Positions 1 through 64,000 of a stretch of DNA of 64,000 nucleotides are shown here, one piece after another. The notes below the pieces were generated by a model. It searched no databases and was not told the DNA's origin. It saw only the letters and a list, made by a program, of their open reading frames with translations. The position numbers and the translations under genes were made by a program. The DNA is from Arthrobacter bussei (GTDB lineage: Bacteria; Actinomycetota; Actinomycetes; Actinomycetales; Micrococcaceae): contig NZ_VJXX01000002.1 in assembly GCF_009377195.2 (NCBI RefSeq), positions 248,001 to 312,000 on the forward strand, read 5' to 3'. Every line of letters begins with the position of its first letter. Position 1 is the first letter of the stretch.

Positions 1-1095
1 GCCGACCTCTCGGCCGCCGGCGTCTCCATCTGGCTCGACGACCTCTCGCGGGAACGCCTCAACTCGGGAGGCTTCAAGCGCCTCATCGAGGACCTGAACG
101 TGGTCGGCGTGACCACGAACCCGAGTATCTTCGCCGCCGCCCTCAAGAACGGCGACTCGTACGCCACCCAGGTCGGCGCCCTCGCCGAGGCCGGGGCCGA
201 CGTCGACCGGGCCGTCTTCGACATCACGACCCACGACGTCGCCCAGGCCTGCGACCTCTTCGCCGCGGAGGCCAAGCGCACCGACGGCGCCGACGGCCGC
301 GTCTCGATCGAGGTGGACCCCCGCCTGTCCCGCGACACGGCGGGAACCATCGCCGAGGCCAAGCGCCTGCACGCCAAGGTGCAGCGCACCAACGTGCTCA
401 TCAAGATCCCCGCGACGGTCGAGGGGCTCGAGGCCATCTCCGAGACGCTCGCCGCCGGCATCAGCGTCAACGTCACCCTGATCTTCTCCCTCGAGCGCTA
501 CCGGGCGGTCATCAACGCCTTCATGATCGGTCTCGAGCAGGCCAGGGAGAACGGGCACGACCTCGCCACGATCCACTCGGTCGCCTCCTTCTTCGTCTCG
601 CGCGTCGACGCGGAGATCGACGCGCGGCTCGACGCCGTCGGCAGCGAGGAGGCCACGGCGCTCAAGGGCAAGGCAGGTCTTGCCAACGCGCGTCTCGCCT
701 ACCAGGTCTTCCAGGAGCAGTTCTCGTCCGAGCGCTGGCAGGTCCTCGAAGCGGCCGGGGCGAACGCCCAGCGCCCCCTCTGGGCCTCGACCGGCGTCAA
801 GGATCCGAACCTCCCCGACACGCTCTACGTCGCAGGACTCGTCGCCGCGAACGTCGTGAACACCATGCCCGAGAAGACGCTCGACGCGATGGCCGACCAC
901 GGCGTGGTCGAGGGAGACACCATCACCGGCTCCTACGCGGAGGCCGCCGACGTGCTCGACAAGCTCGACGCCCTCGGCGTGTCCTACCAGGAGGTCGTCG
1001 AGAAGCTCGAGACGGAAGGCCTCGACAAGTTCGTGACCAGCTGGTCGGAGCTCCTCGAGACCGTCCAGACCGCGCTCGACGCGGCGAAGGGCTGA
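1..1095 (+). CDS. tal: Transaldolase (5' end outside window)
   Basis: Transfers a dihydroxyacetone unit between sedoheptulose-7-phosphate and glyceraldehyde-3-phosphate in the cytosolic non-oxidative pentose phosphate pathway. The frame is open from base 1 and its first residues ([20 protein letters not shown]) match the usual N-terminus, so only about ten codons and the start are missing. The TTNPSIF segment and the Schiff-base lysine region [11 protein letters not shown] are present, as is the C-terminal [13 protein letters not shown] helix typical of the actinobacterial, roughly 370-residue form. It is followed after 5 nt by pgi and probably belongs to a tkt-tal-pgi-zwf-opcA-pgl operon whose beginning lies left of the window. 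Confidence 0.96.
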
Positions 1096-1100
1096 CCCCC

Positions 1101-2747
1101 GTGGGCTCCTTCGCTCTGACCGCCTCCGGCGATGCGCTTACCGCCGTCGACGCCGCGGTACCCACGCTCGTCGCCGATCGTTTCGCCTCCCGGCTGATGG
1201 CCAAGGACGCCACCCTGTGGGGCGCCGACGCCGAGCCCGAGGCGTCGATCCGCCTCGGCTGGATCGATCTGTTCGACGGTTCCCGCGCTCTGCTGCCCGA
1301 GATCGCCGGGCTGCGCGCGGACCTGAACGGCGAGGGCGTGGACCGGATCGTCCTGTGCGGCATGGGCGGCTCGTCGCTCGCGCCGGAGGTCATCACCAAG
1401 GAGGCCGGAGTCGAGCTCGTCGTCCTCGACGCCACCGATCCGGAGCAGGTCCGGGCAGCCCTCGAGGATCAGCTGGAGCGCACCGCCATCGTGGTGTCGT
1501 CGAAGTCGGGTTCCACGGTGGAGACCGATTCCCAGCGCCGCGTGTTCGAGCAGGCCTTCACGGACGCGGGCATCGACGCCGCATCGCGCATCATCGTCGT
1601 CACCGACCCGGGCTCGCCCCTGGAGGAGGCCTCGAGGGCTGCCGGCTACCGCAGGGTCTTCACGGCCAACGCCGAGGTGGGCGGCCGGTACTCCGCGCTG
1701 ACCGCGTTCGGCCTCGTGCCCTCGGGGCTCGCGGGTGCGGACATCGAGACGCTGCTCAACGATGCCGAGGACAGCGCGGAGTTCCTCGGTGACGATGACG
1801 CCGGCAACGTCGGGCTCCAGCTGGGTGCCGTCCTCGGAGGAACCGCTCCCCTGCGCGACAAGATCGTGTTCGCCGACGCAGGTTCCGGTCTCCCCGGCTT
1901 CGCCGACTGGGCGGAGCAGCTCATCGCGGAATCCACCGGCAAGCTCGGTACGGGCCTCCTGCCCGTCGTCGCGTCGATCGACGCTCCGGAACTGGCCGAC
2001 GTCGCCGACGACGTGCTCCCCGTGGTCCTCGCGCCGTTCGACGAGGCGCCGAGCGACGAGTCGACGACCGGGACGCGGGTGACCGTCAGCGGGAACCTGG
2101 GCAGCCAGATGTTCGTCTGGGAGTACGCGGTCGCGGTGGCCGGCCGACTGCTCGGCATCAACCCCTTCGACCAGCCGGACGTCGAGGCCGCGAAGAAGGC
2201 CGCCCGCGGCCTGCTCGACGCCCAGCCCGAGCCCACGCCGGCCGCCTTCACCGACGGCGCCGTCGAGGTGCGCGGCGACGCCGGACTGCTGGGGTCGTCC
2301 AGCACCCTCGCGGAGGCTCTCGAGGCGCTCCTCGCGGCGATCCCCGTGAACGGCTACCTGTCGGTCCAGGCGTACCTCGACCGGCACCGCCAGGCGGATC
2401 TCGAGCACATCCGTGGCCCCCTGGCCGCTGCGACCGGACGCCCGGTCACCTTCGGGTGGGGTCCGCGCTTCCTGCACTCCACCGGTCAGTACCACAAGGG
2501 CGGCTCCGCCATCGGCGCATATCTGCAGCTCACGGGCGCCGGCAGCACCGATCTCGCGATCCCGGACCGCCCGTTCACCTTCGGTGAGCTCATCGCGGCC
2601 CAGGCCGCCGGTGACGCCCAGGTCCTCGCGGACCACGGCCGTCCGGTCCTCCGGCTGCACCTCACCGACCGCACCGCGGGCGTCCCCCAGCTGCGGGACG
2701 TCGTCGCCTCCCTCGCCGCCCCCGGCGAGGTCCGCGGGAACGGCTGA
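1101..2747 (+). CDS. pgi: Glucose-6-phosphate isomerase
   Basis: Interconverts glucose-6-phosphate and fructose-6-phosphate (548 aa, cytosol). It is the SIS-domain type seen in fused Tal-Pgi proteins of some actinobacteria. Visible motifs are GMGGSSLAPEV, the phosphate-binding VSSKSGSTVET, VTDPGSPLEE, GGRYSALTAFGLVPSGLAG and the C-terminal STGQYHKGGSAIGAYLQ. GTG start at 1101 with GAAGGG at 1086-1091. The 5-nt gap from tal and 2-nt gap to zwf indicate one transcript. Here tal and pgi are separate genes, not fused. Confidence 0.95.
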   Translation: MGSFALTASGDALTAVDAAVPTLVADRFASRLMAKDATLWGADAEPEASIRLGWIDLFDGSRALLPEIAGLRADLNGEGVDRIVLCGMGGSSLAPEVITKEAGVELVVLDATDPEQVRAALEDQLERTAIVVSSKSGSTVETDSQRRVFEQAFTDAGIDAASRIIVVTDPGSPLEEASRAAGYRRVFTANAEVGGRYSALTAFGLVPSGLAGADIETLLNDAEDSAEFLGDDDAGNVGLQLGAVLGGTAPLRDKIVFADAGSGLPGFADWAEQLIAESTGKLGTGLLPVVASIDAPELADVADDVLPVVLAPFDEAPSDESTTGTRVTVSGNLGSQMFVWEYAVAVAGRLLGINPFDQPDVEAAKKAARGLLDAQPEPTPAAFTDGAVEVRGDAGLLGSSSTLAEALEALLAAIPVNGYLSVQAYLDRHRQADLEHIRGPLAAATGRPVTFGWGPRFLHSTGQYHKGGSAIGAYLQLTGAGSTDLAIPDRPFTFGELIAAQAAGDAQVLADHGRPVLRLHLTDRTAGVPQLRDVVASLAAPGEVRGNG

Positions 2748-2749
2748 GG

Positions 2750-4294
2750 ATGGCTGACAGCACATCGACCCGTGCGGCCAATCCCCTCCGCGATCCCCGT
2801 GACCGCCGGCTGAGCAGGATCGCGGGACCCTCGTCCCTGGTCCTGTTCGGCGTCACCGGCGATCTGGCCCGCAAGAAGCTCATGCCGGCCATCTACGACC
2901 TGGCGAACAGGGGCCTCCTGCCCCCGAGCTTCGGGCTCGTCGGCTTCGGCCGCAGGGACTGGAGCAACGAGGACTTCGTCCAGCAGGTCCGGGACTCCGT
3001 GACGCAGCACGCCCGGACGCCGTTCAACGAGACGGTCTGGGAGCAGCTCTCGGCGGGCATCCGCTTCGTCAGGGGCGAGTTCGACGACGACGACGCCTTC
3101 CGCGACCTGAAGGAGTGCATCGAGGAACTGGATGCGAGCCGGGGAACGCGGGGCAACCACGCGTTCTACCTCTCCATCCCGCCCAACGCCTTCGAGACGG
3201 TCTGCCAGAAGCTCTCCGAGCACGGCCTGGCCCAGCCCGACGACGGCGAGTGGCGCAGGGTGGTCATCGAGAAGCCCTTCGGCCACGACCTCGAGTCGGC
3301 GCGCGAGCTGAACAGCATCGTCGAGGAAGTCTTCCCTCCGGACGCCGTGTTCCGCATCGACCACTACCTCGGCAAGGAGACGGTCCAGAACATCCTGGCG
3401 CTGCGCTTCGCGAACCAGCTCTTCGAGCCGCTGTGGAACGCCAACTACGTGGACCACGTGCAGATCACCATGGCCGAGGACATCGGCATCGGCAGCCGCG
3501 CCGGGTACTACGACGGCGTCGGAGCGGCACGCGACGTCATCCAGAACCACCTCCTGCAGCTGCTCGCCCTCACGGCGATGGAGGAGCCCATCTCCTTCGA
3601 CGCCCACCACCTGCGGTCCGAGAAGGAGAAGGTCCTCGCGGCCGTCTCCCTGCCGGAGGACCTGACCGAGCGTTCCGCCCGCGGACAGTACGAGGCAGGC
3701 TGGCAGGGCGGTGAGCGGGTCAACGGATTCCTCGAGGAGGACGGCATCCCCGCTGACTCCACGACGGAGAGCTTCGCGGCCCTCCGCCTCGACATCAACA
3801 CACGGCGTTGGTCCGGGGTGCCCTTCTACCTGCGCGCGGGGAAGCGCCTCGGACGCAGGGTGACGGAGATCGCCGTCGTGTTCAAACGCGCACCGAACCT
3901 GCTGTTCCGGGACCACAACGAGGAGGACTTCGGGCAGAACGCCGTCGTCATCCGCGTCCAGCCGGACGAGGGCGTCACCATCCGCTTCGGGTCCAAGGTC
4001 CCCGGGACCCAGACCGAGGTACGCGACGTGACGATGGACTTCGGGTACGGCCACTCCTTCACGGAGTCCAGCCCCGAGGCCTACGAGCGCCTCATCCTCG
4101 ACGTGCTGCTCGGCGAACCGCCGCTGTTCCCCCGCCAGGAGGAGGTCGAGCTCTCGTGGAAGATCCTCGACCCGTTCGAGAAGTACTGGGCCACCCTCGA
4201 CGGCCAGCCCGAGCCCTACGTGCCCGGTAGCTGGGGCCCCGCATCCGCCGACGAGCTGCTCGCAGCCGATGGACGTACCTGGAGAAGGCCATGA
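2750..4294 (+). CDS. zwf: Glucose-6-phosphate 1-dehydrogenase
   Basis: Oxidises glucose-6-phosphate to 6-phosphogluconolactone with NADP+, the entry step of the oxidative pentose phosphate pathway. Length 514 aa is normal for the family. The N-terminal dinucleotide-binding motif is LVLFGVTGDLARKKL (about residues 30-44) and the active-site segment RIDHYLGKE starts at about residue 201. It starts 2 nt after the pgi stop and its stop overlaps the opcA start (ATGA at 4291-4294), so it is probably translationally coupled on both sides. Confidence 0.97.
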   Translation: MADSTSTRAANPLRDPRDRRLSRIAGPSSLVLFGVTGDLARKKLMPAIYDLANRGLLPPSFGLVGFGRRDWSNEDFVQQVRDSVTQHARTPFNETVWEQLSAGIRFVRGEFDDDDAFRDLKECIEELDASRGTRGNHAFYLSIPPNAFETVCQKLSEHGLAQPDDGEWRRVVIEKPFGHDLESARELNSIVEEVFPPDAVFRIDHYLGKETVQNILALRFANQLFEPLWNANYVDHVQITMAEDIGIGSRAGYYDGVGAARDVIQNHLLQLLALTAMEEPISFDAHHLRSEKEKVLAAVSLPEDLTERSARGQYEAGWQGGERVNGFLEEDGIPADSTTESFAALRLDINTRRWSGVPFYLRAGKRLGRRVTEIAVVFKRAPNLLFRDHNEEDFGQNAVVIRVQPDEGVTIRFGSKVPGTQTEVRDVTMDFGYGHSFTESSPEAYERLILDVLLGEPPLFPRQEEVELSWKILDPFEKYWATLDGQPEPYVPGSWGPASADELLAADGRTWRRP

Positions 4295-5235
4295 TCGTGG
4301 AACTGCCGGACACCACCACCTCGAAGGTGTCCAAGGAACTGATGGCCATGCGTGAGCGCGGTGGCGTCGTCGCTCTCGGGCGGGTCCTGACGCTCGTCGT
4401 CATCACGCGTTCCGGGTACGAGGAGGAGGCGATCGACGCGGCGAACGACGCGAGCCGCGAGCATCCGTGCCGCATCATCGTCCTCGCCGAGGGATCGCCG
4501 GACGAGCCGACCCGGCTCGACGGCCAGATCAGGGTGGGAGGTGACGCCGGCGCCTCCGAGGTGATCGTCCTGCGCGGGTACGGCGACCTCGCGGACGAGA
4601 ACGAATCGCTCGTCTCCGCCCTGCTGCTCCCGGATGCGCCGATCGTCGCCTGGTGGCCCCACGGCGCGCCGGAAGCCGCAGCGCAGACGTCGATCGGCAG
4701 CATCGCGCACCGTCGCATCACCGACTCCGCCAATGAGAAGGACCCCACAGCGGCACTGTTCACCATCAGCAGCACCTACACGGCCGGGGACACCGATCTC
4801 GCCTGGACGAGGCTGACGAACTGGCGCATCCAGCTCGCGGCGGTCATGGACCAGGTGAAGGGCGACCAGCCCGTCACCGCCGTGACGGTCGAGGGCGCGT
4901 CCGACTCCCCCAGCACCGTCCTGCTCGCGGCATGGTTGACCATGACGCTGGACGCCCCCGTCACCATCGCGGCGGGACCCGCCGGCACGGGCCTGAAGCG
5001 GGTCCGGCTGAAGCGCAGCGGCGGGGACATCGAACTGCACCGTCCCGGTCACGACGTCGCCGAGCTGTACCAGCCCGATCAGCCGGTGCAGCGCATCTCG
5101 CTGCCCCGCCGCGGGCTGCGTGACTGCCTCGCGGAGGAGTTGCGACGCCTGGACCCGGACGAGGTCTTCGGCGAGGTCATCACCGAAGGACTGTCCCGCA
5201 CCAACCTGAGGAGTGTACGAACGAGTGAGCGCTGA
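4291..5235 (+). CDS. opcA: Glucose-6-phosphate dehydrogenase assembly protein OpcA
   Basis: OpcA is required for full activity of glucose-6-phosphate dehydrogenase in actinobacteria and cyanobacteria, and the gene normally follows zwf as here. Length 314 aa. The N-terminal MIVELPDTTTSKVSKEL segment and the central LLPDAPIVAWWPHGAPE region are characteristic. There are no catalytic motifs, as expected for an assembly factor. The ATG overlaps the zwf stop by 4 nt. The last 11 nt overlap the chosen start of pgl. Confidence 0.94.
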   Translation: MIVELPDTTTSKVSKELMAMRERGGVVALGRVLTLVVITRSGYEEEAIDAANDASREHPCRIIVLAEGSPDEPTRLDGQIRVGGDAGASEVIVLRGYGDLADENESLVSALLLPDAPIVAWWPHGAPEAAAQTSIGSIAHRRITDSANEKDPTAALFTISSTYTAGDTDLAWTRLTNWRIQLAAVMDQVKGDQPVTAVTVEGASDSPSTVLLAAWLTMTLDAPVTIAAGPAGTGLKRVRLKRSGGDIELHRPGHDVAELYQPDQPVQRISLPRRGLRDCLAEELRRLDPDEVFGEVITEGLSRTNLRSVRTSER

Positions 5236-6040
5236 ACCGAAAGTCAGCATCCATCCGTCCCAGACCTCGCTTGCGGCAGCCGTCGCGGCCCGGCTCATCA
5301 CGAGACTGGTCGACGTGCAGAGCGACCGGGGCACCGCCACCGTGGTGCTCACCGGCGGCTCGATCGGCACCGCGGCACTGAGGGCGGTCGCCGAGTCCCC
5401 GGCGCACACCGCCGTGGACTGGTCCAACGTGCACGTCTGGTGGGGTGACGAGCGCTTCCTCGCGGCCGACGATCCCGAGCGGAACGCCGTCCAGGCCCGT
5501 GCGGCCCTCCTGGACCATGTCGGCGTGGATCCGGCGAAGGTCCACGAGTTCGGTGCGAGCGATGCGTTCGACGACGAGGATGCCGCAGCGGCGGACTACG
5601 CGGCCCAGCTCGCCGCTGCGGCCGAAGCCGAGCTCGATGCCGATCCTGGCGCCGTGCAGACGGATCCCCGACTGCCCCGATTCGACGTCCTCCTGCTGGG
5701 CGTGGGGCCGGACGCGCACATCGCCTCGCTGTTCCCGGAGATGGCGGGCATCCGTACGAAGGGTTCGACGACGGTGGGCGTGGCCGACGCGCCGAAGCCC
5801 CCGCCCAAGCGCGGCTCCCTGACCCTGGAGACGATCAACACCGCCCAGGAGGTCTGGCTGTCGGTGAGCGGCAGCGACAAGGCCGGTGCCGTGGGGCTCG
5901 CCCTCGCAGGGGCCGGACACGTCCAGGTCCCGGCCGCCGGCGCACGCGGGCTCCGGAAGACCCTGTGGCTCATCGACCAGGACGCGGCACAGAAGCTTCC
6001 CGGCCGGCTGATCGACCACGACGAGGAGCAGGCCGGCTGA
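5225..6040 (+). CDS. pgl: 6-Phosphogluconolactonase
   Basis: Hydrolyses 6-phosphogluconolactone to 6-phosphogluconate. The family signatures VVLTGGSIG, VDWSNVHVWWGDERFLAADD and LLLGVGPDAHIASLFP are all visible. I chose GTG 5225 (271 aa). The in-frame GTG at 5213 is embedded in the only Shine-Dalgarno-like sequence, GAGGAG at 5208-5213, which lies 11 nt before GTG 5225. It overlaps the opcA end by 11 nt and is the last gene of the operon; a strong hairpin follows 25 nt downstream. Confidence 0.93.
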   Translation: MSAEPKVSIHPSQTSLAAAVAARLITRLVDVQSDRGTATVVLTGGSIGTAALRAVAESPAHTAVDWSNVHVWWGDERFLAADDPERNAVQARAALLDHVGVDPAKVHEFGASDAFDDEDAAAADYAAQLAAAAEAELDADPGAVQTDPRLPRFDVLLLGVGPDAHIASLFPEMAGIRTKGSTTVGVADAPKPPPKRGSLTLETINTAQEVWLSVSGSDKAGAVGLALAGAGHVQVPAAGARGLRKTLWLIDQDAAQKLPGRLIDHDEEQAG

Positions 6041-6064
6041 CGCCGCCACCTCGGAGACGACGAA

Positions 6065-6095
6065 AGAGCCCCCGCTTCGTCGAAGCGGGGGCTCT
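6065..6095. terminator. Bidirectional intrinsic terminator between pgl and secG
   Basis: A perfect 14-bp inverted repeat (6065-6078 with 6082-6095) and a 3-nt loop sit in the 73-nt gap between the convergent genes pgl (+) and secG (-). The base of the stem has A and T bases on each side, so it can work on both strands. Confidence 0.85.
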
Positions 6096-6113
6096 CTCGT
6101 CGTGTCGGAAGGG

Positions 6114-6365
6114 TCAGGATTCGCCGGCGAACCGCTGGATCAGGCCGAGCGCCACGATCACGACGCCCCAGGCGAGGCCCAGTGCAACCGTGAAGCGATT
6201 GAGGTTGCGCTCGGCAACACCGGAGGATCCCATGCTCGAGGTCATCCCACCGCCGAACATGTCCGACATTCCGCCGCCACGGCCCTTGTGCAGCAGGATC
6301 AGCAGGGTCAGCAGGAGGCTGGTGATCCCGAGCAGGACGAGCAGGATGATACGAAGGATGTCCAC
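6114..6365 (-). CDS. secG: Protein translocase subunit SecG
   Basis: Small subunit of the SecYEG preprotein channel in the cytoplasmic membrane (83 aa). Two hydrophobic helices (about residues 3-24 and 58-77) flank a Gly/Met/Ser-rich loop with the conserved HKGRGGGMSDMFGGG segment. GTG start with AAAGGG 4 nt upstream. It is the last gene of a gap-pgk-tpiA-secG cluster, a common actinobacterial order. Confidence 0.93.
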   Translation of the reverse strand: MDILRIILLVLLGITSLLLTLLILLHKGRGGGMSDMFGGGMTSSMGSSGVAERNLNRFTVALGLAWGVVIVALGLIQRFAGES

Positions 6366-6388
6366 GGGGCCCTTTCAAGGCTCGGAAA

Positions 6389-6406
6389 GCCGCTCGTCGG
6401 AGCGGC
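6389..6406 (-). other. Intercistronic hairpin between tpiA and secG
   Basis: A 7-bp stem with a 4-nt loop (GCCGCTC/GAGCGGC) lies in the 52-nt gap between tpiA and secG. It has only a short T tract after it on the minus strand. It may reduce read-through or protect the upstream mRNA end; this is inference. Confidence 0.4.
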
Positions 6407-6417
6407 AGGCGCAGGAA

Positions 6418-7233
6418 CTAGTCTGTCACCAGATGCTGTTCGAACCTGACAATACTAGCAAATTCGGACACGTCGAGGCTCGCACCGCCGACGAGCACGC
6501 CGTCGACGTCGCGCTCCTTCAGGATGCTTGCGGCGTTCGCAGCCTTGACCGATCCACCGTAGAGCAGGCGCGTCTTCGCGGCGGTGTCGGCGTCGAAGAG
6601 GGTTGCGAGTTCGGCGCGGATGGCGGCGCACATCTCCTGCGCGTCCTCGGGCCCGGCGACCTCGCCCGTCCCGATGGCCCAGACGGGCTCGTAGGCGACG
6701 ACGAGCCTTCCTGCCTGGTCCGCGTCGAGACCGGTGACACCCTGGCGCAGCTGCTCGAGGGTGTGGGCGACGTGCGTGCCGGCCTGGCGGATCTCGAGTC
6801 CCTCACCCACGCAGAGGACGGGCACGAGGTCGTGGCGGTAGGCAGCGTGCACCTTGCGGTTCAGGACCTCGTCCGACTCGTGGTGGATGGTACGGCGCTC
6901 GGAGTGGCCCACGAGCACGTACGTGCAGTCGAGCTTGGCGAGGAACTGACCCGAGATGTCGCCGGTGTAGGCACCGGAGTCCTCGGGTGAGAGATCCTGA
7001 CCGCCGAAGACCACCTCCAGGTTGTCGCCCTTCACGAGGGTCTGCACGCCTCGGAGATCGGTGAACGGAGGGAAGACCGAGACCTCGACGCGGGAGAAGT
7101 CGTGGTCGGCGTCGTCGAGGGTCCAGGCGAGCTTCTGCAGGAACGTGATCCCCTGCATGTGGTCCAGGTTCATCTTCCAGTTGCCCGCGATGAGCGGCCG
7201 GCGATCGAACGCGCCGTTGGTCGAGGTGGTCAT
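6418..7233 (-). CDS. tpiA: Triosephosphate isomerase
   Basis: Interconverts dihydroxyacetone phosphate and glyceraldehyde-3-phosphate. 271 aa TIM barrel with catalytic Lys20 in AGNWKMN, the electrophilic His in LVGHSERR, the catalytic Glu in [11 protein letters not shown] and the phosphate-binding YGGSVK. I chose ATG 7233 because GGAG lies 6 nt upstream; the in-frame ATG at 7248 would add MMEKT and lacks such a site. It lies downstream of pgk. Confidence 0.95.
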
Positions 7234-7262
7234 CGTCTTCTCCATCATGGTCGTGTCATGGC

Positions 7263-7298
7263 GGCGGGATCCGGTGCCCTGGGGCTCCGGATCCCGCC
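7263..7298. other. Strong hairpin between pgk and tpiA
   Basis: A perfect 12-bp inverted repeat (7263-7274 with 7287-7298, arms GGCGGGATCCGG) with a 12-nt loop sits in the 120-nt gap between pgk and tpiA. There is no T tract after it on the minus strand, so it is more likely an mRNA stabiliser/attenuating hairpin than a full terminator. Confidence 0.55.
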
Positions 7299-7353
7299 GG
7301 TGTGGGTCATGCAGGGGGACCGCCGGACAAATCCGGACCGGCCCCGTCGGGCC

Positions 7354-8604
7354 CTACCCGCGCTCGAGGGCGCTGAGGCCGGGCAGTTCCTTGCCCTCGA
7401 GGTATTCGAGGCTCGCACCGCCACCGGTCGAGATGTGCCCGAACTGGTCGTCGGCGAAACCGAGGCCCCGGACGGCTGCGGCGGAGTCGCCGCCACCGAC
7501 GACCGTGAGAGCACCGGCGGCCTCCGCATCGACGAGCGCCTGGGCCACGGAGCGGGTGCCGCCGGCGAAGGAATCGAACTCGAACACGCCCATCGGGCCG
7601 TTCCAGAAGACCGTCTTCGCCTCGGCGATGTTCGCTGCGAAGTCCTGCGCCGTCACCGGTCCGATGTCCAGCCCGAGACCTTCGGCGCCATACGGCCCCG
7701 ATTCGATGGCGTCGGCGGCGATCACGCTGCTGCCGGCGTCCGCGGCGAACTTCTCGGCCACCACGATGTCCGTCGGCAGCACGAACTGCGTGCCGTCACG
7801 TGGACCGCGCTCGAGGTAGCCGCGCACCGTCCCGATCTGGTCCTCCTCGAGGAGGCTCGCCCCGACGCGGTGACCCTGGGCTGCGAGGAACGTGAACACC
7901 ATGCCGCCGCCCACGAGGATGCGGTCGGCGGTGCCGATCAGATTCTCGATCACGGCGAGCTTGTCCGAGACCTTCGACCCCCCGAGCACCACGACGAACG
8001 GCCGCTGCGGGTCCTTCGTCAGCCGTTCGAGGACCACGAGCTCCGCCCTGACCAGGTCACCCTGGTACGCGGGCAGCAGGGCCGCGATGTCGAAGACGCT
8101 CGCATGCCGGCGGTGCACGGCACCGAAGGCGTCGTCCACGTACGCGCCGTCCTCGCCGGCGAGCTCGGCGAGCTCCCGCGCGAAGGCCGTGCGGTCGCCG
8201 TCGTCCTTGCTCGTCTCACGGGCATCGAAACGGACGTTCTCCAGCACGAGCACCTCGCCCTCCCCGAGTGCGGCGGCAGCGCTCCGCGCCCCCTCACCCG
8301 TGGTGTCGGGCGCGAGTGCGACCGGGAAGTCTGCCAGCTCGCGGAGGACGTCGACAGCCGGCGCGAGGGAGTACTTCGCCTCGGGCGCCCCCTTGGGCCG
8401 GCCGAGGTGTGCCATGACGATCACGGCCGCCCCTGCCTGGACCAGCTTGCGCAGGACGGGCAGGGACGCGCGGACACGGCCGTCGTCGGTCACCGTCAGG
8501 GAGGGGACGTCACCCTCCAGGGGGACGTTGAGGTCGGAACGGACGAGGACGCGACGTCCCCGGACGCCCTCGGCGAGGAGGTCGTCGAGCGATGCGTAGG
8601 CCAC
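7354..8604 (-). CDS. pgk: Phosphoglycerate kinase
   Basis: Makes ATP from 1,3-bisphosphoglycerate and ADP in glycolysis. 416 aa with the N-terminal substrate-binding [23 protein letters not shown], the hinge/nucleotide region [29 protein letters not shown] and the C-terminal [13 protein letters not shown] start at 8604. It begins 12 nt after the gap stop. Confidence 0.96.
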
Positions 8605-8616
8605 GGGCGGATCCGC

Positions 8617-9759
<1,143 letters not shown>

Positions 9760-9769
9760 TCATCCGTTC

Positions 9770-9803
9770 GGAGCCGTGCGGGGATCGCTCCCTGCACGGC
9801 TCC
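9770..9803. other. Inverted repeat in the sodA-gap intergenic region
   Basis: A perfect 10-bp repeat (GGAGCCGTGC at 9770-9779, its complement at 9794-9803) with a 14-nt loop. It could be a weak sodA terminator (about 115 nt past the stop, no T tract) or an operator for gap. The rest of 9628-9917 shows no other clear element. Confidence 0.4.
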
Positions 9804-9917
9804 AACCTTACTCAGCGCTGCGTTCCCGCGCGCACTCGTGACGCGGGTTGCCCCGCCGGTGAGGCGCGTGGTGGCGTCCTGCAGCCGGAGCGTGCAGTGC
9901 GGTGCGCTGTCGGGTGG

Positions 9918-10547
9918 CTAGTGGCCGGGGGTGATCAGGCTCGAGGCCCCGGTCCTCGCAGCCTGGAAACGGGTCTGGACATCGGCCCAGTTCACCAGGT
10001 TCCACCACGCCTTCACGTACTCGGGCTTCACGTTCACGTAGTCCAGGTAGAACGCGTGCTCCCACATGTCCAGCATCAGCAGCGGAACCGTGCCCACCGG
10101 CACGTTGCCCTGCTGGTCGTAGAGCTGCTCGATCACGATGTTCTTCCCCAGCGGCTCGTACGCCAGGACCGCCCACCCCGACCCCTGCAGCGACGTCGCC
10201 GCCGCCGTGAAGTGCGCCCGGAACGCGTCGAAGGACCCGAACGCGTCATCCAGCGCCGCAGCCAGCTCACCCTCGGGCTTGTCCCCGCCCTCGGGCGACA
10301 TGTTCTTCCAGAAGATGCTGTGGTTGATCACACCACCCACATGGAACGCCAGATCCTTGGAGAGCTTCGGGATGGTCCCGAACTCACCCTTCTCACGCGC
10401 CTCGGCCAGCTGCGCCAGGGCATCATTGGCGCCCTTGACATAGGTGGCCTGGTGCTTGGAATGATGCAGCTCCATGATCCGGCCCGAGATGTGCGGCTCC
10501 AGGGCCGCGTAGTCGTAGTCAAGATCCGGCAGTACGTAAACGCTCAC
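9918..10547 (-). CDS. sodA: Superoxide dismutase (Mn/Fe family)
   Basis: Dismutates superoxide to oxygen and hydrogen peroxide. 209 aa with family segments [44 protein letters not shown] and the metal-ligand motif [12 protein letters not shown] chose GTG 10547 because GGAGGA lies 5 nt upstream; the ATG at 10559 sits immediately before that ribosome-binding site. A possible -10 (TAGGAT, 10662-10667 on the minus strand) would give a leader of about 110 nt. Monocistronic by appearance, between whiA and gap. The ligand pattern fits Mn, but the metal cannot be fixed from sequence alone. Confidence 0.93.
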
Positions 10548-10676
10548 GTAGTCCTCCATGTAGTGATCCCGTGTACCCGCGCTGCCCGCAACCCCTCACG
10601 GGCTCCGAACGGCAGGAGTCCCGCCGGATCAGCTATCGACCGCGAGCGGGCTTGCTGTTCCATCCTATGCATTCAT

Positions 10677-11657
10677 TCACTCGTCGAGCATGTCCGCGGT
10701 CACATTGGCGTCGGTCCCCGGGATGCCGATGTCCGAGGCCCTCTTGTCGGCCATCGCGAGGAGCCTCCGGATGCGGCCGGCGATGGCATCCTTCGTCATC
10801 GGAGGGTCCGCGAGGCGCCCCAGCTCGTCCAGGCTGGCCTGCTTGTGGGCCACCCTCAGCTCGCCGGCATAGCGCAGGTGCTCCGGGACCGTCTCACCGA
10901 GGATCTCGAGCGCGCGCTCCACGCGGGCACCGGCGGCGACGGCGGCCTGGGCGGAGCGGCGCAGGTTGGCGTCGTCGAAGTTCGCGAGGCGGTTCGCCGT
11001 GGCCCGCACCTCCTTGCGCATGCGCCGTTCCTCCCACACCATGAGGGCGTCGTGCGCGCCCATGCGGGTGAGGAGCGCGGCGATCGTGTCACCGTCCCGG
11101 ATGACGACACGGTCGACGCCGCGTACCTCGCGGGCCTTCGCGGCGATGTCGAGGCGGCGGGCGGCGCCGACCAGTGCGAGGGCGGACTCGGGGCCGGGGC
11201 AGGTGACCTCGAGCGACGACGAGCGCCCGGGCTCCGTCAGCGAGCCGTGGGCGAGGAAGGCACCGCGCCAGACCGCCTCGGCGTCCGCGGTCGAGCCGTT
11301 GACGACGGCGGAGGGCAGTCCCCGCACGGGGCGGCCGCGGGTGTCGAGGAGCCCGGTCTGCCGGGCGAGGGACTCGCCCTCGCGCACCACGCGCACCACG
11401 TAGCGGTTGCCTCGCTTGAGTCCGCCGCCCGTGACCACGATGATCTCGCTGTTGTGGCCGTATACCTCCGCGATCGCGGCACGGAGGCGCCGCGCGGTCG
11501 ACGCGAGATCCACCTCGGCCTCGATGACGATCCGGCCGGAGATGATGTGGAGTCCTCCGGCGAATCTCAGCAGCGCGGACACCTCGGCCTTGCGGACCGA
11601 GGACTTCTTGACGTCGAGGTGCGAGAGCTCCTCCTTGACGTCGGCGGTCAGGGCCAC
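10677..11657 (-). CDS. whiA: DNA-binding regulator WhiA
   Basis: WhiA controls sporulation-associated cell division in Streptomyces and affects division and chromosome functions in other Gram-positives. 326 aa; the N-terminal part is LAGLIDADG-like without nuclease function and the C-terminal part is a helix-turn-helix ([27 protein letters not shown] region). I chose GTG 11657 with AGGAG 7 nt upstream; [14 protein letters not shown] is the usual start. Last gene of rapZ-yvcK-whiA, 10 nt after yvcK. Confidence 0.94.
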
Positions 11658-11667
11658 AGATACACTC

Positions 11668-12693
11668 CTAGTTCTCCCCAAACATGTCGTTGTAGGACGT
11701 CGCCAGCCGCAACGGATCATGTACGGGCTTTCCGGTCGAAACTCCCACTGTACCGAAGACGGCGCGCCCGCCCATCCCGGCGACGGCCCGCTCGAACGCG
11801 GCATGGTCCCCTACCACGGCGGGGTCGACGAGGACGACGTCGACGGTGAATTCCGGGGCGTAGCGCGAGATCACGGTGAGGTGGTCGATGGCGCTCATGC
11901 CCTGCGTCTCCTTCGTGTCGTTGCTGAGGTTCATGGTGAGGCAGCGCCGGGCCGACGTGCGGCAGAGGGCGTCCCGCAACTCGGGGAGGAGCAGGTGGGG
12001 CAGCACCGAGGTGTACCAGGAGCCCGGCCCGAGCACCACCCAGTCGGCGAGTTCGATCGCCTCGAGAGCGTCCTGGCACGCGGGGGCCGACGCCGGGAGG
12101 AGCCGGACGTTGCTCACGTTGCCGGTCTCGGCCGCGACGGCGAGCTTCGCCTGGCCGGAGACGTTCGTGACGCGCAGGGCACCGTCCACCTCGCTGAGGA
12201 CGTCCCCCTCGATCGTCAGGGGGACGCTGGCCATCGGCAGCACGCGTCCGCGCGCCCCGAGGAGTGCCCCCGCCCATTGAAGGCCTGCCACAGGATCACC
12301 GAGGAGCTCCCAGAGCGTGACGATCAGCAGATTTCCCATGGCGTGGTGGTCGAGCGACCCCTCGACGCCGGGACGGGACGTGAACCGGTGCTGCATGACG
12401 TCGCGCCACGTGCGGCCCCAGTCGGTGTCGTCGCACAGGGCCGCCAGGGCCATGCGGAGATCCCCCGGCGGCAGCACTCCCAGTTCGTGGCGGAGGCGCC
12501 CGGAGGACCCGCCGTCGTCCGCCACCGTCACCACGGCGGTCAGTTCCTGCGTCAGGAGGCGCAGCGCCGAGAGGGAGGCGGACAGGCCGTGTCCACCGCC
12601 GAGGGCGACGACGGACGGCCCGGGTCCCTGCCCCTCACCGCCCTGGCGTGCCGCCGGCGGGATGAGGGGCAACGGGCCCGAGAACAGCGCCAC
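11668..12693 (-). CDS. yvcK: YvcK/CofD-like protein (putative gluconeogenesis factor)
   Basis: YvcK-type proteins bind UDP-sugars and affect carbon metabolism and cell-envelope synthesis in Bacillus and mycobacteria (family knowledge). 341 aa, with the nucleotide-binding loop [20 protein letters not shown] and [13 protein letters not shown], then [13 protein letters not shown]. The GTG start overlaps the rapZ stop by 1 nt (TAGTG), indicating translational coupling. Constant neighbour of rapZ and whiA. Confidence 0.92.
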
Positions 12694-13592
12694 TACTCAC
12701 GCCCGAGGTCGCGGTGGTGGGCCGTGACCTGCACTCCGGGCAGCTGCGCCAGGCGCTGCGCGATCTCCTCGGTCACCGCGACGGAACGGTGCTTCCCGCC
12801 CGTGCAGCCGACGGCGATGGTCGCGTAGTGCTTGTTCTCCCGGCGGTAGCCGTCGAGGACGGGGACGAGGGCGTGCACGTAGCGGTCGATGAAGTCGCCG
12901 GCCCCCTGCGCCCCGAGGACGTAGTCGCGGACCGGCGCATCCAGCCCGGTCTGCGGGCGGAGGACCGGCACCCAGTGCGGGTTCGGGATGAAGCGCACGT
13001 CGGCGACGTAGTTGGCGTCCACCGGCAGTCCGTACTTGAAGCCGAAGCTCATCACGTTGAGGCGGAGGACGATCGGGCCCGACTCCGAGAACAGCTCGGT
13101 GACGCTGGTTGCCAGCGCGTGGACGTTGAGCTCGGTCGTGTCGATCACGATGTCCGAGGAGTGCTTGAGCTCCTTCAGGACCTCGCGCTCGGCGGCGATG
13201 CCGTCGAGGATGCGTCCGTCCCCCTGCAGCGGGTGCGGACGGCGCCCCTGCTCGAACCGGCGGACCAGCACGGCGTCGTCGGCGTCGAGGAACAGCACGC
13301 GGTAGTTGACGCCCGCTGCTCGCAGGGCCGCCAGCGAGGCGCGGATGTCGTTGAAGAGTTCCTTGCCGCGCACGTCGATCACGACGGCCAGCTTCGGGAT
13401 GGACTGGGGCGTCCTGGCCACGAGTTCCGTCAGCGTGGACAGCATCTGCGGTGGGAGGTTCTCCACGACGTACCAGCCGTGGTCCTCGAGCGCATTGGCC
13501 GCCGTGCTGCGGCCGGCGCCCGACATGCCGGTCACCACCAGCAGCTCGGACTCGGTGGGTTTGACCGGAGTCAGGCTCGTGGCCTCAGTCAT
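12693..13592 (-). CDS. rapZ: RNase adapter/nucleotide-binding protein RapZ
   Basis: P-loop protein of the YvcJ/RapZ family; in E. coli it presents the sRNA GlmZ to RNase E, and its actinobacterial role is not settled. 299 aa with Walker [11 protein letters not shown] at about residues 22-31, the VVIDVRG and LFLDADD segments, and the C-terminal [10 protein letters not shown] motif that defines the family. It follows uvrC by 120 nt and is coupled to yvcK. Confidence 0.92.
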
Positions 13593-13712
13593 CGTGGTGC
13601 ATCCGTTCCGGATCGACGGGGGCCCGGTCCCGCTGGATGCCCCGATGTGTGCGGTCTGTGTGATCAGCTCATGATCGGTGCGGCCTTCGAACCCACCGCG
13701 CCTTCAGCCTAG

Positions 13713-15761
13713 CTAATCTTCGATGATCTCGCCCGTGGCCATGTTCACGGCCGGGGCGGGAGCATGGTCGGGCTCGACGGCGAGCGAGCTGCGGACGGTC
13801 TCGGCGAGTGCGGGCCCGATGCCGGGCACTGCGAGGAGCTCGTCGACGGACGCCGCGCGGATCTTCTTGACCGAGCCGAAGTGCTTGAGCAGGGACTTCC
13901 GCTTCGCGGGCCCGAGCCCGGGGACCTCGTCGAGGGCGGAGGCCGTCATCGACTTCCCCCGTTTCTGGCGGTGGAAGGTGATCGCGAAGCGGTGCGCCTC
14001 GTCCCGGATGCGCTGCAGCATGAACAGTCCCTCGGATGCGCGGGGCAGGATCACGGGGAACTCGCTGTCCTGCACCCACACCTCCTCGAGGCGCTTGGCG
14101 AGCCCGACGACGTAGACGTCGTCGATCCCCAGGTCCTCCAGCGCACGCGCCGCTGCGGCCACCTGCGGCGGGCCACCGTCCACGACCACGAGACTCGGGG
14201 GGTAGGCGAACCGGTTCCGGGTGACCGCCGTCGTCGTGTCCCGCATCGGCTCGCCCGCCCCGTCGACCTCCGGATGGTCGAGGACCGAACCGGCGTCGTC
14301 CACGGGGTCGGTCTCCGGATCCGGCAGGTCCGCGGCGGCGTCGCGCTGCTCGCCCGCCTTGCCGGCCAGGTAATTGCGGAAGCGGCGGTGGATGACGTCG
14401 TACATCGACGCGGTGTCGTCCCGCGCCGCGTCGCCCGTGATGGAGAACTTCCTGTACTCGGACTTGCGGGGCAGGCCGTCCTCGACCACGACCATCGAGG
14501 CCACGACGTTGGTGCCCTGGACGTGGGAGATGTCGAAGCATTCGATGCGCATGAGCGGCTGGGGCAGGTCCAGGGCCTCCTGCAGTTCCTGCAGGGCGGC
14601 GGAGCGCGTGGTGATGTCACCCGCTCGGCGGCTCTTGTGGAGGCGCAGCGCATCCGCGGCATTCTGCTCCACGGTGCCCATGAGGGTCGCCTTGTCCCCG
14701 CGCTGCGGCACACGGATGTCGACGCGTCCGCCGCGCAGTCCGCGCAGCCACTCGAGCATCTGCTCGCCGTTGCTCGGGAGCACGGGCACGAGCACCTCCC
14801 GCGGGATCTCCTCGTTGCTGCTGCTGCCCTCGCCGTAGACCTGCTGCAGCAGGTGCTCCACGAGGTCGGCCGTGTCCATGTCCTCGACCTTCTCGACGAC
14901 CCAGCCGCGCTGGCCCCGGATGCGGCCGCCGCGCACGTGGAAGACCTGCGCGGCGGCCTCGAGCTCGTCCTCCCTCAGGGCGAAGATGTCGGCATCGGTG
15001 TCCTCGGAGAGGACCACGGTGTTGCGCTCGAACACCCGCCGGAGCGCCGCGATGTCGTCCCGCAGGCGTGCCGCGGCCTCGAAGTCGAGCTCGGCGACAG
15101 CCTCGCCCATCTTCCGTTCCAGGCTCGAGATGAACTTCTTGGAGTCCCCCGCCATGAAGTCGCAGAAGTCGCGGGCCAGCGCGCGATGGTCGTCGGGGCT
15201 GATGCGTCCGACGCACGGCGCCGAGCACTTGTCGATGTAGCCGAGGAGGCAGGGCCTGCCGCTCCGCTCCGCGCGCTTGAAGACGCCGCTGCTGCAGGTC
15301 CGCACCGGGAAGACCCGGATCATCGTGTCCACCGTCTCGCGGATGGCCTTGGCGGGGTAGAACGGCCCGAAGTAGCGCGTGTCCTTCCTCTTGTCACCGC
15401 GCATCACCTGCACGCGGGGGTACTTCTCCCCCATCGTGACGGCCAGGTAGGGATAGGACTTGTCGTCGCGGAACATGATGTTGAAGCGCGGATCGAACTC
15501 CTTGATCCAGGTGTACTCGAGCTGCAGGGCCTCGAGTTCACTGCCGACCACGGTCCACTCCACGCTGGCAGCGGTGAACACCATGGAGCGCGTCTTCGGC
15601 AGCAAGCCCTGGGGGTTCGCGAAATAGGAGTTCAGGCGGGAGCGGAGGTTCTTGGCCTTGCCGACGTAAATGACCCGGCCGTGCTCGTCGCGGAAGCGGT
15701 AGACCCCGGGATCGAGCGGGATCTCGCCGGTCTTCGGACGGTAGGTCACTGGGTTTGCCAC
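13713..15761 (-). CDS. uvrC: Excinuclease ABC subunit C
   Basis: Makes both incisions in nucleotide excision repair after UvrA/UvrB damage recognition. 682 aa: GIY-YIG domain near the N-terminus ([26 protein letters not shown] split over residues ~18-43), UVR domain ([21 protein letters not shown]), RNase H-like domain ([32 protein letters not shown]) and a C-terminal helix-hairpin-helix ([19 protein letters not shown]). I chose GTG 15761, whose product starts [15 protein letters not shown]. uvrA and uvrB are also in this window but in separate transcription units. Confidence 0.96.
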
Positions 15762-15865
15762 GCCATCAATCCTAGGGCTGCGCGGTGACACGCCCCGACC
15801 GTACGGGCCCCCGTCCGCTGACGGCTGCACCACCGACCGGCCCGGCGCCGGCAGGGATGCGGGAC

Positions 15866-16534
15866 CTACTCCGCCGGCGGGCTCTGGTTGTAGTGGCCCA
15901 CGCGTTCCTGGCCGCTCAGCGCCGCGATGCTGTCCATGATCGTGTCCGTCGCGTTCCGCCGGGCCGGCAGCGGATGGCCCGGACCCGTCCGGGCGAAGAC
16001 GAGGGGCTCACCGATCCGCAGCGTGAAGTGCTGGGGCCGGACGCCCCGCCGCCCCGCCGGCTGCAGGGCGTCGGTCCCGATGAGGCCAACGGGCACCACG
16101 GGTGCGCCCGTCGTGAGGGCCAGCCACCCGACGCCGGTCCGCCCCCGGTACAGCCGGCCGTCCCGCGACCGGGTGCCCTCGGGGTAGATGCCGACACCGT
16201 CGCCCTGCTCCAGCAGGTCCAGGAGCGTCTTCAGTGCGGCGACGCTCGCGGCCTGCTGGCCCCGCTCGACCGGGATGGACCCGACGCCCTCGAAGAACGA
16301 CCTCATGAGCGAGCCCCTGATCCCGGTGCCGGTGAAGTACTCGGCCTTGGCGAAGAACGCGACGGGCCGCGGCATGAGCGCCTGGACGAGGACGCTGTCG
16401 AGGAAGGACAGGTGGTTGGGCGCCACGATGAACGGACCGGTCTTCGGCACGTGGTGCAGGCCCTCGACCGTGGGACGGCACAGACCGGCGATCAGGCCCC
16501 GCGTGGTGCTGCGCGTCAGGTCATAGACCCCCAC
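15866..16534 (-). CDS. 1-Acyl-sn-glycerol-3-phosphate acyltransferase family protein
   Basis: Likely acylates lysophosphatidate (or a related lysophospholipid) at the membrane. 222 aa with the family's acyltransferase blocks: the HX4D motif in PNHLSFLDS, the arginine block [13 protein letters not shown], and [11 protein letters not shown] chose GTG 16534 with GGAGG 6 nt upstream; [14 protein letters not shown] precedes the conserved core. It overlaps the end of the HAD gene by 14 nt, so the two are probably co-transcribed. The exact acyl acceptor is not known. Confidence 0.88.
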
Positions 16535-17186
16535 GGAGCACCTCCAGCAACTCGTCGGCCGTGTGCACGACGGCGGCCGCCCCGGCCTCCTCGAGCTCGC
16601 CGGGCGCGGCGAAGCCCCACGCGACGCCGACGCCGGGGAGGCCATTGGCACGGGCCCCCTCGACGTCGTGCCGCCGATCCCCGACCATCACGGCACGCCG
16701 AGCCACGGCAGGGTGGGTGTCGAGTGCGGCCCGGATGATGGAGGTCTTGCCCGTGGCCGCCAGGCGCTCGTCCCGCGGGGATCCGTGCACCGACGCGAAG
16801 AGGGACCGCAGGCCCTGGGTCTCGAGCAGTTCCTCCGCCAGCCATTCAGGCTTCTGCGTCGCCACGGCGACGACCGCCCCGGCCTCCGCGAGTATCTCGA
16901 CGCCCCGCGCCACTCCCGGGTAGGGACGGCTCTGCTGCATGCCGGTCGACCGGTAGCCGGCCCGGTAGGTCGTTATGACGGCACCGATCAGCGGCGCCGG
17001 GACCCCGGCGATGACGCCGAGCGAGTGGAGGAGCGGCGGGCCGACCATGGCCTGCAGGGCGTCCTGGTCGGGGACGGCGAGGCCGTGGGCACGCAGGGCC
17101 TCGCTGATCCCGCCGGTAATGGCGCCGGCCGGGTCGACGAGGGTGCCGTCGAGGTCGAAGAGGATCAGCGAATACGGAGGAGGCAC
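16521..17186 (-). CDS. HAD-superfamily hydrolase (phosphoglycolate phosphatase-like)
   Basis: Probable small-molecule phosphatase. 221 aa with HAD motif I LILFDLDGTLVD (nucleophile Asp11, acid Asp13), motif II region VAVATQKPEW, motif III Lys in GKTSIIR and motif IV MVGDRRHDVEGA. The substrate is unknown. I chose GTG 17186; in-frame ATG 17225/17222 codons exist further upstream but fall inside a palindrome and add a non-conserved stretch. Upstream of and overlapping the acyltransferase gene. Confidence 0.85.
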   Translation of the reverse strand: MPPPYSLILFDLDGTLVDPAGAITGGISEALRAHGLAVPDQDALQAMVGPPLLHSLGVIAGVPAPLIGAVITTYRAGYRSTGMQQSRPYPGVARGVEILAEAGAVVAVATQKPEWLAEELLETQGLRSLFASVHGSPRDERLAATGKTSIIRAALDTHPAVARRAVMVGDRRHDVEGARANGLPGVGVAWGFAAPGELEEAGAAAVVHTADELLEVLRGGL

Positions 17187-17211
17187 CGGGCAAGCTTGCC
17201 ATAGTCCCCGG

Positions 17212-17234
17212 GCGGCATGCATCATGCATGCCGC
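17212..17234. repeat. Perfect 11-bp-arm palindrome between uvrA and the HAD gene
   Basis: Arms 17212-17222 and 17224-17234 around a single central base; the core is GCATGCATCATGCATGC. As DNA it is a good operator candidate for the HAD-plsC unit; as RNA it could be part of the uvrA 3' end. It has no T tract. Confidence 0.5.
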
Positions 17235-17263
17235 GCCGGGAATATCCGCGGGAGCGGGGTGGG

Positions 17264-20176
<2,913 letters not shown>

Positions 20177-20182
20177 CCGTCA

Positions 20183-20188
20183 ACTGTA
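20183..20188 (-). promoter_or_regulatory. Leaderless promoter of uvrA (-10 TACAGT)
   Basis: TACAGT followed by the 6-nt spacer TGACGG and then the GTG start of uvrA (20176). With a transcription start about 7 nt past the -10, the mRNA would begin at the start codon. No Shine-Dalgarno sequence is visible. Confidence 0.7.
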
Positions 20189-20201
20189 GGGGAAAAGGCG
20201 T

Positions 20202-20217
20202 TCGAAGACATATTCGA
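20202..20217. promoter_or_regulatory. LexA (SOS) box upstream of uvrA
   Basis: TCGAAG-ACAT-ATTCGA matches the actinobacterial/Gram-positive SOS consensus TCGAAC-N4-GTTCGA at all outer positions (TCGAA and TTCGA), differing only at the two innermost bases. It covers about -26 to -41 from the predicted uvrA start, where bound LexA would block RNA polymerase. Confidence 0.75.
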
Positions 20218-20261
20218 ATCGGACATCCCCCGCCCTGATACTGCGCGTGCAGCGGACCCGT

Positions 20262-20639
20262 TCACGCTCGGCGCAATGCGGCCCTGATGATCGCCACCGC
20301 GTCGGCCTCGGAGAGGCCCACCGAGCGGACCGTCCCCGCGAATTCCTCGGCGGCAGCACCCACCTTCTGCCGAGCGTCGTCGCTCCCTGCCGCGATGACG
20401 GTGCCTGCCCTGCCGCGCGTCTCCACGACACCTGCCTGGTCGAGTTCGCGGTAGGCCCGGGCCACCGTGTTGGCCGCGACGCCGAGGTGGGTGGCGAGCG
20501 CGCGGACGGGTGGCAGGCGGGTCCCGACGGCGGCTCGGCCGGAGTTGGCCGCGGCCATGACGGCGTGCCTGACCTGCTCGAAAGGCGGGACCGCACTCGT
20601 CGGATCCAGCCTCAGCCATCGGGGGATGTCCTGCTCCAT
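20262..20639 (-). CDS. GntR-family transcriptional regulator (YtrA-like, short)
   Basis: 125 aa, little more than the winged-helix domain: PPFEQVRHAVMAAANSG, GTRLPPVRALATHLGVAANTVARAYRELDQAGVVETRGRAGTVI is the classic GntR DNA-binding region (split here across residues ~18-75). There is no ligand-binding domain, only a short C-terminal helical tail, as in the YtrA subgroup. ATG 20639 has GGAAGGA about 5 nt upstream; a -10-like TAGGGT (20686-20691, minus) gives a leader of about 40 nt. It is divergent from the metallo-hydrolase gene and upstream of uvrA; its target is unknown. Confidence 0.88.
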   Translation of the reverse strand: MEQDIPRWLRLDPTSAVPPFEQVRHAVMAAANSGRAAVGTRLPPVRALATHLGVAANTVARAYRELDQAGVVETRGRAGTVIAAGSDDARQKVGAAAEEFAGTVRSVGLSEADAVAIIRAALRRA

Positions 20640-20774
20640 GCGTGTCCTTCCGTGGAGGCCGGCAACGGGTGGGCCTGGTACCTGCACCCTATCTCCGGCA
20701 GCGGGGGCGCCCGCGTGTCCCGGACCCCTGAACCACCGGTCCGTGTGCGTCCTGCGGGCTCCCGCTCCCCTGCC

Positions 20775-20780
20775 TACACT
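20775..20780 (+). promoter_or_regulatory. Leaderless promoter of the metallo-hydrolase gene (-10 TACACT)
   Basis: TACACT, then 6 nt (GAACCC), then ATG 20787. No ribosome-binding site is visible between them. The -35 region is not recognisable. Confidence 0.6.
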
Positions 20781-20786
20781 GAACCC

Positions 20787-21425
20787 ATGCACCAGCTCAG
20801 CGAAGTGACCATCCGTTCGATCGCCGTCTCCGAGATGGACAACAACGTGTACCTGCTCACCTCCCGGTCCTCGGGTGCGCAGGTCCTGATCGACGCGGCG
20901 GACGACGCACCGGCGATCCTCGCCCTGCTGGCGGATGCACAGGAGGACACGGATGCCGAGGCCCGCGTGGCCCTCATCATCACCACCCACGCGCACTGGG
21001 ACCACGTCCGGGCGCTGGCCGAGGTGAAGGAGGCGACCCACGCCAGGACGGCGGCGGGCGCGGACGACGTCGCGGACATCGCCGTTCCCACCGATGTCGC
21101 CCTGCAGCACCACGACGTCGGGTCCTTCGAGGGCTTCGAGCTGGAGGCGATCCACCTGCGCGGGCACACACCGGGGTCCGTCGCGCTGCTGTACCGCGAC
21201 CCGCACGGTCCCGCCCATCTGTTCACGGGCGACTCGCTGTTCCCGGGGGGCGTGGGCAACACCCAGGGCGATCCCGACCGCTTCGCGTCCCTGATCGAGG
21301 ACGTCGGGACGCGGATCTTCGACTACCTGCCCGACGACACCCTCGTGCATCCCGGGCACGGCGCGGGCACCACGCTCGGGGCGGAGCGCGGCTCGCTCAC
21401 GGAATGGAAGCAGCGCGGCTGGTGA
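20787..21425 (+). CDS. Metallo-beta-lactamase-fold hydrolase (glyoxalase II-like)
   Basis: 212 aa with the zinc-binding motif TTHAHWDHV (HxHxDH), the further ligand His in LRGHTPGS, Asp in FTGDSLFPGG and His in VHPGHG. This arrangement is that of glyoxalase II-like hydrolases, but the substrate cannot be named. It is probably leaderless, and it is divergent from the GntR gene 147 nt away, which might control it (inference from position only). Confidence 0.88.
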   Translation: MHQLSEVTIRSIAVSEMDNNVYLLTSRSSGAQVLIDAADDAPAILALLADAQEDTDAEARVALIITTHAHWDHVRALAEVKEATHARTAAGADDVADIAVPTDVALQHHDVGSFEGFELEAIHLRGHTPGSVALLYRDPHGPAHLFTGDSLFPGGVGNTQGDPDRFASLIEDVGTRIFDYLPDDTLVHPGHGAGTTLGAERGSLTEWKQRGW

Positions 21426-21517
21426 CCAACGGGTCCCCTGAAGGACCGCGCCGTTCCGGCCGGCGGAGGGTTAGGAGCTCGGTGAGCCCACCGGCCCCCG
21501 GCGTGAGTGGCCACCGG

Positions 21518-21523
21518 TAGGCT
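21518..21523 (+). promoter_or_regulatory. Leaderless promoter of the DUF3516 helicase gene (-10 TAGGCT)
   Basis: TAGGCT followed by 9 nt and ATG 21533; no Shine-Dalgarno sequence in the spacer. The spacer is the longest of the leaderless set in this window. Confidence 0.55.
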
Positions 21524-21532
21524 GGACACACC

Positions 21533-24076
21533 ATGAGGATCCACGAGCACCTGTCCCGGCACAACGACGGCCGACTCACCGCTGATGCGGTCTACGAGGC
21601 CTTCACGGGGTGGGCGGTCGAGCGGGGACTGGTGCTCTATCCGGCGCAGGACGAGGCGGCCATGGAGCTCGTCTCGGGGAACAACGTCATCCTCGCCACA
21701 CCCACCGGATCCGGGAAGTCCCTCGTCGCCGTCGCCGCGCACCTGAAGTCCTTCGCCGAAGGGCGCACGAGCTACTACACCGCGCCCATCAAGGCGCTCG
21801 TGTCCGAGAAGTTCTTCGCGCTCTGCGAGATCTTCGGGCCTGAGAACGTCGGCATGATCACGGGCGACTCCGGGGTCAACCAGGACGCCCCGATCATCTG
21901 CTGCACCGCGGAGATCCTCGCGAACCTCGCGCTCCGGGAAGGTGCGCTGGCCGACGTCGACACCGTGGTGATGGACGAGTCCCACTTCTACTCCGACCCG
22001 CAGCGCGGCTGGGCCTGGCAGGTCCCCCTCCTCGAGCTCCCCCAGGCGCAGTTCCTCCTGATGTCGGCGACCCTCGGCGACGTCAGCAGGTTCGAGAAGG
22101 ACCTCACCGACCTCACGGGTCGTCCCACCGCGACGGTGACCTCCGTCGAACGGCCCATCCCGCTGCACTTCTACTACGTCGAGACGCCGGTGCAGGAATC
22201 GCTCGAGGAACTGCTCACCACGCGGCAGGCCCCCGTGTACGTGGTGCACTTCAGCCAGGCGGAAGCCATCGAGCGAGCCCAGAACCTGATGAGCATCAAC
22301 ATCTGCACGCGCGAGGAGAAGGACCGGATCGCCGAACTGATCGCCACGTTCCGTTTCTCGGCGGGCTTCGGCAAGACCCTGAACCGCCTGGTCCGGCACG
22401 GCATCGGCGTCCACCACGCCGGCATGCTGCCGAAGTACCGCCGCCTCGTCGAGCAGCTCGCCCAGGCCGGCCTGCTCAAGGTGATCTGCGGGACGGACAC
22501 GCTCGGCGTCGGGATCAACGTGCCCATCCGCACGGTCCTGCTGACCGCGCTCAGCAAGTACGACGGCGTGCGGACACGCCTGCTGAACTCCCGGGAGTTC
22601 CACCAGATCTCGGGCCGCGCGGGCCGCGCCGGCTACGACACGGCAGGCACCGTCGTCGTCCAGGCCCCCGAGCACGTCGTCGAGAACGTGAAGGCCATGA
22701 CGAAGGCCGTGGGCAAATTCGGCGACGACCAGAAGAAACTGCGCCAGGTGGTCCGGAAGAAGCCACCGCAGGGGTTCGTGTCCTGGGGCAGACCGACCTA
22801 TGAGCGGCTCGTCGAGAGCGTGCCGGATCCGCTGACGTCGTCGTTCTCCGTCAGCCACTCCATGCTGCTGAACCTGCTCGAGCGCCCCGGCGACCCGTTC
22901 GCCGCGGCCAAGCGGCTCCTCACCGAGAACCACGAGACGCGGGCGTCCCAGCTGCGGCTCATGCGCCGAGCCATCGGCATCTACCGCGAACTCGTGACCG
23001 CCGGCATCGTGGAGAGGCTCACCGAACCGGAGCCCGACGGCCGGATGATCCGCCTCAAGGTGCACCTGCAGGCGAACTTCGCGCTCAACCAGCCCCTCTC
23101 ACCCTTCGCCCTCGCAAGCCTGGAGCTCCTCGACCCCGACGCGCCGGGGTACGCGCTCGATGTCGTCTCGGTCATCGAGGCGACACTGGAGAAGCCGCGC
23201 CAGGTGCTGAACGCGCAGGAGAAGAAGGCACGCGGCGAGGCCGTTGCTGCCATGAAGGCCGAGGGTATCGACTACGACGCGCGGATGGCGCGCCTCGAGG
23301 AGGTGACCTACCCGAAGCCGCTGGAGGAATTGCTGCAGCAGGCGTTCGACGTCTACCGCTCCTCGGCGCCGTGGCTGGGAGACTTCGAGCTCGCTCCGAA
23401 GTCCGTCGTCCGCGACATGTACGAGCGGGCCATGAGCTTCGGCGAGTACGTCGCCTTCTACTCCCTCACGCGCTCCGAGGGGATCCTGCTGCGCTACCTC
23501 GCCGACTGCTACAAGGCCCTGCGGCACACCGTCCCCGTCGAGGCACTGAGGGAGGACCTCAGCGACACGATGGAGTGGCTCGGCGAGCTCGTCCGCCAGG
23601 TGGACAGCAGCCTGCTCGACGAGTGGACCCAGCTCTCCGCCGGTATCGACGCGGGTGCGGCCGCCGCTGCCGCCGTCGACCTGCCGGAGGAACCGCCGTC
23701 GGTCACGTCGAACGAGCGCGCGTTCCGGGTGATGGTGCGCAACGAGATGTTCCAGCGGGTCAAGCTGTTCGCCGACGAGCAGGACGAGGCGCTCGGAGCC
23801 CTCGACGCGGAGTCCGGCTGGACGGCCGATCGCTGGGCAGAGGCACTCGACGGGTACTTCGGCGACTACGAGGACATCGACGACGGGCCGGAGGCCCGCG
23901 GTCCGGCCCTCCTGCTCATCACGAAGGCGCCCGGGACCTGGCGCGTCCGGCAGATCCTCAAGGACCCCGAGGGCAACGGGGATTGGGGCATCAACGCCGA
24001 GGTGGACCTCGCGGCCTCCGACGATGCAGGGAGTCCTGTCGTGCGGATCCTCGGTGTGGGCGCACCCGCAGGCTGA
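21533..24076 (+). CDS. DEAD/DEAH-box helicase of the Ski2-like group with DUF3516 C-terminus
   Basis: 847 aa. Superfamily 2 motifs: Walker A ATPTGSGKS (residues ~55-63), motif II MDESH (~147), motif III LMSATLG, motif V region CGTDTLGVGINVPIRTVL and motif VI QISGRAGRAGYD. The remaining C-terminal half (about residues 430-847) fits the DUF3516 extension known in actinobacterial helicases of this type. It is likely an RNA or RNA/DNA helicase, but its biological role is not established. Leaderless start likely. Confidence 0.87.
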   Translation: MRIHEHLSRHNDGRLTADAVYEAFTGWAVERGLVLYPAQDEAAMELVSGNNVILATPTGSGKSLVAVAAHLKSFAEGRTSYYTAPIKALVSEKFFALCEIFGPENVGMITGDSGVNQDAPIICCTAEILANLALREGALADVDTVVMDESHFYSDPQRGWAWQVPLLELPQAQFLLMSATLGDVSRFEKDLTDLTGRPTATVTSVERPIPLHFYYVETPVQESLEELLTTRQAPVYVVHFSQAEAIERAQNLMSINICTREEKDRIAELIATFRFSAGFGKTLNRLVRHGIGVHHAGMLPKYRRLVEQLAQAGLLKVICGTDTLGVGINVPIRTVLLTALSKYDGVRTRLLNSREFHQISGRAGRAGYDTAGTVVVQAPEHVVENVKAMTKAVGKFGDDQKKLRQVVRKKPPQGFVSWGRPTYERLVESVPDPLTSSFSVSHSMLLNLLERPGDPFAAAKRLLTENHETRASQLRLMRRAIGIYRELVTAGIVERLTEPEPDGRMIRLKVHLQANFALNQPLSPFALASLELLDPDAPGYALDVVSVIEATLEKPRQVLNAQEKKARGEAVAAMKAEGIDYDARMARLEEVTYPKPLEELLQQAFDVYRSSAPWLGDFELAPKSVVRDMYERAMSFGEYVAFYSLTRSEGILLRYLADCYKALRHTVPVEALREDLSDTMEWLGELVRQVDSSLLDEWTQLSAGIDAGAAAAAAVDLPEEPPSVTSNERAFRVMVRNEMFQRVKLFADEQDEALGALDAESGWTADRWAEALDGYFGDYEDIDDGPEARGPALLLITKAPGTWRVRQILKDPEGNGDWGINAEVDLAASDDAGSPVVRILGVGAPAG

Positions 24077-24120
24077 AGCGCTAATGCCGGGCGGCTGCCG
24101 GACGGATGCCCCGGCGTCGT

Positions 24121-24126
24121 TAAACT
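24121..24126 (+). promoter_or_regulatory. Leaderless promoter of the GNAT gene (-10 TAAACT)
   Basis: TAAACT, 6-nt spacer TGCCTC, then ATG 24133. No ribosome-binding site. Confidence 0.65.
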
Positions 24127-24132
24127 TGCCTC

Positions 24133-24606
24133 ATGACGATCCGCGAAGCACGCCCGACCGATGTCCCGGTGATCCTGCAGCTCATCCATGACCTCGCCCT
24201 GTACGAGAAGGAGCCCGACGCCGTGAGGAACACGGCGGAGGGCCTGGAGGCCGCACTGTTCGGTGACCGCCCCACGATCTACGCGCACGTGGCGGAGGCG
24301 CAGGGCGAGGTGCAGGGTTTCGCCCTGTGGTTCCTGAACTACTCGACCTGGGAGGGCGTCAACGGGATCTACCTCGAGGACCTGTACGTGCGTCCCGACG
24401 CCCGCGGCGCCGGGTACGGGAAGGCGCTGCTGTCGAATCTCGCCCGCATCGCCGCCGACCGTGGGTACGCCCGTGTCGAGTGGTCGGTCCTGGACTGGAA
24501 CGAACCGTCCATCCGCTTCTACGAGCGCCTCGGAGCCCGCCCGCAGTCGGGCTGGAGCACGTTCCGCCTCACGGGCGACGCCCTGGCCGAGGTTGCCGCG
24601 CTGTGA
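24133..24606 (+). CDS. GNAT N-acetyltransferase (diamine/spermidine acetyltransferase-like)
   Basis: 157 aa single GNAT domain. The acetyl-CoA loop is VRPDARGAGYGKALL and the substrate-side segments LALYEKEPD, FALWFLNYSTWEG, IYLEDLYV and WNEPSIRFYERLGA resemble the SSAT/thialysine acetyltransferase group. Polyamine or thialysine acetylation is a family-based guess. The stop overlaps the GTG of the next gene (GTGA, 24603-24606). Confidence 0.88.
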   Translation: MTIREARPTDVPVILQLIHDLALYEKEPDAVRNTAEGLEAALFGDRPTIYAHVAEAQGEVQGFALWFLNYSTWEGVNGIYLEDLYVRPDARGAGYGKALLSNLARIAADRGYARVEWSVLDWNEPSIRFYERLGARPQSGWSTFRLTGDALAEVAAL

Positions 24607-25946
24607 CGCCGGCCACCGGGTCCGGCGTCCCGGACGTCCCGACGGACGCAGCGGACCACACCACCGGACCGACGCGGGTGATGAGGGGCCTCCGCGCAAC
24701 CGGTCATGTCTTCCGCGTGCCGCTGGACCACGCCGACCCGGCCTCCCCGACCATCGAGGTCTTCGCCCGGGAATACTCCTCGCTCGACCACGACGACCCG
24801 GACGTCGCCCGGCTCCCCTGGCTGCTCTTCCTGCAGGGTGGACCGGGCGGACGCGGCGTGCGGACCACGCAGCTCTCGGGCTGGATGAAAGCCGCGGCGA
24901 AGGACTTCCGCATCCTCATGCTCGACCAGCGGGGCACCGGCCTGTCGACCCCGGCCGACGCCGCGACGCTCGGCCGCTTCCGGACTCCGGCGGAGCAGGC
25001 CGGCTACCTCGCCCATTTCCGGGCGGATTCGATCGTGGCGGACGCGGAACTGATCCGCCGCGCGCTCGGCAGCGGCCCGTGGACGGTCTTCGGCCAGAGC
25101 TACGGAGGCTTCTGCACCCTCACCTACCTCTCCCTCGCGCCCGAGGGGATGGAGCGGGCGCTCATCACGGGCGGCCTCGCCCCCCTGTCCGGCCCCGCCG
25201 ACGATGTCTACCGCGCCACGTTCACGCGGGTGGAGGAGCGGAACCGCGAGTACTTCGCCTGGTATCCCGAGGACCGTGACCTGGTGACGCGCATCGCCCG
25301 CCACCTGGACGGCGTCGAGGAGGTCCTGCCCAGCGGGGAACGCCTCACCGTGCGGCGCTTCCAGATGGTCGGGGCCTTTCTCGGCGGCAACACCCGGGTG
25401 CACGCGCTGCACTACCTGCTCGAGGACGCGTTCATCGAGATCGACGGACGGCCCCGGCTCTCCGCCGTGTTCCTCGAGCAGGTCCACGCGGTGGTGAGCC
25501 GCGCATCGCAGCCGCTCTACGCCGTGCTGCACGAGTCGATCTACTGCCAGGGCACCGCGTCCGCCTGGGCCGCCGAGCGGGTCCTCGGAGATCATCCGCA
25601 GTTCCTCCCCGACGCCCCGAAGGTCCTGCTCACCGGCGAGATGGTCTACCCCTGGTACTTCGGGGAGGATCCTGCCCTCCGCGCGCTGCAACCCGTCGCG
25701 GAACTCCTCGCCGGCAAGGAGGACTGGGGGCGACTGTACGACGCCGACGTCCTGGCCACGAACACCGTCCCCGCCGCCGCCGCCGTGTACCGGCACGACA
25801 TCTACGTCGACCGGGACCTGTCCCTGCGGACCGCCGCGGCCGTCCGCAGCCTCGAGGTCTGGGAGACGGACGAGTTCCACCACGACGGCATCGCCGACGA
25901 CGGCGAGGCGATCTTCACCCGCCTGCTGGGCATGACCCGGCGGTAG
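24603..25946 (+). CDS. Alpha/beta hydrolase, proline iminopeptidase-like (peptidase family S33)
   Basis: 447 aa if started at GTG 24603, which overlaps the upstream stop; ATG 24681 (421 aa) is an alternative nearer the conserved core. Motifs: oxyanion-hole LFLQGGPGGRG, LDQRGTGLS, nucleophile elbow GQSYGGF and a late catalytic His region (DEFHHDG). This fits aminopeptidases that remove N-terminal proline or other residues; no signal peptide is seen, so it is cytosolic. A strong terminator follows. Confidence 0.87.
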   Translation: MTPATGSGVPDVPTDAADHTTGPTRVMRGLRATGHVFRVPLDHADPASPTIEVFAREYSSLDHDDPDVARLPWLLFLQGGPGGRGVRTTQLSGWMKAAAKDFRILMLDQRGTGLSTPADAATLGRFRTPAEQAGYLAHFRADSIVADAELIRRALGSGPWTVFGQSYGGFCTLTYLSLAPEGMERALITGGLAPLSGPADDVYRATFTRVEERNREYFAWYPEDRDLVTRIARHLDGVEEVLPSGERLTVRRFQMVGAFLGGNTRVHALHYLLEDAFIEIDGRPRLSAVFLEQVHAVVSRASQPLYAVLHESIYCQGTASAWAAERVLGDHPQFLPDAPKVLLTGEMVYPWYFGEDPALRALQPVAELLAGKEDWGRLYDADVLATNTVPAAAAVYRHDIYVDRDLSLRTAAAVRSLEVWETDEFHHDGIADDGEAIFTRLLGMTRR

Positions 25947-26044
25947 CCCCTGATCGTTCCGGTGCCCCGGAGCGTCGATGCCGTCCGGCGTCGCGTGTCG
26001 CCTCCCGTGGCAGCCCGGTCCTCCCTTCCGCGCGGCGCAACGCG

Positions 26045-26080
26045 GAAGGACCCCCGTGCACGGCGGCACGGGGGTCCTTC
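26045..26080. terminator. Bidirectional terminator between the S33 hydrolase gene and terC
   Basis: Perfect 15-bp stem (26045-26059 with 26066-26080) and 6-nt loop in the 217-nt gap between convergent genes. G/C-rich core with A/T at the base on both sides. Confidence 0.85.
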
Positions 26081-26163
26081 GTCAGGTCGGGTGTGGAGTG
26101 GCCGGCACGTCCGCGGCTCCGCCCGTGGACAGGACACGGACGGGACCGACACGATTCCGCCTG

Positions 26164-27246
26164 CTAGCGGCGGGTGTCCTTCGCTCCGACGTCGCCCGCC
26201 GCCTGGTCCAGGTCCTCGTCGACGACGGGTGCCTCGGCGACCTCGCCCTTCTCATCCGCGCGCGCCGCGGGGTTGTCCGTCACGCGCGAGCGGATGAGGC
26301 TGGCCACGACGGCGATGACGATGGTCGCGATGATGACGGCCAGGGATACGAAGGTGGGGATCTCGGGCGCCCACTCGATGTGCTCGCCGCCGTTGATGAA
26401 GGGCAGCTCGTTCACGTGCATGGCGTGCAGGACGAGCTTCACACCGATGAACGCGAGGATCACCGACAGCGCGTGCTTGAGGTAGATGAGACGTGTCATC
26501 AGGCCGCCCAGCAGGAAGTACAGCTGACGGAGACCCATGAGGGCGAAGATGTTGGCCGTGAACACGATGAACGCGCTCTGCGTGAGACCGAAGATGGCGG
26601 GGATGGAATCGACCGCGAAGAGGAGGTCCGTGAGGCCGATCGTGACGAACACGATCAGCATCGGCGTGAAGACCTTCTTACCGTCGACGACGGTGCGGAT
26701 CTTGTTGCCGTCGTAGGACTCGGACATCGGCAGGACCGACTTCAGCTTCGAGATGAGCTTGTTGTCGCCTGCGTGCTCCTCGTCCTCGCCGGAATCGGTC
26801 GCCTGCTTGTAGGCGGTGTAGAGGAGGAAGGCGCCGAAGATGTAGAAGATCCAGCTGAAGTTCTCGATGACGGCCGCGCCCAGGGCGATGAAGATGCCGC
26901 GCAGGATGAGCGCGATGATGATGCCCACCATCAGCACTTCCTGCTGGTACTTCCTCGGGACCGAGAACCTGGCCATGATGATGATGAACACGAACAGGTT
27001 GTCGATGCTGAGGCTGTACTCCGTGACCCAGCCGGCGACAAACTGCCCCCCGTACTCCGGACCCGTGAAGACGAACATCAGTGCCGCGAACACGAGCGCG
27101 AGGCCTACGTAGAAGGCGACCCACAGGCCCGCTTCCTTCATCGACGGCTCGTGCGGGCGCTTGACGACGAGCAGCAGGTCGAACAGCAGGATGATGCCGA
27201 GGACGACGAACGTGCCGACCTCGAACGCGAGGGGCAATGTGGGCAT
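26164..27246 (-). CDS. TerC/Alx-family integral membrane protein (likely manganese exporter)
   Basis: 360 aa with about nine hydrophobic helices and the TerC-family acidic motifs in membrane segments: EYSLSIDNLFVF and LTDLLFAVDSIPAIFGLT. A charged cytoplasmic loop (about residues 155-195) and an Asp/Glu-rich C-terminal tail follow the family pattern. TerC/Alx proteins of this type export Mn2+ in several bacteria. ATG 27246 has GGAAGG 6 nt upstream. The riboswitch-like leader directly before the gene supports a manganese role. Confidence 0.9.
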   Translation of the reverse strand: MPTLPLAFEVGTFVVLGIILLFDLLLVVKRPHEPSMKEAGLWVAFYVGLALVFAALMFVFTGPEYGGQFVAGWVTEYSLSIDNLFVFIIIMARFSVPRKYQQEVLMVGIIIALILRGIFIALGAAVIENFSWIFYIFGAFLLYTAYKQATDSGEDEEHAGDNKLISKLKSVLPMSESYDGNKIRTVVDGKKVFTPMLIVFVTIGLTDLLFAVDSIPAIFGLTQSAFIVFTANIFALMGLRQLYFLLGGLMTRLIYLKHALSVILAFIGVKLVLHAMHVNELPFINGGEHIEWAPEIPTFVSLAVIIATIVIAVVASLIRSRVTDNPAARADEKGEVAEAPVVDEDLDQAAGDVGAKDTRR

Positions 27247-27276
27247 GGAGTACCTTCCGGGGGTGCAGTGACGTGC

Positions 27277-27383
27277 CGTAAGTCTCTCCGCCGCGGCATG
27301 CTGCCGACCGACCGCTACGCCCGGCGGAGCAACGATGCTCAGCGTGTTGACGTCCGTAGCGCTTGGGATACTCCCCTACGTCC
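27277..27383 (-). ncRNA. yybP-ykoY (Mn2+) riboswitch candidate in the terC leader
   Basis: On the minus strand the leader carries the class hallmarks in order: GGGGAGTA (27376-27369), GACGTCAACACG, an internal hairpin GAGCA-TCGT-TGCTC, and the closing GGAGAGACTTACG (ending 27277). P1 can form between CGTAG (27380-27376) and TTACG (27281-27277). In known members this RNA senses Mn2+ and controls TerC/Alx or Mn efflux genes. The terC ribosome-binding site lies about 20 nt downstream, so control of translation is plausible. Confidence 0.75.
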
Positions 27384-27388
27384 GCCCA

Positions 27389-27394
27389 ATCCTA
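27389..27394 (-). promoter_or_regulatory. Promoter of the terC riboswitch transcript (-10 TAGGAT)
   Basis: TAGGAT on the minus strand puts the transcription start near 27382, exactly at the beginning of the predicted riboswitch. The remaining part of the terC-uvrB gap (27395-27561) shows only GC-rich inverted repeats and no gene. Confidence 0.6.
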
Positions 27395-27561
27395 CCCGCG
27401 GCGCAGGAATACCGGGGTATGGGCACCTCGAGCCTTGACATCGACCCGGCCGGGCCGATCGACGTGCCACCCCGCACGGTGGACGACGGCGTCCGGCTCG
27501 CCCACGGGCATCGGGACAGTGCCGGGCCCGGACGGCGCGACGAACCCCGCAGCGCCGCAGG

Positions 27562-29637
27562 TCAGGCGTGACCGGCCGACTGCATCTGTCGAAGCTCCTT
27601 CTTGAGGTCGCTGATCTCGTCCCTCAGGCGACCGGCGAGCTCGAACTGCAGCTCGCCGGCAGCAGCATGCATCTGGTCGGTCAGCTGCTGGATGAGATCG
27701 GTCAGATCCTCCGCCGGCACCGAGGCGAGTCCGTCGTGCCGCCCTGCGCCCTTCTTCGGCTTCCGGCTCTTCCCGGCCTCCTCCAGCAGCGCGCGGGTGT
27801 CGGCGTCCTCCCGGTTGATGGTGTCGGTGATGTCGGCGATCCGCTTCCGGAGGGGCGTGGGGTCGATACCGTGTTCGAGGTTGTGCGCCACCTGGATGGC
27901 GCGGCGTCGGTTGGTCTCGTCGATCGCCCGGTCCATCGAGTCCGTGATGCGGTCGGCGTACATGTGCACCTCGCCGGACACGTTGCGGGCGGCACGCCCG
28001 ATGGTCTGGATGAGCGACGTCGTGCTCCTGAGGAAGCCCTCCTTGTCCGCATCGAGGATGCTGACCAGGGACACCTCCGGCAGGTCGAGGCCTTCCCGGA
28101 GGAGGTTGATGCCCACGAGGACGTCGAAGGTCCCCATGCGGAGTTCACGCAGGAGCTCGACGCGCCGCAGGGTGTCGACGTCCGAGTGCAGGTACTCCAC
28201 CTTGACGCCGTGTTCCAGAAGGTAGCCCGTGAGGTCCTCCGCCATGCGCTTCGTGAGCGTGGTGACGAGGACGCGCTCGTTGATCTCCGTGCGCTTGCGG
28301 ATCTCCCCGAGGAGGTCGTCGATCTGGCCCTTGGTCGGCTTGACGACCACCTCGGGGTCGATCAGACCGGTGGGCCGGATGATCTGCTGGACGAATCCGT
28401 CCGCCTTGCCGAGCTCGTACTTGCCCGGGGTCGCCGACAGGTAGACGGTCTGCCCGATGCGGTCGAGGAACTCGTCCCACTTGAGCGGTCGGTTGTCCAT
28501 CGCCGAGGGAAGCCGGAACCCGTGATCCACGAGGGTCCGCTTGCGGGAGGAGTCACCCTCGTACATGGCGCCGATCTGCGGGATGGTGACGTGCGACTCG
28601 TCCACGACCAGCAGGAAGTCGTCCGGGAAGTAGTCGAGGAGGCAGTGCGGCGCGGACGCCGGATCGCGCCCGTCGATGTGGCGCGAGTAGTTCTCGATGC
28701 CGTTGCAGAAGCCCATCTGCTGCATCATCTCGAGGTCGTACGTCACGCGCATGCGCAGCCGCTGCGCCTCGACGAGCTTGTTCTGGGATTCGAACTCGGC
28801 CAGCCGCACCTGCAGCTCGTCCTCGATGTCCTTGATGGCGCGCGTCATGCGGTCCTGGCCGGCGACGTAGTGCGAGGCAGGGAAGACGTACATCTCCTCC
28901 TCCTCGCGGATCACGTTGCCCGTGAGGGGATCGAGCGTGTAGATGTTCTCCACCTCGTCGCCGAAGAACTCGATCCGCAGGGCGTGCTCCTCGTACATGG
29001 GGATGATCTCGACGGTGTCCCCGCGCACCCGGAAGGTCCCCCGGTGGAAGTCCATGTCGTTGCGGGTGTACTGCATGCCGACGAACTGACGCAGCAGCTC
29101 GTCCCGGTTCATCTGATCGCCACGGCGCAGCGTGACCATCTTGTTGATGTACTCCTCCGGCGTGCCCAGGCCGTAGATGCAGGACACGGTGGCGACGACG
29201 ATCACATCGCGCCTCGTGAGCAGGGCGTTGGTGGCCGAGTGCCGGAGGCGTTCCACCTCCTCGTTGATGGAGGAGTCCTTCTCGATGAACGTGTCCGTCT
29301 GCGGGACGTAGGCCTCGGGCTGGTAGTAGTCGTAGTACGAGACGAAATACTCCACCGCATTGTTCGGCAGCAGCTCCCGGAACTCGTTGGCCAGCTGCGC
29401 GGCGAGGGTCTTGTTCTGCACCATGACCAGGGTGGGGCGCTGGACCTGCTCGATCAGCCACGCCGTCGTTGCACTCTTGCCGGTACCGGTGGCTCCGAGC
29501 AGCACCACGTCCTTCTCGCCGGCGTTGATGCGTTCCGCCAGTTCCTTGATGGCCGTGGGTTGGTCACCCGCCGGCTGGTACTCGCTGATGACCTCGAAGG
29601 GCGCGACGACACGCTTGATATCCTGCGCAAGACTCAT
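27562..29637 (-). CDS. uvrB: Excinuclease ABC subunit B
   Basis: Damage-verifying helicase-like subunit of nucleotide excision repair, 691 aa. Walker [14 protein letters not shown], the DNA-clamping beta-hairpin region [19 protein letters not shown], helicase motifs VDESHVT, YLSATPG and TIGRAARN, and the C-terminal UVR domain that binds UvrC ([20 protein letters not shown]). ATG 29637 lies 6 nt after TACCGT, so it is probably leaderless. Unlike uvrA, I see no convincing LexA box upstream. Confidence 0.97.
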
Positions 29638-29643
29638 GCGTCA

Positions 29644-29649
29644 ACGGTA
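29644..29649 (-). promoter_or_regulatory. Leaderless promoter of uvrB (-10 TACCGT)
   Basis: TACCGT, spacer TGACGC, then ATG 29637. It is nearly identical to the uvrA arrangement TACAGT-TGACGG-GTG. Confidence 0.7.
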
Positions 29650-29769
29650 TCGCCTGACGGTGACACTTCTCCTCCGTTTTCCTGCAGGCTGAACATGGCT
29701 CGGCAGCCATCTGCGGCCTTCCCGTCCCAAGCCCGCCCGCGCACTGCCGAATGCGCCCGAGAGGCGGCC

Positions 29770-30771
29770 TCACGACCCGTCGGGGAGCACTCCTGCGCCC
29801 ACAGGCAGCACGGTCACGGTGACGTCGAGCGCCGGATCCGCCGATCGGTGGATGACGGTGTCCGTCCCTGATCGGTGGACCCCGGCGTCGGAGCCCCGGG
29901 GCACCTCCGCCCGCGGGAAGCCCGCTGCCGCCACGGCGGCCGACACGGCAGCCAGGTCCTCCCCGGGTCCCGGCCGGACGAGCACCTCCGCGACGACGAC
30001 GTCGGACCCTGGGCCGGGCTCGACGGCGGCTCCAGCAGGGAGGGCGGCGGTGAGTTTCGCCGCCATCCGTCGGGCGAGGCCGTGCGTCCCCGCGAGGCCC
30101 GCGGGGAGCTCGGCACCGCGGGGATCCGGCGCGGCGGGAGGGCGGGTACGGGCCGGTCGGCCGTGTACGAGGTTCACCGCGAACGGGAGGATCCTGATGT
30201 CCCAGAGGGCCTGGGTCGCGGCGACGAGTGCCTCAGGCGTCCCATCATTGACGAGCACTGCGTCCGCGGCCGCTCGTCGCTCGCCGCGTGGAGCCTGCGC
30301 CGCGATGCGCTGCTCGGCGTCCTCCCGGTCCATGCCCCGCCGTTCGATCATCCGGGCGATCCGCGTCTCGTCCGGGGCGTCCACCACCAGGACGAGATGG
30401 AAGCGCGCGGCCTGGTGCGTCTCGACGAGGAGCGGGATGTCCTCCACGACCACCGCGTCGGCCGGCGAACCGTCGATGAGCCGGGCGGCCTCCGCTCGGA
30501 CCCGGGGATGGATGATCCGGTTCAGCGTCTCCCGCGCCCCGCTGTCACCGAAGACGAGCCGTCCCAGCGCCGGCCGGTCCAGGGCCCCGTCCCGGCCGAG
30601 CACGTCCGTGCCGAAAGTCCGGACGACCTCGTCGAACCCTGGCGTGCCCGGATCCACGACGGCCCGCGCCAGCAGGTCCGCATCGACCACCACCGCCCCG
30701 AGGCGTCCGAGTTCCGTGGCCACCGCGGACTTCCCCGCGGCGATGCCTCCTGTCAGACCGATGCGCAGCAT
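29770..30771 (-). CDS. coaE: Dephospho-CoA kinase with degenerate GrpB-like C-terminal extension
   Basis: Catalyses the last step of CoA synthesis. 333 aa: kinase domain at residues 1-193 with P-loop GLTGGIAAGKSA (Lys14), VDADLLAR and HPRVRAEAARL. Residues 194-333 align by eye with the UPF0157/GrpB domain that is fused to CoaE in Mycobacterium (407 aa total there), but the segment is shorter, Ala/Pro/Gly-rich and ends early. I chose ATG 30771, 6 nt after a TAGTCT -10; an in-frame GTG at 30777 is the alternative. Confidence 0.9.
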   Translation of the reverse strand: MLRIGLTGGIAAGKSAVATELGRLGAVVVDADLLARAVVDPGTPGFDEVVRTFGTDVLGRDGALDRPALGRLVFGDSGARETLNRIIHPRVRAEAARLIDGSPADAVVVEDIPLLVETHQAARFHLVLVVDAPDETRIARMIERRGMDREDAEQRIAAQAPRGERRAAADAVLVNDGTPEALVAATQALWDIRILPFAVNLVHGRPARTRPPAAPDPRGAELPAGLAGTHGLARRMAAKLTAALPAGAAVEPGPGSDVVVAEVLVRPGPGEDLAAVSAAVAAAGFPRAEVPRGSDAGVHRSGTDTVIHRSADPALDVTVTVLPVGAGVLPDGS

Positions 30772-30777
30772 GAGCAC

Positions 30778-30783
30778 AGACTA
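30778..30783 (-). promoter_or_regulatory. Leaderless promoter of coaE (-10 TAGTCT)
   Basis: TAGTCT, spacer GTGCTC, ATG 30771. The position supports ATG 30771 over GTG 30777, which lies within the spacer. Confidence 0.6.
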
Positions 30784-30912
30784 GCCCGTCGCGAACCCTC
30801 TCCATCGTCCGGTCGCGAGTGTCTGTCAAGGGTCTCCTCGCTGCCCGCCCGACCCGGGGGAATGTCGGTACCCGTGAATACGCTCAGTGGACTTACTTTC
30901 TCGAGGAGGACC

Positions 30913-32628
30913 GTGTCCATCACGCTGCAGGACCTTCAGCACACCGCTGCTTCCACCTTCGGTTGGGACGATCTGCGGTCCGGCCAGGAGCATGCCATGG
31001 AGGCGGTCCTCGAGGACCACAGCATCCTCTGTGTCATGCCGACCGGCTCCGGCAAATCCGCCATCTACCAGGTTCCGGCCATGGCGCTGCCGGGCGTCGC
31101 CGTCGTCATCTCACCCCTCATCGCGCTGCAGCACGACCAGGCCGAGGCGATCAACGCCCATGCGGGCTCGCCGCGTGCCCGCGTCATCAACTCCGCCCTG
31201 CGGAAGCGCGAGCTCGAGGCCGCGTGGGAGGCAGCGGCCGACGACGACGAGCAGACCCGCGCCAAGTTCCTCTTCCTCGCACCGGAACAGGTGGCACGGG
31301 ACGAGGTCGCGGCGCGGCTGCGGTCTCTCGACGTCTCCCTCGTGGTCGTGGACGAGGCGCACTGCGTGTCCTCGTGGGGCCATGACTTCCGCCCCGACTA
31401 CCTGCAGCTCGGCCACCTGGTGCGGGACCTCGGTGCGCCCGTGGTCGCACTGACCGCGACCGCGTCGCGCCCCGTGCAGAAGGAGATCGTCGAACGTCTG
31501 CACCTGAAGGACCCGACGATCCTCGTCGAGGGCTTCGACCGTCCGAATCTGCACCTCGAGGTGGTGCACCACGTCGAGGACGCGGAGAAGCTCGACGCCG
31601 TCCGCAGCCAGGTGCTCGGCCTCATCGGACCGGGCCTCGTCTATGTCGCCACGAAGAAGGCGGCGGACCGGCTGGCCGCCGAACTCCAGGAAAGGGGTCG
31701 CCATGCGGACGCCTACCATGCAGGGCGGCGCAAGAAGGACCGCGAGTCGGTCCACGAAGGGTTCCTCGACGGTCGTATCGACGTCGTCGTCGCCACGACC
31801 GCCTTCGGCATGGGCATCGACAAGCCCGACGTCCGCTTCGTGGTGCACGCCGACATCTCGGACTCGCTGGACAGCTACTACCAGGAGATCGGTCGCGGCG
31901 GCCGCGACGGACTCGACGCCCGGGCCATCCTCCACTACCGGCCCGAGGATCTCTCGCTCCGTCGGTTCTTCGCCGCGAAGACCGCCAATCGCACTCAGCT
32001 GGAGGACCTATTCCGGCTCATCTCGTCGCAGGGTGGACCCGTGAAGATGAAGAGGCTGAAGGAACTGACCGGTCTCTCCTCCCGCAAGCTCGCGGGCCTG
32101 CTCAACCTCCTGACCGCCTCAGGGTGCGTGAGCGACGGAGTGAAGGGGTACCGGGCCCGGAAGATGAACGCCGGGGAGGCCGTCGACCGCGCGGTGGAGC
32201 AGGCAGCGAACCGGGAGCGGATCGACCGGTCGCGGATCGACATGGCCCGCCGCTACGCCGAGACGAAGGGGTGCCGCCGGCAGTTCCTCCTGTCCTATTT
32301 CGGCGAGGAGTTCCCGAAGACCTGCGGGGCGTGCGACAACTGCGAGCGGACCGCCGGGTCGGGCACACCGGACACGACGCAGGAGATGTACACGAACGGC
32401 ACTGCGGCGGGCAGTGCCGACGGCAGCGCGGAGGAGACCGCGCACGTCGACGAGATGCCCTTCGCCGTCGACGCCGCGGTGGAACACGTCGAATGGGGGC
32501 GGGGCTCGGTGATGGGATATGAGGACGGGATCGTCACGGTCCTGTTCGAGACGGTCGGCTACAAGACCCTCTCCCTCGAGCTCGTCGAGGAAAAGGACCT
32601 GCTGACGGGCGTGTCGGCCGCCGGTTAG
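30913..32628 (+). CDS. recQ: RecQ-family ATP-dependent DNA helicase
   Basis: 3'-5' DNA helicase for recombination and repair, 571 aa. Motifs: VMPTGSGKSAIYQ (~41-53), DEAHCVSSWGHDFRPDYL (~146-163), LTATAS, and motif VI YQEIGRGGRDG. A four-cysteine zinc site lies at about residues 453-475 (CRRQFLL...CGACDNC). There is no HRDC domain; instead a C-terminal module (about 523-571, HVEWGRGSVMGYEDGIVTVL) ends the protein. I chose GTG 30913 with GAGGAGG just upstream; GTG 30874 is an alternative. -10-like TACGCT (30879) and TACTTT (30894) lie before it. Confidence 0.92.
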   Translation: MSITLQDLQHTAASTFGWDDLRSGQEHAMEAVLEDHSILCVMPTGSGKSAIYQVPAMALPGVAVVISPLIALQHDQAEAINAHAGSPRARVINSALRKRELEAAWEAAADDDEQTRAKFLFLAPEQVARDEVAARLRSLDVSLVVVDEAHCVSSWGHDFRPDYLQLGHLVRDLGAPVVALTATASRPVQKEIVERLHLKDPTILVEGFDRPNLHLEVVHHVEDAEKLDAVRSQVLGLIGPGLVYVATKKAADRLAAELQERGRHADAYHAGRRKKDRESVHEGFLDGRIDVVVATTAFGMGIDKPDVRFVVHADISDSLDSYYQEIGRGGRDGLDARAILHYRPEDLSLRRFFAAKTANRTQLEDLFRLISSQGGPVKMKRLKELTGLSSRKLAGLLNLLTASGCVSDGVKGYRARKMNAGEAVDRAVEQAANRERIDRSRIDMARRYAETKGCRRQFLLSYFGEEFPKTCGACDNCERTAGSGTPDTTQEMYTNGTAAGSADGSAEETAHVDEMPFAVDAAVEHVEWGRGSVMGYEDGIVTVLFETVGYKTLSLELVEEKDLLTGVSAAG

Positions 32629-32778
32629 GCAGGCGGAGAACGCAAGGACCGGTCGTGGGAGAGCCCTCGAACGGACGTCCCGTTCAGGGGACGGCCAGCT
32701 CAGGGGACGATTCGTCGAGGGGACGGCCCGTCCGGAGGACCTCACGATGGGGCGCCGCCCGATGGGGCGCCCCCCTCG

Positions 32779-33117
32779 TCACCTCGGCTGGGCGGGGTTG
32801 GTCGGATCGCCCTGCGACGGCGGGTTGATGGGCGGACCGGACGTCACAGGGCTGACCGGTGACCCGCCGGCCGTACTTTCCATCTCCGGCATCGACGTGG
32901 CAGCCCCCTCGGAGAGTTCGGCACCGCGCAGCACGGCGTCGAGCCTGTGCTGCAGCACCACCTTCACCGGCAACCGGTCACCGTGTGCTTCCTCGTAGTC
33001 GATCAGCGCCTGCAGGCCACCCGCGTCGATGCCCGTGATGCGGGTGGGAAGGGTAGCGAGCGGGATGTGGTCGTAGTCGGGCAGGGGCAGCGCATCGTGG
33101 TCTGCTGATCCGGTCAC
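32779..33117 (-). CDS. Conserved actinobacterial hypothetical protein
   Basis: 112 aa, function unknown. The N-terminal two thirds carry a motif I know from small actinobacterial proteins: LPDYDHIPLATLPTRI, then LQALIDYEEAHGDRLPV and LQHRLDAVLRGA, probably two or three helices. The C-terminal third is Pro/Ser/Gly-rich and looks disordered. GTG 33117 has GAGGAG 5 nt upstream, and TAGGGT (33159-33164, minus) is a fitting -10. It stands alone between recQ and the GAF-ANTAR gene. Downstream, 32629-32778 holds short GGGGACG repeats only. Confidence 0.75.
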   Translation of the reverse strand: MTGSADHDALPLPDYDHIPLATLPTRITGIDAGGLQALIDYEEAHGDRLPVKVVLQHRLDAVLRGAELSEGAATSMPEMESTAGGSPVSPVTSGPPINPPSQGDPTNPAQPR

Positions 33118-33301
33118 GTCGACTCCTCGGGGTATCGGTAAGCATGCGTGGTGATTCCACCCTAGGGACGGCTGGTTGAGGGGTGCAAGCACCCTGCCGC
33201 CTGCCCTCCACTGGACCGGGAGCAGTCCTACCGTGTACGCGGGTCCGCTGTCTGCCCCGGATCCGGGGCGTGATCGACCATGGCCACGGGGCGGCGCTGT
33301 G

Positions 33302-33325
33302 TATCCTGATACTTTGTATCCGATC
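33302..33325. promoter_or_regulatory. AT-rich promoter/operator region before the GAF-ANTAR gene
   Basis: An unusually AT-rich stretch with possible -10 hexamers TATCCT (33302) and TACTTT (33310). It contains nested inverted repeats: GATAC-TTT-GTATC, enclosed by CTGAT...ATCAG. This suggests a regulated promoter with an operator overlapping the -10. Confidence 0.5.
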
Positions 33326-33366
33326 AGAATCACTCTGTTGCCGAGGCTGGAATCTTGACGTCACCG

Positions 33367-34068
33367 ATGGAAGAACTGACCATGGTCTTCGCCCGGCTCA
33401 AGGGTCTCCTCCTGACCGAACTGAAGGCCGGGCAGGCGGTCGAGGACCTCGCCGAGGCCGTGAAGAAATCGGTCCCGGGGTCACTCGGCGCCGGAGTCTC
33501 GCTCATCGACGATCAGGGCCGGAGGCGCAGTACGGGGTACACCGACGACGTCGTGGCCACCGCGGACGCCCTGCAGTACGAGCTGGGACAGGGTCCCTGC
33601 CTCACCGCCTGGGCGGCGGAGTCGACGGTCCAGATCGATGACCTCCAGGAGGACGATCGCTGGCCGCTCTGGCGTCAGGCCGTCGCCGGCCTCCCCCTCC
33701 GTTCCACCCTCAGCACCGCGCTCATCCACGACGGGAAGAGCATCGGCGCGCTGAAGGTGTATTCGCCCCTCGCCTCGGCCTTCTCGACGCAGGACCGCAA
33801 GCAGCTCATGCTGCTCGCCTCCCCCGCGGCCACGCTCCTCGGCAGCGCCCAGCCGGACACCGCGGCCGGTACAGCAAGCAGGGCCCTCCGCGAGGCCCTG
33901 AACACCAGGGACGTCATCCACACGGCCCGGGGCATCCTCATGGAGCGGCACGGACTCGACCCCGAAGCATCGATGAGGCGCATGCTGGACGAGGCGTCCG
34001 CCACGAGAACCGATCTGAGGACCGTCGCCCTCGCCGTGATCGACGGCACTGCCGGTAGCTCGCACTAA
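33367..34068 (+). CDS. GAF-ANTAR domain regulator (RNA-binding antiterminator)
   Basis: 233 aa. GAF sensor domain (about residues 10-160, with LGQGPCLTAW and DDRWPLWRQAV) followed by an ANTAR domain (about 175-228, REALNTRDVIHTARGILMERHGLDPEASMRRML). ANTAR domains bind paired RNA hairpins and prevent termination; GAF domains sense small ligands or redox state. ATG 33367 is chosen tentatively; TTG 33355 and ATG 33382 are possible. It is followed after 10 nt by a short hypothetical gene, probably co-transcribed. Confidence 0.87.
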   Translation: MEELTMVFARLKGLLLTELKAGQAVEDLAEAVKKSVPGSLGAGVSLIDDQGRRRSTGYTDDVVATADALQYELGQGPCLTAWAAESTVQIDDLQEDDRWPLWRQAVAGLPLRSTLSTALIHDGKSIGALKVYSPLASAFSTQDRKQLMLLASPAATLLGSAQPDTAAGTASRALREALNTRDVIHTARGILMERHGLDPEASMRRMLDEASATRTDLRTVALAVIDGTAGSSH

Positions 34069-34078
34069 GGCGAAGCCC

Positions 34079-34483
34079 GTGGAGAACCATCCAGATCACG
34101 AATATCAGCGGATCCACCTCCTCAGGGCCATCCGGCATGCCCAGATCGACGCGAGCGAACTGTGGCTGCACTACTTCGGGCTCGGCGGGGATGCCGGCGA
34201 ATACGAGGTGGAGGCCTACCTGCACGGTTCCTTCACACTTCCCCCGCTGCAGCGGGACCTGCTCGCCCACGCCGCCAACGAACTGATCGATCGGCTCCCA
34301 CCACCGCCGCGCGCCCCGTACAGCACCGACCCCTCGGCCGAGGAGGCGGACCTGCCGGAGCGGGGACCGTCCGGCCCGGAGAGGGCTGCCCCTGACGGCT
34401 CGTCACTCGACTGGCTCTTCGACGACCGGCGTGGGGACACCGAACCGGACGGCGGAGCCGACAGCAGTCCCGGCACCCCCTGA
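34079..34483 (+). CDS. Hypothetical protein co-transcribed with the GAF-ANTAR gene
   Basis: 134 aa, not recognised. Residues 1-75 look folded and helical (RIHLLRAIRHAQIDASELWLHYFGLGG, LPPLQRDLLAHAANELIDRL, broken at about residue 35); residues 76-134 are Pro/Asp/Glu-rich and likely disordered. GTG 34079 has AAGG 8 nt upstream and starts 10 nt after the GAF-ANTAR stop. Its position suggests a partner or target of that regulator (inference). Confidence 0.7.
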   Translation: MENHPDHEYQRIHLLRAIRHAQIDASELWLHYFGLGGDAGEYEVEAYLHGSFTLPPLQRDLLAHAANELIDRLPPPPRAPYSTDPSAEEADLPERGPSGPERAAPDGSSLDWLFDDRRGDTEPDGGADSSPGTP

Positions 34484-34513
34484 TGGGAGAGTCGGGCGTC
34501 CTGGGACGGGCCC

Positions 34514-34519
34514 TACGAT
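34514..34519 (+). promoter_or_regulatory. Leaderless promoter of the RlmG/RsmC-like methyltransferase (-10 TACGAT)
   Basis: TACGAT, 7-nt spacer, GTG 34527. The ATG at 34518 overlaps the hexamer itself and cannot be used if this is the -10. Confidence 0.5.
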
Positions 34520-34526
34520 GGATCGG

Positions 34527-35681
34527 GTGAGCCCCTTCGATCCCGACCTGCTGCGCCGGCGCCCCGACCTCGAAGCCCCGGAGCTCGTCGCCGTGGACGC
34601 AGCGGACCGTCTCCTGCTCGACGTCGCAGCGGAGGCACTGCGACGCACCGACGGCGCGATTGCGACGATCGGGGATTCCTACGGAGCGGTGACCCTGGGA
34701 GCCGTGGACCTGACGGGGCGGAGCGACCTTCGGTCCTTCCAGGACGGCCTGGTGCACGAAAGGGCTCTCGCCCGCAATGCCGCGGAGCAGGGGCTGCACC
34801 GCGCCTACCGCTCCTATCCCCTCTCGCCCGAACTGCTCGACGGCGTCTCGACGGTACTGCTCCGTCTGCCCCGTGCACTCGACGAGCTGGACGAGCTGGC
34901 CTGGACGATCGCTGCCCACGCACGGCCGGACGTCCAGGTGTTCGCCGCAGGCCGCCTCAAGCACATGTCCGTCTCGATGAACGCCGTCCTGGCTCGCCAC
35001 TTCGGGGCCGTCACCGCGAGCCTGGCGCGGCAGAAGTCGAGGGTCCTGGTCTCCCGGCAGCCGCTGGCCGTCCCCGCCACCGCCTTCCCCCGTCGCTCCG
35101 GGCACGACGTCGGCCTGGACCGACCGCTCGAGCTCCGCGCCTTCGGCGCCACCTTCGGCGGGGCCGCGCTCGATCCCGGCACGCGGCTGCTCCTCCCCCA
35201 CCTGCAGGGCATCTCCGTCGGCGGGCCGGTGGAAGCAGAAGTGATCGACCTCGGCTGCGGCAACGGCGCGATCTCCGCCTTTCTCGCGCTCAGCCGGCCC
35301 GACCTCCGTCTGCACGCCAGCGACCAGTCGGCGTCGGCGGTCGCCTCCACGCTGGCGACCGCTGCGGCCAACGGGGTCGCTGACCGCGTGGCGGTCAGCC
35401 GGGATGATGCCCTCTCGGCCCGGCCGGATGCCTCCGCGCGCGTAATCGTTCTCAATCCGCCGTTCCACAGCGGGAGCACGGTCCACGAGGGTATTGCACA
35501 CCGCCTCTTCGACGCGTGCGCGCGGGTACTGACGGAGGGCGGCGAGCTCTGGACGGTGTGGAACAGTCATCTCCGGTACAGGCCGGTCCTCGAGCGCACC
35601 ATCGGCCCCACACGGCAGCTCGACCGCACCAGCCGCTTCACCGTGACCGTCTCGACCAGGAGGAAGCGGCCGCACGGGTGA
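34527..35681 (+). CDS. Class I SAM-dependent methyltransferase, RlmG/RsmC-like
   Basis: 384 aa. The C-terminal half is an MTS-type methyltransferase: SAM loop VIDLGCGNGAISAFLA, LHASDQSASAV and the N-methyltransferase motif LNPPFHSG. The N-terminal half is a diverged pseudo-methyltransferase-like domain, as in RlmG and RsmC, which methylate guanine N2 in 23S or 16S rRNA. Which rRNA base is modified is not clear. I chose GTG 34527 from the promoter position (ATG 34518 would add three residues). Confidence 0.84.
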   Translation: MSPFDPDLLRRRPDLEAPELVAVDAADRLLLDVAAEALRRTDGAIATIGDSYGAVTLGAVDLTGRSDLRSFQDGLVHERALARNAAEQGLHRAYRSYPLSPELLDGVSTVLLRLPRALDELDELAWTIAAHARPDVQVFAAGRLKHMSVSMNAVLARHFGAVTASLARQKSRVLVSRQPLAVPATAFPRRSGHDVGLDRPLELRAFGATFGGAALDPGTRLLLPHLQGISVGGPVEAEVIDLGCGNGAISAFLALSRPDLRLHASDQSASAVASTLATAAANGVADRVAVSRDDALSARPDASARVIVLNPPFHSGSTVHEGIAHRLFDACARVLTEGGELWTVWNSHLRYRPVLERTIGPTRQLDRTSRFTVTVSTRRKRPHG

Positions 35682-35732
35682 TCGACGTGCTGTCTCGTTC
35701 GGACGAGTGGCCGCGTACAGCCCCGGACGCAC

Positions 35733-35765
35733 AGAAGGCCCCCATCCGATGGATGGGGGCCTTCT
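35733..35765. terminator. Bidirectional terminator between the methyltransferase gene and rpsA
   Basis: Perfect 15-bp stem (35733-35747 with 35751-35765) and a 3-nt loop, flanked by A/T on both strands, in the 105-nt convergent gap. Confidence 0.88.
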
Positions 35766-35786
35766 TGTCAGCGGTGAACCGGTGGC

Positions 35787-37259
35787 TTACGCTCCGGTCA
35801 GCTTCTCGCGGAGTGCCGCGAGTGCCTCGTCGGACGCGAGCGTCCCCGAACCGGAGTCGGTGACGACGGGCTCGGACGAGTAGCTGGTCGAGTTGGACTC
35901 GACCGGCTCGTTCGCCGCGGCGGCGTCGTCGGACGCGTGCTGGACGACCTGCTTCTTGTGGGCTTCCCAGCGGGACTGCGCCTCGGCGTACTGGGCTTCC
36001 CAGGCCGCGCGCTGCGTCTCGTAGCCCTCGAGCCATTCGTTCGACTCGGGGTCGAAGCCCTCGGGGTACTTGTAGTTGCCCTCGTCGTCGTACTCGGCGG
36101 CCATGCCGTAGAGCGCGGGATCGAACTCGGTGCTGTCGGCGTCGACGCCCTCGTTGGCCTGCTTGAGGCTGAGCGAGATGCGGCGGCGCTCCAGGTCGAT
36201 GTCGATGACCTTGACGAAGAGCTCGTCCCCGACGGAGACGACCTGCTCGGCGAGTTCCACGTGGCGAACGGCGAGCTCCGAGATGTGCACGAGGCCTTCG
36301 ATGCCGTCCTCGACGCGGACGAACGCGCCGAAGGGAACGAGCTTCGTGACCTTGCCCGGGACGACCTGGCCCAGGGCGTGCGTGCGGGCGAAGGTCTGCC
36401 AGGGATCTTCCTGCGTGGCCTTCAGCGACAGGGAGACGCGCTCGCGATCAAGATCGACCTCGAGCACCTCGACCGTGACCTCCTGGCCGACCTCGACGAC
36501 CTCGGACGGGTGGTCGATGTGCTTCCAGGACAGCTCCGAGACGTGGACGAGGCCGTCGACGCCACCGAGGTCCACGAAGGCACCGAAGTTGACGATCGAG
36601 GAGACGACGCCCGGACGGACCTGGCCCTTCTCGAGCTTGTTGAGGAACGTGGAGCGGACCTCGGACTGCGTCTGCTCGAGCCATGCACGACGCGACAGCA
36701 CGACGTTGTTGCGGTTCTTGTCGAGCTCGATGATCTTCGCTTCGATCTGCTGGCCGATGTACGGAGCCAGGTCGCGGACGCGACGCATCTCGACGAGCGA
36801 TGCGGGCAGGAAGCCGCGCAGGCCGATGTCCAGGATGAGGCCACCCTTGACCACCTCGATAACGGTACCGGTGACGACACCGTCCTCTTCCTTGACCTTC
36901 TCGATGTCGCCCCAGGCGCGCTCGTACTGAGCCCGCTTCTTGGAGAGGATCAGTCGGCCTTCTTTGTCTTCCTTGGTGAGCACCAGAGCTTCGACCTGAT
37001 CGCCCACGGAGACGACGTCCCCCGGGTCGACGTCGTGCTTGATGGACAGCTCGCGGGAAGGAATGACACCCTCGGTCTTGTAACCGATGTCGAGCAGGAC
37101 CTCGTCGCGATCGACCTTGACGACCGTACCCTCGACGAGATCTCCGTCGTTGAAGTACTTGATGGTCGCGTCGATAGCTGCGAGGAAGTCCTCAGCGGTG
37201 CCGATGTCGTTGATAGCGACCTGCGGGGCACCTTGCTTCTCGGTGGTGGTGATGGTCAT
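35787..37259 (-). CDS. rpsA: 30S ribosomal protein S1
   Basis: Helps bind and unfold mRNA on the 30S subunit. 490 aa with four S1 domains (roughly residues 35-106, 124-190, 211-279, 296-365); typical strands include GDLVEGTVVKVDRDEVLLDIGYKTEG and VVSSIVNFGAFVDLGGVDGLVHVSELSW, each broken by the usual loops. The C-terminal ~100 residues are acidic and Ser/Glu-rich, as usual for the four-domain actinobacterial form. ATG 37259, with GGAG about 10 nt upstream. The 294-nt gap before it should hold its promoter; it also has the repeat at 37370-37385. Confidence 0.96.
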   Translation of the reverse strand: MTITTTEKQGAPQVAINDIGTAEDFLAAIDATIKYFNDGDLVEGTVVKVDRDEVLLDIGYKTEGVIPSRELSIKHDVDPGDVVSVGDQVEALVLTKEDKEGRLILSKKRAQYERAWGDIEKVKEEDGVVTGTVIEVVKGGLILDIGLRGFLPASLVEMRRVRDLAPYIGQQIEAKIIELDKNRNNVVLSRRAWLEQTQSEVRSTFLNKLEKGQVRPGVVSSIVNFGAFVDLGGVDGLVHVSELSWKHIDHPSEVVEVGQEVTVEVLEVDLDRERVSLSLKATQEDPWQTFARTHALGQVVPGKVTKLVPFGAFVRVEDGIEGLVHISELAVRHVELAEQVVSVGDELFVKVIDIDLERRRISLSLKQANEGVDADSTEFDPALYGMAAEYDDEGNYKYPEGFDPESNEWLEGYETQRAAWEAQYAEAQSRWEAHKKQVVQHASDDAAAANEPVESNSTSYSSEPVVTDSGSGTLASDEALAALREKLTGA

Positions 37260-37369
37260 GTAGTTGGGACTCCGTTGTGGATGATGACGTGCTCCGGTCA
37301 TGGTGAACGCCGCGGTTCCAGCCATGCCGGGAGCGGGTTCCCCTGTCCGGATGTGGACGAAAGGGACAG

Positions 37370-37385
37370 AACCTCGAGAGGTTCG
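37370..37385. promoter_or_regulatory. Inverted repeat upstream of rpsA
   Basis: GAACCTC-GA-GAGGTTC, 7-bp arms with a 2-nt centre, about 110 nt upstream of the rpsA start. It looks like a dimeric-protein operator; the binding factor is unknown. No clear -10 was found in this gap. Confidence 0.35.
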
Positions 37386-37553
37386 ACAGTGGTAGTGCCC
37401 TGCGGAGGACATCGGTCTGCACCGGGACCCGCCAGAGCGCACTACGCGCCTGTCCAGTCTAGCCTCGGCCCCCAACACCGTCAAAGCAGCCAGGTCGCGG
37501 CGAGCCGCTCGGACGGGGCCCTGCCCGACCCGGTCCGGCGGTCACCTTCGAAG

Positions 37554-38852
37554 CTAGAAGTGCGTGATGCAGTAGGGCTCCTGTGCCAGCCCGAACAGGA
37601 CATCCAGCCGCTCGACCTCGGCCGCGCCGGCAGTGAGGCCACCGGCCGCCGCGAGGGTCGAGGCCTGGACTCCACCGAGGTAGAGCGATCCGAGGGCGTT
37701 GACCGTGAGCGTGACGTCGGCGGCGGTACCGTCGTCGACGATGTGCACCTGCGCGACGCCGTCCGTCACCGCCAGCGCGAAGGTGCCCTGTGCGAGGCCG
37801 AGATCGTCCTGCACATCGAGGACGATGCTCCCGCTGCCGCGGTAGGACCGCGCTCCGAGCGCCGCGGGGACGTCGAGCATGCGGACCCAGAGGACGTCGT
37901 CCGTGCCCTTGACGGCATAGCAGCGGCGGTCGCGCAACGCCCACGGGAGGGGGTCGTCGCGTCGGGCCTCGTCCCAGGTGACCACCTGGATGAGGTCGAG
38001 CGATCCCAGGTAGCGCCACAGTTCCAGATAAGCCGACGGGGTGCCGGCGACGAGGTCCAGGACCTTCATGGTGCGCGGCGACGTCTCCCAGCCCGCGAAG
38101 CGGTAGGTCACATAGCCCGCGGGCGTTCCCTCGGCGTCGTAGTGGACCGCCATCCGGACGGCACGGTCCTCGACAGGCCGCTCGCGTCCCCAATCGCCGG
38201 AGGCCCGCCGCGCATAGGCGTACTGTCGGCCCACGGATCCGAAGGTCGACGCCTGGAAGCCGGCGAACACCTGCCCGGCAAGGCGCACCGCGTGCTCGCG
38301 GGCCACGAGGGTCGTGGTGCCGGTGGCCGGAGCAGTCACCTCGAAGCGCTCCCGCACGTCCACCTCGATGCTCTGCGTGAACGTCGCTGCCCCGAACCCG
38401 AAGCGGCCGTAGATGGTCGCCTCCGATGCGGTGAGGATCGCGACGGGAAGGCCACGGTCCTTCGCCTCATGCAGGTCGCGCGTCATCATGGACCGCAGGA
38501 TGCCCCGGCGGCGGTGGCTCGCCCGGACGGTCACCGCCGTGATCTGGTGGACCTCGATCTGGGCCGAGCCGACGTTCAGGGGGTGGACCATGGTGCCGTA
38601 GGTGCCCACCGGATGGTCGGCCCCGAGCGCTTCGGCCGGCTGGGCGTCGTCGTGGACACCCCAGAGCACGCGCCCGTCGGCCTGGTACGCCTCGAGGAAG
38701 CGCGGGATGTCCTCAGGATCGAAGGTGCCGTCGTGGAAACCGATGCCCTCGGCGTTCAGCCAGGTCGCGAAACGTCCCGTCGTCGAGGCGTCCTCGTCGG
38801 GATCGGGGGTGAAGATGCGGGTCTCGAGGGCAGGTGTCGTGTCATGGCTCAC
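37554..38852 (-). CDS. eis: Eis-type GNAT acetyltransferase
   Basis: 432 aa with the Eis architecture: N-terminal GNAT domain (acetyl-CoA loop VRASHRRRGILRSMM, then EATIYGRFGFG), a second GNAT-like domain, and a C-terminal sterol-carrier-like domain ending in a free Phe carboxylate (CITHF) that acts as catalytic base in Mycobacterium Eis. Such enzymes acetylate several amines of aminoglycosides and other amines; the natural substrate is unknown. I chose GTG 38852 because it lies 7 nt after TAGGGT (38860-38865, minus), i.e. leaderless; the in-frame GTG at 38861 overlaps that -10. Confidence 0.87.
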   Translation of the reverse strand: MSHDTTPALETRIFTPDPDEDASTTGRFATWLNAEGIGFHDGTFDPEDIPRFLEAYQADGRVLWGVHDDAQPAEALGADHPVGTYGTMVHPLNVGSAQIEVHQITAVTVRASHRRRGILRSMMTRDLHEAKDRGLPVAILTASEATIYGRFGFGAATFTQSIEVDVRERFEVTAPATGTTTLVAREHAVRLAGQVFAGFQASTFGSVGRQYAYARRASGDWGRERPVEDRAVRMAVHYDAEGTPAGYVTYRFAGWETSPRTMKVLDLVAGTPSAYLELWRYLGSLDLIQVVTWDEARRDDPLPWALRDRRCYAVKGTDDVLWVRMLDVPAALGARSYRGSGSIVLDVQDDLGLAQGTFALAVTDGVAQVHIVDDGTAADVTLTVNALGSLYLGGVQASTLAAAGGLTAGAAEVERLDVLFGLAQEPYCITHF

Positions 38853-38859
38853 GAGGACC

Positions 38860-38865
38860 ACCCTA
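38860..38865 (-). promoter_or_regulatory. Leaderless promoter of the Eis-type gene (-10 TAGGGT)
   Basis: TAGGGT, spacer GGTCCTC, GTG 38852; no ribosome-binding site. Confidence 0.6.
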
Positions 38866-38911
38866 GCCCGGCGACCGCGTCCCGGTCCCTCGTCGGCGCC
38901 TCCGTCCGCTC

Positions 38912-41713
38912 CTAGTGTGCGGCGTCGTGCCAGCTGGCTCCCGTACCCACCGAGACGTCGAGCGGGACGGAGAGGTCGGCCGCCGACCCCATCTGTTCGC
39001 GCACGAGTGCCTCGACCTCCTCGGCCTCGCCCTCGGCAATCTCGAGGACGAGTTCGTCATGCACCTGCAGCAGCATCCTCGAGGCGAGTCCGCGCCGGGT
39101 GAGGGCCTCGTCCACCCCGAGCATCGCCTTCTTGATGATGTCCGCCGCGGAGCCCTGGATGGGCGCGTTCAGGGCCGCGCGCTCGGCCATCTCCCGCAGC
39201 TGGCGGTTGTCGCTCGAGAGATCCGGGAGGTACCGGCGACGTCCCTCGATCGTGGAGGTGAAGCCGTCCTTGCGTGCCTGCTCCACGATGCCGCGCAGGT
39301 AGTCTCGCACGGCACCGAAGCGCTCGAAGTAGTCGCGCATCAGGGTGCGCGCCTCGTCGACGGAGATGTTCAGCTGCTTCGAGAGGCCGAAGGAGCTCAG
39401 ACCGTACACCAGACCGTAGGACATGGCCTTGACCTTCGACCGCATCGCGTTGGTCACGTCCTCGGGAGCCACGCCGAAGATGTGCGAACCGACGAAGCGG
39501 TGGAGGTCCTCGCCCTCCTGGAAGGCGGCGATCAGCCCCTCGTCGCCGGAGAGGTGCGCCATGATCCGCATCTCGATCTGCGAGTAGTCCGCCGTCATCA
39601 GGCTCTCGTACTTCTCGCCGTTCCGTCCCTGCCCGACGACGAACACCTCGCGGATCCGCCGTCCCTCGTCCGAACGCACCGGGATGTTCTGCAGGTTCGG
39701 GTTCGTCGAGGACAGCCGGCCGGTCGCCGCGATCGTCTGGAGGTAGGTGGTGTGGATGCGGCCGTCGTCGTCCACCGCTTTCCGCAGGCCCTCGACCGTC
39801 TGGCGCAGCTTCATCGCGTCGCGGTACGCGAGCAGCTGCGTGAGGAACGGGTGCCCGGTCTTGACGATCAGATCGGTGAGCGCGTCCGCGTCCGTGGAGT
39901 ACCCGGTCTTGATCTTCTTGGTCTTCGGGAGCTCGAGCTCGTCGAACAGCACCGCCTGGAGCTGCTTCGGGGAACCGAGGTTGATCTCCTTGCCGATGAT
40001 CCGGTAGGCCTCGGCCCCGGCAGCGCTGATGGTGGTGGAGAAGTCGTCGTAGAGCCGGTCCAGACCCTCGACCGAGACGGCCACGCCGGTGAGCTCCATC
40101 CGGGCGAGGACCTCCGCGAGGGGCAGCTCGAGTCCGCCGAGCAGCTGGTTGGCGCCGCGCTCCACGAGCTGTCCGGCGAAGTGCTCGCTCAGCTGGAGCG
40201 CCGCGTAGGCCGCGACGACGGCGGGCGAGGCGACGTCGTTGCCGCCGAGGTCCAGAGCCTGCTGGCCCGAGGAATCGTTCGCGGCAGCCGTGATCGAGAG
40301 CCGGAGGTGATACTGCGCCAGATCGGCGAGCTCGTAGCTGCGGCGGTCCGGCTGGATCAGGTACCCGGAGATCGCCGTGTCGTCGACCTCGCCTGCCAGT
40401 GCGAACCCGCGAGCGTGCAGGAGCTTCGCGACGGTCTTGAAGTCGTGCACGATCTTGGGGGCGTCCGTGCCGGCCAACCACGCACCGAGGATCTTCTCCG
40501 CCTCGGCGTCGAGCTGCTCGAGCGGGATGAACGCGGCCTGCAGGGAGGTCACAACGGCGATCCCCACGACGTCCGTGGCGCCGGCCGTCGTCTCGGTGGC
40601 CAGGGAGACGGAGGCCTGGGCCTGGTTGGTCGACGCGAACCAGTGCGTCAGCGCTGCAGCGTCCTCGAGCATCACGTGGGCCGGGGCGCTCTGCTCCTCC
40701 CCCTCCTCCTCGGACTCCTCCTCCCCGAAGAGATCGAAGAGGCGCTTGCGCAGGGTGTTGAACTGGAGCGAGTCGAAGAGATCCTCGACGGCAGCGCGGT
40801 CGGGGTGCTGGGACACCATCGCGTCCAGGTCCACCGGCAGCTCGAGGTCGGTGAGCAGGCGGTTCAGGCGGCGGTTGCGCTTCACGTCCTCGATGTTGGC
40901 GCGCAGCGAGTCACCGACCTTGCCGCCGATCTTGTCCAGGTTCTCCAGGATGCCCTCGAGGCCGCCGTAGAGCTTGATCCACTTGGCCGCCGTCTTGGGG
41001 CCGACCCCCGGCACGCCCGGCAGGTTGTCCGCACTCTCTCCCACCAGCGCCGCGAGGTCCGAGTACTGGTGGGGCGGGACGAAGTACTTCTCCTCGATGG
41101 CCTGCGCGTCCATCTGCGGGATGTTCGTGACGCCCTGCTTCGGGTAGAGCACGGTCACGCGGTCGTTGACGAGCTGGAAGGCGTCCCGGTCACCGCTGAC
41201 CACCTGCACGTCCCAGTCCGCCGCGGCTGCCTGGTGGGCGAGCGTCGCCAGGATGTCGTCCGCCTCGTAGCCATCGAGCGAGATGGTGGGGATCCGCATG
41301 GCCTCCATGACCTTGATGATGAGGTCCACCTGCCCGTGGAATTCCTCGGGCGTCTTGGATCGGCCGCCCTTGTACTCCGTGTACTCCTCCGAGCGGAAGG
41401 TCGGGGTGTCGAGGTCGAAGGCCACGCAGACGTGGCTCGGCTTCTGGTCCTTGATGAGGTTGATGAGCATCGCGGTGAAGCCGTAGACCGCGTTGGTGTG
41501 CTGACCGGTGTCGGTGGAGAAGTTCTCCGGCGGCAGTGCGTAGAAGGCGCGGAAGGCCATCGAATGGCCGTCGATCACCAGAAGTCTGTTGCGCGAGCCG
41601 TCGCTCCGCCGAGCCGACGCCTGCCCGCCGGCCGGTGCCACGGCGCCGTCCGGGGTGCCCTCGGCAGGCGGCGTCATGGTCAGGGTGGCAGCAGGTTTGG
41701 TCGTTTCACTCAC
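38912..41713 (-). CDS. polA: DNA polymerase I
   Basis: Repair and Okazaki-fragment polymerase, 933 aa. N-terminal 5'-3' exonuclease (LLVIDGHSMAFRAFYALP, GYEADDILATLA, PGVPGVGPKTAAKW), central 3'-5' exonuclease fold that looks inactive (motif I DxE is replaced in SLATET), and C-terminal polymerase with motif A MTADYSQIEMRI, motif B RSKVKAMSYGLVYGLSSFG and motif C LLQVHDELVLE. I chose GTG 41713 (VSETTKPAATL), 7 nt after TAGGCT. The gene faces away from a thioesterase gene whose start is only 19 bp distant. Confidence 0.96.
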   Translation of the reverse strand: MSETTKPAATLTMTPPAEGTPDGAVAPAGGQASARRSDGSRNRLLVIDGHSMAFRAFYALPPENFSTDTGQHTNAVYGFTAMLINLIKDQKPSHVCVAFDLDTPTFRSEEYTEYKGGRSKTPEEFHGQVDLIIKVMEAMRIPTISLDGYEADDILATLAHQAAAADWDVQVVSGDRDAFQLVNDRVTVLYPKQGVTNIPQMDAQAIEEKYFVPPHQYSDLAALVGESADNLPGVPGVGPKTAAKWIKLYGGLEGILENLDKIGGKVGDSLRANIEDVKRNRRLNRLLTDLELPVDLDAMVSQHPDRAAVEDLFDSLQFNTLRKRLFDLFGEEESEEEGEEQSAPAHVMLEDAAALTHWFASTNQAQASVSLATETTAGATDVVGIAVVTSLQAAFIPLEQLDAEAEKILGAWLAGTDAPKIVHDFKTVAKLLHARGFALAGEVDDTAISGYLIQPDRRSYELADLAQYHLRLSITAAANDSSGQQALDLGGNDVASPAVVAAYAALQLSEHFAGQLVERGANQLLGGLELPLAEVLARMELTGVAVSVEGLDRLYDDFSTTISAAGAEAYRIIGKEINLGSPKQLQAVLFDELELPKTKKIKTGYSTDADALTDLIVKTGHPFLTQLLAYRDAMKLRQTVEGLRKAVDDDGRIHTTYLQTIAATGRLSSTNPNLQNIPVRSDEGRRIREVFVVGQGRNGEKYESLMTADYSQIEMRIMAHLSGDEGLIAAFQEGEDLHRFVGSHIFGVAPEDVTNAMRSKVKAMSYGLVYGLSSFGLSKQLNISVDEARTLMRDYFERFGAVRDYLRGIVEQARKDGFTSTIEGRRRYLPDLSSDNRQLREMAERAALNAPIQGSAADIIKKAMLGVDEALTRRGLASRMLLQVHDELVLEIAEGEAEEVEALVREQMGSAADLSVPLDVSVGTGASWHDAAH

Positions 41714-41726
41714 AGGTGCCAGCCTA
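41697..41726. promoter_or_regulatory. Overlapping divergent leaderless promoters of polA and the thioesterase gene
   Basis: Minus strand: TAGGCT (41721-41726), spacer GGCACCT, GTG 41713 of polA. Plus strand: TTGGTC (41697-41702), 17 nt, CAGCCT (41720-41725), 7 nt, ATG 41733. The two -10 hexamers share five base pairs, and each -35 region lies within the opposite coding sequence, so the promoters should exclude each other. Confidence 0.6.
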
Positions 41727-41732
41727 GTTGCC

Positions 41733-42221
41733 ATGACAGACAACCGCACCCGCCCCGACCCCGTCCAGCAGCCCACGGAGGAGCGCCTGGCCGAGCTCAC
41801 CGCCGCAGGGATCCCGCCCGAGATGCACGGGTGGCTCGGCCGGTACGGGGTGGGTGCGCTGACCGTGAAGATGGGCATCGTCTTCCAGGAGATGAGCGCC
41901 GAGCGGATGGTCGCCACGATGCCCGTCGAGGGGAACCAGCAGGTCGCCGGCATCCTCCACGGTGGCGCGCACGTGGTGCTGGCCGAGACGCTGGGGTCCT
42001 TCGCCGCCGGCCTGCACGCCGGTCCCGGTCGGCAGGCGGTCGGGATCGAGGTCGGAGCCACGCATCACCGGAGCATCGATTCCGGCACGGTGACCGGCAC
42101 GGCGACGGCGATCCATCTCGGGCGGACGCTCACCACCCACGAGGTCGTCATGACCGACGAGCAGGGCAGGCGTCTGTCCACCGCCCGCATCACCAACATG
42201 ATCCGGGACGCGCGCGGTTGA
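41733..42221 (+). CDS. Hotdog-fold thioesterase (PaaI family)
   Basis: 162 aa acyl-CoA thioesterase-like protein. Family signatures: QQVAGILHGGAHVVLAETLGS (the H-GG catalytic segment), VGIEVGATHHRSIDSGTVTG and TTHEVVMTDEQGRRLSTARITN. PaaI-type enzymes release CoA from hydroxyphenylacetyl- or other aryl/acyl-CoA; the substrate here is not determined. Alone in its unit; the start is set by position relative to the promoter. Confidence 0.9.
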   Translation: MTDNRTRPDPVQQPTEERLAELTAAGIPPEMHGWLGRYGVGALTVKMGIVFQEMSAERMVATMPVEGNQQVAGILHGGAHVVLAETLGSFAAGLHAGPGRQAVGIEVGATHHRSIDSGTVTGTATAIHLGRTLTTHEVVMTDEQGRRLSTARITNMIRDARG

Positions 42222-42376
42222 TCCTCACCCCGTCCGGGCCCGCCCCTCGGTCCGTCCAGCGGACGGACACCCACCGCCCAGAGAACAGTCAGTCGATCCC
42301 CGGATACTGACTGCGGCCGGCCGGGTGGGACGCCCCGGGGCGTCCGCCCCGGGACACGCCGGGAGCGGGACGAGGG

Positions 42377-45064
42377 ATGATGGCGGACAGACAGCAGGGA
42401 AGGCGACCAGCGCCGGGATCGATGCCATGGCGGATCGCGGTGATGCTCCGGTCCGCGTGGCACAGTCCGGTCCGGCCGGCCCGCACGGCTCCCCTCGCGC
42501 TGTCGGTCCTCGCCGCCGTCTGGCTCCTCGCCCTCGGCACGGGTGCGCTGCCCGCCGGACCGCCCGCCGGGCTCGCGCCGTCCGTCCTCTTCTCCGCCCG
42601 CACCTCGGAGCAGCACCCCCTCTCCCTGCTGCTGTCCCTGGTCTGGGCGCCGGATCTTCCCGCCTACCTCGGAGCGACGGCGGCGACCGCCGCCCTCGGC
42701 ATCCTCGCCGAGACCCGGCTCGGGACGCGGCGCTTCGCCCTCGCCGTCGTCGTCACCCACCTCGCGGCGCTGATCGGCGCCCTGGTGCTCGGTACCGCCG
42801 TCGCTCCCCTCTTCCCCCGCTGGTCGGCAACGTTCGGCAGTGCATCGCTCGGCGGTCCGACGCTCGGGATGCTCGGTGCCATGCTGGCCGCCACCGCGGG
42901 GATGGGGCCCCTCTGGCGGCGGCGGCTGAGGATCATGGGCGTCCTCCTGCCGTTGACGCTCGTCCTCTACAACGGCGCGCTGATGTCCGTCGCGCTCCTG
43001 CTCGCAGCCCTCGCGGGCCTGGCTGCCGGGCCGCTCCTCCTGGGGCGCCACGCGCACCGACCGGCTGCGCCGTCCATCCGTGAGTCGCGTGTCCTGGTCG
43101 CGCTCGTCTGCGCCGCCGCCGCCGTCGGGCCCGCGCTCGCCGCCCTCTCGCCGCATGCGACCGGGCCGTTCGCGGTCCTCGGGATCCTCTTCACCTCCGT
43201 GGAGGGCGCCACGCCCGACGCCGTCCGAGCGGCCTGCAAGCCCGGCGGCGTGGTGCGGCGCTGCGCCGAGGCGCAACTGCAGGCACGGGCCGGTGCGGGG
43301 GGCCTCGTGATGTCCTGCCTCCCGACGGTCCTCCTGCTCGTCCTCGCCGACGGCCTGAGACGCGGCCGGCGCTTCGCGTGGGCCGGGACGATCGTGGTGC
43401 AGCTGGCCCTGGCGCTGCTGTCGGTCCACACCTTCCTCACCTTCCTGCGGCACCGCGCGGACGGTGAGCTCGCGACGCTCCTGGCGGGTGCACGCCCGGA
43501 ACGCATCATCGCCGACCTCGTGGTGCCGGCGCTGCAGCCCGTGGTGATCGTCGTGCTCCTGGTCCTCGTCCGGCGCCTCTTCGTGCTTCGCGCGGCTCCC
43601 GGCACCTACCGCACCATCGGGCTTCACACGGCCGGCGCCCTCGTCGGTTCCGGCACCCTCTACGTGGGGCTCGGACTGGTGGTCGCGCGCCAGTTCAGCC
43701 CGGGGGCCACGCTGCCCACGCTCCTCGCCGACTTCCCGCAGCGGCTGCTGCCGATCGCGGCGACGCTGCACGTCTACCCCGGGTTCCTGCCCTCGGACAG
43801 CGCGGCGATCATCCTCTACGAGTGGATCGGGATCGCCTTCTGGGCTGTGGTCGCCGGACTCCTGCTCCGCTCCTTCCGGTCGGTCCGGCGCACCGGGGAC
43901 GACGCCGACCGCGATCGCGCACGGAGCATCGCCTCGGTGGAGGGCCGCGGCTCCATGACCTGGATGGGCCTCTGGCCGGGCAACTCCTACTGGTTCGACG
44001 GGTCCTCCTACGTGCCCTACCGGGTGATCTCCGGCGTCGCACTGACCCTCGCGGGTCCGGTCGGCCCGGCCGCCGACACCGGACGAGCACTGCGCGGGTT
44101 CTCGGAGTACTGCCACACGCAGGGCTGGATCCCCTGCTTCTACTCGGTCACCGGCAAGGTGGCGGACCTGCTGCCGCGTGGGTACCGGCGCCTGCAGGTC
44201 GCGGAGGAGACAGTCCTGGACCTCGACGGGCTCGCCTTCACCGGCAAGCGGTTCCAGGACGTCCGCACCGCCCTGAACCAGGCCAGGAAGAACGGCGTCC
44301 ACAACGAGTGGGTCGATCCCGTGCAGACCCCGCCGGTGATCCTCGACCAGGTGCGCAGCATCTCCGAGGAATGGGTGGCGGACAAGTCGTTGCCGGAGAT
44401 GGGCTTCACCCTCGGCGGGATCGACGAGCTCCGCGACCCCGCCGTGCGCTGTTCCGTCATCATCAACGACGGACGGACGGTCCACGCCGTGGCGTCCTGG
44501 CTGCCCATCCACGACGGCGGACGGGTGACCGGGTGGACGCTCGACTTCATGCGCCGGCGCGGCTCCGGCTTCAAGCACAGCATCGAGGTGCTGATCGCGC
44601 AGGCCGCGCTGGACCTGCAGGCGGAGGGCCGTACAGAGCTCAGCCTCTCCGGTGCTCCCCTCGCCCGGTCGGGGTCGGAGGACGCCGACGGCGACCCGGG
44701 CGACGCCCTCGACCGGATGCTCGGCGTCGTCAGCCGCACCCTCGAGCCGGTCTACGGCTTCCGTTCCCTCTTCGCCTTCAAGGCCAAGTTCGGCCCGCGC
44801 TACGTCCCGCTGTACCTGTGCTTCGAGGACCCGGCCACGCTGCCGGCGATCGGGCAGGCCATCACGCGTGCCTATGCGCCCGACGTCGGCGCGGCGGACG
44901 TGTGGCGGCTCCTCGTCACAGGGCCGCGACGCAGGGGCCGGACCGCACCCGGGCCGGCGCCGGCCTCCCTGCCCGTCCGCGCATCCGGTCCCGTACCCGC
45001 ACCCGCACCGCCCCTCCGCGAGCGCGACCCGTCCCCCACCCGTTCCGGCGGACCGAAGGAGTAG
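42377..45064 (+). CDS. Aminoacyl-phosphatidylglycerol synthase-like membrane protein (rhomboid-like N-terminus + DUF2156)
   Basis: 895 aa. Residues ~30-245 form a six-helix bundle resembling a rhomboid domain but with no GxSG catalytic serine (GGPTLGMLGAM in that place). More membrane helices run to about residue 490. Residues ~525-845 are the DUF2156/MprF synthase domain (GLWPGNSYWF, FTGKRFQDVRTALNQARKNGV, GWTLDFMRRR, FRSLFAFKAKFGPRYVPLYLC), which transfers an amino acid from aminoacyl-tRNA to phosphatidylglycerol. The C-terminal 50 residues are Pro/Arg-rich. Start: ATG 42377 or 42380, right behind GAGGG. The amino acid used is unknown. An esterase gene follows by 2 nt. Confidence 0.84.
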   Translation: MMADRQQGRRPAPGSMPWRIAVMLRSAWHSPVRPARTAPLALSVLAAVWLLALGTGALPAGPPAGLAPSVLFSARTSEQHPLSLLLSLVWAPDLPAYLGATAATAALGILAETRLGTRRFALAVVVTHLAALIGALVLGTAVAPLFPRWSATFGSASLGGPTLGMLGAMLAATAGMGPLWRRRLRIMGVLLPLTLVLYNGALMSVALLLAALAGLAAGPLLLGRHAHRPAAPSIRESRVLVALVCAAAAVGPALAALSPHATGPFAVLGILFTSVEGATPDAVRAACKPGGVVRRCAEAQLQARAGAGGLVMSCLPTVLLLVLADGLRRGRRFAWAGTIVVQLALALLSVHTFLTFLRHRADGELATLLAGARPERIIADLVVPALQPVVIVVLLVLVRRLFVLRAAPGTYRTIGLHTAGALVGSGTLYVGLGLVVARQFSPGATLPTLLADFPQRLLPIAATLHVYPGFLPSDSAAIILYEWIGIAFWAVVAGLLLRSFRSVRRTGDDADRDRARSIASVEGRGSMTWMGLWPGNSYWFDGSSYVPYRVISGVALTLAGPVGPAADTGRALRGFSEYCHTQGWIPCFYSVTGKVADLLPRGYRRLQVAEETVLDLDGLAFTGKRFQDVRTALNQARKNGVHNEWVDPVQTPPVILDQVRSISEEWVADKSLPEMGFTLGGIDELRDPAVRCSVIINDGRTVHAVASWLPIHDGGRVTGWTLDFMRRRGSGFKHSIEVLIAQAALDLQAEGRTELSLSGAPLARSGSEDADGDPGDALDRMLGVVSRTLEPVYGFRSLFAFKAKFGPRYVPLYLCFEDPATLPAIGQAITRAYAPDVGAADVWRLLVTGPRRRGRTAPGPAPASLPVRASGPVPAPAPPLRERDPSPTRSGGPKE

Positions 45065-45066
45065 CC

Positions 45067-46362
45067 ATGGACCCGCTCGAGTGGGACCTCATCGACGGGC
45101 CCGCGCCCGCCGTCCTCGCCGCCCTGGGCGGACTGGCCCTCCTGTGGCTCGTAGCGGGCCGCCGGCGGCACCTGGTTCGCGCCGTCGTCCCGGCCGCACT
45201 GATCGGCGCGGTAGGGGGTGTCGCGGTCTGGTTCGTGACCGAGGAGGTCCTCAACATCTGGGGGGCGCCACAGCCCCCCTGGTTCTACCTGCTGGGCGGC
45301 ACGGCGATCGCGGCGGTCCTGCTCGGCGCGACGGGGCTCCGCACCCGCCGGCGGTGGTGGCAGCGCGTGCTGACCGTCGTCGCTCCCGTCCTGGTCCTCG
45401 TGGCGGTCGCCGTGAGCATCAACGCCTACTACGGTTCCTTTCCCACCCTGCAGGCGATAACCAACGGTGCGGACGTTCCCCGCCTGGAGGCCGTCCGCAC
45501 TCCCGAGGGCTCCGGTCCGTTGACCACCCTCGACGCCTGGGAGCCACCGGCCGACATGCCCTCCACGGGGACCATCTCGGTGACGACGATCCCCGGGACG
45601 GTCTCGGGAGTGGAGGCCGGTGACGCCTACGTCTACCTGCCCCCGGCGTATCTTGCGTCCACCCCGGCCCACCTGCCGGTCCTCGTCCTCATCCATGGCG
45701 ACCCCGGCGGGCCCGAGGACTGGATCACGGGCGGTCGGCTTCCCGCGGTGATGGATGCGTACGCCGCGGCGCACAAGGGCCTGGCCCCGATCGTGATCCT
45801 CCCTGATGGCTCTGCCAGCACCGGTCCCACGCCGTCACTGTGCCTGGACAGCAACTACGGCAAGGCCGGGACCTATCTGTCCACGGACGTCCCCGCATGG
45901 GTGAAGTCCACGCTGAAGGCGGGCACCCATGCAGCTACGGACTGGGCGATCGGGGGATTCTCCTACGGCGGGACCTGCTCGCTGACCCTGGCGACAGGAC
46001 ACCCGTCCGTGTATCCGACCTTCCTCGACATCTCCGGCGAGGACGAGCCCACCATCGAGGCGGGCCGCGACGCGCTGATCGCGAACTACTTCTCCGGTGA
46101 CGCGGCGGCCTTCGAGGCCCAGAATGCCCTGGACGTCGTCACAACGACTCCCCTGCCCGGCACCGCGGGGATCATCACGGTCGGTGCCGATGACAGCTTC
46201 TACAGGCCGCAGGGCGAGAAGGTCTCGGCGGCCCTGACGTCGGCGGGGGTCGACGTCCAGCTGCAGACCGTACCCGGCGGTCACACGTGGGAGGCCTGGA
46301 ATGCCGGCCTGCAGAACAACCTCGACTGGCTCATGCAGCGGGCCGGCGTCCTGGCCGGGTAG
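45067..46362 (+). CDS. Membrane-anchored alpha/beta hydrolase (esterase D/mycolyltransferase-like)
   Basis: 431 aa. Three or four membrane helices (about residues 10-30, 35-58, 70-88, 105-125) are followed by an extracytoplasmic serine hydrolase domain: VLVLIHGDPGGPEDW, nucleophile Ser299 in GGFSYGG, an acid in GADDSFY and His406 in GGHTWEAW. AAGGAG lies 5 nt before ATG 45067, and the gene is 2 nt downstream of the synthase gene. Linked hydrolases that remove the amino acid from aminoacyl-PG are known in other bacteria, so that role is an attractive inference; a general esterase is the alternative. Confidence 0.83.
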   Translation: MDPLEWDLIDGPAPAVLAALGGLALLWLVAGRRRHLVRAVVPAALIGAVGGVAVWFVTEEVLNIWGAPQPPWFYLLGGTAIAAVLLGATGLRTRRRWWQRVLTVVAPVLVLVAVAVSINAYYGSFPTLQAITNGADVPRLEAVRTPEGSGPLTTLDAWEPPADMPSTGTISVTTIPGTVSGVEAGDAYVYLPPAYLASTPAHLPVLVLIHGDPGGPEDWITGGRLPAVMDAYAAAHKGLAPIVILPDGSASTGPTPSLCLDSNYGKAGTYLSTDVPAWVKSTLKAGTHAATDWAIGGFSYGGTCSLTLATGHPSVYPTFLDISGEDEPTIEAGRDALIANYFSGDAAAFEAQNALDVVTTTPLPGTAGIITVGADDSFYRPQGEKVSAALTSAGVDVQLQTVPGGHTWEAWNAGLQNNLDWLMQRAGVLAG

Positions 46363-46409
46363 GAACCACGGTGCCGGAAAGCAAGTCCGCCCTGTGACCC
46401 CCGGGATGG

Positions 46410-46439
46410 TTGCCCGGGCTCCCCGGCTCTTCCTACCGT
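46410..46439 (+). promoter_or_regulatory. Promoter for the small lipoprotein gene
   Basis: TTGCCC (46410-46415), 18-nt spacer, TACCGT (46434-46439). The resulting leader of about 60 nt contains a ribosome-binding site before ATG 46507. Confidence 0.5.
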
Positions 46440-46506
46440 GGAAGGAGGGCCGGTCCCCGATGACCGTCCTGCCAGAGCACAGAACAGCACCCGGACGGAG
46501 CCTCCC

Positions 46507-46686
46507 ATGGCAGACAAGCATCACAGGACCATCGCCGCCCTCCTCGCCGCGAGCACGCTCTTCCTGGGCGGCTGCGACCTCGGCACCAAGGACAGCGACA
46601 ACTCCGGGACGGACACCGGAAACTACGACGACAACAACGGCATCGACACCGACCTCGGCGACGATGCCCGGGGGAACGACAACTAG
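46507..46686 (+). CDS. Small acidic lipoprotein
   Basis: 59 aa, function unknown. Signal peptide with lipobox LFLGGC (Cys at about residue 24), after which the mature part is about 35 residues made almost only of Asp, Asn, Gly, Thr and Ser. ATG 46507 has ACGGAG 6 nt upstream; extending to 46438 would place the signal peptide internally. Its TAG overlaps the GTG of the next gene (TAGTG). The acidic tail could bind cations, but that is speculation. Confidence 0.72.
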   Translation: MADKHHRTIAALLAASTLFLGGCDLGTKDSDNSGTDTGNYDDNNGIDTDLGDDARGNDN

Positions 46687-47177
46687 TGGCGGAGCGCGCG
46701 GCGGCCCTCGGCCGGGCGGCTCTCCGCGGTGCCGCGGCAGGCCTGCTGGGGACCGCGGCCATGACCGCCGGTGAACTCCTGGAGCAGCGCGTCACCGGCC
46801 GGCCGGACTCCCACGTCCCCGCGCGCACGCTGCGTCTGCTGTTGCGCCGGCCCACCGGCCAGGCGGCGCAGTACCCGGGGTGGAACCACGCGATGCACTG
46901 GCTCACCGGTGCCGCGCTCGGCGCGGTGCGTGGCATCTGGTCCGTCACGGGGATCCGTGGTCCGTCAGCGACAGCCGCTCACACCGTGCTGCGCCTCGCC
47001 TTCGACCAGACACTCGAGAACGCGACCGGGGCGGGCGCCGCTCCGTCGCTCTGGCCCTCCGGCGAGAAGACCGTCGACTACCTCCACAAGGGCGTGTACT
47101 CGGTGGTCACGGGTGCGGCGTCCGACGCGCTGAACCCACCCGCACTCGTCAGCCGAGCCGGCGTGCGCTCGCACTGA
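46686..47177 (+). CDS. Hypothetical membrane-associated protein
   Basis: 163 aa, not recognised with certainty. Hydrophobic segments RGAAAGLLGTAAMTAGE (near residues 13-30) and WLTGAALGAVRGIWSV (about 72-90), plus a later YSVVTGAASDAL segment, suggest membrane association; the pattern loosely resembles YagU/DUF1440-type proteins. GTG 46686 is coupled to the lipoprotein stop by a 1-nt overlap. A terminator follows. Confidence 0.65.
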   Translation: MAERAAALGRAALRGAAAGLLGTAAMTAGELLEQRVTGRPDSHVPARTLRLLLRRPTGQAAQYPGWNHAMHWLTGAALGAVRGIWSVTGIRGPSATAAHTVLRLAFDQTLENATGAGAAPSLWPSGEKTVDYLHKGVYSVVTGAASDALNPPALVSRAGVRSH

Positions 47178-47182
47178 CGCAG

Positions 47183-47214
47183 GACCCACCCATCGGCACC
47201 TGCCGACATGGGTC
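47183..47214. terminator. Probable bidirectional terminator
   Basis: Imperfect hairpin: GACCCA/TGGGTC outer stem and TCGGCA/TGCCGA inner stem with a small internal loop, in the 35-nt gap between convergent genes. It overlaps the last codon of the receiver protein. Confidence 0.6.
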
Positions 47215-47596
47215 AGGCGTCGGCGGTGGCCGTCCCCTCCTGGATGTGCCGTCGCAGCTCGGCGGGCCGGAAGGGCTTGCGGAGGTAGCGGTCCGCCCCG
47301 GACTCGAATCCCCGCTTCTCGTCCGAGGGATCCGCGCGCGCCGTCAGCATGACGATGAAGGTTCCCGAGAACCGACGGATGCGCTGCGCGACCTCGAAGC
47401 CGTCGATGTCGGGCAGGCCGACGTCGAGCGTCACGACGTCCGGCATCAGGCGCCGCACCATCTCGACCCCGGCGAGTCCCGCCGGCGCGGTGTGCACGCG
47501 GAAACCGGATCCTGTCAGCACGGTGTGCAGGAGATCCCGGACGTCGTCATCGTCCTCGATGACGACGGCAGTGCGGGCGCGGTCGGTACTCGGCAT
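47213..47596 (-). CDS. Stand-alone response regulator receiver protein
   Basis: 127 aa, a single CheY-like receiver domain: acidic pocket VVIEDDDDVRD, phosphoacceptor Asp in TLDVGLPDIDG, Thr in MLTARAD and Lys in YLRKPF. There is no output domain and no kinase gene nearby, so it must act through protein contacts or phosphorelay. ATG 47596 is 6 nt after TAAACT (leaderless). Confidence 0.87.
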   Translation of the reverse strand: MPSTDRARTAVVIEDDDDVRDLLHTVLTGSGFRVHTAPAGLAGVEMVRRLMPDVVTLDVGLPDIDGFEVAQRIRRFSGTFIVMLTARADPSDEKRGFESGADRYLRKPFRPAELRRHIQEGTATADA

Positions 47597-47602
47597 GCCG
47601 CA

Positions 47603-47608
47603 AGTTTA
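47603..47608 (-). promoter_or_regulatory. Leaderless promoter of the receiver gene (-10 TAAACT)
   Basis: TAAACT, spacer TGCGGC, ATG 47596; closely matches the GNAT promoter TAAACT-TGCCTC-ATG at 24121. Confidence 0.65.
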
Positions 47609-47667
47609 CTCCGGGGCGTTTCCGCCGGGGCACGCAGCCCTACGGGATGCTGCAGCTGCGGGGAGGG

Positions 47668-48291
47668 TCAGGACTCGGGCCTGACCGTCGCCTCGACCGC
47701 CTCGACGCCGCCGGACGGCTGGACCATAACGGTCCGGAGGGTGCCCGGCAGTTCGGGGAACAACCCGATCATGAGGAGTTCGCTCGTTTCTCCCGGCAGC
47801 GCTCCCCCGCTGTACTCCTCCACGAGTCCGACGACGTCAGGATTGGCCTCACCGCCGTTCGCCGCCGCGCCCCACTCCTCGATCACCGCCGCTGCGGGTC
47901 GGAGTTCCAGCTCCTGCCCCTCGGGCGTGGAGATGGTCACGGTGTCCAGGTCGAGGGTCAGGCCACCCTCGGGATTCTGCACCGTGACCAGAGCGTAGGT
48001 CACGGCGTCCTCGCCCAGCTCGGCGCGCAGGGCCTCCACGTCGGCCGGCGCCTCGGCGGGCAGGACGACGTCCCCCTTCGCCTGGTCGACGAGGAAGGCG
48101 AAGCTGCCGCTGTTCGCATCCGCGAGCCCCTCCACGGAGGGCGCGTCGGACGGGGATGCAGCCTGCTCCGATGCCGTCTCGGCCGGATTCGGCGTGGGTC
48201 CGGCAGGTTCAGGACCGGTGGCGGGGTTGCCTCCGCAGCCGGAGAGCGCGAGGAGCAGCAGGAGGGTCGTCGGCAGGGCGTTCTTCTTCAT
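47668..48291 (-). CDS. Lipoprotein of unknown function
   Basis: 207 aa. Signal peptide with lipobox LALSGC (Cys about residue 19), a Pro/Ala/Ser/Glu linker to about residue 55, then a folded region of beta-rich character (TYALVTVQNPEGGLTLDLDTVTIS broken by turns, EGQELELRPAAAVIEEWG). The exported domain resembles small extracellular domains with no assigned role. It starts with ATG 48291 (MKKNAL) and stands alone. Confidence 0.75.
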   Translation of the reverse strand: MKKNALPTTLLLLLALSGCGGNPATGPEPAGPTPNPAETASEQAASPSDAPSVEGLADANSGSFAFLVDQAKGDVVLPAEAPADVEALRAELGEDAVTYALVTVQNPEGGLTLDLDTVTISTPEGQELELRPAAAVIEEWGAAANGGEANPDVVGLVEEYSGGALPGETSELLMIGLFPELPGTLRTVMVQPSGGVEAVEATVRPES

Positions 48292-48434
48292 GGTTCTCCC
48301 AGCGGCCGGCCAGGGACCGGCACGGTGTCAGGCCCGGTTCCACCGGGGCGCAGCAGCGTTCCTTCCTGTTCTACCAGCGGGCCATCGGCGTCGGGCAGGG
48401 ACCTCGGACGACGCCGGACCGTTGACAGGCCGCG

Positions 48435-49457
48435 TCAGTCCCGGTTACGTGCACGACTGGGCTGCACCCGCATCGGTTCCCCGGGCATCTTGGGGAAGTC
48501 CGGTGGGAAGGGCAGCTCCCCGAGTCCCTGCTCGGCGTCGCGCTCCCACCACGAATGCAGCACGTCGATGCTCCCGGGTGCGTCATGCATGTGCTCCCAC
48601 GGATCGCCGATCGTCCTCAGTCGCTGCGGGACCGTGGCGACCGTGAACGACGCCGGGTCCACGCCGGAGAGCTCCTCCCACGTCACGGGGCAGGAGACGG
48701 GCGCATGCGGCAGAGCCCTCGGGCTGTAGGCGCCCGCCATGGTGCGGTCCCGGTTCGCCTGGTTGTAGTCGACGAAGATCCGCTCGCCGCGCTCCTCCTT
48801 CCACCATGCCGTGGTCACACGGTCCGGCATCCGGCGCTCGAGCTCACGCGCGGCAGCGATCACGGCGCGGCGGACGTCGAGGAACTCGTGGGCGGGCTCG
48901 ATCGGCGCGAAGATGTGCAGTCCCCTGTTGCCCGACGTCTTGACGAAGCACGCGAGCCCGGCGTGGGCGAGGACGGCGCGCAACTCGTGGGCTGCGGCCA
49001 CGACGTCGGCGAAGGTGGTACCGGGCTGCGGGTCGAGGTCGATCCGCAGTTCGTCGGGGAGATCCGGCTCCGCGGCACGGGACGCCCACGGATGGAAGAC
49101 GACCGTGTTCATCTGTGCGGCCCAGACGACGGACGCCGGTTCATCGAGGACCAGCTGCGGATGGGAGCGTCCGCTGGGATACGTCACCGTCACGCTCCGC
49201 ACGTAGTCAGGAGCACCCTTGGGCGGATTCTTGCTGAAGAAGAACTCACCGTCCACGTCCGCGCCGAAGCGCTGCAGGGAGACGGGGCGGTTGCCGTTCG
49301 CACGGAGGAAGGCGGGGGCGACCTCCACGAGATACCGGGCGAGGTCCAGTTTGGTGAGGCCGACGTCGGGCCAGAGCACCCTCGAGGGGCTGGACACCCG
49401 GACCGGCCGCACGCCCTCCGGTCCGTCGACGTCGAGGATCATCGCTTCGCTGGCCAT
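48435..49457 (-). CDS. LigD-type polymerase/primase domain protein (NHEJ)
   Basis: 340 aa stand-alone version of the LigD polymerase domain (archaeo-eukaryotic primase fold). Visible motifs: SSPSRVLWPDVGLTKLDLARY at the N-terminus (broken), GEFFFSKNPPKG, the catalytic metal motif LRIDLDPQPG, FVKTSGNRGLHIFAPI and EERGERIFVDYNQANRDRTM. In full LigD it fills gaps during non-homologous end joining. No ligase or Ku gene is in this window. ATG 49457 lies 6 nt after TACTGT, so it is probably leaderless. Confidence 0.88.
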   Translation of the reverse strand: MASEAMILDVDGPEGVRPVRVSSPSRVLWPDVGLTKLDLARYLVEVAPAFLRANGNRPVSLQRFGADVDGEFFFSKNPPKGAPDYVRSVTVTYPSGRSHPQLVLDEPASVVWAAQMNTVVFHPWASRAAEPDLPDELRIDLDPQPGTTFADVVAAAHELRAVLAHAGLACFVKTSGNRGLHIFAPIEPAHEFLDVRRAVIAAARELERRMPDRVTTAWWKEERGERIFVDYNQANRDRTMAGAYSPRALPHAPVSCPVTWEELSGVDPASFTVATVPQRLRTIGDPWEHMHDAPGSIDVLHSWWERDAEQGLGELPFPPDFPKMPGEPMRVQPSRARNRD

Positions 49458-49463
49458 GCGCCC

Positions 49464-49469
49464 ACAGTA
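49464..49469 (-). promoter_or_regulatory. Leaderless promoter of the LigD-type polymerase gene (-10 TACTGT)
   Basis: TACTGT, spacer GGGCGC, ATG 49457. Confidence 0.6.
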
Positions 49470-49505
49470 CCCGCGGGTCCTTCCGGGCGGCAGGCCCGGC
49501 GGGAG

Positions 49506-49646
49506 TCAGCCGTCCGCGGGCCGCTCCCCGAACGGCCTCACCGTGTCCCGCAGCACGTGGAGCGTGAAGGCGGGACAGGCGGGATCCATGACCAGCCGGA
49601 CGAGCGGTCGCGCACCCCAGACGCAGGTGCAGCGGGTGGCGCTCAC
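49506..49646 (-). CDS. Possible small cysteine-containing protein
   Basis: 46 aa if started at GTG 49646; the frame stays open to ATG 49763 (85 aa). The segment RCTCVWGARPLVRLVMDPACPAF looks protein-like (C-x-C, later C-P), similar to small metal-binding proteins, unlike random high-GC frames. No ribosome-binding site is clear. The rest of the gap 49458-49895 holds short palindromes and the 12-bp tandem repeat. Confidence 0.35.
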   Translation of the reverse strand: MSATRCTCVWGARPLVRLVMDPACPAFTLHVLRDTVRPFGERPADG

Positions 49647-49827
49647 CGGCCGGACCCGGGGGCTGGTCCTGCAGTCCGAGGAGGCGTCTGGAGCGGAAGG
49701 GTCGGCGTCGTCATGACGCGATGATCCCGGGTGCGGAGCAGGAGAAACAGCAGGGTGCTTCACACACCCCGGGTGTTACGCGAACAACGCCGCCGGGTGA
49801 TCCGCCTGACCATCCGCCGCATCGGCA

Positions 49828-49863
49828 GCGCGATCATCAGCGCGGTCATCAGCGCGGTCATCA
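49828..49863. repeat. 12-bp tandem repeat, three copies
   Basis: GCGCGRTCATCA repeated three times without interruption (the first copy has A, the others G at position 6). It begins 33 bp past the 3' end of tRNA-Leu. Confidence 0.8.
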
Positions 49864-49895
49864 GGGTGGTCCGCCGCGCGGAAGGACCGCGGCCG

Positions 49896-49980
49896 TGGTG
49901 CCCGAAGTGGGACTCGAACCCACACACCTCTCGATACTGCATTTTGAGTGCAGCGCGTCTGCCAATTCCGCCATTCGGGC
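49896..49980 (-). tRNA. tRNA-Leu (anticodon CAA), CCA encoded
   Basis: Full cloverleaf on the minus strand: acceptor GCCCGAA/TTCGGGC, anticodon stem CTGCA/TGCAG with loop CTCAAAA (anticodon CAA), long class II variable arm, T arm GTGGG-TTCGAGT-CCCAC, discriminator A and a genomically encoded CCA (49896-49898). It reads UUG codons. A -10-like TAGAGT (50042-50047, minus) lies about 60 nt upstream. Confidence 0.96.
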
Positions 49981-50055
49981 CGTGCCCGCCACGGCTGTGA
50001 GGAAGAAGGCCGACTTCCGTCCTCCGCCGGTGCGCGAAACCACTCTACATGCCGA

Positions 50056-50061
50056 TAGGCT
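50056..50061 (+). promoter_or_regulatory. Probable promoter of pdtaR (-10 TAGGCT)
   Basis: TAGGCT gives a leader of about 60 nt with AAGGAG before the GTG start. It lies only 9 bp from the putative tRNA-Leu -10 (TAGAGT, 50042-50047, minus), so the two divergent promoters are nearly back to back. Confidence 0.5.
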
Positions 50062-50126
50062 GGATCCCGGATCGGGACCATGCCGTCCGCGGTCCGCCGG
50101 AACGCCGTCATCATCAAGGAGCAACA

Positions 50127-50729
50127 GTGTCTGAATCCACCGAAACCACGCCCGCCGGACCCGCTCGCCGGGTCATCGTGGCCGAGGACGAGACGCTGAT
50201 CCGGCTCGACATCATCGAGATCCTCCGCGGCGAGGGCTACGAGGTCGTGGCGGAGGCCGACAACGGCGAGAAGGCGGTCGCCCTGGCCCAGGAGCACAGG
50301 CCCGACCTCGTCCTCATGGACGTCAAGATGCCCGTCATGGACGGCATCACCGCTGCGGAGCAGATCGTCAAGGCGCGCATCGCCCCCGTGGTCCTCCTCA
50401 CGGCCTTCAGTCAGAAGGAACTCATCGAGCGCGCCCGTGACGCCGGTGCCATGGCGTACGTCGTCAAGCCCTTCACTCCCGCGGACCTGATCCCCGCCAT
50501 CGAGATCGCGATGTCACGCCACGAGGAGATCAAGGCCCTCGAGGCCGAAGTGTCCGACCTCCAGGAACAGTTCGCCACCCGCAAGCTCGTGGAGCGGGCC
50601 AAGAGCCTGCTCACCACCAAGATGGGCCTCACCGAGCCCGAGGCCTTCCGCTGGATCCAGAAGACCTCCATGGACCGCCGCCTCAGCATGCGCGAGGTCG
50701 CGGAGACGATCATCAACCAGGTCAACTGA
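50127..50729 (+). CDS. pdtaR: ANTAR-domain response regulator PdtaR
   Basis: 200 aa. Receiver domain (residues ~15-130: VIVAEDETLIRLDI, phospho-Asp in LVLMDVKMPVMDG, LLTAFSQ, YVVKPFTPAD), a coiled linker, and an ANTAR domain (VERAKSLLTTKMGLTEPEAFRWIQ, MREVAETII). It corresponds to Mycobacterium PdtaR (Rv1626), partner of kinase PdtaS; ANTAR domains bind RNA hairpins to prevent termination. GTG 50127 has AAGGAG 5 nt upstream. No kinase gene is adjacent. Confidence 0.92.
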   Translation: MSESTETTPAGPARRVIVAEDETLIRLDIIEILRGEGYEVVAEADNGEKAVALAQEHRPDLVLMDVKMPVMDGITAAEQIVKARIAPVVLLTAFSQKELIERARDAGAMAYVVKPFTPADLIPAIEIAMSRHEEIKALEAEVSDLQEQFATRKLVERAKSLLTTKMGLTEPEAFRWIQKTSMDRRLSMREVAETIINQVN

Positions 50730-50771
50730 CCCCGCAGGGACCCCTTGCGGTCCCACCCGGTCGGCAGCGCC

Positions 50772-50815
50772 GACCACGAAGACCCCCACCCGATCGGGTG
50801 GGGGTCTTCGTGGTC
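50772..50815. terminator. Very strong bidirectional terminator between pdtaR and pyk
   Basis: A perfect 44-nt palindrome: 20-bp stem closed by the loop GATC (or 22 bp in DNA). It sits in the 98-nt convergent gap. Confidence 0.9.
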
Positions 50816-50827
50816 AGCGGGCGATCG

Positions 50828-52318
50828 CTACTTCTTCTTGACGGGCCAGGGGCCGACGTCCTCCTTGATGAAGGAGGTGTGGTCGTCGGGCAGCTGGCCG
50901 GCGTCGGTGATGTCGCCGACGCGGTGCACCTTGATCGAGTTGGTCGATCCTGCCTGCCCGGGAGGGGAACCGGCGGCGATGACCACGAGGTCGTCGACCT
51001 CGACGAGACCCTGCTCGAACAGGACGCGGTCCACCTGTGACGTCATCTGGTCCGTGTGCTCGACGAACTCGACGAGCTTCGGCTGGATGCCCCAGATGAG
51101 CGACATGGTGTTCAGCGTGGACTGCACCGGCGTGAAGGCGACGACCGGCTTCTTCGGGCGCAGGCGGGACAGGCGGCGGGCCGAGTCGCCGGACTGCGTG
51201 AAGGTGCAGATGTACTTCGCGTCGAGCTGGTCGGAGATCTCGACGGCCGCACGCGTAATGGCGCCACCGCGGGTCTTCGGCTTGCTGCCGAGCGGCGGGA
51301 CGCGCTCGAGGCCGTGGCGCTCGGTGGACTCGATGATGTCGTTCATGATCTTCACCGTCTCCATCGGGTACTTGCCGACGCTCGTCTCACCGGAGAGCAT
51401 GACGGCGTCCGCGCCGTCGAGGACGGCGTTGGCGCAGTCCGAGGCCTCGGCTCGCGTGGGCCGCGGGTTGTCGATCATCGACTCGAGGACCTGGGTCGCG
51501 ACGATGACCGGCTTGGCCCAGCGGCGGGCGAGCTCGATCGCCCGCTTCTGCACGATCGGCACGTCCTGCAGCGGGAGCTCGACGCCGAGGTCCCCACGAG
51601 CAACCATGATGGCGTCGAAGGCGTCGATGATCTCCTCGAGGGCGTCGACGGCCTGGGGCTTCTCGATCTTCGCGATGACGGGGACCCGGCGTCCCTCCTC
51701 GTCCATGATCTCGTGCACGCGCCGGACATCACCGGCATCACGGACGAAGGACAGCGCGACCATGTCGACGCCGATCTGGATGGCCCAGCGGAGGTCCTCC
51801 TCGTCCTTGTCGCTGAGGGCGGGGACGTTGACGGCGACACCGGGCAGGTTGATGCCCTTGTTGTTGGACACCATCCCACCGACGACGACCTCGGTGGTGA
51901 CCTTGACGTCGTCGACGGCAGTCGCGCGGAGCGATACCTTGCCGTCGTCGATAAGGAGCATGTCACCGACGTTGACGTCGTGGGGCAGTCCCTTGAAGGT
52001 GGTGGAGCAGATCTCCTGCGTCCCCTCGACGTCCTCGGTGGTGATCGTGAAGACGTCCCCCGGGGCGAGGGCGTGGGGTCCGTCGACGAACCGGCCGAGA
52101 CGGATCTTCGGGCCCTGCAGGTCGGCGAAGATGCCGACGGGCTTGCCCAGCTCCTCCGAGGCGCGCCGCACGTTCTGGTAGGTGCTGCTGTGCACGGTGT
52201 AGTCACCGTGGCTCATGTTCATCCGGGCGACGTCCACGCCCGCCTCGAGCACGGCGAGCGTGTTCTCATAGCTGGCGATTGCGGGCCCGAATGTTGCAAC
52301 GATTTTTGCGCGTCTCAT
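50828..52318 (-). CDS. pyk: Pyruvate kinase
   Basis: Converts phosphoenolpyruvate and ADP to pyruvate and ATP. 496 aa with MRRAKIVATFGPA, VARMNMSHGD, ADLQGPKIRLG, the catalytic-site signature IAKIEKPQAVD, MVARGDLGVELP and DAVMLSGETSVGKYP. ATG 52318 is 6 nt after TAGGCT (leaderless). A single gene between gltD and pdtaR. Confidence 0.96.
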   Translation of the reverse strand: MRRAKIVATFGPAIASYENTLAVLEAGVDVARMNMSHGDYTVHSSTYQNVRRASEELGKPVGIFADLQGPKIRLGRFVDGPHALAPGDVFTITTEDVEGTQEICSTTFKGLPHDVNVGDMLLIDDGKVSLRATAVDDVKVTTEVVVGGMVSNNKGINLPGVAVNVPALSDKDEEDLRWAIQIGVDMVALSFVRDAGDVRRVHEIMDEEGRRVPVIAKIEKPQAVDALEEIIDAFDAIMVARGDLGVELPLQDVPIVQKRAIELARRWAKPVIVATQVLESMIDNPRPTRAEASDCANAVLDGADAVMLSGETSVGKYPMETVKIMNDIIESTERHGLERVPPLGSKPKTRGGAITRAAVEISDQLDAKYICTFTQSGDSARRLSRLRPKKPVVAFTPVQSTLNTMSLIWGIQPKLVEFVEHTDQMTSQVDRVLFEQGLVEVDDLVVIAAGSPPGQAGSTNSIKVHRVGDITDAGQLPDDHTSFIKEDVGPWPVKKK

Positions 52319-52324
52319 AAACCT

Positions 52325-52330
52325 AGCCTA
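52325..52330 (-). promoter_or_regulatory. Leaderless promoter of pyk (-10 TAGGCT)
   Basis: TAGGCT, spacer AGGTTT, ATG 52318; same hexamer as polA and the helicase gene. Confidence 0.65.
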
Positions 52331-52366
52331 GTCGTGTTGGGGTCGTGGGGATGGTGTGGGGGCCGG

Positions 52367-53824
52367 TCAGAGAACGGCGATGGAGCGATCGGACGGTGCT
52401 ACGGGCGCAGGCAGCTTCGTGGATCCCATGAGGTACTTGTCCACGGCGGCAGCGCACGCGCGGCCCTCCGCGATCGCCCAGACGATCAGCGACTGGCCGC
52501 GGCCGGCGTCGCCCACCGAGAAGACGCCCGCGGTATTCGTCATGTAGTAGCCGTCCCGCGCCAGGTTGCCCTGGTCGTCGAAGGCGGCCTCGACCTGCTC
52601 GGTGATGCCGGCGGGTTCGGCGCCCGTGAAACCGAGCGAGAGCAGCACGAGGTCCGCCGGGATCTCCCGTTCGGAGCCGGCCTTGGGGACACGCCGTCCG
52701 TCCACGAACTCCGTCTCCGCGACCTTGATGCCGCGCAGCACGCCGTTGTCGCCCACGAACTCGACGGTGGACGCGAGGTAGCGCCGCTCGCCGCCCTCCT
52801 CGTGCGCACTGGCGATGTCGAAGAGCGTCGGGAACGTGGGCCAGGGCTGGTCCGGCCGGCGCTCCGCGGGGGGCTGCTGGCCGATGGCGAGCGTGGTCAC
52901 GGACGCGGCCTTCTGGCGGTGAGCGGTACCGAGGCAGTCGGCCCCCGTGTCGCCGCCGCCGAGGATGACGACGTGCTTGCCCTCGGCATGGATCTGGTCC
53001 TCGACGGCGTCACCGGCCACCACCCGGTTCGCCGGGACCAGGTAGTCCATGGCGAAGTGCACGCCCTGGAGGTCACGGCCCGGGATGGGCAGGTCGCGCG
53101 GGACCGTGGCTCCGGTCGCGACCACGACGGCGTCGTAGCGGCGCTTCAGCTGTCCCCAGCTGATGTCCCTGCCGACGTCGACGCCGGTCCGGAAGCGCGT
53201 CCCCTCGGCCTTCATCTGGTCGACGCGGCGCTCCACGTGGATCTTCTCCATCTTGAAGTCGGGGATCCCGTAGCGGAGGAGTCCGCCGATACGGTCGTCC
53301 CGCTCGTAGACGGCGACCGTGTGCCCGGCGCGCGTGAGCTGCTGGGCCACGGCGAGGCCCGCCGGTCCGGATCCGACGACGGCGACCGTGCGGCCCGTCA
53401 GGCGCTCCGGGGGATGCGGCTCCACCCAGCCCTCACCGAAGGCCTGGTCTGCGATGGACACCTCGACCTGCTTGATGGTCACGGGAGGCTGGTTGATGCC
53501 GAGCACGCACGAGGATTCGCACGGCGCCGGGCAGAGCCGGCCCGTGAACTCCGGGAAGTTGTTGGTCGCGTGCAGCCGGTCGATCGCCTCCCGGCCCTTC
53601 TCCCGGAACGTGAGGTCGTTCCACTCCGGGATGAGGTTGCCGAGCGGGCAGCCCTGGTGGCAGAACGGGATGCCGCAGTCCATGCAGCGGCCGGCCTGCG
53701 CCTTCAGGACGCCCTTCTCCTGGGCCTCGTACACTTCCTTCCAGTCCATGATGCGCACGGGGACCGGGCGTCGGGGCTGGGTCTGGCGCTCGCGCACCTT
53801 CATGAATCCGCGTGGGTCAGCCAC
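52367..53824 (-). CDS. gltD: Glutamate synthase small (beta) subunit
   Basis: NADPH-oxidising subunit of glutamate synthase, 485 aa. N-terminal cysteines for two 4Fe-4S clusters ([18 protein letters not shown], and later [11 protein letters not shown]), FAD motif [19 protein letters not shown] motif [13 protein letters not shown], and a C-terminal FAD segment [22 protein letters not shown] 53824 overlaps the gltB stop by 8 nt, so the subunits are translated together. Confidence 0.96.
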
Positions 53825-56800
53825 CGGTTACCTCCAGGATCTTGGTCCACGCCTCTTCGCCGTCGGGGTCGAGCCCCTGGTCGACGGCGGTGGCACGGGC
53901 GTCCAGCACCGCGGCGTAGTCGCGCGGCAGGACCTTGGTGAGACGGGCGATGGTGTCCTCGAAGGACCCGAGCAGGCTCTCCGCGAGGGTGGACTCGGTC
54001 TCCTCGACGTGCTGGATCAGCAGCCGCCGGACGATCTCGATGTCCTCGGCGTCGAGGTCGACGAGCAGGAGCTCCCCGTTCTCGAGGCTCTGCTTGTTGA
54101 CGCGCGCACGGTCCAGGTCCAGCACGAACGCCGTCCCTCCGGACATGCCCGCGCCGAAGTTGCGGCCCGTGCGCCCGAGGATGAGGGCCTGCCCTCCCGT
54201 CATGTACTCGCAGCCGTGGTCGCCGATCCCCTCGGCCACCGCCGTCGCGCCGGAGTTGCGGACGAGGAACCGCTCCCCCACCTGCCCGCGCAGGAACATC
54301 TCGCCGCTCGTCGCGCCGTAGCCGATGACGTTTCCGGCGATCACGTTGTGGTCGGCCCGGAACACGTTGGCGCGGTCCGGACGCACGATGATCCGGCCTC
54401 CGGAGAGCCCCTTGCCCACGTAGTCGTTCGAGTCGCCGAGCAGGCGCAGCGTGATGCCGGCCGGCAGGAAGGCCCCCAGGGACTGTCCGGCCTGGCCGGT
54501 CAGGGTGACGTCGATGGTGTCCGTCGCCAGGACGTCGAGGCCGAAGATGCGCGTGACCTCGTGCCCGAGCATCGTCCCGACGGAGCGGTCGGTGTTGACG
54601 ACGTCCAGCGAGATGCGGACCGGCGAGCGGTGCTGCAGCGCGTCGGCGCTCATCTCGATGAGCTTGTTGTCGAAGTGCTGGTCCAGGTCGTGGTTCTGCT
54701 TCAGCATGTTGCGCATCGGCTCGCCGGAATCGAACTCGTTGCCGCGCAGGATCGGATCCAGGTCCAGTCCATCGGCCTTCCAGTGCTCGATCGCCGTGCG
54801 GGCGTCGAGCAGCTCGCTGTGGCCGATGGCCTCCTCGAGCGTCCGGAAGCCGAGCTCCGCCAGGATCTCGCGGACCTCCTCGGCGATGAACTCGAAGAAG
54901 TTGACCACGAACTCCGGCTTGCCGGTGAACCGGCTGCGGAGCTCGGGATTCTGCGTCGCCACACCCACCGGGCAGGTATCGAGGTGGCAGACGCGCATCA
55001 TGATGCAGCCCGAGACCACGAGCGGAGCAGTCGCGAAACCGAACTCCTCACCGCCCAGCAGGGCGGCGATGACGACGTCGCGCCCGGTCTTCAGCTGCCC
55101 GTCGACCTGGACCACCACGCGGTCGCGCAGGCCGTTGAGCATGAGGGTCTGCTGCGTCTCGGCGAGGCCGAGCTCCCACGGGATGCCCGCGTGCTTCAGG
55201 GAGTTGAGCGGGCTCGCGCCCGTCCCGCCGTCGTGCCCGGACACCAGGACGACGTCGGCCTTGGCCTTGGTGACGCCCGCGGCCACCGTGCCGATGCCCA
55301 CCTCGGACACCAGCTTCACGTGGACCCGCGCGCTCGGGTTGGAGCGCTTGAGGTCGTAGATGAGCTGGGCGAGGTCCTCGATGGAATAGATGTCGTGGTG
55401 CGGCGGCGGCGAGATCAGCGCGACGCCGGGCGTGGAGTGCCGCGTGCGGGCGATCCACGGGTAGACCTTCTGGCTCATGAGCTGGCCGCCCTCACCGGGC
55501 TTGGCTCCCTGCGCCATCTTGATCTGGATGTCGTCGGCGTTGGTCAGGTACAGGCTCGTGACGCCGAACCGGCCCGAGGCCACCTGCTTGATGGCCGACC
55601 GCCGCTCGGGATCGAGCAGGCGCTCGACGTCCTCGCCGCCCTCGCCCGTGTTCGACTTCCCGCCCAGGCGGTTCATCGCGATGGCGAGGGTCTCGTGCGC
55701 CTCCTGGGAGATGGAGCCGTAGCTCATCGCCCCCGTGGAGAAGCGCTTGACGATCTCCGAGACCGGCTCCACCTCGTCGAGCGGGATGGGCGGCCGGGCG
55801 TCGTCGCGCAGCCGCAGCAGGCCGCGGAGCGTCATGAGCTCGCGCGACTGGTCGTCGACGCCCTGCGTGTAGGCCTTGAAGATGTCGTAGCGGCGCTCGC
55901 GCGTCGCGTGCTGCAGCCGGAAGACCGTCTCCGGGTTGAACAGGTGCGGCGGGCCCTCGCGGCGCCACTGGTACTCGCCACCGTTGTCGAGGCCGCGGTG
56001 CGGGTCCTCGATGCCGTCCTGCGGGTACGCCGTGTCATGCCGTGCAGCGGTCTCCGCGGCGATGACGTCGAGGCCCACGCCACCGAGCTGCGTCTGGGTG
56101 CCGTGGAAGTACTCGTCCACGAGCTCCTGCGAGAGTCCGAGCGCCTCGAAGGTCTGCGCGCCGCAGTAGGAGCTGACCGTGGAGATGCCCATCTTGGACA
56201 TGATCTTCAGGACGCCCTTGCCGAGGCCCTTGATGAGGTGCGCGACGGCGGCCTCGGCGCTCACGCCCGTGATGTCCCCGTTGCGGACCAGCTCCTCGCA
56301 GCTCTCCATCGCGAGGTAGGGGTTCACGGCGGACGCCCCGTAGCCGATCAGCACCGCGACGTGGTGGACCTCGCGGACATCGCCCGCCTCGACCACGAGG
56401 GACGTCTTGGTGCGGTTGGCGCTCTTGAGGAGGTGGTGGTGCACGGCGCTCGTCAGGAGCAGCGACGGGATGGGCGCCCACTGACCGTTCGAATCGCGAT
56501 CGGAGAGCACCACGTACTCGACGCCGCGGTTCAGGGCGCTGGAGACCTGCTCGCAGATCTCGGCGAGGCGCGCCCGGAGGGCCGCCTCCCCGCCGTCGTG
56601 CCGGTACAGGCCGCGCACGCGCACGGTCAGGCGGTCGCCGTCGTCGGTCTCGAGGTTGGCGATCTTCGCCAGCTCGTCGTTGGTGATGACCGGGAACTTC
56701 AGGGCGATCTGCTTGGACCGGACCTGGCCGGTGGAGAGCAGGTTGCCGTCGGGCCCGATCGTGACACCCATGGAGGTCACGAGTTCCTCGCGGATGGAAT

Positions 56801-58436
56801 CCAGCGGCGGATTGGTGACCTGCGCGAAGGACTGCACGAAGTAGTCGAAGAGCAGGCGCGGACGCTTGGACAGGACGGCGATCGGCGTGTCCGAGCCCAT
56901 GGCGCCGAGCGGCTCCGCACCGTTCTTCGCCATCGGGCCGAGGAGGATGCGCAGCTCCTCCTGCGTGTAGCCGAAGGTGCGCTGGCGGCGGTTGATGGAG
57001 GCCTTGGTGTGCACCACGTGCTCGCGCTCGGGCAGGTCCTCGAGCTGGATCAGGTTCTCCCGGACCCACTCCCCCCACGGGTTCGCCGCGGCGACCTCGG
57101 CCTTGATCTCCTGGTCCTCGATCAGCCGGCCCGCCTCGGTGTCGACGAGGAACATCTTGCCGGGTGAGACACGGCCCTTGCGGACCACGCGGGACGGCTC
57201 GACGTCGAGCACGCCCACCTCGGAGGCGAGGATGACGAGGCCGTCCTCGGTGACCCAGTACCGGGCGGGGCGGAGGCCGTTGCGGTCCAGCACGGCGCCG
57301 ACGAGCCGACCGTCCGTGAAGGACACGGCGGCGGGTCCGTCCCACGGCTCCATGAGCATGGAGTGGTACTGGTAGAACGCGCGGCGGGCGGGATCCATGG
57401 TGGCGTGGTTCTCCCACGCCTCCGGGATCATCATCATGATCGAGTGCGTGATGGGCCGGCCGGAGAGCGTGAGGAGCTCGGCCACCTCGTCGAAGGACGC
57501 GGAGTCCGACGCGCCGGGCGTGCAGATGGGGTACAGCTCCTCGGGCGAGTCCCCGAGCAGCGGGTTGGACAGCTGCGACTGGCGGGCCCGCATCCAGTTC
57601 CGGTTGCCCTTGACGGTGTTGATCTCGCCGTTGTGGGCGATGGTCCGGAAGGGCTGCGCGAGCGGCCACGACGGGAAGGTGTTGGTGGAGAAGCGCGAGT
57701 GGACGATCCCGAGGCGCGTCTTGAACCGCTCGTCCGACAGGTCCGGGTAGAACGGTTCCAGCTGCGCCGTGGTCAGCATGCCCTTGTAGACGATGGTCTT
57801 CGAGGACAGCGACGGGAAGTACACGCCGTACTTGTTCTGCGCCCGCTTCCGCAGGCGGAACGCGCGTCCGTCGAGATCCGACGCGTCTCCGTCGGCGGGA
57901 GCCAGGAACAGCTGGACGAAGTGCGGCATGCAGGCGCGCGCCATGGCTCCGACGAGCTCGGCGACGACGGGCACCACGCGCCAGCCGAGGACCTCCAGGC
58001 CTTCGGACTCGGCGATGGACTCCAGTCCGGCGCGGGCGGTCTCCTCCTCCTTCGCCTCGGCGGGCAGGAACGCGGTCCCGACCACGTAGCCGCCGGCGGG
58101 CGGCAGGTCGAAGCCCGCGACGGCGCGGAAGAACTCGTCGGGGATCTGGGTGAGGAGGCCCGCACCGTCTCCGGTGCCCTCGTCCGCCCCGACCGCGCCG
58201 CGGTGCTCGAGGTTGCGGAGCGCCGTCAGGGCGGCATCGACGATGTCGTGGCCGGGTTCACCGCGCAGGGTGGCGATGACGGCGAGGCCGCACGCGTCCT
58301 TCTCGTTCTGCGGGTCGTACAGACCCGTGGCCTCGGGCAGCGAGGCGAACCGCGTGAAGGGGGACTCGGCGGCGTCCGTCGAGGACGTGGCCGTGCCCGG
58401 GTCCGCCTGCAGAGGGTGTGGCGTCAAAGCAGTCAT
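53817..58436 (-). CDS. gltB: Glutamate synthase large (alpha) subunit
   Basis: Makes two glutamates from glutamine and 2-oxoglutarate. 1539 aa: short propeptide, then the catalytic Cys49 ([13 protein letters not shown]) of the type II glutaminase domain; the FMN-binding synthase domain; the 3Fe-4S cysteines in [19 protein letters not shown]; and the C-terminal beta-helix GXGXG-type domain ([26 protein letters not shown]). ATG 58436 has AAGGA 8 nt upstream. The 329-nt gap to lgt holds a TGTGG/CCACA repeat cluster that may be its operator. Confidence 0.97.
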
Positions 58437-58649
58437 AGAAAGGATCCTTCCCCCATGATGGAGCGTCGGGAGGGGACAGCCTTGGCCCCGCGGGCACCGA
58501 TCCGAGGGGAACGGGCACCGTCTGTCGATCTCGCGTGCACCGCCCGGCCCGGCGCCGCCCGGCGCTGTTGGCGGGCGATCACTGTGGTCATCCTGCGCTG
58601 GTCAGGGCGGTACCGGTGCAGGCTCGGAAGGTGATCCGGCCGTCGCACC

Positions 58650-58669
58650 TGTGGTCCACAACTGTGTGG
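58650..58669. promoter_or_regulatory. TGTGG-T-CCACA-ACTG-TGTGG inverted-repeat cluster upstream of gltB
   Basis: Two adjoining dyads share the central CCACA arm (58656-58660). It lies about 215 nt upstream of gltB in a 329-nt gap that otherwise shows no gene. A dimeric nitrogen- or glutamate-responsive regulator could bind here (inference); it does not match the GlnR or AmtR consensus. Confidence 0.4.
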
Positions 58670-58765
58670 TGTTGCGTCCTTGAGGGGCGGTGGCCCGGGG
58701 ACTGCTGTCGGGGACCCAGTCCCGCGGCTCCGCTCTCGCGGGGTCCTCGGAGCGTGGATCGATCC

Positions 58766-59884
58766 TCAGGAGCCGTTTGTTTCGGACAGATTACCACGCT
58801 CGTTCCGCGCGTCCGACGCTCCATCCGGGGCGTGGCCACCTGTGGCTGAAGCGTTACTCGCGGACCGTCCGGCGTCGGCACGATCGGTGGCACCTGCGGC
58901 ACCTGCGGCACCCGTGGCACCCGCGGCACCGGTGCCCTCGGTGGTGGGCGTGGTGTCGTTCGCGCTCGTGGCGCTCGTGGCGCTCGTGGCGTCCGCCCCG
59001 ACGGCGTCCTTCGGTTCCCGACCCGACAGGTATACCGACGGCGCCTCGGCCGGCCGGCGCTTCACCGCGAGATACACGAGGACGGCCAGCGCGACGACGA
59101 ACACCGCGATGCTGGTCCAGACGTTCAGGCGCTGCGTGACCCCGAAGAGCGTCACCATCTCGGCGTCGTCGATGCGCAGGGCCTCGATCCAGACGCGTCC
59201 GAGCGTGTAATAGGCGGCGTAGAGCCAGAACATGCGTCCGCCGCGGAGGTTCAGCTTCCGCGCGAGCAGCAGGAGGATCACGACTCCGGCGAGGTTCCAC
59301 AGGAGCTCGTAGAGGAAGGTCGGGTGGAACAGCGTCCCGGGCTCCTGGTCGAGCGGGAAATTGGCGTTGTCGGCATCGATCTCGAGGCCCCACGGCAGCG
59401 TGGTGGGCGCGCCGAAGAGCTCCTGGTTGAACCAGTTGCCGAGACGCCCCACGGCTTGCGCGAGGAGGACGCCCGGTGCCGCCGCATCGGCGAAGGCGGA
59501 GAGCCGGACCCCGGCCCGCCGCGCCCCGATCCAGGCCCCGACGGCACCGAGGGCGATCGCGCCCCAGATCCCGAGGCCGCCCAGCCAGATCTGCGGGATC
59601 CGGGCGAGATCCCCCTCGGGCCCGAAGTACGCATCCGGCGACGACACCACGTGGTACAGCCGTCCCCCGATGATGCCGAAGGGGATGGCCCAGATGGCGA
59701 TGTCCCACACAGCGTCGGCGTGCCCACCGAAGGCGACGAAGCGCTTCTGCGTGAGGATGAGCGCGAGGATGATGCCCGCGAGGATGCAGAGCGCGTAGGC
59801 GTGGATGGTGACCGGCCCGAGGGCGAAGCTCGCCCACTCCGACGGCGGGCTCGGGATGGACGCCGCGACGGCGATCCCGGTCAT
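58766..59884 (-). CDS. lgt: Prolipoprotein diacylglyceryl transferase
   Basis: Transfers diacylglyceryl from phosphatidylglycerol to the lipobox Cys of prolipoproteins, the first step of lipoprotein maturation. 372 aa with about seven membrane helices, the AQAVGRLGNWFNQELFG signature and the H-x-Y segment (VTIHAYALCILAG). From about residue 290 the cytoplasmic tail (~80 aa) is low-complexity, with TSA and TGA/AGA tripeptide arrays. ATG overlaps the trpA stop (ATGA). It follows the trp genes, a common actinobacterial order. Confidence 0.95.
   Translation of the reverse strand: MTGIAVAASIPSPPSEWASFALGPVTIHAYALCILAGIILALILTQKRFVAFGGHADAVWDIAIWAIPFGIIGGRLYHVVSSPDAYFGPEGDLARIPQIWLGGLGIWGAIALGAVGAWIGARRAGVRLSAFADAAAPGVLLAQAVGRLGNWFNQELFGAPTTLPWGLEIDADNANFPLDQEPGTLFHPTFLYELLWNLAGVVILLLLARKLNLRGGRMFWLYAAYYTLGRVWIEALRIDDAEMVTLFGVTQRLNVWTSIAVFVVALAVLVYLAVKRRPAEAPSVYLSGREPKDAVGADATSATSATSANDTTPTTEGTGAAGATGAAGAAGATDRADAGRSASNASATGGHAPDGASDARNERGNLSETNGS
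58889..58933. repeat. 9-bp tandem repeat in the lgt tail (five units)
   Basis: Five units of the type GGCACCTGC/GGCACCCGT encode (Thr/Ala)-Gly-Ala tripeptides in Lgt; the unit is in frame, so copy-number changes keep the reading frame. Confidence 0.8.
58962..58988. repeat. 9-bp tandem repeat in the lgt tail (three perfect units)
   Basis: Three exact copies of GCGCTCGTG encode Thr-Ser-Ala three times in Lgt. Confidence 0.85.
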
Positions 59885-60732
59885 GCCGACCCTCCGGCGG
59901 ACACCTTGGCGGCACCCGTGCTGAGCTCGCGCGTGAGGTCCGCGACGGCCTGCACGCCACCGTCCCTGAGGGCAGCCACCAGGGCCGTGCCGACGATCAC
60001 GCCGTCGGCGTAGGCGCCGATCTCACGGACCTGGGCGGAGGACGAGACGCCGAGTCCGACGCAGACGCGCTCGGCGCCGGCGTCGTGCGCGGCGTCGACG
60101 ACGGCCTGGGCCGCCGCGCCGACGGAGGTCCTGGCACCGGTCACGCCCATGACGGACACCGCGTAGACGAAGCCGCGGCTGGCATCGACGGTGTTCTGCA
60201 TGCGCTGCGGGGAGGTGGAGGGCGCGACGAGGAACACCCGGTCGAGGCCGAGCTCCTCGGAGACCTGCAGCCATTCCGCCGCCTCGTCGGGGATGAGGTC
60301 GGGGGTGATGAGCCCGGCTCCCCCGGCGGCGGCGAGGCGCTCCGCGAAGTCGCGGACACCCATCCGCATCACGGGGTTCCAGTACGTCATCACGAGCACC
60401 GCGGCATCCGTCTTCCGGGTGATGCCTTCCACGACGTCGAAGATCTGCGGCACGGTGAAGCCGTTCGCGAGGGCCTCGACCGTCGCCTCCTGGATCACGA
60501 CCCCGTCCATGACGGGGTCGGAGTACGGGATGCCGATCTCGATGAGGTCCACGCCGTTCTCCGCCATGGCGATCCCGGCCTCGATGGTGGTCCTGACATC
60601 GGGGAACCCCGCGGGCAGGTAGCCGATGAGCGCTGCGCGACCCTCGCTGCGGGCCTTCTCGATGGCGGCAGCCGCCTTCGAGGCGGGTGCGCCGGACTCC
60701 GGCTGCTGCCGGTCAGGGAGGTGTGTCGTCAC
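59881..60732 (-). CDS. trpA: Tryptophan synthase alpha subunit
   Basis: Splits indole-3-glycerol phosphate to indole and glyceraldehyde-3-phosphate. 283 aa TIM barrel with catalytic Glu and Asp in [34 protein letters not shown], and [12 protein letters not shown]. The GTG start overlaps the trpB stop (GTGA). Confidence 0.96.
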
Positions 60733-62093
60733 AGCTGCTCACCTTCCTCCGCGATCTCCTGCTCCACGCTGTCGTCCGGCAGCAGGTCGAAGTAGCCCGC
60801 GGCGGTCGCCACGTCCTTGTCCCCACGGCCCGAGAGGTTCACGACGATGATCCTGTCCGAGGGCTGCTCTCCGGGAGCGAGGTCGGCGGCGAGGCGCCGG
60901 CCGAGCTTCATGGTCCCGGCGAGTGCATGTGCGGTCTCGATGGCGGGGATGATGCCCTCCGTCTGGCTCAGGAGCTTGAAGGCCTCCATGGCCTCGGCGT
61001 CGGTGATGGGCTCGTAGTGCGCGCGTCCGATGTCCGCGAGGTAGGCGTGCTCGGGCCCGACCCCGGGGTAGTCCAGGCCCGCCGAGATGGAGTGCGACTC
61101 CATGGTCTGGCCGTCCTCGTCCTGCATCAGGTAGGACCGGGCGCCGTGCAGCACACCCGGTCGGCCGAGCGTGATCGTCGCGGCGTGGCGGCCGGTCTCC
61201 ACGCCGTCGCCCCCGGCCTCGAAGCCGTACAGCGCGACCTCGCGGTCGTCGAGGAAGCCGTGGAACATGCCGATCGCGTTGGACCCGCCGCCCACGCAGG
61301 CCGTCACGGCGTCGGGCAGGCGTCCGGTCTGCTCGAGGATCTGCTCGCGCGCCTCGTCGCCGATGACCTCGTGGAAGTAGCGGACCATCGACGGGAAGGG
61401 GTGAGCTCCCGCGGCGGTGCCGAGGAGGTAGTGCGTGGTCTCGACATTGGCGACCCAGTCCCGCAGGGCGTCGTTGATGGCGTCCTTGAGGGTCTGCGAC
61501 CCGTTCGTCACGGGGACCACCGTCGCGCCGAGCAGCTGCATGCGGGCGACGTTCAGCGCCTGCCGGCGCGTGTCCTCCGCGCCCATGTACACGACGCACT
61601 CGAGGCCGAGGAGGGCTGCCGCGGTCGCGCTGGCGACGCCGTGCTGGCCGGCGCCGGTCTCCGCGATGACGCGGGTCTTACCCATGCGCTTGGCGATCAG
61701 CGCCTGGCCGAGCACGTTGTTGATCTTGTGGGACCCGGTGTGGTTGAGGTCCTCCCGCTTGAGGAAGACCCTGACGCCCCCGCAGTGCTCGGCGAAGCGC
61801 GCGGCCTCGGTGAGCAGCGAGGGACGGCCGGCGTAGTTCTTGTTGAGCTCCGCGACCTGGGCCGTGAACTCGGGATCCGCCTTGGCCTTGTCGAAGGTGT
61901 CCTGCAGCTCGTCGAGCGCAGCGATGAGCGATTCGGGCATCCAGCGGCCGCCGTAGGCACCGAAGTAGGGACCGGGGGCGTGGCGGAGGCTCTGGTCGTG
62001 GCTGAGGAAGGCCTCGGCCGTCCCGGCGTCGATGGCGTCCGCTGCTCCGGCGTCCGTGCCGGTCAGGCCCGTGTCCTGGTGCATATCAGTCAT
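60729..62093 (-). CDS. trpB: Tryptophan synthase beta subunit
   Basis: Joins indole and serine to tryptophan with pyridoxal phosphate. 454 aa; PLP Lys123 lies in [15 protein letters not shown], followed by [11 protein letters not shown] and the phosphate-binding [12 protein letters not shown]. The N-terminal ~40 residues are longer than in E. coli. ATG 62093. The 203-nt gap between trpC and trpB (62094-62296) is GC-rich, with no gene and no Trp-rich leader peptide. Confidence 0.96.
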
Positions 62094-62296
62094 GACTTCA
62101 GCAATCCTGTCCTGTTGGTCCTCGCCCGGACGGGGATGCGTCGCGGGCGCCGACGGGTCCGGTGATCCGTCCCGCGTGCTGCTCGGTGGTGCTGGTGCCG
62201 ACCGGTGGCCGGTGCTTGGCGGGCGCGTGCCCGGTACGGGTGGTCCGGCTGGACCGCTCCCCGGTGGGAGCTGACGCCGCCGGTCCGTCCACGCGT

Positions 62297-63124
62297 TCAG
62301 GCGCGTGCGGCCATGCCCGACTCCCGCCAGGCGGTCCGACCCGTCCGTCGGAACTCCTCGATCGTCGCGGCTGGATCGTCGTGCCGGACGAGTGCCTCGC
62401 CGACGAGGACCGCGTGCGCGCCCTGGCCCGCGTACTCCTCGACGTCCGCCGCATCACGGACGCCCGACTCGGCGATGACGACGGTCCCCGCCGGGATGAG
62501 GTGGGCCAGTCCGGCGAAGACGCCGCGGTCGATCTCGAGCGTCTTCAGGTTGCGGACGTTGACACCGATGATCGGCGCCCCCGCCGCGACGGCACGCCGT
62601 ACCTCGTCCTCGGTGTGGGTCTCGACGATGGCGTTCATGCCGAGTTCGTGGGTGAGGGCGAGGAAACCTGCGAGCTCGGCGTCGGTGAGTGCCGCGACGA
62701 TCAGGAGCACGACGTCGGCGCCGTGGGCCCGCGCCTCCCAGATCTGGTAGGCGTCCACCGTGAAGTCCTTCCGGAGCACGGGCAGCTGCACCGTCGCTCG
62801 GACGGCGTCGAGGTCGGCCAGCGAACCCCTGAAGCGCCGCTCCTCCGTGAGCACGGAGATGACGGCGGCTCCGCCGCGCTCGTAGGACGCGGCGAGGGAC
62901 GCCGGATCGGCGATGTCCGCGAGGGCGCCCTTGGAGGGGCTGCTCCGCTTCACCTCGGCGACGACCGCCAGGTCTCCTCCCGCACCCGAGCCGAGCGCCG
63001 CGAAGGCGTCGATGGGCGAGGGAGCAGACGTCGCCGCCCTCCGGACGTCCTCGAGGGGAACGGCACGCCGACGCTCCGCGAGGTCCTCGCGGACGCCCTC
63101 GATGATGTCGTCGAGGACCGTCAT
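62297..63124 (-). CDS. trpC: Indole-3-glycerol phosphate synthase
   Basis: Closes the indole ring from carboxyphenylaminodeoxyribulose phosphate. 275 aa with [50 protein letters not shown] and [14 protein letters not shown] 63124 directly abuts the stop of the upstream small membrane protein (0-nt gap). Confidence 0.95.
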
Positions 63125-63430
63125 CTAGTGGCCGTTGTTCTTGAGCTTGGAGCCGCCGACGCCGTAGCCGATCTTCCGGAGGACGAATCCGACGAGGAGG
63201 CCGACGAACATCACCGCGATCCCGATCCAGAAGAGGAGGGTGCCGAAGTCGTGGTTGCCCTCGGTGCTCGCCAGGATGTAGGCGAAGGAGGCCACAGCGG
63301 CACCGGCCAGCATGATGAGCACGCAGGTCCATGCCGCGGGGCTGTTGCCGTGACCGATCGTCTCGTCACCCATCCGGGCGTGGTTCGCGGGGGTGTTGCG
63401 GGTTGCGGAGGCGCGGGTCTCGGATGCCAT
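63125..63430 (-). CDS. Small two-helix membrane protein of the trp cluster (DUF6704-like)
   Basis: 101 aa. Conserved HGNSPAAWTCVLIMLAG segment, two membrane helices (about residues 33-53 and 63-85) and a basic C-terminus. Such HGxSPAAW proteins lie before trpC in many actinobacteria; function unknown. AAGGAG is 6 nt upstream of ATG 63430. Confidence 0.85.
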   Translation of the reverse strand: MASETRASATRNTPANHARMGDETIGHGNSPAAWTCVLIMLAGAAVASFAYILASTEGNHDFGTLLFWIGIAVMFVGLLVGFVLRKIGYGVGGSKLKNNGH

Positions 63431-63517
63431 GGTGAATCTCCTTCGAACGGGTCAGGTTCCATTCTGCCATTGATGGGGCGGTCGGGAGGAACCGGCGGGG
63501 AGGTACACGACCGGCTG

Positions 63518-64000
63518 TCAGCCGGTCGGGTCGTTGCCCCGTGAGAGCTGGTCCCAGCTGTCGATCTCGTCCGCGTGGGCACTGGACCGGCCGCGCGAGG
63601 GACGCGCCGCGGGCGAGGGTGCCCCGCCGGTCACGTCCCCACCCGGAGGCAGTGCGTCGGGGGTTCCGTCGGGCGCCGCCACGGACCGCGCTGCCGTGGC
63701 GGATGACGCGCCCCCCTGGACCGGTCGTCCGTCAGCGGGACCTTCTCCGCCGCCGGCGTCGTCACCGGAGGCGGGGACCACCCCGGGGGCGACGTCTCCC
63801 GTGGAGGGCGCGGGTGCTCCGGGCTGCAGGTCGCCGGCAGCGGGCGTGACCGCCCGGGAGGCTCCGGCGTCGTACCGTCGGTTGACCCCCCAGGTGCGGC
63901 CCGCGACGACCACCCAGGCGGCCGCGAGCACCAGGAGGACGCCGGCGGCGACGGCGAGCCACGGGAAGACGCCGGCCGTCGCCTCGGCGCCGGCCAGGCC
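63518..64000 (-). CDS. Trp-biosynthesis-associated membrane protein (5' part outside window)
   Basis: 160 codons up to the window edge. A membrane helix (FPWLAVAAGVLLVLAAAWVVV) is followed by a basic GRTWGVNRRYD segment and a long Ala/Pro/Gly/Asp-rich tail ending SWDQLSRGNDPTG. This is the C-terminal part of the Trp_oprn_chp (TIGR02234) family, normally between trpE and trpC; the recognition rests on position and the last helix, since most of the protein is missing. Confidence 0.78.
   Translation of the reverse strand, partial: GLAGAEATAGVFPWLAVAAGVLLVLAAAWVVVAGRTWGVNRRYDAGASRAVTPAAGDLQPGAPAPSTGDVAPGVVPASGDDAGGGEGPADGRPVQGGASSATAARSVAAPDGTPDALPPGGDVTGGAPSPAARPSRGRSSAHADEIDSWDQLSRGNDPTG

Follow-up and report, generated by a model that had tools for sequence, protein, structure and literature searches.

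A probable yybP-ykoY-type Mn2+ riboswitch at the start of the terC mRNA of Arthrobacter bussei

In the solved structures of yybP-ykoY riboswitches, an invariable adenosine of L3 and an SRL-like L1 make up the metal site, the L3 context in L. lactis being UCA41 (PMC6754395). The binding of Mn2+ between L1 and L3 stabilises P1.1 in L. lactis and X. oryzae (PMC6754395; PMC11087558), and the L. lactis riboswitch switches a terminator (PMC11087558). In E. coli, the yybP-ykoY riboswitch of the alx leader is turned on by manganese and by alkaline pH (PMC9603457). In V. parahaemolyticus, Mn induces a terC gene that is preceded by a yybP-ykoY element, and termination was not in evidence there (PMC13274385). 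The class and its link to terC have been published before, as has an actinobacterial case. As far as the open-licence PMC literature searched goes, new here are this member, a P2-less actinomycete consensus, and a branch that the current Rfam model, RF00080, misses together with alx.

We analysed a stretch of 64,000 nucleotides from the soil bacterium A. bussei, hereafter the window, in which terC and its leader lie on the minus strand (Table 1). The aptamer ends at 27277, 30 nt from the terC ATG, in the 5' leader of a putative metal-transport gene. An initial annotation of this DNA had placed a Mn2+ riboswitch with three conserved blocks and a closable P1 at 27277-27394, leaving the strand unstated. 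The blocks and their coordinates proved correct for the minus strand: GGGGAGTA (27376-27369), GACGTCAACACG (27354-27343) and GAGACTTACG (27286-27277). The range runs exactly from the -10 hexamer through the end of P1, which can indeed close through CGUAGG (27380-27375) and CUUACG (27282-27277). In minus-strand order, the leader reads TAGGAT, seven bases, A27381, CGUAGG GGAGUA UCC CAAG CGCUACG GA CGUCAACACG..., and its 3' part reads CCGG ... CGUAGCG ... GGA GAGA CUUACG (to 27277), GGAAGG and ATG. The P2 hairpin is absent, just CAAG (4 nt) separating P1.2 from P3, and the variable hairpin differs in length among relatives with its base pairs kept. When positions are equated with those of the solved structures, A27348 in L3 would be the counterpart of the Mn2+-contacting adenosine.

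Table 1. Features of the terC leader region, in window coordinates
Feature	Position	Strand	Basis or remark
terC, TerC-family membrane protein, 360 aa	26164..27246	-	Pfam PF03741, 173.4 bits
Shine-Dalgarno GGAAGG, 18 nt past P1, 6 nt ahead of ATG	27253..27258	-	sequence
yybP-ykoY-type Mn2+ riboswitch aptamer (predicted)	27277..27380	-	R1 match and A1 covariation
P1.1 5' strand CGUAGG	27375..27380	-	partner CUUACG 27282-27277
L1 5' strand GGAGUA	27369..27374	-	3' strand GAGA 27286-27283
P1.2 5' strand UCC	27366..27368	-	partner GGA 27289-27287
P3 5' strand CGCUACG	27355..27361	-	partner CGUAGCG 27319-27313; two-sided changes
L3 5' strand CGUCAACACG	27343..27352	-	CGUCA invariant in 27/27 leaders
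L3-closing hairpin (presumably distal P3 of literature naming)	27324..27342	-	RNAalifold and covariation
L3 3' strand CCGG	27321..27324	-	kept in 22/22 diverse terC leaders
Variable hairpin between P3 and P1.2 (presumably P4 of literature naming)	27290..27312	-	
-10 hexamer TAGGAT (TANNNT)	27389..27394	-	T 95%, A 97%, T 97% in 60 non-redundant leaders
Predicted transcription start A, first aptamer base	27381	-	A in 90% of 60 leaders

The terC leader (27277-27381) was confirmed as a conserved structured RNA by comparison among relatives. A protein search with TerC led to 555 confirmed loci, and in 75 of the best 80 of these the three blocks occur in order ahead of terC, with 1, 1 and 2 mismatches allowed. 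From these 75 leaders, 26 non-redundant ones were aligned with that of the window (alignment A1, 27 rows), for which RNAalifold returned P1.1, L1, P1.2, P3, L3, the L3-closing hairpin and the variable hairpin. Covariation was tested on this structure with one outer pair added (28 pairs). In total, 96.4% of the A1 cells are paired, and 11 of the 28 pairs show two-sided changes compared with a shuffle mean of 5.3, the real count being equalled in none of 500 shuffles; slid versions of the structure pair 29-45% of cells. The P1.1 pairs hold in 92.6% of cells, with the outermost (added) pair failing in 12 of the 27 leaders. GGAGUA, GAGA and CGUCA are each invariant in all 27, and the base following the sensing adenosine of L3 is either A or G. 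P1.2 is invariant throughout A1 and shows compensated variation only in a wider set, A2, which comprises 23 diverse matches including alx. In A2, 94.9% of cells are paired and 24 of the 28 pairs have changed on both sides, compared with 16.6 in the shuffles on average; this alignment was fitted to the structure, and its rows L001 and L117 are visibly misaligned at L3. The invariance of P1.2 in A1, together with a conservation that takes in the -10 region, could also mean that the likeness to the class is superficial, the sequence being conserved promoter and leader DNA or a protein-binding hairpin. However, helices that change on both sides, a hairpin whose length varies while the blocks around it stay fixed, and a match of the resulting model to alx in another phylum make such a mere resemblance extremely improbable.

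This covariance model, R1, was built from A1 alone, i.e., from terC leaders of the Arthrobacter group with alx left out. The E. coli alx riboswitch (L121:1872-2002) is detected by R1, with a score of 36.5 bits (E 5.8e-8; 17 sources searched), while the model's 115.8 bits at 27384-27274 of the window are a match by construction, the window being part of the alignment. The check that had been suggested with the initial annotation, a search with RF00080, returned no match in the window at the gathering score and none over 27000-27600 (601 bases) at E ≤ 10. By the refutation criterion given with that annotation, this negative would on its own have weighed against the riboswitch. However, RF00080 (Rfam 15) also returned no match at E ≤ 10 in 401 bases for the accepted alx riboswitch, and none at E ≤ 0.1 in 17 of 17 terC loci tested, all R1-positive (16 of the 22 R1-positive Actinomycetes loci described below and a second terC of the same genome). 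Since RF00080 misses alx and all 17 of these loci, its silence on the window is uninformative, and it was dropped as the deciding test for want of power. Among 149 genomes of the order, RF00080 exceeds its cut-off in none and matches at E ≤ 0.01 in 10, and R1 recovers 8 of these 10 sub-threshold loci, missing L119 and L120. For E. coli mntP, RF00080 gives 41.6 bits, below its 45-bit cut-off, and R1 gives no match at E ≤ 10. We read this as a current Rfam model that leans to an mntP-like L3, while the L3 of the Arthrobacter leader is like that of alx and L. lactis; for L. lactis, the comparison used what we take to be the full riboswitch sequence. The core of the leader is the same as in alx/L. 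lactis-type RNAs, and with the detection of alx by R1 the yybP-ykoY assignment made in the initial annotation holds. Membership of the terC leader in the class is confirmed at the level of the family, and its conserved core suggests Mn2+ binding.

The element is not confined to the window. Of 38 genomes in the genus, the own genome counted, 37 have a DNA match to the leader, although the match in G027 is a 30-base piece only. A TerC match was found in 98 of the 118 Actinomycetes genomes drawn, and 30 terC loci from this diverse set were returned. Among the 29 that remain without the window's own, R1 matched 22, all at E ≤ 8.5e-6, the other 7 being without an R1 match. All 22 leaders have CGUCANNNCG, CGUCA, CCGG and GAGAC, and GGGAGUA occurs in 21, the exception being L142. 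Other R1 matches lie ahead of TerC genes (L112-L114, by likeness) or of GDT1 genes (L118 by Pfam, L115 and L116 by likeness). In the genome of A. bussei itself, R1 matches ahead of a second terC, a Pfam assignment (L169:594-701, G000:C34; 42.8 bits), which RF00080 misses, and ahead of a VIT1-family gene (L001/L171:2035-2145, minus strand, G000:C39), where R1 scores 25.1 and RF00080 20.1 bits; a third terC (L170) has no R1 match. An R1 scan of the phylum matched at least 16 of 296 genomes, an undercount, as it took 12 candidates per genome under strict filters and missed the own-genome copies. The current RF00080 is silent on a group of leaders that includes E. coli alx, and annotation by RF00080 alone will miss them.

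An intact element is missing in 5 of the 80 relatives, with no trace in L026, L028, L029 and L032 and with an altered L3 in L027 (L027:1355-1473), which still scores 62.1 bits with R1. The four without a trace (A. koreensis, A. pullicola, A. luteolus and Arthrobacter sp. Edens01) have terC but no aptamer; in its place, an inverted repeat rich in G+C, with T's on its 3' side, was seen by eye in their leaders (bases 1250-1500). As a separate observation, a locus titled Vibrio cholerae strain 35D (L003, WNZI01000004.1) encodes a TerC 92% identical to the Arthrobacter-group protein of the window, behind the same leader, and this assembly is probably mislabelled.

The initial annotation had also placed the transcription start at the edge of the aptamer, and the relatives bear this out: a conserved TANNNT ends 7 nt ahead of a conserved A (A27381) that opens P1. 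Weaker promoter columns among the 60 non-redundant leaders are a T at -18 (77%) and a GG that adjoins the hexamer on its 5' side (87-88%), while no -35-like hexamer stands out in their upstream regions and a general sigma-70 scan at the terC leader gave no full -35/-10 promoter. For terC of C. glutamicum, Table 2 of PMC3890552 gives 2,043,157 as the beginning of an RF00080 match and 2,043,151 as the mapped start, which lies 6 nt inside the match, and thus the same start geometry is documented in the phylum. In several relatives (e.g., L012, L021 and L023), a uvrB-like reading frame was seen by eye to stop directly 5' of the terC -10 hexamer.

The proximity of the aptamer to the ribosome-binding site had suggested a very compact expression platform. 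The distance stands, with 18 nt from P1 to the Shine-Dalgarno sequence, but a switching mechanism to go with it did not emerge, complementarity tests against shuffles being at chance level and revealing no significant helix that would sequester the ribosome-binding site. In the window, the 5' strand of the aptamer can pair with the ribosome site (GGAGUAUC/GGUACUCC); this pairing was rejected as the platform, as it is at chance level, with 231 of 1000 shuffles as good as the real sequence in the case of the window. Only 3 of 75 leaders fall within the lowest 5% of their shuffles, and the mean z over 76 is 0.90. Directly 5' of the Shine-Dalgarno sequence, CCCUGCG or a near variant occurs in 53 of the 75 leaders. 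When P1 was forced in folding, the Shine-Dalgarno sequence was opened in 13 and closed in 33 of 53 leaders, and the mean opening of the start codon rose from 0.35 to 0.46.

Premature termination, intrinsic or by Rho, might take the place of translational control: E. coli mntP is reported, in the title of PMC11647493, to be controlled through both Rho and a riboswitch, and L. lactis uses a terminator (PMC11087558). However, no terminator-like site was found in 27000-27700, which bears on intrinsic termination and not on Rho. Control of this kind with the same aptamer, which concerns the mechanism only and overlaps with our preferred explanation, is possible but doubtful. Because no terminator-like site was found, we favour, with moderate confidence, control at the start of translation, perhaps with the assistance of Rho. 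The direction would be ON, by analogy with alx (PMC9603457) and V. parahaemolyticus terC (PMC13274385).

Folding energies single out the window from most of its relatives. Its native fold lies 10.2 kcal/mol above the computed optimum, compared with 7.7 for L005 (a close relative), 6.3 for L054 and a median of 0.6 kcal/mol over the 27 leaders, in energies that omit metal, tertiary contacts and co-transcriptional folding. The single-sequence probability exceeds 0.5 for P3 in 21 and for P1.1 in 9 of the 27, with the window in neither group. A 135-base stretch around the window leader, folded alone, is no stabler than shuffles (z -0.70), and the best computed fold of the window's leader is not the aptamer; single-sequence folding was accordingly discarded as support for the aptamer. 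The rival fold may come from the limits of such a computation, may represent the RNA when free of Mn2+, or may mark a decay of the aptamer in the window lineage.

The deficits of the window and L005 against the median, together with loss or decay elsewhere (L026, L028, L029, L032 and L027), could mean that the aptamer is real in the genus and impaired in the window lineage, where the rival fold wins. However, the window keeps all the invariant core bases, and the computation leaves out the factors named above, and we judge such an impairment very improbable. A more far-reaching reading joins two claims: that the actinomycete terC, GDT1 and VIT1-family leaders form a large P2-less (three-way junction) branch of Mn2+ riboswitches unseen by the current Rfam model, and that the window lineage carries a built-in, far stabler rival fold that joins the 3' side of L1/P1.2 to the 3' strand of the L3-closing hairpin and that could itself be the Mn2+-free state, replacing a separate expression platform. 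The two claims taken together seem unlikely.

Our preferred explanation, which we consider highly probable, is that the terC mRNA begins with a yybP-ykoY Mn2+ riboswitch of ~105 nt, which has an L3 of the kind found in alx and L. lactis and controls TerC by Mn2+. At high cytoplasmic Mn2+, the ion would be bound against A27348, in a site between L1 and L3, the legs would dock, P1.1 would be stabilised and the ribosome site 18 nt downstream would be used; the TerC so produced may then clear Mn2+ from the cytoplasm or deliver it to exported enzymes. At low Mn2+, P1.1 would open and terC would be low, most likely at the start of translation and perhaps with Rho. The main signal of an aptamer derived from yybP-ykoY might also be another divalent ion or alkaline pH, as suggested by the response of the alx reporter to alkaline pH too (PMC9603457) and by the A/G variation after the sensing adenosine. 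However, the core keeps the bases lining the metal site of the solved structures, and GDT1 and VIT1-family genes lie behind other R1 matches, which makes a signal other than Mn2+ improbable. With Mn2+ as the probable ligand, the membrane protein encoded by terC probably serves manganese balance, and actinobacterial TerC proteins, named for tellurium resistance, would be tied to manganese. The link between TerC and manganese drawn in the initial annotation is right, and is in print already for other bacteria.

Compared with the described systems, we note the following likenesses and differences. First, the L. lactis and X. oryzae riboswitches share with the terC leader the invariable L3 adenosine, the L1 loop and the switch helix P1.1 (PMC6754395), whereas their solved structures are four-way junctions with P2 and the terC leader is P2-less and three-way. 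In addition, L. lactis switches a terminator (PMC11087558), whereas none was seen in the terC leader region. Second, the leader of C. glutamicum cg2157 (terC) comes from the same phylum and precedes the same gene; it scored 49.13 bits with an older RF00080 model (PMC3890552) and is compared here through its table entry. Third, the leader of E. coli mntP belongs to the same class and has the L1 block GGGGAGUA, whereas its L3 is of the GUCAACAUACU type. Fourth, E. coli alx differs in a longer 3' hairpin and in a G+C content of 0.49 versus 0.67 in Arthrobacter, and its match ends ~78 nt before its ATG, whereas the Arthrobacter aptamer runs from the predicted +1 to 18 nt before the Shine-Dalgarno sequence. 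In the R1 alignment, only 2 nt separate P1.2 from P3 in alx, and thus accepted members of the class lack P2 too. With the Arthrobacter leader, alx shares the L1 of GGGGAGUA/GAGA, the L3 of CGUCANNNCG...CCGG, a junction with no room for P2, and a TerC-family gene.
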